Shown here piece after piece: positions 1-26,934 of a DNA stretch of 26,934 bases (its first letter is position 1; every line of letters begins with the position of its first letter). The stretch comes from Acidimicrobiaceae bacterium (GTDB taxonomy: Bacteria > Actinomycetota > Acidimicrobiia > Acidimicrobiales > Ilumatobacteraceae), in assembly GCA_947487095.1 (NCBI GenBank), contig CANKVI010000002.1, positions 1 to 26,934 of the forward strand, given 5' to 3'. A program made the position numbers and the translations under genes. Below the pieces are notes generated by a model that made no database searches, was not told the DNA's origin, and worked only from the letters and a program-made list of their open reading frames with translations.

Positions 1-1
1 A

Positions 2-115
2 CCTCTCGAGGATGCTGACCTTTATGTGATGGAGAAGGTTTACAGCGACCGTGACGCTGATGATTACCCGTGGGAGTTAGCGATGAAAGCAGTTGACATC
101 ATTCGAGCAAAGTAG
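2..115 (+). CDS. 3' end of an unrecognised protein (partial)
   Basis: This is the last 37 codons of a gene that begins before the window, ending in TAG at 113-115. The visible tail is acidic and aromatic (it includes YVMEKVYSDRD and ends in DIIRAK). I do not recognise a family. It ends just before the hairpin at 131-162, which serves the opposite strand. It lies in the mobile island, so an accessory function is likely, but nothing in the fragment says which. Confidence 0.55.
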   Translation, partial: PLEDADLYVMEKVYSDRDADDYPWELAMKAVDIIRAK

Positions 116-125
116 CGAAGCCATC

Positions 126-162
126 AAAAAAAGGGGTGCCAGACCGAAGCCAGGCACCCCTT
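126..162 (-). terminator. Rho-independent terminator for the 173-487 gene
   Basis: A perfect 10-bp inverted repeat (131-140 with 153-162, AAGGGGTGCC / GGCACCCCTT) with a 12-base loop. On the minus strand it is followed by a run of seven T (complement of 126-132). It sits 10 bases after the stop codon of the minus-strand gene. On the plus strand there is no T run, so it should mainly stop minus-strand transcription. Confidence 0.85.
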
Positions 163-172
163 CCGATCGACG

Positions 173-487
173 TTAGTTGTCGATCTTCTCAGCGCGCATT
201 CCCCCGGAGGAGGGGAGCGCGCTCAGCAGAAATGCCGTTTCTATTGCATTGTCACGAAGTCCTGCATCGATCATCCGCGAACAGATGTCGGCGAGAGCTT
301 CAGCAAGTTGCGGAATATCTTCCTTTTCAAATGTGATGGATCCGTCGAGATCACACTCGCTGCAGTCACACTCATCGTTCACGAAGCCATGGGCTGCGAG
401 ACAAAGAAGAATGACGCTGTAGGAGTGAGATGACAAAGTCACAGTGTTCGCTTGGTCGTTGTTGGGCACCATTTTTATGGTGTTCAT
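173..487 (-). CDS. Small Cys-rich hypothetical protein (104 aa)
   Basis: No family recognised. I chose the ATG at 487 (protein begins MNTIKMVPNND) because AAAGGAA lies 6 to 12 bases upstream, a good Shine-Dalgarno sequence; the frame stays open 21 codons further upstream but without such a signal. The middle carries a tight acidic Cys cluster, CDCSECDLDG (about residues 40-49), which could bind a metal or be structural. The second half is predicted helical (DIPQLAEALADICSRMIDAG). A strong terminator follows. It may share a transcript with the DUF2958 gene upstream (gap 87 bases, same strand). Inference: a small accessory protein of the island. Confidence 0.7.
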   Translation of the reverse strand: MNTIKMVPNNDQANTVTLSSHSYSVILLCLAAHGFVNDECDCSECDLDGSITFEKEDIPQLAEALADICSRMIDAGLRDNAIETAFLLSALPSSGGMRAEKIDN

Positions 488-574
488 CAGGTATTCCTTT
501 CGGGTTTGGGGTTGACGGTCCATACCTTCGGCGCTCAGATTCAAAGCCAAGACCGCTCTCGGCTGGAGATGGAT

Positions 575-922
575 TCAGTCGTTGAGGTTTTTAAAGCGCA
601 CCGGCTCGAAGGACAGATCACGCTCCACAGCTGGAACGCATTCGCCGACGACCGCGTGTGACAGTTCATGGAACGAGAAGTAACCCCATTCCTTTTCGAA
701 ACCTTCGACGTAGCCGAAGAAGATGTCTGAGCCGTCGAACTCGACCGCATACCACCGCCACCCGTTGTACGGGCAGAAAAATTTCACAACGAGGAGACGA
801 TTATCGAATTTGAATCCGTCGGTTGAGTCGATTGGTGGAAGTGCTTCCCGAATCTGTTTGGGTAGCAGTTTGTGGCGCCGACGTCCCTCTAGTGGTTCTC
901 GGTGTTCTGTGGTTTGGGTCAT
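575..922 (-). CDS. DUF2958 family protein (115 aa)
   Basis: The protein matches the DUF2958 pattern: an N-terminal LLPKQIREALPPIDSTD, then VVKFFCPYNGWRWYAVEFDG, then FFGYVEGFEKEWGYFSFHEL, and a C-terminal VERDLSFEP. This small domain (about 110 residues, so the gene is full length) is common on plasmids and integrative elements; its biochemical role is not known to me. I chose ATG 922 (MTQTTEHREPL) because CAGGAAC precedes it; the open frame continues upstream to 1198 but that part overlaps the promoter and start region of the divergent methylase and looks non-coding. The 5' untranslated region contains a GC-rich hairpin (934-966). Together with the downstream small gene it forms a minus-strand unit divergent from the methylase-nuclease pair. 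Confidence 0.85.
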   Translation of the reverse strand: MTQTTEHREPLEGRRRHKLLPKQIREALPPIDSTDGFKFDNRLLVVKFFCPYNGWRWYAVEFDGSDIFFGYVEGFEKEWGYFSFHELSHAVVGECVPAVERDLSFEPVRFKNLND

Positions 923-933
923 TGCTTGTTCCT

Positions 934-966
934 GCCCGACCGGGGATAGGGGGGATCCGGCCGGGC
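934..966 (-). promoter_or_regulatory. GC-rich hairpin in the 5' leader of the DUF2958 gene
   Basis: GCCCGACCGG (934-943) pairs with CCGGCCGGGC (957-966) with one G-U/mismatch position and a 13-base G/C-rich loop. On the minus strand its lower arm ends directly beside the Shine-Dalgarno AGGAAC (928-933) of the DUF2958 gene. It could modulate ribosome access or be a protein-binding site between the divergent genes. No T run follows, so it is not an obvious intrinsic terminator. Confidence 0.4.
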
Positions 967-1070
967 AAGCGAGACTGTTGCATTCATCCGAGATCGTGCA
1001 TACTCGTAAGTGCAATGCGCTGGTACACCATGGGAGTACTCTGACTAAGACAGCACTTAGAGGAGTGAGA

Positions 1071-2225
1071 GTGGCAAAACGGGCGGAAAAAAGCACAAAG
1101 AGGGCGGTAAGCCTGCCTGCACGGAAATCATCCTCGCAGATGGAAACGCCTGTCGCCGACGGCAAAAACGCCAACCTTGGTGCAGCGCGACTTTCCAAAA
1201 ATGGTGAGTTCTACACACAGTGGGTGGACATTGAACGTGAGATGAACGCATATCTGGAGTATGAATCGGACTTATTCCGTGACAAGGTTGTGTTGCTTCC
1301 GTGCGACGACCCAGAGTGGAGCAACTTTGCAAAGTTTTTTGCGCTCCACTTCATGGATTACGGCATCAAAAAACTCATTGCAACCTCATACGCAGCAAAT
1401 AGCAAGCCATTGGAGATCCCATATCAGCCAACTTTGTTCGAAAGTGAGGCACCACAGTTTGACGCTGAAAAAACCCGCTCGAGAGGTAAAAAGTTTGTTT
1501 TAGAAGCTAAGGATATAAACGAAGACGGGGCCGTGAACATTGAGGACTTGCAGTGGGAGTATCTCGAGGGTGATGGGGATTTTCGTAGCGATGAAATCAC
1601 TGCGCTTCGGGACCAGGCTGACATTGTTGTCACAAACCCCCCGTTTAGTTTGATGCGCGAGTTTTTTGCATGGCTTGTTGCCGGCAAGGTAAAATTTTCT
1701 GTTATCGGCCCGCAAAGTGCCCTCACCTACAAAGACGTTTTTTCCCTTGTGCGGGATGGCAAGCTCTGGATTGGCAAGGGCTTTTCTAGAGGTGACGCAT
1801 ATTTTCGAATTCCAGAGTCCGCAAAGACCAACTACGCGGCGGGTGTGTACGACGCAAAAACACAACTGGTTCACTTTCGTAACCTCACCTGGTTTACAAA
1901 TATTGAACATGGTCGACGTCATGAACCCTTAAAGCTCATGACTACAGCAGACAACCTTAAGCACAGCAGACACAAACAGGTAAGGGAAATCGGCTATCAA
2001 ACGTACGACAACTACGATGCGATTGAAGTTCCGTTCACGGCTGCAATACCTTCAGACTACGACGGCGTGATGGGTGTCCCCATATCGTTTCTCGAAAAGC
2101 ACAATCCCGATCAGTTTGAAATTGTAGGAAATGAATACAGCCTCAACCTCAGCAAAGGTCGAGCATACGTACAAGGCAAAAGAAAGTTTGCTCGAATTTT
2201 TATTCGCCGGAAAGGTACTTCTTGA
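1071..2225 (+). CDS. EcoRI-family adenine-specific DNA methyltransferase (384 aa)
   Basis: Transfers a methyl group from S-adenosylmethionine to adenine in DNA. It matches the EcoRI methylase family (PF13651 type): the region [16 protein letters not shown] (about residues 80-95) followed by [10 protein letters not shown], then GDFRSDEI, then the catalytic motif IV NPPF at residues 189-192 inside [15 protein letters not shown], and the [11 protein letters not shown] block about 30 residues later. I chose GTG 1071 because AGGAG lies at 1061-1065; the frame is open back to 723 but that part overlaps the DUF2958 gene. The length is in the range for the family. The stop codon overlaps the TTG start of the next gene (2222-2225), which suggests translational coupling with the DUF262-HNH gene. 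Actual target sequence cannot be read from the protein. Confidence 0.92.
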
Positions 2226-3385
2226 AAGCAATACTTCACCACTACACCGTTGAACAGATCCTTGAAGGATTCGTATTCAACGAACTCGAAGGCAAAGGAC
2301 TATTCGGACTCGCCGGAAAACTCGTCATCCAGCCCGAATACCAGCGTCACTACATTTACGGCGACGGCAAACGCGACGTCGACGTCATCAGTTCACTACT
2401 CAAGAGTTATCCGCTCGGCTTGATCTACTTCAATGTAAACGGCGACTCACTAGAGGTTCTCGATGGGCAGCAGCGCATCACAAGCGTCGGCCGATTCGTG
2501 ACCGGAAAGTTCGCGATCCAAGTCGACGGAAATGAGCAAACATTCGGGTCCTTGCCAAAAGATGCCAAAGATCTGATACTCGCTAGTGACCTACTTGTCT
2601 ACGAGTGCGAAGGTACAGAGTCCGAGATCAAGGAGTGGTTTCGCACGATCAACATTGCGGGGATGCCGCTCAAACAACAAGAACTTCTCAACGCGATCTA
2701 CTCTGGTTCGTTCGTTACAGCGGCAAAGGCTGAGTTCTCGAACTCAAACAACGCGAACATGCAGAAGTGGTCGTCGTACGTCAAAGGCGACCCAAAACGC
2801 CAAGAAGTTCTCGAAGTCGCGCTTGAGTGGGTTGCCGCGTCGCAAGGCGAAACGATCGACTCTTATTTGGCCTCCCACAGGTACGACACCAAGATCGACG
2901 GTTTGAAGAAGTATTTCACTTCCGTGATCGACTGGATTGACAGTGTGTTCACTGTTCCTCACAAGGAGATGCGTGGTCTGGAGTGGGGTCGGCTTTACGA
3001 GGAATATCACAAGACTGCTTACAACGGAGCAAAGCTCAACACGGAAGTCACCGAGCTACTCGCCGATGAGGCAGTGACCAGCCCCCGTGGAGTGTTTGAG
3101 TATTTGCTAAGCGGAAAGAAGAAGACCGAGCTACTCGCCGTTCGATTCTTCGACGATAAAACGAAGAAGGCTGCCTTCAACCGACAGACAAAAGATTCGG
3201 AGAAAACAGGAAAATCGAACTGTTCCGTATGCGCGAGTGTCAAGAACGCGAATCAGTCACGCGTCTACAAACTCTCAGAGATGGAAGCCGATCATGTGAC
3301 CGCCTGGTCGAAAGGTGGTCAGTCAGGAATCGACAATTGTGAGATGCTCTGCGAAACACACAACAGGGCGAAAGGTAACCGCTAA
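2222..3385 (+). CDS. DUF262-HNH endonuclease-like protein (387 aa)
   Basis: N-terminal DUF262 domain (about residues 1-230) with the family's DGQQR motif at residues 81-85; in GmrSD- and SspE-type defence proteins this domain is linked to nucleotide binding or hydrolysis and to sensing DNA modification. The C-terminus is an HNH nuclease: C334-x2-C337, D357-H358 (EADHVTAW), and C377-x2-H380-N381 (CETHNRAK), i.e. a zinc-stabilised beta-beta-alpha-metal fold, here close to a classical HNH rather than DUF1524. It starts with TTG inside the stop of the methylase gene (TTGA overlap), so the two are very likely co-translated. Inference: the nuclease partner of the adenine methylase, cutting DNA depending on methylation. 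It is much shorter than SspE-type fusions. The 3' end overlaps the convergent winged-helix gene by 4 bases. Confidence 0.88.
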
Positions 3386-4152
3386 ACAGCCCGGTCGCGC
3401 GCTTGCCCATTTACCGAGCCCGCAGGTACGGCCAGAGTCTTTACGATGCCTGCGATTGTCTCGTCTATGAAACGCGCTGAGGAACCATTCTTGGGGCGTG
3501 GTGCCCGAGCTGAGAGGTGGGGGTGATTTCGAATGTGCTCAGATGCACGCGATAACAGCAGCCCAGCTGGGTCGTGGATTGTAGATGGAAGAGATTCAGT
3601 AAGTGTCTCTGCGAGTTTGCGACATTCTGTTTCGTAGAACAACATGTGAGAAATGATGCTGCGAATCTTTGAGCGTAGTAGTTGCCACTTCGGGAGTTTC
3701 TCCGCACGCTCAGGGTCAAGTGCAAGTGTTTTGACCAAGAGAGACATGATGCGTTCTGTCCACTCGTCGTTGTGGACTCGCCGGCCAGCGAAACTCTGAC
3801 GACGTTCACGTTCTTCAATGAGAAGGTGCAACCCACGATCATTCAGCGCAAGACCAATTTCGATGTCACTTCCTCGATGAGTCACATTGATCCACCCAAG
3901 GTCAACTAACTCGGGAAGTGCTCGCTCGAGTGTTTTTCGTGACATCGAAGTGATGCGTTGAAGTTCTGCATAGCTGGTGCGCGTGTGGGTGCTGTCAAAC
4001 CACAGCGTGATGATGCGCGCTGCGAGATGATTTGCACGCCGACTGAGATCGAGATCACATGCTGTGGCGTCAAGCCAACGAAAACGAAACTCGTTTGTCG
4101 TGAAGTATTCGAGGTAACGCTCAGTAATTGGGGTTGAGTTGTAGTGGTTCAT
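3382..4152 (-). CDS. Winged-helix DNA-binding protein (256 aa), function unknown
   Basis: Residues about 45-105 look like a winged helix: a helical [10 protein letters not shown] segment, then [20 protein letters not shown] as the helix-turn-helix, then [13 protein letters not shown] as the wing, similar in style to replication-initiator or MarR/GntR-like helix-turn-helix proteins. The rest is helical and basic, with no enzymatic motif that I recognise. The start is uncertain: ATG 4152 (MNHYNST) or GTG 4161; neither has a clear Shine-Dalgarno, and a palindrome (4159-4170) covers the upstream start. It lies between the restriction-like pair and the integrase, converging on the former with a 4-base overlap. 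Possible roles are a plasmid/ICE replication or transfer regulator or a regulator of the pair; this is inference. Confidence 0.75.
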
Positions 4153-4158
4153 GACGTC

Positions 4159-4170
4159 CACTGTCCAGTG
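4159..4170. promoter_or_regulatory. Palindrome at the start of the winged-helix gene
   Basis: CACTG-TC-CAGTG is a perfect 5-bp inverted repeat immediately upstream of ATG 4152. It is flanked by two copies of GACGTCAT-like sequence (GACGTC at 4154-4159 on the minus strand reading and TGACGTCA around 4180-4187). The position suits an operator for autoregulation by the winged-helix protein. There is no experimental support. Confidence 0.35.
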
Positions 4171-4289
4171 CGTCAGAATGACGTCAAGTAGGAGGTTTAA
4201 AATAAGAGTTAGTTATTTATATAGTGCGCCAAACTGACGAATATCAGAGACTTTTTGACTCAGATGACGGACAATTTGTCAGTGGAGCG
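4171..4289. other. AT-rich intergenic stretch between wHTH gene and integrase
   Basis: About 120 bases with no gene. It holds an AT-rich run (4196-4222), an inverted repeat CTGA-CGAATA-TCAG near 4234-4247, and GACAA-T-TTGTC at 4270-4280 just after the integrase stop codon on the minus strand. These could be weak termination signals for the integrase or recombinase binding sites. No T-tailed stem typical of a strong terminator is seen. Confidence 0.35.
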
Positions 4290-5465
4290 TTATTCAACCC
4301 AGCCACTTGCGGCGCTGACGTCGTGAATATACGTGCGCATCGTCGTTTCAAGGTGCTTGTGTCCCATCCAGGTCTGGACAGCCGGGTAGGACTGGCCAAG
4401 TCCGCCGTCATCTCGTGATGCTGTCGAGTATGAGCCGTAGTGGTGTCGGAGGTAGTGCTGTGTCCATCTCCAGTCGACAGCCTCGCGGGCTTTATCGAGT
4501 CGTTTTGCCCAAGCGTCAGCCCATAGAGAAGCACTTCCGATTCGCGGAATCAACAGTCCATCTTCGCCTGCACGATCTACGAGAAACTTTAAGTCCTTTT
4601 GAATCTTTGTCCATGCGCGCACTCGGCGTGCCATCTTGTACTTAGGTGGACGAGTCGCCATTGACACTCCTACTTCCCATGGGATGTAGCGGTCAAGTTG
4701 CTTATCAACTTTGATGGTTCCATCAGATAGTGAAACGTCACTCGTGGTGAGAGCGAGAAGTTCGCATTGTCGTAAACCGCAACCGGCATTCACGCGTACC
4801 GCCGCAGCAAACTGTTTTGCAAGTATCTTGTCACCGGTCTCATTGAGAATGACATCGTGAAACGAGTTCGCAAGGTTTAGAACTTCTTGCCACGTTGGAA
4901 CGTCGCGCATGCCGATGTTTTCCTCTGGCGTGTTGTTTGATGCTGCGAGACCACGCCCGCGTTTGATTGTGGCTCGCACTTTGGACAGTGGTCCAAATGC
5001 ATCTTCTGGTAGCCACAGACGTTCCTCTGCCCATTTCGCAATAGAGGTAAGTGTCTGAACTTCGCTATCGAGTGATGCGGAACCATTTCCACTTGCGACG
5101 GCTGCATCGATGACTGCGGTCAACGTACTTCGGTCTGTATCGATGAGCCGAATATTTCCGATTACTACAAGAAGACGACGGTTGATGGCTGACATTCGCG
5201 CTCGGTAAGTGCCCTCCTCGATGACGTTGACGTGGTGGCGTTCCCATTGAGCGAAGAGAGTCGTCCAGGTTGCATCAATGTCGATCTTGAGCTTTGCCCC
5301 AATCTCAACTTCGGCGACAATTTCTTCCGCCCTCTTCATCGCCTCAGTAAAAGTCTTGCCACCTCGTAGCTGTCTACGGGGGTTTCCGTTGCCGACAACT
5401 TTGTTCGGGTAGTAGGAGATTCGTCCGTCGTGGGAGACGCGTATCCACTTTGGAAGTTCGGTCAT
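4290..5465 (-). CDS. Tyrosine recombinase / integrase (391 aa)
   Basis: Catalyses site-specific integration and excision of the island. The C-terminal catalytic domain shows the family residues in order: R232 in GCGLRQCELLAL, H337-x2-R340 in HYLRHHYG, H369 in TWMGHKHLE, and the nucleophile Y379 in MRTYIHDV; a lysine in the beta-hairpin (PPKYKMARR region) is the likely Lys. The N-terminal part (about 60-160) is the core-binding, SAM-like domain. The length is standard for actinobacterial phage/ICE integrases. Its ATG overlaps the stop of the excisionase-like gene by 4 bases (5462-5465), so both are one transcript. All catalytic residues are present, so it is probably functional. Confidence 0.95.
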   Translation of the reverse strand: MTELPKWIRVSHDGRISYYPNKVVGNGNPRRQLRGGKTFTEAMKRAEEIVAEVEIGAKLKIDIDATWTTLFAQWERHHVNVIEEGTYRARMSAINRRLLVVIGNIRLIDTDRSTLTAVIDAAVASGNGSASLDSEVQTLTSIAKWAEERLWLPEDAFGPLSKVRATIKRGRGLAASNNTPEENIGMRDVPTWQEVLNLANSFHDVILNETGDKILAKQFAAAVRVNAGCGLRQCELLALTTSDVSLSDGTIKVDKQLDRYIPWEVGVSMATRPPKYKMARRVRAWTKIQKDLKFLVDRAGEDGLLIPRIGSASLWADAWAKRLDKAREAVDWRWTQHYLRHHYGSYSTASRDDGGLGQSYPAVQTWMGHKHLETTMRTYIHDVSAASGWVE

Positions 5466-5758
5466 GATGCGACTCCTGCGTAACGCATCTTTGAAGAGCG
5501 TGGGATTCGCACGACTTTCTGTGTAGAACTTTCGTGCTTGAGAGCTCCTTCTGCTCCGTGATCTGAGCTGACCGCGAATGCGACGACAGCGCTTGCTGTC
5601 CAGCGATGCTTGTCGCCGCGGATAGGTCGTGGGAATGTGGCATCTCGGACGATGCGATTCGCCTGACGGATGCTGCGTTGGTAGAAACCGGCGATGTCAC
5701 GAATCGACCAGATTTCGGGGATTGTCTCGGGTGCTGTGGAGGTATGTGTTGCTGTCAT
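5462..5758 (-). CDS. Excisionase-like / AlpA-type helix-turn-helix protein (98 aa)
   Basis: A small DNA-binding protein: residues about 16-62 (IWSIRDIAGFYQRSIRQANR, then FPRPIRGDKHRWTASAVVAF) follow the MerR/AlpA-like excisionase pattern of a helix-turn-helix, a short wing with a Pro-rich turn and an R/W-containing strand. The last 30 residues are basic and unstructured. It lies directly before and overlaps the integrase gene, the usual order for recombination directionality factors. No clear Shine-Dalgarno precedes ATG 5758. Likely role: control of excision and possibly of the integrase promoter. Specific family assignment is inferred. Confidence 0.8.
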   Translation of the reverse strand: MTATHTSTAPETIPEIWSIRDIAGFYQRSIRQANRIVRDATFPRPIRGDKHRWTASAVVAFAVSSDHGAEGALKHESSTQKVVRIPRSSKMRYAGVAS

Positions 5759-5785
5759 AGATCAGACCGTGAAGAGCCTGGCCAT

Positions 5786-5802
5786 CACGGCATACAGCCG
5801 TG
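5786..5802. repeat. Inverted repeat upstream of the excisionase-like gene
   Basis: CACGGC-ATACA-GCCGTG, a perfect 6-bp stem with a 5-base loop, 28 bases before the ATG at 5758. It is a plausible operator or small leader hairpin for the xis-int transcript. A second longer-range pair, AGACCGT (5764-5770) with ACGGTCT (5860-5866), brackets the same intergenic stretch. Confidence 0.4.
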
Positions 5803-5831
5803 TGACGCACAAACTGGCTTATTCATTGGGT

Positions 5832-5885
5832 TTCACAGCATTCACAGAGACTTACTGTGACGGTCTAAATGAAAGAACTGTCACA
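5832..5885 (+). promoter_or_regulatory. Putative promoter-operator of the toxin-antitoxin operon
   Basis: A candidate promoter is TTCACA (5841-5846), 17 bases, TCTAAA (5864-5869). It is covered by repeats: TTCACAG occurs twice 9 bases apart (5832, 5841), TCACAG-agactta-CTGTGA forms a perfect inverted repeat (5842-5860), and TGTGAC (5856-5861) is repeated inverted as GTCACA (5880-5885). Such overlapping palindromes are typical for autoregulated toxin-antitoxin operons or excisionase sites. The promoter itself is a weak call. Confidence 0.4.
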
Positions 5886-5910
5886 CCCATGGGATACCGT
5901 TTGACCAGTT

Positions 5911-6444
5911 ATGAAAGATCAAATTGCCAAACTCGTGGAATCTGTAAGGACGAATCAGATCGGAACATCGAAGGCGTGGCAGGGTGCCAACGTCGTGGTC
6001 ACGAAGAGAGCACCATCGCCATCGGTTGACAACTTCAATCCCGATCCGCGATTTGTTGAAACAAGATTTGTCGGAGAGCTGAGTTGGCTGTTTGAGCAAC
6101 TCAGAGATGTCTTCATGAAGTCCGATGGGTACGGGCTCTGGAAAGAGGAGTTTTTCGGACGTTTGGGAAATATCGCACGCAAGTTTCAGTCTGTATGTCC
6201 AGAGTGTTCGGTTGTTGGACTTTTGGAGACAGTGGCCGAGGAAGCCATGACGATGGCAGACGAGATAGAAAAGTCGGGTGGTCTTGAATCGTTGATGGTC
6301 ACAACTGGAAACATGATTCTTGATGACATCACACTCGCGTCCGACAGGAACCGGTATCTCTCTCAGGAGCGAGTTCGAGAGCGACTTCTTATGTATGTTG
6401 GCGAAGACGCGCTTGACGATGACGAATTAGGCAATACGAAATGA
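5911..6444 (+). CDS. Putative antitoxin partner of RelE-like toxin (177 aa), family unrecognised
   Basis: I do not recognise the fold. The N-terminus is short and polar (MKDQIAKLVESVRTNQIGTS), the middle (about 50-95) is aromatic and helical (SWLFEQLRDVFMKSDGYGLW), with a CPEC motif near residue 94, and the C-terminus is acidic (DALDDDELGNTK), which could neutralise the basic toxin surface. Its position as first gene, with a 4-base ATGA overlap to the toxin gene, is that of an antitoxin. At 177 residues it is about twice the length of common RelB-type antitoxins, and no standard DNA-binding motif is evident. Start ATG 5911 has no strong Shine-Dalgarno. The role is inferred from context only. 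Confidence 0.7.
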   Translation: MKDQIAKLVESVRTNQIGTSKAWQGANVVVTKRAPSPSVDNFNPDPRFVETRFVGELSWLFEQLRDVFMKSDGYGLWKEEFFGRLGNIARKFQSVCPECSVVGLLETVAEEAMTMADEIEKSGGLESLMVTTGNMILDDITLASDRNRYLSQERVRERLLMYVGEDALDDDELGNTK

Positions 6445-6740
6445 GGCGTCTGATGCTTGACGTTGATGAGGATTGCGATTCCTACATTGAAAAATTGGTC
6501 CCTAAACAACGGTCGCAAGTCTGGGGAAAGATTGCCGATCTGCGGCTTGATCCGAGGCCGAATGACTCCGAGCATATGACGGGATTCAAACCGTGTTTTC
6601 GAGTTACGTGCGGTGAACATCGGATCATCTACATGGTCGCACGCGATCACGTCAAAATATTTCTGGTCGGTCATCGCGGAGATGATGCGGTTTACAAAGC
6701 ATTCGAACGCAAGTATCGAAACCTGTCATTTGCGGCCTAA
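6441..6740 (+). CDS. RelE/ParE-family toxin (99 aa)
   Basis: A small basic protein with the RelE/ParE pattern: an N-terminal helical hairpin (EKLVPKQRSQVWGKIADLRL), then RPNDSEHMTG, then the beta-sheet core PCFRVTCGEHRIIYMVARDH, and the C-terminal VGHRGDDAVYKAFERKY. The paired FRVTCGEHRIIY and VGHR...VYK strings are typical of RelE-type ribosome-dependent mRNA interferases or ParE-like toxins. The length is standard. It overlaps the preceding gene by 4 bases, so expression is coupled to it. Such pairs commonly stabilise integrated elements, which fits its place between the integrase module and the island edge. Confidence 0.85.
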   Translation: MRRLMLDVDEDCDSYIEKLVPKQRSQVWGKIADLRLDPRPNDSEHMTGFKPCFRVTCGEHRIIYMVARDHVKIFLVGHRGDDAVYKAFERKYRNLSFAA

Positions 6741-6773
6741 AGTCGACAGTTGATGACCAAGAAGACGTCGCCC

Positions 6774-6790
6774 TGTGACAGAGCGTCACA
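6774..6790. repeat. Inverted repeat TGTGAC / GTCACA near island right end
   Basis: TGTGAC-agagc-GTCACA, perfect 6-bp arms. The same hexamer occurs at 5801, 5856 and (inverted) 5880. It lies about 80 bases from the acyl-CoA dehydrogenase remnant, so it could be a recombinase or directionality-factor binding arm. No T run follows, so a terminator is less likely. Confidence 0.4.
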
Positions 6791-6855
6791 CGAACAGAGA
6801 TGCACTAGATGCAATAGCCCAATGTTCATTGAGCATTTGTAAGTTTTCAAAGTTC

Positions 6856-6945
6856 CTTCCGACTATTCACACCATCTTTGAGGGCACCTCAGAGATTCAA
6901 CAGTTGGTGATTTCCCGAGCAATCTCAGGCTTGCGCATCGAGTAA
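6856..6945 (+). pseudogene. C-terminal remnant of acyl-CoA dehydrogenase; candidate attR
   Basis: From 6871 the plus strand reads TIFEGTSEIQQLVISRAISG and then LRIE before TAA (6943-6945). This is the highly conserved C-terminus of acyl-CoA dehydrogenases (the FEGTSEIQ signature near the FAD/catalytic end, followed by LVISRAI). No similarity continues upstream: the open frame runs back to 6757 but the preceding residues (ending SKFLPTIH) are not typical of the family, and a TGA is at 6754. There is no start codon or ribosome site for so short a product. The best reading is the 3' end of a chromosomal gene cut off by island integration, with the recombination point around 6856-6890. Confidence 0.8.
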
Positions 6946-6951
6946 AGCGAT

Positions 6952-7743
6952 TTAGCGGGCTCCGGCTCGTTGATACGAACGCGACGCAATTGGTGCAAAA
7001 ACCACTATTAAACCAAATGCCCAAATAAGTGTGTACAGCGTGCTGTTTTGTAATGGCCATGCTGTGGGTTCTGGCGCAGATGCTGGGATGTTGCCAAACT
7101 GAACGCGTGCTGCATGCGTTAATGACGAAACAGGGTTCCATTCAGCAATTGTTCTAAACACTGTTGGCAAATTGTCTGATGGCACAAATGTGTTGGCGAT
7201 GAATGTAAGCGGAAACAGCACCATGAAAGAAGCATTGTTCACCACTTCTGGTGTGCGCACTGCAAGGCCAATGCAGGCCATAACCCACGAAAATGCGTAC
7301 GAGAAAAACAGCAATAGGGCGTACCCGATTAGTGCGTCTAACACTGAACTCCGAATGCGCCAGCCAACTGCAAGTCCTGCAATTGACATCATGGCAATCG
7401 ACAACACGTTATAAATGACGTCGCTTGCAGTACGTCCGGCAACTACTGCAAATGGAGACATCGGAAGCGACCTGAATCGATTGATCAGACCCTTTTGCAA
7501 ATCTTCAGCGAGTCCCGCTCCTGTAAACGTTGCTCCGAACACCACGGTCTGGGTGAAGATACCGGCCATCAAAAACTCCCGGTAACTGCTACCCGGAATG
7601 TCAATTGATCCTCCAAAAACATACGCAAAGAGAACAACAAACAAGATCGGTTGAAGAAGAACAAACACCATGACATCGGGAACTCGCCGAATGCGAATGG
7701 TGTTGCGGCGTGCAATAACTAAAGAGTCGCGAAGAATGCTCAT
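6952..7743 (-). CDS. ABC-2 type transporter permease, DrrB-like (263 aa)
   Basis: Membrane half of an exporter. Six hydrophobic segments are readable: VMVFVLLQPILFVVLFAYVF (about 24-43), the GIFTQTVVFGATFTGAGL stretch, the YNVLSIAMMSIAGLAVGW stretch, ALLLFFSYAFSWVMACIGLA, SFMVLFPLTFIANTFVP and LIWAFGLIVVFAPIAS near the C-terminus. The sequence between segments 5 and 6, LPTVFRTIAEWNPVSSLTHA, is typical of daunorubicin-resistance-type (DrrB) permeases. The ATG overlaps the stop of the ATPase gene by 4 bases. Its stop lies 7 bases past the end of the acyl-CoA dehydrogenase remnant, which converges on it. The substrate is unknown; drugs or lipids are exported by relatives. Confidence 0.93.
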   Translation of the reverse strand: MSILRDSLVIARRNTIRIRRVPDVMVFVLLQPILFVVLFAYVFGGSIDIPGSSYREFLMAGIFTQTVVFGATFTGAGLAEDLQKGLINRFRSLPMSPFAVVAGRTASDVIYNVLSIAMMSIAGLAVGWRIRSSVLDALIGYALLLFFSYAFSWVMACIGLAVRTPEVVNNASFMVLFPLTFIANTFVPSDNLPTVFRTIAEWNPVSSLTHAARVQFGNIPASAPEPTAWPLQNSTLYTLIWAFGLIVVFAPIASRSYQRAGAR

Positions 7744-8711
7744 ACATTGCTCGATTCTTCTGCGACGTGACCAGTCAACTCAACAAAAACATCGTCCAGT
7801 GTTGGTCGACGTAATCCAATGTCGGTAATTGCAACGTTTTGTGCTTCAAGTTCGCGAAGTACTTGACTGAGGGCTTGAACACCGTTCTTTACCGGCGCTG
7901 AAAATGCGCCATCGCCGCTATGTGCACGAAGAGGTCCTGAAGCAACACTGCGCAATATTCTTTCGGTGAGTTCAAATTGCTCTTGACGCTCAATGTGCAC
8001 ATCAAGATGGTCACCGCCAATTCTGCGCTTCAGTTCGTCTGCTGTTCCTTCTGCAATGGAGCGACCATGGTCAATCACCACAATTTGGTCTGCAAGCTGA
8101 TCGGCTTCTTCCAAGTATTGAGTAGTGAGCAAAACCGTGGTTCCCTGAGCAACGCGATCACGAATCACGTCCCACAGTTCGCCGCGACTCACTGGGTCTA
8201 GACCGGTGGTTGGTTCATCAAGAAAGAGCACTGGTGGATCGGCGATCAACGCGCCAGCAAGGTCAATTCGTCGTCGCATACCACCCGAGAAAGTTTTCAG
8301 CGGACGATGCGCTGCATCTGAAAGTCGAAAACGCTCAATCAGTTCTTGCGCCCGAGTTTTTGCTTCACGCCTGTTCATTCCGTAGAGGCGACCGAACATC
8401 TCAAGGTTTTCTGTGGCAGTGAGATGTTCGTCAACTGCTGCATATTGACCGGAGAGTCCAATTCGTTTGCGAACTTCGTGCGGATGAGCCAGCACATCGA
8501 TTCCAGCAACCGTGGCTGATCCTGAAGTGGGCTTAACAAGTGTGGTGAGAATAGAGACAGCAGTGGTTTTTCCAGCACCGTTTGGGCCAAGCAGTCCAAG
8601 AACCGTCCCTGCACGAACCTCCAGGTTCAGTCCATCAAGAGCGGTAACTGAGCCATATTTCTTTACAAGATTGTGCGCAATGATGCTTGAGTCGCGACTA
8701 GCAGTTGACAT
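7740..8711 (-). CDS. ABC transporter ATP-binding protein, DrrA-like (323 aa)
   Basis: ATPase of the exporter. Walker A GPNGAGKTT (about residues 42-50), Q-loop GLSGQYAAVDEHLTATENL, signature FSGGMRRRIDLAGAL, Walker B VLFLDEPTTGLDP and the H-loop region are all intact; the C-terminal about 90 residues are the DrrA-type extension ending in RRPTLDDVFVELTGH. I chose ATG 8711 over GTG 8720 because TACCGT (minus strand, 8724-8719) ends 7 bases before it, the leaderless layout seen across this region, and there is no Shine-Dalgarno. It is the first gene of a two-gene operon with the permease and is divergent from the SDR gene. Confidence 0.93.
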   Translation of the reverse strand: MSTASRDSSIIAHNLVKKYGSVTALDGLNLEVRAGTVLGLLGPNGAGKTTAVSILTTLVKPTSGSATVAGIDVLAHPHEVRKRIGLSGQYAAVDEHLTATENLEMFGRLYGMNRREAKTRAQELIERFRLSDAAHRPLKTFSGGMRRRIDLAGALIADPPVLFLDEPTTGLDPVSRGELWDVIRDRVAQGTTVLLTTQYLEEADQLADQIVVIDHGRSIAEGTADELKRRIGGDHLDVHIERQEQFELTERILRSVASGPLRAHSGDGAFSAPVKNGVQALSQVLRELEAQNVAITDIGLRRPTLDDVFVELTGHVAEESSNV

Positions 8712-8770
8712 TGCATTCACGGTATCAGCACATCATTATTAGTTTGTGGAGAAGTACTAGTTTCAGATGT
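8712..8770. promoter_or_regulatory. Divergent leaderless promoters (ABC exporter / SDR)
   Basis: In this 59-base gap the minus strand has TACCGT at 8724-8719, 7 bases before ATG 8711, and the plus strand has TAGTTT at 8758-8763, 7 bases before GTG 8771. Both fit -10 boxes whose transcripts begin at the start codon. No Shine-Dalgarno is present for either gene at normal spacing. Confidence 0.6.
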
Positions 8771-9550
8771 GTGAGCAAGCGCGTGTTAGTGACAGGTGCA
8801 ACATCTGGAATTGGTGAAGCCTTTGCGCATTGGTATGCAGACAGCGCAAGTGAACTTGTGTTGGTGGGACGCAACAAATCTGAATTGGATCGTGTTGCAG
8901 GTGTGGTGCGTTCGCGAGGCGTACATGCCGAGGTGATCGTTGCCGATCTTTCCCATAAAGATGGTGTGGAAAGTGTCGGTTCTCAGTGCGGGGCCGTTGA
9001 TGTTCTCGTGATGAACGCCGGTGTTACGCATGCAGCGAAAATCGGCACAACGGATCGAGATCAGTTGGACGAACTTGCGTATCTCATGTCTGCTGGCATT
9101 GTCCGATTAAGTGAGATTGTGGTTTCACGTATGGCGGAGCGTGGCAGTGGTGATGTGGTGATCGTGTCGAGCATTGCCACGTTTACGCCGATGCGAAAAG
9201 CCGGGCCGTATGCAGCAGCTAAGACGTATGCAACTTCGTACGCACGCAGCCTTGCACTCGAGGTGAATAGTCGCGGTGTGCGAGTTGTTGCGGTGTGCCC
9301 CGGGTATGTGCGAACAGACTTACACCGCAAAGCAGGGCTTGATCACTTAACGCAGAGCGTTCCTGGATGGATGTGGCTGACACCCGACGATGTTGTTCGT
9401 GCGACGACGCGGGCACTTGAACGGGGGAAAACCGTGGTGGTTCCCGGCTTGGTGTATCGGATTGCTCTGCCATTTCTGGCTTCTTCAACCGCTCAACGAC
9501 TGTGGCGACGAATGACCCGTCGTTCGTCAAGCAGGTCTTCACAGTCGTGA
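8771..9550 (+). CDS. Short-chain dehydrogenase/reductase (259 aa)
   Basis: NAD(P)-dependent oxidoreductase of the SDR family. TGATSGIG (residues 8-15) binds the cofactor, VMNAGV is the NNAG-type motif, SSIAT carries the catalytic Ser, and Y147-AAA-K151 is the catalytic pair; VCPGYVRTDLH follows. The C-terminal 30 residues are hydrophobic then Arg/Ser-rich (LPFLASSTAQRLWRRMTRRS), which suggests membrane association as in DltE/YqjQ-type SDRs. I chose GTG 8771 (MSKRVLVTGA) because the conserved fold starts there and TAGTTT lies 7 bases upstream. The substrate is unknown. The stop codon directly precedes the -10-like box of the next gene. Confidence 0.9.
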   Translation: MSKRVLVTGATSGIGEAFAHWYADSASELVLVGRNKSELDRVAGVVRSRGVHAEVIVADLSHKDGVESVGSQCGAVDVLVMNAGVTHAAKIGTTDRDQLDELAYLMSAGIVRLSEIVVSRMAERGSGDVVIVSSIATFTPMRKAGPYAAAKTYATSYARSLALEVNSRGVRVVAVCPGYVRTDLHRKAGLDHLTQSVPGWMWLTPDDVVRATTRALERGKTVVVPGLVYRIALPFLASSTAQRLWRRMTRRSSSRSSQS

Positions 9551-9556
9551 CACAAT
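9551..9556 (+). promoter_or_regulatory. Candidate -10 box of the SRPBCC gene
   Basis: CACAAT directly follows the SDR stop codon and ends 6 bases before ATG 9563. It deviates from TANNNT in the first base but keeps the A at position 2 and the T at position 6. Weaker than the other leaderless promoters here. Confidence 0.35.
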
Positions 9557-9562
9557 GAAGAG

Positions 9563-10018
9563 ATGACGACACCAGTTTCAGTATCCGTAGAGATCAAGGC
9601 ACCTGTAGAAAAAGTGTGGGCAATGATTACCGACTTGCCGCGAATGGGTGAGTGGTCGCCTGAGAACAAGGGCGGAGAGTGGATGAAGGGTGCGACGACC
9701 GCTGCTGTCGGCGCTTCATTCAAAGGAAAGAATGGCAACGGAAAAAAGAATTGGTCAACTTCGGTGAAAGTAAATGCACTCGAAGCCCAACGTAAGTTTT
9801 CTTTTGGACTAATGGTGTTTGGCAAAAACTGGTGCGATTGGGTGTATGAATTAGAGCCAACTGCTGAAGGCTGTCGTGTAACCCACAGTTGGATTGATCA
9901 TCGTGGCAAGGTTTCCGCGAAATTGGGCAAAGTGGTGAGTGGCGTTGCTGATCGCGCAACGCACAACCGAAAGAACATGGAAGTGACGTTGCAAAACTTG
10001 GCGAAGGCTTGCGCCTAA
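9563..10018 (+). CDS. SRPBCC (START/Bet v1-like) domain protein (151 aa)
   Basis: A single helix-grip fold domain of the polyketide cyclase/dehydrase type. The N-terminus VSVEIKAPVEKVWAMITDLP followed by RMGEWSPE is the family hallmark, and the C-terminal helix (about 125-150, GVADRATHNRKNMEVTLQNL) closes the hydrophobic cavity. It probably binds a hydrophobic ligand; no enzymatic residue can be assigned. The length is standard. It lies 12 bases after the SDR gene on the same strand, either co-transcribed or from its own leaderless start. It converges on kbl with a 10-base gap. Confidence 0.88.
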   Translation: MTTPVSVSVEIKAPVEKVWAMITDLPRMGEWSPENKGGEWMKGATTAAVGASFKGKNGNGKKNWSTSVKVNALEAQRKFSFGLMVFGKNWCDWVYELEPTAEGCRVTHSWIDHRGKVSAKLGKVVSGVADRATHNRKNMEVTLQNLAKACA

Positions 10019-10028
10019 CTAAACGCGA

Positions 10029-11210
10029 CTAGTTGTTGCCGAGTTCGCGCGCGGTAACAAACGCTGCCACACACGTATCGATGTCTGCCTTTGTGTGCGT
10101 TGCGCACACTTGTACGCGAATGCGAGCCTTGCCCATGGGAACAACAGGATAAGAAAACGCAACTACGTAGATGCCGAGTTTGAATAGCTCTGCCGCCATG
10201 CGTACGGCTTCGTGTTCGTCGGCAAACATGACAGGCACGATTGGGTGTTCACCGGGCAGCAAGGTGAACCCTGCGGCCGACATTTGGCCGCGGAAATACT
10301 TCGCGTTTTCACGAAGTGTTTCACGAGTGTTCGAGCCCTGCGCAACGAGGTCGAGTGCAACGAGTGAACCCGCGACCACGGTTGGAGGAATGGAGTTAGA
10401 GAACAAATAGGGGCGAGCGCGCTGACGCAACAAGTCAACAATTTCTTGGTGTGCCGAGATGTAACCACCTGATGCGCCACCCAGTGCTTTGCCGAGTGTT
10501 CCCGAAATGATGTCGACTCTGTCGCGTACACCAAACATTTCTGGTGTGCCCGCACCAGTTGCGCCAATGAACCCGACTGCATGTGAGTCGTCCACCATGA
10601 CCATGGCTTCGTACTTGTCGGCAAGATCGCAGATTTCTTTCAATGGAGCAAATGATCCGTCCATGGAAAACACTCCGTCAGTCACGATGAGTGTGCGACG
10701 AGCACCGCGAGCTGCAACAAGCTGAGCCTCAAGATCGGCCATGTCGCGGTTCTTGTAGCGGTAACGAGTGGCTTTGCAGAGACGAATTCCATCAATGATT
10801 GAAGCGTGATTTAGCTCGTCTGAGATAACCGCATCGCCCTGATCGAGCAACACCTCAAACACTCCGCCATTTGCATCAAAGCATGAAGGGAACAAGATGG
10901 TGGCATCTGTTCCAAGCAGCGAGGATAAGCGGGCTTCTAGCTCATCGTGTTGGGACTGTGTTCCGCAAATGAAACGCACGCTGGCCATGCCAAATCCGTT
11001 GATGTCTAGCGACTCTTTGGCTGCAGTAATTACTGAAGAGTTGTTTGCAAGTCCCATGTAGTTGTTCGAGCAAAAGTTGATGAGGTCTTTTTCGCTACTG
11101 AGCACATGTGAAGACTGTGGCGAGTCGAGCAATCGCTCGCGCTTGTACAAACCAGCAGTTTGAATGTCGTCGAGTGTTTTCTTGAGATCGTGTTTAACGC
11201 TTGTGTACAT
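10029..11210 (-). CDS. kbl: Glycine C-acetyltransferase (2-amino-3-ketobutyrate CoA ligase, 393 aa)
   Basis: A PLP enzyme that converts 2-amino-3-ketobutyrate plus CoA into glycine and acetyl-CoA. The PLP lysine is K241 in SGTLGKALGGASGGYI; the cofactor residues D207 and H210 are in MVDDSHAVGFIG, and SDELNHASIIDG and NFCSNNYMGLANN are alpha-oxoamine synthase signatures. The length matches the E. coli enzyme (about 398). The start ATG 11210 is 9 bases after the tdh stop, so tdh and kbl are one operon and complete the two-step threonine degradation pathway. That context separates it from the related 8-amino-7-oxononanoate and 5-aminolevulinate synthases. Confidence 0.95.
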   Translation of the reverse strand: MYTSVKHDLKKTLDDIQTAGLYKRERLLDSPQSSHVLSSEKDLINFCSNNYMGLANNSSVITAAKESLDINGFGMASVRFICGTQSQHDELEARLSSLLGTDATILFPSCFDANGGVFEVLLDQGDAVISDELNHASIIDGIRLCKATRYRYKNRDMADLEAQLVAARGARRTLIVTDGVFSMDGSFAPLKEICDLADKYEAMVMVDDSHAVGFIGATGAGTPEMFGVRDRVDIISGTLGKALGGASGGYISAHQEIVDLLRQRARPYLFSNSIPPTVVAGSLVALDLVAQGSNTRETLRENAKYFRGQMSAAGFTLLPGEHPIVPVMFADEHEAVRMAAELFKLGIYVVAFSYPVVPMGKARIRVQVCATHTKADIDTCVAAFVTARELGNN

Positions 11211-11219
11211 GTTGTTGCC

Positions 11220-12245
11220 CTATGACCAGTCCATGATGACTTTGCCCGAATTCGACGAACGTGCTGCAGCGAATGCTTTGTCCCAGTCGTTTGCAGGGAA
11301 GCGATCGGTGATCACGTCGCGAATGTCGAGGCCCGTTTGAATCAGTGAATTCATGGCGTACCACGTCTCATACATTTCACGACCGTAAATGCCTTTAATG
11401 GTGATCATGTGTGTAACGAGTTTCGCCCAGTTAATAGAAATCTCCTTGCTTGGTAAACCAAGTACGGCAATGCGACCGCCGTGGCTGAGATTGTCCAAAA
11501 TGTCGGGAAGTGCAGTTGGCGCTCCGCTCATCTCGAGGGCAACGTCAAAGCCTTCTTTCATGCCCAACGTTTTTTGTGTCGCAGCAATGGAAGAAGTCAT
11601 GGGGTTCACTGCAATGTCAACACCCATAGAGCGAGCAAGCGCCAAACGAGATTCATTGATGTCGCTTACTACTACATAGCGCGCACCAACATGTCGCGCC
11701 ACTTTGGCGGCCATGAGTCCGATTGGGCCTGCTCCCGTGATTAACACGTCTTCGCCAGCAACCGGAAAGGTAAGTGCGGTGTGCACAGCGTTTCCAAACG
11801 GATCAAAGATGGCACCAAGTTCGGCGTCTACTGCGTCGGAATGCACCCACACGTTGCTTGCAGGAATCACGACGTATTCGGCGAATGCACCATTGCGGTT
11901 CACGCCAACACTTGAGGTGTTCTTACACATGTGTCGTCGACCAGCGCGACAGTTTCGACAAATGCCGCAAATGATGTGTCCCTCACCTGAGACCAATGCT
12001 CCAACTTGAAGTGAAGTTACGTCTGTCCCCAACTCCACGATACGACCAGAGAATTCGTGACCAATAATGAGTGGCGCGTTTACGGCCGATGCAGCCCACG
12101 CATCCCACGACTCAATATGAAGGTCGGTGCCACAGATGCCCGTCTTCTCTACGCGAATTTTCACGTCGTTAGGGCCTGGCGTAGGTTCTGGGCACTCGAT
12201 CATTTCCAGACCAGGTGCTGCAGATGGCTTAAACAGTGCGCGCAT
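11220..12245 (-). CDS. tdh: L-threonine 3-dehydrogenase (341 aa)
   Basis: A zinc-dependent medium-chain dehydrogenase that oxidises L-threonine to 2-amino-3-ketobutyrate using NAD. Catalytic zinc ligands: C38 in [16 protein letters not shown] and H63-E64 in IIGHEFSG; structural zinc: C93, C96, C99 and C107; the NAD site is [10 protein letters not shown] at about 171-180. The [11 protein letters not shown] string and 341-residue length are typical of Tdh. It is the first gene of the operon with kbl. Its upstream region shares a 65-base divergent gap with the SDR gene; candidate -10 boxes are TACGCT (10 bases upstream) or TAAAAA (5 bases upstream), less regular than elsewhere. Confidence 0.95.
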
Positions 12246-12310
12246 AGTGGTTTTTAGCGTAGTGCCACCTTGGTAGCCAGGTTTTATTGAATTAGTTCTA
12301 TTCTGCGCAC
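12246..12310. promoter_or_regulatory. Divergent promoter region (tdh-kbl / SDR)
   Basis: Plus strand: TATTCT at 12299-12304 ends 6 bases before GTG 12311, a standard leaderless layout. Minus strand: TACGCT (12261-12256) and the overlapping TAAAAA (12256-12251) lie before the tdh ATG, with spacings of 10 and 5 bases. GTGG...CCAC ends (12247-12268) could form a short stem. No Shine-Dalgarno is visible for either gene. Confidence 0.5.
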
Positions 12311-13264
12311 GTGAACAATTTTCTCAGCAATGCACTCGACGCTGCGGTGGTGCCTGGGTTTTCCAAGATTGGTTTTGCAATCCGTAAACGGTTGGGTAAT
12401 TGGCAGCCAATTTCAGGCTTTGATCTGCGCGGAAAAACGGTCGTCATTACGGGGCCAACTTCGGGGCTTGGTGAACAAGTAGCGAGGCAGTTGGCGCCCA
12501 CTGGCGCCAACTTGGTATTAGTTGCACGCAACGAAGAAAAATGTTCACGCGTAATCGCAGAGATCTCACCGCTGTGCAGGGGGAACGCGCCAGTTTTTGT
12601 GCGCGCTGAGATGGGAGACTTGGAATCTGTCCGTGCCGCATGTGCTGCGATACATCAACAGTTCGTACATATAGATGTATTGGTTCATAACGCTGGGGCG
12701 TTGTTGAATACTCGTCAACTATCGCCACAAGGAATTGAACAAACTGTTGCATCACACGTTGTTGGCCCATTTCTTATGACCACCTTGCTGCTTCCGTTCT
12801 TGAAAGGTGGTCGAGTAGTAACCGTGTCATCAGGTGGCATGTATACCAGTGCGCTTCCTGCATTTGACACAGGTGAAACACTCGAGATGCCTGCGCAGAA
12901 GTATGGCGGATCAAAGCAGTATGCAATTGCTAAGCGAGCACAAGTAACACTGACCGAGATGTGGGCCAAGCGCGAGCCTCAGACAGAGTTCGTGTCGATG
13001 CATCCGGGCTGGGCTGACACACCGGGAGTGCAAGAGAGCATTCCTGGGTTTCGAAAAGTAACCGCACCAATCTTGCGAACAGCAAGTGAAGGTGCCGACA
13101 CGATTGCTTGGCTTGCAGTGGTGAATCCGTTGCCTGGGGAAAACGGATCGTTTTGGTCTGATCGCGAGGTTCGCCCAACACACAAAACACCTCAATCCAA
13201 AAAACTCGACACTGACTCAAACCGACAAGCACTCTGGCACTACATAGAAAATTTGAGTAAGTAA
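12311..13264 (+). CDS. SDR family oxidoreductase, DHRS12/retinol dehydrogenase-like (317 aa)
   Basis: NAD(P)-dependent oxidoreductase. TGPTSGLG (residues 47-54) is the cofactor loop, [10 protein letters not shown] the NAG motif, [10 protein letters not shown] contains the catalytic Ser, and Y204-AIA-K208 the active pair. [19 protein letters not shown] and [11 protein letters not shown] after it are typical for the DHRS12-like group. An N-terminal extension of about 40 residues precedes the Rossmann fold, normal for this group. GTG 12311 is supported by TATTCT 6 bases upstream. Proposed substrates are lipophilic alcohols or ketones; not decidable from sequence. Confidence 0.88.
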
Positions 13265-13271
13265 TTTCGCC

Positions 13272-13277
13272 TACGCT
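13272..13277 (+). promoter_or_regulatory. Leaderless -10 box of the GH3 gene
   Basis: TACGCT ends 6 bases before GTG 13284 and lies in the 19-base gap after the SDR gene. It suggests that the glucosidase gene has its own promoter even though it follows closely on the same strand. Confidence 0.55.
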
Positions 13278-13283
13278 CAGTAC

Positions 13284-15494
13284 GTGCCGTCTGCATATGA
13301 GCAAGCCCTAGCCAAAGTCGCGAGTGGTACGTCTCCTGAAGTAGCTGCCGCTGACCTCGTTGCTCAAATGACCCTTGATGAAAAGGTGCACTGCTTAGAT
13401 GGTGGTGTTCCATTTTGGATCGGAGTAGGCGACATCACTTCGGGCGGGTATCACAGTCGGCCATTTAGAGGTGCTCGAGTTGAGCGACTTGGAATTCCAG
13501 GATTTCATTTTTCGGACGGGCCGCGTGGAGTAGTTGTTGGCGAAGCAACTGCATTCCCGGTTTCTATGGCCCGTGGAGCAACGTTTGATCCCGAATTAGA
13601 AGTACGTGTTGGTGATGCCATTGGTAAGGAACTGCGAGCGATTGGCGCAGACTTGTACGGCGGAATTTGTGTCAACTTGTTGCGTCATCCAGCGTGGGGG
13701 CGTGCGCAGGAAACGTATGGCGAAGACCCTCACCATGTTGGTGAAATGGGTGCAAGCTTGACCCGGGGGGCTCAGCGCCATGTCATGGCAACACTGAAAC
13801 ATTTCGCGTTGAACTCCATGGAAAACGCCAGGTTTGGTGTTGACGTAAGCATTGATGAACGCTCGTTGCATGAGGTGTATCTCCCTCACTTCAAGCGCAT
13901 CATTGACGAAGACGTTGCTTGCGTAATGACTGCATACAACTCGGTGAATGGCGAATGGTGTGGTGAGAACACCGCATTGATTTCTGACATCTTGCGCGAT
14001 GAATGGGGTTTCACAGGATTCGTGATTTCGGACTGGATCTTCGGACTGCGCGATGGTGTGAAGAGTTTGCAAGCAGGACTCGACGTTGAAATGCCGTATC
14101 GCATGATTCGGAATGCGCCGATTGTTTCAGCACTTTCAGAAGGATTGATTACTGAAGAACTTGTTGGGAGTGCAGTAACGCGCACCTTAACCACCATGTT
14201 GAAGTTCAACGTTGGAGAATTGCCAGTGAGTGATCGCTCCGTAGTGATGTGCGATGAACACCTCGCTTTAAGTCAAGAGGTTGCAGAGAAGTCAATGGTG
14301 TTGTTGAAAAACGAACCGATAGCTGGCGTGAATGTACTCCCGTTGAATCTTGCTGCAGGATCAACAATCGGTGTATTCGGTCGGCTTGCAGGTGTGCGCA
14401 ACATTGGAGATGGCGGAAGCAGTGATGTGATGGCACCAAATGTTGTCACTCCGCTTCAGGGAATTACCGAACACTTTGCCAACTGCAACGTTGTGCATGA
14501 CGCAGATGCAACAATTGATGCTCAAGTTGCGCAAGCAAAGCAGTCCGACGTAGCCATTGTCGTCGTTGGCTACACGAAAGAAGAAGAAGGTGAGTTCATT
14601 GGTGATTCGGAAGATACCGCACCGATGCTTTCTCTCATTCCGCGGCAGGACGACCCAGAGTTAGCGCGTGAATACGAAAAGTACATGCACGAGAATCATC
14701 ACTACGCACCGGATGAATTGCGCATCAAGTCTCGCAACGGCACGTTCTCTATCGGTGGCGACCGCGAGTCCCTTCGACTCATGGATGCTGATGTTCAACT
14801 AATCCGTTCTATTGCTCAGGTGCAACCACGAACCATCGTGGTCATGGTTGCTGGTAGTGCAGTGGTCATGTCGGAATGGATTAACGAAGTTCCAGCAGTA
14901 CTGATGGGTTGGTACAGCGGCAGTAATGGTGGACGAGCCTTGGCCAAGGTGTTGTCTGGCGAAGTGAATCCGTCTGGGCGTATACCGTTCGTCATTCCGC
15001 ATGACGAATCTCATCTTCCGTTCTTTGACCGCAATGCCAAAGCAATTACGTATGACTACTGGCATGGACAATGGAAACTAGATCGCGATGGAAATGCAGC
15101 GATGTTTCCATTTGGATTCGGATGTAGCTATACATCCTTTGAGTATTCAGACGTACGTGTTGAATTTGGTGAAGAAGTGAAAGTTCAATGTTCGGTGCGC
15201 AATGCCGGCGCGCATAATGGCGTCACTGTGGTACAGGTGTACGCAGGTCATAACGAGTCTGTAATTGAGAGACCTCGACGCAGGCTTGTTGCCTTTACGC
15301 GAGTAGAAGTTGCTGCCGGCGAAACCGTCCGTGTTGAGTGCGAGTTTCCACTTTCAAAGATTGCAACCCGTGACACGTCAAACCACAGTTGGTTTGTAGA
15401 AGGCGGCACGTGGAATTGCGAAGTTGGACAATTCTCTGGAGATCCACGAGCGTTGTCTGCGTTGCTTCAGGTTCCTGAGAGAATTGAGTTGTGA
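13284..15494 (+). CDS. Glycoside hydrolase family 3 beta-glucosidase-like enzyme (736 aa)
   Basis: Hydrolyses terminal beta-linked sugars from oligosaccharides or glycosides. The N-terminal TIM-barrel domain contains FSDGPRGVVVGE, GGICVNLLRHPAWGRAQETY, ATLKHFALNSME and the nucleophile D250 in FTGFVISDWIFGLRD. The second domain (about 335-590) contains VLLKNEPIAGVNVLPLN, GEFIGDSED and GGDRESLRL, a typical region for the acid/base Glu; the last about 110 residues (VRVEFGEEVKVQCSVRNAGA onward) are the fibronectin-III-like domain. No signal peptide is visible, so the enzyme is probably cytoplasmic and acts on imported substrates. GTG start 13284 has TACGCT 6 bases upstream. Exact sugar specificity cannot be read. 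Confidence 0.93.
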   Translation: MPSAYEQALAKVASGTSPEVAAADLVAQMTLDEKVHCLDGGVPFWIGVGDITSGGYHSRPFRGARVERLGIPGFHFSDGPRGVVVGEATAFPVSMARGATFDPELEVRVGDAIGKELRAIGADLYGGICVNLLRHPAWGRAQETYGEDPHHVGEMGASLTRGAQRHVMATLKHFALNSMENARFGVDVSIDERSLHEVYLPHFKRIIDEDVACVMTAYNSVNGEWCGENTALISDILRDEWGFTGFVISDWIFGLRDGVKSLQAGLDVEMPYRMIRNAPIVSALSEGLITEELVGSAVTRTLTTMLKFNVGELPVSDRSVVMCDEHLALSQEVAEKSMVLLKNEPIAGVNVLPLNLAAGSTIGVFGRLAGVRNIGDGGSSDVMAPNVVTPLQGITEHFANCNVVHDADATIDAQVAQAKQSDVAIVVVGYTKEEEGEFIGDSEDTAPMLSLIPRQDDPELAREYEKYMHENHHYAPDELRIKSRNGTFSIGGDRESLRLMDADVQLIRSIAQVQPRTIVVMVAGSAVVMSEWINEVPAVLMGWYSGSNGGRALAKVLSGEVNPSGRIPFVIPHDESHLPFFDRNAKAITYDYWHGQWKLDRDGNAAMFPFGFGCSYTSFEYSDVRVEFGEEVKVQCSVRNAGAHNGVTVVQVYAGHNESVIERPRRRLVAFTRVEVAAGETVRVECEFPLSKIATRDTSNHSWFVEGGTWNCEVGQFSGDPRALSALLQVPERIEL

Positions 15495-15495
15495 C

Positions 15496-15501
15496 TAACA
15501 T
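15496..15501 (+). promoter_or_regulatory. Candidate -10 box of the thioesterase gene
   Basis: TAACAT begins 2 bases after the GH3 stop codon and ends 8 bases before ATG 15510. The spacing is slightly longer than the 6-7 bases common in this region, so the call is weaker. Confidence 0.4.
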
Positions 15502-15509
15502 TTCAATTC

Positions 15510-15959
15510 ATGGCAACTGACGATCGCTCTGAAATACACATTCGTTCCCGCTGGGGAGAAATTGACTCCAACGGACACATGCGCAATGTTGCATACCTCG
15601 ATATCTCTGCAAATTCACGTATGGAATTCTTCAATGCCAATGGTTACACCCTGACCGAGTTCTTTGGTGCGGGTCTTGGGCCGGTTGTGCTGAAAGATGA
15701 AATTGAATACAAACGCGAAGTTCGCCTTGCCGAAGACCTCACTGTGACGAATGAACTTGCTGGAATGAGTGAAGACAACACTAGGTTCATTTTCCGCAAT
15801 CAATTCATTAAGGCCAATGGAAAACTGGCGTGCAAGATTTCGAGTTTGGTTGCCTTCTTCGATCTAGCCACACGCAAAATGATTGCTCCACCTGAAAACC
15901 TGATGAAAGCAATACTTTCATTGCCTCGCTCGGAAGACTTCAGCACGATCGCACAATAG
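15510..15959 (+). CDS. Hot-dog acyl-CoA thioesterase (149 aa)
   Basis: A 4-hydroxybenzoyl-CoA thioesterase-like (YbgC/FadM-type) protein. The N-terminal signature SRWGEIDSNGHMRNVAYLD contains the catalytic Asp (in the place of the usual DxDxxGHVNN) and continues in the long helix SANSRMEFFNANGYTLTEFF; the beta-strands LGPVVLKDEIEYKREVRLAE and the C-terminal KISSLVAFFDLATRKM complete one hot-dog fold. The length is standard. It should release free acids from acyl-CoA; the substrate is unknown. It sits between the GH3 gene and the MFS exporter, each with its own candidate -10 box. Confidence 0.87.
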   Translation: MATDDRSEIHIRSRWGEIDSNGHMRNVAYLDISANSRMEFFNANGYTLTEFFGAGLGPVVLKDEIEYKREVRLAEDLTVTNELAGMSEDNTRFIFRNQFIKANGKLACKISSLVAFFDLATRKMIAPPENLMKAILSLPRSEDFSTIAQ

Positions 15960-15968
15960 CCATAGGGG

Positions 15969-15974
15969 TACTGT
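15969..15974 (+). promoter_or_regulatory. Leaderless -10 box of the MFS exporter gene
   Basis: TACTGT ends 5 bases before ATG 15980, in the 20-base gap after the thioesterase gene. No Shine-Dalgarno is present. Confidence 0.45.
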
Positions 15975-15979
15975 GGGAC

Positions 15980-17470
15980 ATGGCAAAAATGTCTCGCGCA
16001 TACCGAGTGTTGAGTTTGACGGCGATTGCCACGTTTCTTGTTTCGCTCGACTTGAGCATTGTGGTTGTTGCTCGTGGAGAGATTGAAGACACGTTCGGCC
16101 ATGATCAAGCAAACGTTTTGGCGTGGGTGTTCTCTGCGTATTCAATTGCCTATGCCGCTGGTTTATTGACGGCCGGTCGATTCGCTGACGTGTTCGGACG
16201 CAAGCGCGCTTTCTTGCGTGGCCTCACCATTTTCAGTATTGGCTCGGTGTTGTGTGGTTTTGCTCCGACGGCATGGATGTTGGTGCTTGCGCGAGTCATA
16301 CAGGCAATTGGCGGAGCACAACTCACTCCGGCATCAATTGCATTGGTTCTGCCAGAGTTTCCTGTAGAAAAGCGAACCCAAGCAATTGCTATTTGGGGAT
16401 CTGTTGGTGGACTTGCGGCAGCAATTGGGCCATCTGCAGGTGGCGTGCTTGTGGATTGGTGGGGCTGGAGATCACTCTTTTTCATCAACGTTCCGTTTTG
16501 TGTCTTCACCGTGCTTATGGGCAGGAAGATATTGCGCGAGAGTAAAGACGAAAATGCTCAACGCAAAGTTGATTACCCAAGCGTGCTGTTTGGATTTTCA
16601 GGTGTCGCTCTTGTCGTGCTTGCAATCTCGCAAAGCGAAGAGTGGGGCTTCGTTGACATTCGGTCAGCGATTGCTCTTGTTATTGGTTTAATACTGATTG
16701 GTGGGTTCATTAGGCGCTGTCAGACCGTGGAGAGTCCACTTCTTGATCTGTCGCTGTTCAAACTTCCATTCGTGGTTGCTTCAAACTTGTCTGGAGTTTT
16801 ATTCAGTGTCGGATTCATAGGCATGTGGCTACTCAACACCACGTGGTTGCAACAGGTTTGGGACTACAGCGTGGTGCGCTCTGGCCTTGCAACATTCCCA
16901 GGGCCAGCAATGGCGGCACTTGTTGCCCCGTTTGCAGGCAAATATGCAACAAAACTTGGGCACGCGCGTGTGTTGCTCGTTGGCGCTTTAATGCTCAGTT
17001 TTGGCACGTTTATGTTGGCAACCTTCATGACGACAGAACCCGAATACGTTGCTCATTATTTGCCGTGGATGCTGGTGACAGGTATCGGTGTGGGTTTGTC
17101 TATTTCCACGCTGTCCAGTTCGGCGACTGCATTCTTGCCACCATCTGAATTCGCAATGGGATCAGCGCTCAACACCACGACTCGCCAAATTGGTACAGCG
17201 CTTGGCTCGGCAATTGCTCTTACTGTTGCGGCTCCTGCATTCAAGCAGATTTATGAATTGGGAATTCGGATAGCAGACGCTGCTGCGGCTGGATCACCGC
17301 TGGTGTGGACAGAGGAAACAGCCAAGCTCGACTTGTCTGCGTATCACACCGCATGGATCATTAATGGAGTGGTGTATCTAGCAGCAGGAATTTTGATGAT
17401 TTTGATTTATCGCAAACCAACGAATGCGCAAATGATTTCTGCAGGTTCAAAAATTACGTTTGAAGATTAA
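15980..17470 (+). CDS. MFS transporter, DHA2 (EmrB/QacA) family, 14 helices (496 aa)
   Basis: Proton-driven exporter. Helix 1 with VSLDLSIVVVARGEIEDTF and helix 2 AWVFSAYSIAYAAGLL are followed by the MFS motif A GRFADVFGRKRAF (about 65-77); motif C-like GSVGGLAAAIGPSAGGVLVD (about 138-158) marks antiporters, and WWGWRSLFFINVPF is typical of DHA2. The length and about 14 hydrophobic segments fit the family. Substrate unknown; relatives export drugs, dyes or metabolites. The 3' end overlaps the convergent Gfo/Idh gene by 17 bases. Confidence 0.92.
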   Translation: MAKMSRAYRVLSLTAIATFLVSLDLSIVVVARGEIEDTFGHDQANVLAWVFSAYSIAYAAGLLTAGRFADVFGRKRAFLRGLTIFSIGSVLCGFAPTAWMLVLARVIQAIGGAQLTPASIALVLPEFPVEKRTQAIAIWGSVGGLAAAIGPSAGGVLVDWWGWRSLFFINVPFCVFTVLMGRKILRESKDENAQRKVDYPSVLFGFSGVALVVLAISQSEEWGFVDIRSAIALVIGLILIGGFIRRCQTVESPLLDLSLFKLPFVVASNLSGVLFSVGFIGMWLLNTTWLQQVWDYSVVRSGLATFPGPAMAALVAPFAGKYATKLGHARVLLVGALMLSFGTFMLATFMTTEPEYVAHYLPWMLVTGIGVGLSISTLSSSATAFLPPSEFAMGSALNTTTRQIGTALGSAIALTVAAPAFKQIYELGIRIADAAAAGSPLVWTEETAKLDLSAYHTAWIINGVVYLAAGILMILIYRKPTNAQMISAGSKITFED

Positions 17471-18530
17471 ATTCGGCAATCTCGACAACACGTTGTTCAT
17501 CAATTGCACGGTGCGCTGCAACTCCAAGCACGACTGACCAAAGCCCGTCGTTCACTGTTACCTCCGCATTGTCTTTGGAGCTGATGGCTTTCACGAACTT
17601 GTCAATTTCGACATAGCTTGCACCGAAATGTGCACCTGCGTAGGCAACGTCTGGGCTCATCGTTGCATCAACCTTGCGTAATTCGTGGCTTGATCGATTC
17701 CCAATATAAATATGCCCAGGGCCGGGAATGTGTGCCTCGGCTTTGCCGAGACTGCCAACAACTGCGATCTCTTGTTCGTTTCGGCCGACCTCAGCAAACA
17801 TGCTGAGGTCAAGCATCGCGCGCATGTTGTTGGCAAACTCCACAATGACGTAGGCGTTATCCAAAATATCTGCGCGCTCACCGTCGTAAAACTCATCGAG
17901 ATGGTTTACATCTTGTGCGCCACTTGCCATTACGCGCACAGGAGGGGACTGCGCGATCAAATTCATGAGATCAAAAAAGTGGCAACACTTTTCCACGAGC
18001 GTTCCGCCGGTGTTGCGTGAAAAACGATTCCAGTTGTTCACTTTTTGCAGGAACGGGAAACGATGTTCGCGAATACTCAGCATTTTCACGTCGCCAAGTT
18101 CTCCAGAATTCACCACGTCGAGCAGTCGAGCAATCGGTGTCATGTAGCGATATTCGAGACCCACCCATGTGAGCGCCTTGCGTTGCTGAGCAAGTGCGAC
18201 TACGTCTTGGCAATGTTTGATAGTTGTGCACATCGGCTTTTCAACCAGCACGGGCGTATCGGTCTGCAGGATGTCGAGCAATAGCGCGTGGTGTGTGAAA
18301 TTCGGTGATGCAACAACTACCGCATCAACTTCACCACACTTCAGCAAATCGCGGTGGTCACGAAATTCGGCAACCGAGTTGTCGGATCCAAGTGCGTGGC
18401 GAGCCCATTCGAGTGGTTCTTCATGTGGGTCTGAAATTGCAGTGACAATGGCATTGGGGTTGGCGTTGATATTGCGAATGTGTTCGCAACCCATCATTCC
18501 CGTGCCAATTACGCCGATGCGCATCACCAT
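17454..18530 (-). CDS. Gfo/Idh/MocA family oxidoreductase (358 aa)
   Basis: NAD(P)-dependent dehydrogenase, usually acting on sugars, inositols or their derivatives. The Rossmann fold starts with IGVIGTGMMGCEHIRNI (GxGxxG), and the family signature PVLVEKPMCT (about 93-102) contains the EKP lysine; the GGTLVEKCCHFFDLMNL region matches the catalytic domain. Length fits. ATG 18530 is supported by TAAAGT (minus strand, 18542-18537) 6 bases upstream. Two other ATG/GTG codons follow within 3 codons. It may act with the GH3 enzyme on released sugars, but it is not in the same transcript and this is only inference. Confidence 0.92.
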   Translation of the reverse strand: MVMRIGVIGTGMMGCEHIRNINANPNAIVTAISDPHEEPLEWARHALGSDNSVAEFRDHRDLLKCGEVDAVVVASPNFTHHALLLDILQTDTPVLVEKPMCTTIKHCQDVVALAQQRKALTWVGLEYRYMTPIARLLDVVNSGELGDVKMLSIREHRFPFLQKVNNWNRFSRNTGGTLVEKCCHFFDLMNLIAQSPPVRVMASGAQDVNHLDEFYDGERADILDNAYVIVEFANNMRAMLDLSMFAEVGRNEQEIAVVGSLGKAEAHIPGPGHIYIGNRSSHELRKVDATMSPDVAYAGAHFGASYVEIDKFVKAISSKDNAEVTVNDGLWSVVLGVAAHRAIDEQRVVEIAEFNLQT

Positions 18531-18569
18531 GTCGCCACTTTAGGGCGCCATGGCTCGTAGCCTTGCGCT
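18531..18569. promoter_or_regulatory. Divergent leaderless promoters (Gfo/Idh / engB)
   Basis: In a 39-base gap the minus strand has TAAAGT (18542-18537), 6 bases before ATG 18530, and the plus strand has TAGCCT (18558-18563), 6 bases before GTG 18570. The two -10 boxes point away from each other with 15 bases between them, so polymerases would compete for the same DNA. Confidence 0.6.
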
Positions 18570-19151
18570 GTGACTAAGCCGATACAAATGGAGTTCGTTC
18601 TTTCGGCATCGCACGTTGATCAGTTGCCAGAGTCCAAAGCAGAGATTGCCTTGGTCGGCCGGTCGAATGTGGGGAAGTCAGCACTCCTAAATGCAGTGTG
18701 CAATCGCAAGAGTTTGGCGCGCGTGTCGAATACACCTGGCAGAACGCAACTCATCAACTTGTTTCAAACTCCAACTGGTGGAACCGTGGTCGACTTGCCC
18801 GGGTATGGGTATGCGGCTGTTTCAGGAAAGCTGAAGCGCGGTTGGGAAAAAATGATCGTTGGTTACCTGAATGATCGTGAGGAACTTGACCTCATCTTGG
18901 TTCTCGTTGATGGAGCGATTGGGCCAACCGATTTAGATCTGATGATGCTTGAGCAACTGCGCGCAAGTGAAGTTGATTTCCAGATCATTGCTACGAAGCA
19001 AGACAAAGTAAAGCCATCACAGCGCGAAACACGCAAACGCGACCTGGCAAAAAACTGCGAGGTCGACCCAAGTGAAGTGGTGTGGACGAGCACCAGTACC
19101 AATGAGGGAATTGAAAAAGTTCGCTCAATTGTTAATCGCGTCCTGAAGTAG
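18570..19151 (+). CDS. engB: Ribosome biogenesis GTP-binding protein EngB/YsxC (193 aa)
   Basis: Small TrmE-Era-EngA-YihA class GTPase needed for 50S ribosomal subunit assembly. G1: GRSNVGKS (30-37); G2 region NTPGRTQLINLF (54-65) with the family's Thr; G3: DLPGYGYA (75-82); G4: TKQDK (142-146); G5-like: TSTSTNEG near the C-terminus. Length matches the family. GTG 18570 (MTKPIQMEF) has TAGCCT 6 bases upstream; no Shine-Dalgarno. Followed 27 bases later by the pyrophosphatase gene with its own -10 box. Confidence 0.95.
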   Translation: MTKPIQMEFVLSASHVDQLPESKAEIALVGRSNVGKSALLNAVCNRKSLARVSNTPGRTQLINLFQTPTGGTVVDLPGYGYAAVSGKLKRGWEKMIVGYLNDREELDLILVLVDGAIGPTDLDLMMLEQLRASEVDFQIIATKQDKVKPSQRETRKRDLAKNCEVDPSEVVWTSTSTNEGIEKVRSIVNRVLK

Positions 19152-19166
19152 TCCGCTTTTATTCCG

Positions 19167-19172
19167 TAGGCT
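19167..19172 (+). promoter_or_regulatory. Leaderless -10 box that sets the ppa start
   Basis: TAGGCT ends 6 bases before ATG 19179. An in-frame GTG at 19173 would touch the box itself, so ATG 19179 is the better start codon. Confidence 0.6.
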
Positions 19173-19178
19173 GTGGCC

Positions 19179-19658
19179 ATGGAAGTTGAAATGATCGTTG
19201 AGATCCCACAAGGGTCACGCAATAAATACGAGATGAATCACGACACAGGCGAGATTTGGCTTGATCGCACTCTCTTCACTGCCACGCAGTACCCGCTCGA
19301 TTATGGATTTTTTCCCAACACACTTGGCGAAGACGGAGACCCGCTCGACGCATTGGTGTGGTTAAGTCAACCGACTTTTTCGGGTTGCCACGTGATGGTG
19401 CGACCAGTTGCAGTGTTCTGGATGTCGGACGAAAAAGGTCCAGACGCCAAAGTGTTGTGCGTTGCTTCACACGATCCGCGTTATTCGGCCTATCAAGATA
19501 TTGATGACTTGCCGGAGCATTTGCTTGATGAAGTTGGAAACTTTTTTGAGGTGTACAAGTTGCTTGAACCAAACAAAGACACAACGGTGAAGGGCTGGGA
19601 AGGCCGCGACGCTGCGACTAAGGAAATTCAAGACGCGCTAGCGCGTTACAAGCACTAG
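19179..19658 (+). CDS. ppa: Inorganic diphosphatase, family I (159 aa)
   Basis: Cytoplasmic enzyme that splits pyrophosphate to two phosphates with Mg2+, pulling biosynthetic reactions forward. EIPQGSRNKYEMNHDTGEI carries the substrate-binding Lys/Arg/Glu, and GEDGDPLDALVWL is the family I signature with the metal-binding aspartates; YPLDYGFFPNTLG lies in between. The length is normal for actinobacterial hexameric enzymes (about 160). The start is taken at ATG 19179 on the -10 spacing. It converges on the SDR gene with a 7-base gap. Confidence 0.96.
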   Translation: MEVEMIVEIPQGSRNKYEMNHDTGEIWLDRTLFTATQYPLDYGFFPNTLGEDGDPLDALVWLSQPTFSGCHVMVRPVAVFWMSDEKGPDAKVLCVASHDPRYSAYQDIDDLPEHLLDEVGNFFEVYKLLEPNKDTTVKGWEGRDAATKEIQDALARYKH

Positions 19659-19665
19659 TTGCGCG

Positions 19666-20436
19666 TTATCGCGCGTAGGTCACTCCGCCATCAACGATGA
19701 CGGTTGAACCAACCACATAGTCACCAGCTCGTGAAGCAAGGTAAATGGCTGCACCCGCCATGTCTTCTGGAGTGCCAATTCGACCTGCAGGTATTGCTGC
19801 TGAAATTGCATCGCCGTGATCGCGTGCGACCTTATTCATTTCTGAAGCAAATGCACCTGGTGCAATAGCGGTTACGCCGATGTTGTCCTTAATGAGACGA
19901 AGCGCCATGCGCTTGGTCATATGAATGAGCCCTGCCTTGCTTGCAGCGTACGGGTAAGTCTCCATGGCGTTAACCGAGACACCATCAATTGATGCGATGT
20001 TGATGACTTTGGCCAAGCGATCTTTCGACGATGCTGCGCGAAGTAGTGGAGCAAGTGCTTGCGTGAGGAAGAACGGAGTCTTCATATTGAGGTCTACCGT
20101 TTTGTCCCAACCGCTTTCAGGGAATTCATCAAACTCGGCACCCCAAGCAGCGCCTGCATTGTTCACCAAAATGTCGAGCTTTGACTCACGCTTGGAAATT
20201 TCGGCAACAAGAGCAGCTATTCCGTCTTGTGTTGACACATCACCTGGAATAGAGATGCATTCGCCATACATGGACAACTCTTTTGCTGCAGCATCACATT
20301 GCGCCGCCTTGCGAGCAGTGATGTACACGCGCGAACAACCATGTTCAAGGAAGCCTTGCACGATCATCGCGCCAATTCCGCGTGATCCACCGGTAACGAG
20401 AGCAACTTTGCCATTCAGCGAGAAAATGTCTTTCAT
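19666..20436 (-). CDS. SDR family oxidoreductase, RhlG/FabG-like (256 aa)
   Basis: NAD(P)-dependent ketoacyl-type reductase. TGGSRGIG (residues 15-22), LVNNAGAAWG, the catalytic Ser in INIASIDG, and Y-AAS-K in TYPYAASKAGLIH are intact; IAPGAFASEM and the C-terminal GDYVVGSTVIVDGGVTYAR are classical SDR ends. The frame is open to 20484 but I chose ATG 20436 (MKDIFSLNGKVALVTGG) because the fold starts there and TAGTCT lies 7 bases upstream; the extension would overlap the divergent MFS gene. Substrate not decidable; members of this group reduce 3-oxoacyl compounds or sugars. Confidence 0.92.
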   Translation of the reverse strand: MKDIFSLNGKVALVTGGSRGIGAMIVQGFLEHGCSRVYITARKAAQCDAAAKELSMYGECISIPGDVSTQDGIAALVAEISKRESKLDILVNNAGAAWGAEFDEFPESGWDKTVDLNMKTPFFLTQALAPLLRAASSKDRLAKVINIASIDGVSVNAMETYPYAASKAGLIHMTKRMALRLIKDNIGVTAIAPGAFASEMNKVARDHGDAISAAIPAGRIGTPEDMAGAAIYLASRAGDYVVGSTVIVDGGVTYAR

Positions 20437-20459
20437 GCGGTAAAGACTAGGGTCTTTGC
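20437..20459. promoter_or_regulatory. Ultra-compact divergent leaderless promoter pair
   Basis: Only 23 bases separate two divergent start codons. The minus strand has TAGTCT (20449-20444), 7 bases before ATG 20436; the plus strand has TAGGGT (20448-20453), 6 bases before ATG 20460. The two -10 boxes share the central TA (20448-20449), so only one can be occupied at a time. The surrounding AAAGAC-CTA-GGGTCTTT has partial dyad symmetry (AAAGAC at 20442-20447 and GTCTTT at 20452-20457). Confidence 0.65.
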
Positions 20460-21755
20460 ATGCGCAAGAACCCAATGTTGGCAATATTCACCACGGTCTT
20501 TATTGACCTTCTGGGATTTGGAATTTTGATTCCCGTTTTCCCATTGCTTATTACTGACGGGCCATTTCGAGTGACACCAGACAGTTGGTCCTTCTCGCAA
20601 GGAATGATCATGCTTGGTTGGCTGCAGGCCATCTACCCGTTCTGCATGTTTATTGCGGCGCCAATTCTGGGTCAGTTATCTGATCGCCACGGACGTCGTC
20701 CGGTTCTTGCGCTATCCATTTTCGGTACGGCAATCGGTTATGCCCTCTTTGCAATTGGCATTAGCACCGGAAACCTTCCACTGCTGTTTGCAGCGCGTGC
20801 GCTCGATGGTCTTACTGGTGGCAACCTGGCTGTTGCACAAGCTGCAATTGGCGACATCAGTACACACGAAAACCGCGCGAAGAACTTTGGCTACATGGGA
20901 GCCGCTTTCGGAATGGGCTTCATCGTCGGTCCATATTTGGGAGGAAAGCTCAGCTCGCCGAGCGTCAGTTTATACGGTCTGTTTGACACCCCGCATTGGT
21001 TCGGTGCGACCACACCGTTTTGGTTTGCTGCAGTTCTTGCATTGCTGAACTGCACCGCAGTTCTCACCACGTTCCCTGAAACCATTAAAGAAAAGTTTCA
21101 TGGTGGCAAGATCAAAGTGGGTCAATCATTAAGCAATGTGGTCAACGGTTTCAAGTCAGATCGCTTGCGCGTAATTCTTCTCTCAAGCTTCCTGTTCAGC
21201 GCAGGTTTCACATTCTTCACCACATTCTTTGGTGTGTACTTGCGCAACAAGTTCAGCTTCAGTTCGTCAAAGATTGGTGACTATTTCGCAATCGTTGGTC
21301 TATGCATTGCGCTTTCGCAGGGGCTCGTTGTTGGACGTGTGGCAAAGAAACTCGTGGACTTCAAAGTGTTGAAGTTCTCCATGTTTGGAACTGGCGCAAT
21401 GATGTTGATCTATTTCCTTACGCCAACAACAAGTTCGATGTATCTGTACATGGTTATTCCATTCTTTTCCATCTTCAATGGACTCTGTATGGCAAACACA
21501 TCAAGTCTCATTAGCCGCTCTGCGGAAATGGGCAAGCAAGGTGAGGCGATGGGAATTTATGCCAGCGTGTCCAGTCTCTCGCAGGTGCCTTCCGCAGTAC
21601 TGGTTGGCTACATCACTACGTCGATTACCTCTAGCCAACCGCTGATAGTTGCTTCTATGTGCATTGGACTTGCGGGACTTTCATTTGTGTTGCTCTTTAA
21701 GCCGAAGTACGTGTCGGGCGTAGTCGGTGCCGCTGACGGAATGCCGGTGCACTGA
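20460..21755 (+). CDS. MFS transporter, TetA/multidrug-like (431 aa)
   Basis: Twelve-helix transporter. Helix 1 has FTTVFIDLLGFGILIPVFPL, a hallmark of the TetA/DHA1-like group; motif A is GQLSDRHGRRPVLALS (about 70-85), followed by ARALDGLTGGNLAVAQAAIG, and the second half has helices starting at LSSFLFSAGFTFFTTFFGVY. Length is typical. ATG 20460 has TAGGGT 6 bases upstream. The stop TGA (21753-21755) overlaps the ATG of the next gene by 1 base, so the deazaflavin-type reductase is co-translated. Substrate unknown. Confidence 0.92.
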   Translation: MRKNPMLAIFTTVFIDLLGFGILIPVFPLLITDGPFRVTPDSWSFSQGMIMLGWLQAIYPFCMFIAAPILGQLSDRHGRRPVLALSIFGTAIGYALFAIGISTGNLPLLFAARALDGLTGGNLAVAQAAIGDISTHENRAKNFGYMGAAFGMGFIVGPYLGGKLSSPSVSLYGLFDTPHWFGATTPFWFAAVLALLNCTAVLTTFPETIKEKFHGGKIKVGQSLSNVVNGFKSDRLRVILLSSFLFSAGFTFFTTFFGVYLRNKFSFSSSKIGDYFAIVGLCIALSQGLVVGRVAKKLVDFKVLKFSMFGTGAMMLIYFLTPTTSSMYLYMVIPFFSIFNGLCMANTSSLISRSAEMGKQGEAMGIYASVSSLSQVPSAVLVGYITTSITSSQPLIVASMCIGLAGLSFVLLFKPKYVSGVVGAADGMPVH

Positions 21756-22177
21756 TGCCAAGTAACTTTGCACTTAAGTCCATGAATGGGATTCATCGCC
21801 TGATTCTTGGCGTTACACGCGGTAGAGCGGGTTGGACTGCAGGCAATATGCCGGTGCTTGAACTGACCACTATTGGCCGTAAGAGCGGCAAACCTCGTAG
21901 CTGCATGTTGACCTCGCCAATACAAGAAGGTGAATCCATCGTGATCGTTGCTTCACGTGGAGGAGATGATTTTCATCCTGCTTGGTATTTGAACTTGGTC
22001 GATAATCCGCAGGTACAGGTTCGTTACAAAGGCGGCCCAAGCAAGATGATGACGGCACGTACCGCAACTGCAGATGAACGCGCGCGAATGTGGCCAGTAG
22101 TGGAAAAGCAGTACAAGGGGTATGCGGGCTATCAACAGCGCACCGACCGCGAAATTCCGCTTGTCATCCTCGACTAA
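21755..22177 (+). CDS. Deazaflavin (F420)-dependent nitroreductase-family protein, DDN-like (140 aa)
   Basis: A split-beta-barrel protein of the Mycobacterium Ddn family that uses reduced coenzyme F420 on quinones or nitro compounds. Hallmarks: VLELTTIGRKSGKPRSCMLT (about 33-52), then VIVASRGGDDFHPAWYLNLV with the conserved HPxWYxNL, then NPQVQVRYKGG, and the C-terminal YKGYAGYQQRTDREIPLVIL. The length fits. The start overlaps the MFS stop (TGATG), indicating translational coupling, so it may modify or detoxify the compound the transporter moves. Cofactor use is by family, not seen directly. Confidence 0.9.
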   Translation: MPSNFALKSMNGIHRLILGVTRGRAGWTAGNMPVLELTTIGRKSGKPRSCMLTSPIQEGESIVIVASRGGDDFHPAWYLNLVDNPQVQVRYKGGPSKMMTARTATADERARMWPVVEKQYKGYAGYQQRTDREIPLVILD

Positions 22178-22198
22178 GACCTCCTAATTCACGAGGGG

Positions 22199-22204
22199 TA
22201 GCGT
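22199..22204 (+). promoter_or_regulatory. Leaderless -10 box of the acyl-CoA dehydrogenase gene
   Basis: TAGCGT ends 6 bases before ATG 22211. The intervening GGGGGT is G-rich but too close to the start codon to act as a normal Shine-Dalgarno. Confidence 0.55.
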
Positions 22205-22210
22205 GGGGGT

Positions 22211-23533
22211 ATGCCAGCACCCGGAATGTATTCAGGAATTACCACTGACGATGCAATGAACTTGGCCATGTCGGCCAAGGCAGTTCCGTTGTATAACGCG
22301 GTGAAGGAATTTATTGCCAACGAAGTAGAGCCAGTGACGGAGAAGTATTTCGCGCTCGGTGAAGGTCGACCTGATCGCTGGCAATACGGCGAAGGCCAAC
22401 TTGAGCTGTTGGATGAGTTGAAACGCAAAGCACGGGCGAAGGGATTGTGGAACTTCTTCCTTCCAAATGCCGAAACAGGTGAAGGTCTGTCAAACCTGGA
22501 CTATGCGTACATCGCTGTTGAACTTGGCAAGAACCCGATTGCATCCGAAGCAATGAACTGCAGTGCACCAGATACCGGCAACATGGAAGTGCTCGAGCGC
22601 GTTGGAACACCAGAACAAAAAGAGAAGTGGTTGAAGCCGCTGCTTGCTGGTGAAATTCGTTCGGCGTACGCAATGACCGAACCAGACGTGGCGTCGTCAG
22701 ATGCAAAGAATTTGGAATGCCGTGCAGAACTCGACGGCGATGAGTGGTTGATCAACGGCGAGAAGTACTACATCTCTGGCGCCGGAGATCCGCGATGCAA
22801 GATCATGATTTGCATGTTGCTCACCAGCCCAGATGCCCCACCTCACAAGCGTCACTCACAAATCTTGGTGCCAATGGATACACCTGGCGTAAAAATTCTT
22901 GGCCCAATGGAAGTGTTTGGCGAAGACGATGCACCTCATGGACACATGCACCTGCGTTTTACTGATGTTCGAGTTCCAGCATCAAATATGTTGTTAGGCG
23001 AAGGACGTGGATTCGAGATTTCACAGGTTCGTTTGGGGCCAGGACGCATTCACCACTGCATGCGATCAATCGGTGCGGGTGAACGAGCACTTGAATTGAT
23101 GGTTCGTCGTGGACTTTCTCGTGAAGCATTTGGTAAACCAATTGCGCGTTTGGGTAAGAACACCGAAACCATTGCCAAAGCACGGATTGAAATTGAAGCG
23201 ATGCGCCTCATGGTGCTTCGTGCAGCCAAGGCGATGGACACCATGGGTAATGCAGAAGCCCGCATTTGGGTGAGTGCTATCAAGGCCATGGTCCCTGAAC
23301 GCGTGTGCAAAATCATTGACGAAGCGATTCAGGTGTTCGGTGCCACAGGTATTTCACAGTGGACTCCACTTGCACGTTTGTACGCGGGTCAACGCACATT
23401 GCGTTTGGCTGACGGTCCAGACGAAGTGCACTGGCACGTTGTAGGTCGCGCAGAAATCAATCGCTACGAGGACGACAAGTCCCCAGTAACGACTTATGAG
23501 CGAAATGGTGGAATGTTTTCCGGCCCAGCCTGA
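22211..23533 (+). CDS. Acyl-CoA dehydrogenase, ACAD10/11-like (440 aa)
   Basis: FAD enzyme that introduces a double bond into acyl-CoA (first step of beta-oxidation). FAD/substrate motif YAMTEPDVASSDAKN (about 156-170), middle beta-domain with GDEWLINGEKYYISGAGDP, then the C-terminal helical domain with RLGPGRIHHCMRSIGAGERA, REAFGKPIARLGKNTETIAK, QVFGATGISQWTPLARLYAG and RLADGPDEVHWHVV, where the Glu is the likely catalytic base in this subgroup. Length is typical for the ACAD11-like group (400-440). Stop codon abuts the convergent MFS stop codon with no gap. It is a different gene from the one whose tail remains at 6871-6945, which has another C-terminus. Confidence 0.95.
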   Translation: MPAPGMYSGITTDDAMNLAMSAKAVPLYNAVKEFIANEVEPVTEKYFALGEGRPDRWQYGEGQLELLDELKRKARAKGLWNFFLPNAETGEGLSNLDYAYIAVELGKNPIASEAMNCSAPDTGNMEVLERVGTPEQKEKWLKPLLAGEIRSAYAMTEPDVASSDAKNLECRAELDGDEWLINGEKYYISGAGDPRCKIMICMLLTSPDAPPHKRHSQILVPMDTPGVKILGPMEVFGEDDAPHGHMHLRFTDVRVPASNMLLGEGRGFEISQVRLGPGRIHHCMRSIGAGERALELMVRRGLSREAFGKPIARLGKNTETIAKARIEIEAMRLMVLRAAKAMDTMGNAEARIWVSAIKAMVPERVCKIIDEAIQVFGATGISQWTPLARLYAGQRTLRLADGPDEVHWHVVGRAEINRYEDDKSPVTTYERNGGMFSGPA

Positions 23534-24703
23534 TTAGGCGACAGCAGGCACAGGCTTTCGTAGCCATTTCTTGCCAACCAAGAAGCAACCAACGGAAACG
23601 AGTATTGCCATGGCAACACCAGTTGCCGTGAACGCAAACTTTTGACCAAAGTGCTCATACATGGTGCCAGCAGACATTGCGGCAACTCCACCCATCAAGG
23701 TTTGCATTCCACCGAGCAATCCAGAAGCGCCCGCTTGTCGTTCAGGTGGCGTTGCTTGTGCAACGGCCACACCAATGCCGGTGACAGTGAGCGAGTCGAG
23801 CATGGACTGAGTGAGTCCAACGCCGAGCATCAGGTATGGCATGGTCATAAACCCGTATGAGGTCATATACAAGGAACCGAGCGCTAGACCGAATGCGCTG
23901 ACGCGGAGAGGGCCGTGCTTTTGTGCGATTCTTCCGCCGAGTGCGCCGAAGAAAATCCACGGCAAACCAAACAAGGCAACACCAGCGTTGCCAACCCAAT
24001 GCGGTGCTTTTAAGTCGTCCATCATGATGACCCACAGCGAGTCGTACACACCAATCATCACGTACAACGCGATGCCAACAAGGATTGAACCGAGTACAGC
24101 GCGATTCTTCAACAAGTCAATTGCAAATCGTTCTTCGGTGCGATCTTCGATTGCGGTTTCGGTGATATCGAGTCGGGCGATGATGACGCCAGCGATGGTA
24201 ATGAGCACCGCAATAAGAATGAATGGTGCGGCAAGGTTGATGGAGTCAACGGTGAGTGCAGCGATGACAGGACCGATTGCAAAACCACCAACTTCGATAG
24301 ATACACCTCGCCCTAAGTTGCCGCCCATATTCTCGGGGTCACTGACGATGACGATTCGTTTAATTGCAGGTATTGCAATTCCTGCACCCACACCCATGAC
24401 GAACCGTCCAAGCAAAAACAGCGGAAGCGAAGTTCCAAAAGCCATGATCAATGCACCTGCGGCATTGGCTGCCATGCCAACGGTCATCAGCTTGCGGGCA
24501 TGACCTCTGTCGGCATATGGAGCAATAGTGAGTTGAGCAATGAATGAAGTAAAAAAGCCAACCGCAATAATCATGCTGAGGCCGGTTTCTTGGATACCGA
24601 ATTCTGCGCGCCAATCGTCGAGCATGGTGAACATCACGCCGTATCCCGAGGCCAATACGCCCATGGCAACTTGAAGCGTGAGGATTAATCGCTTCGTATG
24701 CAC
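23534..24703 (-). CDS. MFS transporter (389 aa)
   Basis: A 12-helix transporter. Helix 1: LTLQVAMGVLASGYGVMFTM; helix 2: GLSMIIAVGFFTSFIAQLTI; motif A variant APYADRGHARKLMTVG (about 61-76) keeps the Asp and basic residues; GRFVMGVGAGIAIPAIKRIV follows in helix 4. The second half has GNAGVALFGLPWIFFGALGG and GLLGGMQTLMGGVAAMSAGT. Length is standard. GTG 24703 is supported by TAATGT (24715-24710) 6 bases upstream. Substrate unknown. The gene ends exactly where the acyl-CoA dehydrogenase ends on the other strand. Confidence 0.9.
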   Translation of the reverse strand: MHTKRLILTLQVAMGVLASGYGVMFTMLDDWRAEFGIQETGLSMIIAVGFFTSFIAQLTIAPYADRGHARKLMTVGMAANAAGALIMAFGTSLPLFLLGRFVMGVGAGIAIPAIKRIVIVSDPENMGGNLGRGVSIEVGGFAIGPVIAALTVDSINLAAPFILIAVLITIAGVIIARLDITETAIEDRTEERFAIDLLKNRAVLGSILVGIALYVMIGVYDSLWVIMMDDLKAPHWVGNAGVALFGLPWIFFGALGGRIAQKHGPLRVSAFGLALGSLYMTSYGFMTMPYLMLGVGLTQSMLDSLTVTGIGVAVAQATPPERQAGASGLLGGMQTLMGGVAAMSAGTMYEHFGQKFAFTATGVAMAILVSVGCFLVGKKWLRKPVPAVA

Positions 24704-24773
24704 CGTGCCACATTAGTGATTAATGGCAAGTCATGAGTGGTGACCGCATCTGAACCGCCGTAGTGTGGAAGGC
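24704..24773. promoter_or_regulatory. Divergent leaderless promoters (MFS / 2OG oxygenase)
   Basis: Minus strand: TAATGT (24715-24710) 6 bases before GTG 24703. Plus strand: TAGTGT (24761-24766) 7 bases before ATG 24774. The plus-strand box excludes GTG 24765 as start, because that codon would overlap it. The remaining 45 bases hold no other clear element. Confidence 0.6.
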
Positions 24774-25625
24774 ATGGACGTCGCAGTAGTCGACTACACA
24801 TCGCCAGATGCACCGAAGCAATTCACGAAGTCGCTTCGCGAAACAGGCTTTGCTGTGCTGATTAATCACCCCATTCCGTACGACATTGTTTTGCGCTTGC
24901 AAAACGAGTGGCACGATTTTTTCCGTTCAGAGCGCAAGTGGAATTATTTACCGAGCGAAACCGAACAAGATGGTTACCGACCGCTAGAAGAAGCGGAAAC
25001 CGCAGTTGGCGCCGAGGTGAAAGATATTAAGGAGTATTACCACTGGTATCCGTGGGGCCGCCAGCCAGAACATGAGTCGGCGAGTGCCGCAGCCGTTTAC
25101 CAAGCTGGTTGGTCGCTTGCAGCAGAGCTGCTCAAGTGGGTCGAGGCAAACACGCCTGAGGAAATCTCGAAGAACTTTTCGATGCCGCTTTCACAAATGA
25201 TTGAGGGCACACGTCGAACGCTGTTGCGAATTTTGCATTACCCACCATTGCGCGGCGATGAGCCAGCCGATGCGGTGCGTGCTGCTGCCCACGAAGACAT
25301 CAACATGATCACGGTATTGCCGGCGTCAAATGAGCCTGGTCTGCAAGTGCTTGATTTGAATGGGAAGTGGCACGACGTGCCATGCGACCCGGGCAGTGTT
25401 GCAATCAATGCCGGGGACATGTTGGACTATGTAACCAATGGTTATTACCCCAGCACCACGCACAGGGTGAATAACCCTGTTGGAGAGGCGGCCAAGCGTG
25501 CGCGCATTTCAACTCCGCTGTTTTTGCACCCAGCCGATGACGTGCTGATTGCCGAAAACAAAACGGCGTTCGAGTTTTTACGTGACCGAATTAAGCAGAT
25601 TTCGGGTGTTGAGTTAACGAAGTAA
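24774..25625 (+). CDS. 2-oxoglutarate/Fe(II)-dependent oxygenase, isopenicillin N synthase-like (283 aa)
   Basis: Non-haem iron oxygenase. The N-terminal DIOX_N-type region (VAVVDYTSPDAPKQFTKSLR, GFAVLINHPIP) is followed by the double-stranded beta-helix: iron ligands H173-x-D175 in AAHEDINMITVLP and H230 in STTHRVNNP, with R244-x-S246 (ARISTPLF) binding the co-substrate. Length fits the family (280-350). ATG 24774 chosen on TAGTGT 7 bases upstream. Substrate unknown; relatives oxidise amino acids, hormones or peptides. The 3' end overlaps the convergent DoxX-like gene by 35 bases. Confidence 0.92.
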   Translation: MDVAVVDYTSPDAPKQFTKSLRETGFAVLINHPIPYDIVLRLQNEWHDFFRSERKWNYLPSETEQDGYRPLEEAETAVGAEVKDIKEYYHWYPWGRQPEHESASAAAVYQAGWSLAAELLKWVEANTPEEISKNFSMPLSQMIEGTRRTLLRILHYPPLRGDEPADAVRAAAHEDINMITVLPASNEPGLQVLDLNGKWHDVPCDPGSVAINAGDMLDYVTNGYYPSTTHRVNNPVGEAAKRARISTPLFLHPADDVLIAENKTAFEFLRDRIKQISGVELTK

Positions 25626-26004
25626 CTGCACCGGCTTTTGCCACCTGCATGGCTACCCAAAAAAAGAGGAATTGGAATGGGAGTCGCACCCACGACACCA
25701 CTTGTTCGGCAGCAGAGCGGTCACGCCAGTCCCACACCATGTAGAGGTTCGCTGGGTATACGGCGACAAACAGAACAAACGCTGCCCACCCGCCAATGCG
25801 ACGATATTTCGGCATCAATACAGCAATACCAATTGCGAATTCGGCAAGCCCGCTGATGTATGTCCAGAAGCGCTCGCTTGGTGGCAACCATGGTGGAACG
25901 ATGTCGTCGAAGAAGACCGGGTTCGCAAAATGGGTGATTCCAGCCAGCAACAGAAATACGCCGAGTGGAATCCAGAGCTTGCTTTGCAGTGCTGCACGTT
26001 TCAT
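25591..26004 (-). CDS. DoxX-like integral membrane protein (137 aa)
   Basis: Four hydrophobic segments: LWIPLGVFLLLAGITHFA, WTYISGLAEFAIGIAVLM, GWAAFVLFVAVYPANLYMVW and WVRLPFQFLFFWVAMQVAKA, with the DoxX/DoxD-family-like loop NPVFFDDIVPPWLPP between the first two. Function of this group is not settled; some relatives are linked to quinone or thiol redox chemistry. I chose ATG 26004 (MKRAALQS) because GAAGG lies about 9 bases upstream; in-frame starts at 26022 and 26049 are possible but lie in a region without a ribosome site. Its C-terminal end overlaps the oxygenase gene by 35 bases. Confidence 0.82.
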   Translation of the reverse strand: MKRAALQSKLWIPLGVFLLLAGITHFANPVFFDDIVPPWLPPSERFWTYISGLAEFAIGIAVLMPKYRRIGGWAAFVLFVAVYPANLYMVWDWRDRSAAEQVVSWVRLPFQFLFFWVAMQVAKAGAVTSLTQHPKSA

Positions 26005-26099
26005 GGAGATACCTTCGCACATGAATTCACTGTGTGCGAGGTATTCCACGCTTATGCAGAAGTTTCTGTGACAATGGGTGAACGCATTGAGGAGGCACT

Positions 26100-26636
26100 G
26101 TGACCGACAGTATTGATGTCAAAACCAATTGGCTTGACCCGCAAACTCTGAACGATGTACGTGGCCAAGTGCCTCTTGTGTATGTCGATGCTGTGCCGGT
26201 GCGGGTCAATGACATGGGTGAGGTCACCCATGTGGGCATGTTGTTGCGTCAAGCGCCAGACGGGTCAATCAGCCGCACCGTGGTTTCTGGGCGAGTGTTG
26301 CTGGGAGAGCGTATTCGCGAAGCGATTCTGCGTCACTTGGAAAAAGACTTAGGGCCGCTGGCATTGCCGCGAGTGCCGCTTGAGCCAGCACCGTTCACCG
26401 TTGTTGAGTACTTTCCCGACCCAAGCATCAGTGGATTCCATGATCCACGTCATCACGCGGTGAGTTTGGCTTATGTTGTTCCAGTTTCGGGCGACTGTCA
26501 ACCAACTCAACAAGCTTTAGACCTTGGATGGTTCACACCTACTCAGGCAACTTCAGAACAAATGGTGAAAGAAATGACCAGCGGGCACGACCGTTTGGTG
26601 CGCTTGGCTTTGGCTTCGGTCGGCCAACTGCCGTAA
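26100..26636 (+). CDS. NUDIX-like DUF4916 family protein (178 aa)
   Basis: Actinobacterial protein related to NUDIX hydrolases. Family strings: LVYVDAVPVRVNDMGEV, TVVSGRVLLGERIREAILRH (where the NUDIX helix lies), LEKDLGPLALPRVPLEPAPF, VEYFPDPSISGFHDPRHHAV and SLAYVVPVSGDCQP, followed by LDLGWFTPTQA. The classical GX5EX7REUXEEXGU box is degenerate (GERIREAILRHLEKDLG lacks the normal EE pair), so hydrolase activity is uncertain. GTG 26100 has GAGGAGG 3 to 9 bases before it, so this gene, unlike most neighbours, uses a Shine-Dalgarno. Confidence 0.88.
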   Translation: MTDSIDVKTNWLDPQTLNDVRGQVPLVYVDAVPVRVNDMGEVTHVGMLLRQAPDGSISRTVVSGRVLLGERIREAILRHLEKDLGPLALPRVPLEPAPFTVVEYFPDPSISGFHDPRHHAVSLAYVVPVSGDCQPTQQALDLGWFTPTQATSEQMVKEMTSGHDRLVRLALASVGQLP

Positions 26637-26669
26637 CCGTAAAATCCTTATATTTATTGGGTTTTACGG
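26637..26669. terminator. Possible bidirectional terminator hairpin
   Basis: CCGTAAAA (26637-26644) pairs with TTTTACGG (26662-26669), extended by CC/GG across one mismatch, with an AT-rich loop. It sits between the convergent DUF4916 gene and the last gene, overlapping the tail codons of the latter. T-rich arms on both strands fit a weak bidirectional terminator. Confidence 0.45.
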
Positions 26670-26934
26670 CGTTTCTTGACGACCCTCGAGCCGCCAATTC
26701 GCTTGCTTGGTGCGGGCGAATGCACGGTGATGTGCTCGTCTAATGCAATCGTGATGCCATCGTGATCAATATCAATGGGGTCACTTGACGCTTCGATAAC
26801 AACAGCTGCTTCTTGCTTTGGTTTTCGTCCAAGCAGTTTGTCGAACACCACCATTCCACCTGCCAACATCGCGCCGACAGTTCCATAGCGTTGCGCTGCT
26901 CTTCGAACGAGCGGGTCTTGCGAGTCATTTTGAG
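26654..26934 (-). CDS. Hypothetical protein, C-terminal part (partial at window end)
   Basis: The minus-strand frame is open from the end of the window to TAA at 26654 (93 codons visible), so the gene starts outside. The visible part begins NDSQDPLVRRAAQRYGTVGA, then MLAGGMVVFDKLLGRKPKQ, an acidic middle (SSDPIDIDHDGITIALDEH) and a basic tail (GGSRVVKKRRKTQ). The AAQRYGTVGAMLAGGMVVFD stretch is weakly hydrophobic and may be a short membrane or amphipathic helix. I know no function. An internal ATG at 26869 exists, but conserved-looking sequence runs upstream of it. Confidence 0.6.
   Translation of the reverse strand, partial: QNDSQDPLVRRAAQRYGTVGAMLAGGMVVFDKLLGRKPKQEAAVVIEASSDPIDIDHDGITIALDEHITVHSPAPSKRIGGSRVVKKRRKTQ

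What the first reader, a model, noticed from the sequence alone, without database searches (positions are those of the whole stretch)
1071..3385. EcoRI-type adenine methylase translationally coupled to a DUF262-HNH nuclease: candidate non-classical restriction/defence pair
The methylase is a clear EcoRI-family enzyme, but its partner is not an EcoRI-like endonuclease. It is a DUF262 protein with DGQQR (81-85) fused to a compact HNH domain (C334, C337, D357-H358, C377, H380). The stop and start overlap (TTGA, 2222-2225). DUF262 proteins in GmrSD, BrxU and SspE use nucleotide hydrolysis and sense DNA modification. Here the pair could be a two-gene system in which the methylase marks self DNA and a nucleotide-dependent HNH nuclease cuts DNA lacking (or carrying a different) mark. 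This combination is not one of the standard type II designs.
Basis: partly seen in the sequence, partly recalled or inferred. Interest (0 to 1): 0.72.

Follow-up and report, generated by a model that had tools for sequence, protein, structure and literature searches.

The report
Restriction pair with swappable targeting
This is a widespread two-gene bacterial defence in which the DNA-marking enzyme, not the DNA-cutting enzyme, appears to carry the sequence address in two exchangeable pieces, so the cutter would have to follow whatever address its partner currently wears.

Summary
Confirmed: an EcoRI-family adenine methylase (M, 1071-2225) overlaps a DUF262-HNH protein (R, 2222-3385). M accompanies R in 167 of 168 testable loci across phyla, plasmids and phages. 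PADLOC's type II profiles already match both, so databases hold the pair.

What looks new is how specificity is organised. M has two hypervariable, recombining segments, read here as target recognition domains (TRDs). R tracks the M core (r=0.69) but not the TRDs (partial r about 0). M's TRDs can differ while R stays 99.7-100% identical. In Phocaeicola massiliensis an inversion of about 390 bp swaps TRD2, beside a recombinase whose relatives adjoin type I hsdS genes. Control: Ms paired with EcoRI nuclease conserve both segments; DUF262-paired Ms at equal core identity do not.

Best reading: R does not read DNA sequence; M supplies specificity (type I/III-like logic, DUF262-HNH effector). This predicts asymmetric, one-strand methylation. 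M.BanLI, an M.EcoRI homologue beside a 43.5-kDa R, methylates only RTC(6mA)GG (PMC3990576); whether R.BanLI is DUF262-HNH is unverified. M-R contact and NTP use are inferred. The window itself shows no inverted cassette.

The parts
1061..1065 (+). ribosome-binding site (AGGAG) of M
   Evidence: sequence
1071..2225 (+). M: EcoRI-family adenine-specific methyltransferase, 384 aa, GTG start
1635..1646 (+). NPPF motif IV of M (residues 189-192); motif name recalled
   Evidence: N189, P191, F192 invariant and P190 nearly invariant in 61 sequences
1752..1886 (+). hypervariable segment read as TRD1 (M residues about 228-272); boundaries inferred
2130..2222 (+). hypervariable C-terminal segment read as TRD2 (M residues 354-384); boundaries inferred
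2222..3385 (+). R: DUF262(GmrSD_N)-HNH nuclease, 387 aa, 43.5 kDa, TTG start overlapping the M stop
2324..2701 (+). DUF262 / GmrSD_N domain of R (Pfam range, residues 35-160)
2462..2476 (+). DGQQR motif of R (residues 81-85)
   Evidence: invariant in 69 sequences
3221..3382 (+). HNH domain of R with conserved Cys/His positions (residues 334-387)
4290..5465 (-). tyrosine integrase near the pair, suggesting a mobile-element end (context, not part of the system)
   Evidence: PF00589 34.3 bits

Best explanation
A two-gene restriction-modification system in which M is both the protective adenine methylase and the only sequence reader. M reads its site with two modular segments (TRD1 about 228-272, TRD2 354-end) that evolve by exchange and, in some relatives (Bacteroidota and viral contigs), by site-specific inversion. 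R is a DUF262 (ParB/Srx-fold) plus HNH nuclease without sequence specificity of its own; it most likely acts on DNA where M, through its conserved core, finds an unmethylated target, with nucleotide turnover in DUF262 as the switch. Because TRD1 and TRD2 types combine freely, most sites should be asymmetric and methylated on one strand only, so the nuclease must, as in type III systems, tolerate newly replicated half-unmarked DNA. Shown by calculation: pairing, modularity, inversion, R not co-varying with the variable segments. Inferred: that the segments are TRDs in the biochemical sense, that R contacts M, NTP use, defence.
For: Pairing 167 of 168. Segment combinatorics in 285 distinct Ms: 10 multi-member TRD1 types, each seen with 4 to 21 TRD2 types. 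144 M/R pairs: R vs M core r=0.694, R vs TRD1/TRD2 given core -0.006/0.033; no 20-aa window of R exceeds 0.061. R identical over 393 positions while M has another C-terminus (L003/L025); R 99.7% with both segments different (L031/L034, L098/L100). DNA inversion, 391 aligned columns at 98.5% identity between colinear flanks. A tyrosine recombinase downstream of R (61% identity or more) is present in 7 of 176 R-bait loci, all 7 with inverted silent cassettes; of its about 48% relatives, six were read, five lie beside Methylase_S genes. Control: 11 Ms paired with EcoRI nuclease have mean TRD1/TRD2 identity of 0.68-0.90/0.78-0.87 per core bin where DUF262-paired Ms have 0.26-0.33/0.11-0.18. M.BanLI, an M.EcoRI homologue beside a 43.5-kDa R, methylates one strand of asymmetric RTCAGG (PMC3990576, passages); window R computes to 43.5 kDa, three EcoRI nucleases to about 31 kDa. 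A clean M-R fusion protein P0269.
Against: No experiment here shows M-R contact, cleavage or NTP use. TRD is inferred from variability and position. R.BanLI was not verified as DUF262-HNH, and its restriction was weak (EOP about 0.1; 1.8-fold in transformation). No inverted cassette was found in the window itself. In the window's nearest clade TRD1 varies little; TRD2 is replaced in 10 of 13 contig-matched pairs but kept in 3, including the two with R at 94-95%. Three locus pairs with identical R also have identical M, and L003/L098 and L111/L117 keep TRD2 with similar R. Two loci with short inverted TRD2-like stretches, L149 and L152, lack the recombinase. An R without M exists (L088), and Ms without R are common in viral contigs (25 of 75 testable). 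A third stretch of M, 106-150, is also moderately variable and was not explained. Of 13 candidate fusions only one full and one partial look clean; the others show partial domains, or garbled or deleted junctions (seven sequences read).
Confidence: 0.66

Rival explanations
1. Mark-sensing effector: R never touches M. Like SspE with phosphorothioate, its DUF262 domain senses m6A in any sequence context as a licence or trigger, so M specificity can drift freely.
For: SspE-like DUF262 fold; published SspE/BrxU behaviour as summarised in PMC10952713 (passages); R identity is independent of the variable segments.
Against: R should then work with any m6A methylase, yet its neighbour is a PF13651 M in 167 of 168 testable loci and R co-varies with the M core, though common descent alone could give that; a clean M-R fusion exists. 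None of this is decisive.
Confidence: 0.2
2. Ordinary type II R-M: R reads the same site as M, and the variable segments of M are not specificity determinants or change together with R.
For: PADLOC profiles and REBASE-style naming as type II (PMC5608340).
Against: R is 100% identical while the M segment is swapped by inversion; EcoRI-nuclease-paired Ms conserve these same segments; no R window follows them.
Confidence: 0.07
3. R is not a DNA restriction effector at all; the linkage serves another role such as plasmid addiction or regulation, or R is a degenerate passenger.
For: Weak restriction by BanLI (PMC3990576, if BanLI is a member); occurrence on plasmids (668 records with a match, 43 covering at least 80% of R).
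Against: DGQQR and most HNH residues are invariant in 69 sequences, so R is under selection; BanLI R+M lowered P1vir plaquing about tenfold in E. coli (PMC3990576).
Confidence: 0.07

Closest known systems
EcoRI R-M system (type IIP; PF13651 + PF02963)
   Same: M is the same methylase family; an EcoRI-like TRD2 also occurs as an inverted stretch behind M in viral contig L152
   Different: EcoRI nuclease is a 31-kDa enzyme that reads GAATTC itself (recalled) and goes with conserved segments; here R is DUF262-HNH and the segments are free
BanLI of Bifidobacterium animalis subsp. lactis (PMC3990576)
   Same: M.EcoRI homologue, single M gene, adjacent 43.5-kDa R, asymmetric one-strand m6A, modest phage restriction
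   Different: Published as an incomplete type IIS system; whether R.BanLI is DUF262-HNH could not be checked here
Type III and type I R-M systems with TRD exchange or hsdS inversion (e.g. PMC3983042, passages)
   Same: Specificity carried by the modification side; TRDs swap by recombination or inversion while R stays
   Different: No helicase R and no separate S subunit; effector is DUF262-HNH
GmrSD, BrxU, SspE (DUF262 effectors)
   Different: HNH of PF01844 instead of DUF1524; regular partner methylase of the EcoRI family; no sign of a type IV role

Membership tests
Type II R-M (EcoRI type) | Methylase of the PF13651 family | tested here: met
   369 bits
Type II R-M (EcoRI type) | Endonuclease reads the same sequence on its own | tested here: inconclusive
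   No biochemistry, but comparative evidence is against it: R identical with a swapped TRD2, no co-variation, opposite pattern in EcoRI-paired Ms
Type II R-M (EcoRI type) | EcoRI-type nuclease partner (PF02963) | tested here: not met
   R hits PF03235 and PF01844, and HNH_5 below its cut-off; no PF02963
GmrSD/BrxU type IV | DUF262 domain with DGQQR | tested here: met
GmrSD/BrxU type IV | DUF1524 (PF07510) nuclease domain | tested here: not met
   Pfam gives PF01844 HNH and no PF07510 up to E 0.1
GmrSD/BrxU type IV | Cleaves modified DNA | not testable with these tools
   needs an assay
Ssp (SspABCD-SspE) | Phosphorothioation genes beside the effector | tested here: not met
   R is next to a PF13651 methylase; none of the 20 window ORFs given to Pfam, which include the nearest neighbours, hits a family I know as a phosphorothioation gene; not all window ORFs were scanned
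Type III R-M | Mod carries specificity, one-strand asymmetric methylation | tested here: inconclusive
   Modular segments support it; one-strand methylation known only for BanLI, membership unverified
Type III R-M | Res with helicase motor | tested here: not met
   No helicase domain in R
Phase-variable (inverting) R-M | Recombinase and inverted silent specificity cassettes | tested here: not met
   Not met in the window (no extra TRD2 copy at tblastn E 1e-3); met in 7 relatives: L003, L025 (Phocaeicola), L026 (Alloprevotella) and viral contigs L098, L100, L101, L137

The most novel reading that the evidence does not exclude
A distinct class of restriction-modification system, neither type I, II, III nor IV: an EcoRI-fold methylase acts as a stand-alone, two-TRD specificity subunit that methylates one strand of asymmetric sites and directs a separate, sequence-blind DUF262-HNH nuclease through nucleotide-gated contact; in some Bacteroidales it carries an hsdS-style invertase, making it a phase-variable epigenetic switch. 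EcoRI itself could then be a derived case in which an M of this family was joined by a nuclease that reads the site alone.
Probability: 0.45. Interest if true: 0.87.

Novelty: new variant of a known kind. Interest (0 to 1): 0.76.

Why it matters
It could explain why an EcoRI-like pair in Prevotella intermedia showed no GAATTC methylation and was called inactive (PMC5608340), and why BanLI looked like an incomplete type IIS system (PMC3990576), if these two are members. It warns against predicting GAATTC for PF13651 methylases, gives DUF262 a possible non-type-IV role, and adds a candidate phase-variable methylome switch in gut Bacteroidales that can be tested directly.

Tried and rejected
Classical type II reading: disfavoured by identical R with a swapped segment and by the EcoRI-paired control. 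Searching the window's own genome: none held. Sequence search of PDB with R: nothing at E 1; with M: Ika8 and Ika4 chains at 4.8e-6 and 0.078, not used. Foldseek alone gave no match at E 0.001 for R or M, so fold statements rest on VIA-align Z and are moderate. The fusion search gave mostly artefact-like proteins. A Bifidobacterium genome to check R.BanLI was sought with a 16S probe sequence recalled from memory: 0 of 396 Actinomycetota genomes. Ten literature searches of a CC-licensed PMC library listed no paper that I recognised as describing DUF262-HNH with an EcoRI-type methylase as M-guided or inverting; I opened passages of twelve papers only, and subscription papers, preprints and REBASE itself were not searchable. 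The Fisher value printed used a 7/0/0/169 table that left out L149 and L152; the plain counts should be used instead. The recombinase could be missed in loci that end soon after R.

Rows dropped: one search sets aside 8 loci cut upstream of R by a contig end. One search keeps 147 of 168 pairs (window included in both) with M and R over 330 aa; one search uses 144, three identical Ms (L128/L129, L104/L105, L012/L114, each with identical R) counted once. Control: 13 loci with an EcoRI-type nuclease were given; 11 gave an M; L305 and L312 gave none (in L312, whose nuclease is 45% identical, the record annotates another DNA methyltransferase upstream). Given-M tally, read by me: of 28 Ms with an open frame of 300 aa or more and downstream DNA held, 24 lie beside DUF262-HNH (R partial or broken in some), 2 beside EcoRI nuclease, 2 beside neither; 3 of the 24 are the centre genomes, chosen for having the pair. 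Set aside: contig-end, fragmentary, degenerate, duplicate and below-cut-off matches.

Full report
What is there. The window codes an EcoRI-family adenine methylase (M, 1071-2225) and, overlapping its stop, a 387-aa DUF262-HNH protein (R, 2222-3385). PF13651, PF03235 and PF01844 all score above their cut-offs. PADLOC type II profiles match both genes over nearly their whole length (M 277 bits, R 310 bits). That such profiles derive from REBASE is recalled, not from a call. The pair lies near a tyrosine integrase (4290-5465) and a ParE-like toxin gene, which suggests mobile-element cargo.

Conserved pairing. I collected R relatives from plasmid and phage records (16 fetched), one genome scan (best 80 of at least 584 relatives) and one viral scan (best 80 of 145). 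M lies upstream of R on the same strand in 16 of 16 records, 75 of 76 testable genome loci and 75 of 76 testable viral loci; in the remaining viral locus, L149, it lies immediately downstream. The one true exception is L088. Sixteen loci break the script's 400-nt rule: fourteen have a gap of 0.4-1.6 kb, often with another ORF in it, while L002 and L015 are artefacts of stop-to-stop frames. M is partial or broken in L007, L011 and L015. Host names include actinobacteria, Bacteroidota, Bacillota, Proteobacteria, Chloroflexota and candidate phyla (titles). Starting instead from PF13651 in 891 genomes drawn from three phyla (centre genomes included), 24 of 28 usable Ms sit beside DUF262-HNH, 2 beside EcoRI nuclease and 2 beside neither (my reading; 3 of the 24 are the centre genomes). 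In viral contigs Ms without R are common (25 of 75 testable).

Two exchangeable segments in M. Column conservation of M is lowest at the N-terminus and at about residues 241-270 and 361-375 (0.28-0.41 majority frequency per block); a third stretch, 106-150, is intermediate (0.43-0.47) and was not explained. In 285 distinct Ms (paired, orphan and context-free ones together) the segments 226-274 and 351-end fall into 10 and 21 multi-member types that combine freely, for example the largest TRD1 type with 21 TRD2 types. Clustering was single-linkage, so types are loose: L098 and L100 share a TRD1 type at 31% identity. In the window's own clade, P0129 has core 92% and TRD2 30%.

R does not follow these segments. 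Over 144 M/R pairs, R identity correlates with the M core at 0.694, but given the core it is uncorrelated with TRD1 (-0.006) and TRD2 (0.033). No R domain or 20-aa window does better than 0.061. Among the 8 pairs with R at 95% or more, 2 share a TRD2 type; three further pairs with identical R and identical M had been removed as duplicates. The sharpest cases are L003/L025 (R 100%, C-terminus replaced) and L031/L034 and L098/L100 (R 99.7%, both segments replaced).

A DNA inversion does it. L003 is a plasmid record and L025 a type-strain genome contig of Phocaeicola massiliensis. They are colinear at 100% (1213 bp) and 99.9% (3316 bp) on either side of a segment of about 390 bp that is inverted at 98.5% identity; it exchanges the M C-terminus for a silent copy lying between M and R. 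Seven regions were searched for repeats: inverted repeats flank such copies in L003, L025, L026, L098, L100 and L137 (arms 16-27 bp, one extending to 42 bp at 76%), and none was found in L036. In five of the six the first arm codes the conserved F-x-I-L-G stretch before the segment; in L026 it lies behind M. A tyrosine recombinase directly downstream of R (61% identity or more) is present in those six and in L101, which lacks M because of a contig end, and in no other of the 176 R-bait loci, some of which end soon after R; L224, from the M-bait scan, lies on the contig of L100. Two more loci, L149 and L152, have short inverted TRD2-like stretches without it; the one in L152 is EcoRI-like. The nearest other relatives of the recombinase, 46-49% identical, occur in 10 of 395 Bacteroidota genomes besides the centre genome. 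I read the surroundings of six of these: five lie among hsdS pieces, confirmed by PF01420 in all five tested; in the sixth, L292, I saw none. So an hsdS-type invertase appears to serve this methylase.

Internal control. Of 13 loci with an EcoRI-type nuclease, 11 have an M of this family beside it (PF02963 confirmed for L184, 466 bits; the others by similarity or record annotation); L305 and L312 gave none. The two segments of these 11 Ms are conserved across Gram-negative, Gram-positive and actinobacterial hosts: in core-identity bins 0.6-0.7, 0.7-0.8 and 0.8-0.9, TRD1 averages 0.68, 0.82, 0.90 and TRD2 0.78, 0.85, 0.87 (17, 23 and 14 pairs; L302 and L303 are identical). DUF262-paired Ms in the same bins have TRD1 0.26, 0.27, 0.33 and TRD2 0.11, 0.14, 0.18 (3616, 2916 and 461 pairs). 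A nuclease known (recalled) to read its own site goes with fixed segments; DUF262-HNH does not. Alignment error lowers the second set somewhat.

How it most likely works. If M alone carries the address, R must be directed by M or by the mark. The regular PF13651 partner, R-core co-variation and a clean M-R fusion (P0269, 717 aa; P0272 partial) favour contact with M, at moderate strength. Free combination of two segments predicts asymmetric sites and one-strand methylation. In passages of PMC3990576, M.BanLI (41.68 kDa), an M.EcoRI homologue, gives single-strand RTC(6mA)GG; its neighbour is a 43.5-kDa R; R+M lower P1vir plaquing about tenfold; the authors proposed a lost second methylase. Window R computes to 43.5 kDa, the median of the 54-sequence R alignment is 43.5, and three EcoRI nucleases are about 31 kDa; M masses in a 50-sequence alignment run from 41.2 to 50.2. 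That R.BanLI is DUF262-HNH is therefore likely but unverified. In PMC5608340 (passages and first part of section 12), a P. intermedia EcoRI-like M with a downstream R (coordinates give 1104 bp) was predicted GAATTC, showed none and was called inactive; a different address is an alternative. In PMC10457243 (passages) a Psychrobacter plasmid M, 40% identical to M.EcoRI, did not protect against EcoRI; its partner arrangement differs and was not checked.

Verdict. Observation confirmed; interpretation partly supported and extended. The pair as such is recorded in databases; the organisation of specificity was not found described in the papers searched. Main gaps: no biochemistry, R.BanLI identity, M-R contact, NTP role, and no inverted cassette in this window.

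Noticed in passing
L003:4127-4975 (also L025, L098, L100): A Bro-N family gene (PF02498 for the L003 copy) sits between M and R in Phocaeicola massiliensis and related viral contigs.
   Followed up: partly
L152:4841-4985 (reverse strand): Inverted EcoRI-like TRD2 stretch behind a viral-contig M, without the L003-type recombinase.
   Followed up: partly
L012 (NC_048834.1): Flavobacterium phage laban6-1 carries the M-R pair close to its tape-measure gene.
   Followed up: no
window 4290-6740: Tyrosine integrase (minus strand) and, further on, an unassigned ORF followed by a ParE-like toxin ORF (plus strand) near the pair, possibly one end of an integrated element; no tRNA found in the window.
   Followed up: partly
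L311 (NZ_CP066854.1): A Rhodococcus plasmid has an EcoRI R-M pair followed by a different, longer DUF262 protein.
   Followed up: no
L312 (NZ_CP044480.1): An EcoRI-type nuclease with a DNA methyltransferase annotated upstream that did not match the M profile.
   Followed up: no
P0269: Natural 717-aa M-R fusion that looks clean, 2 member sequences.
   Followed up: partly
L149:2862-4955: Gene order reversed, R before M, in one viral contig.
   Followed up: no
L036, L038, L063/L064, L096: Different ORFs inserted between M and R; L063 and L064 share the same one.
   Followed up: no
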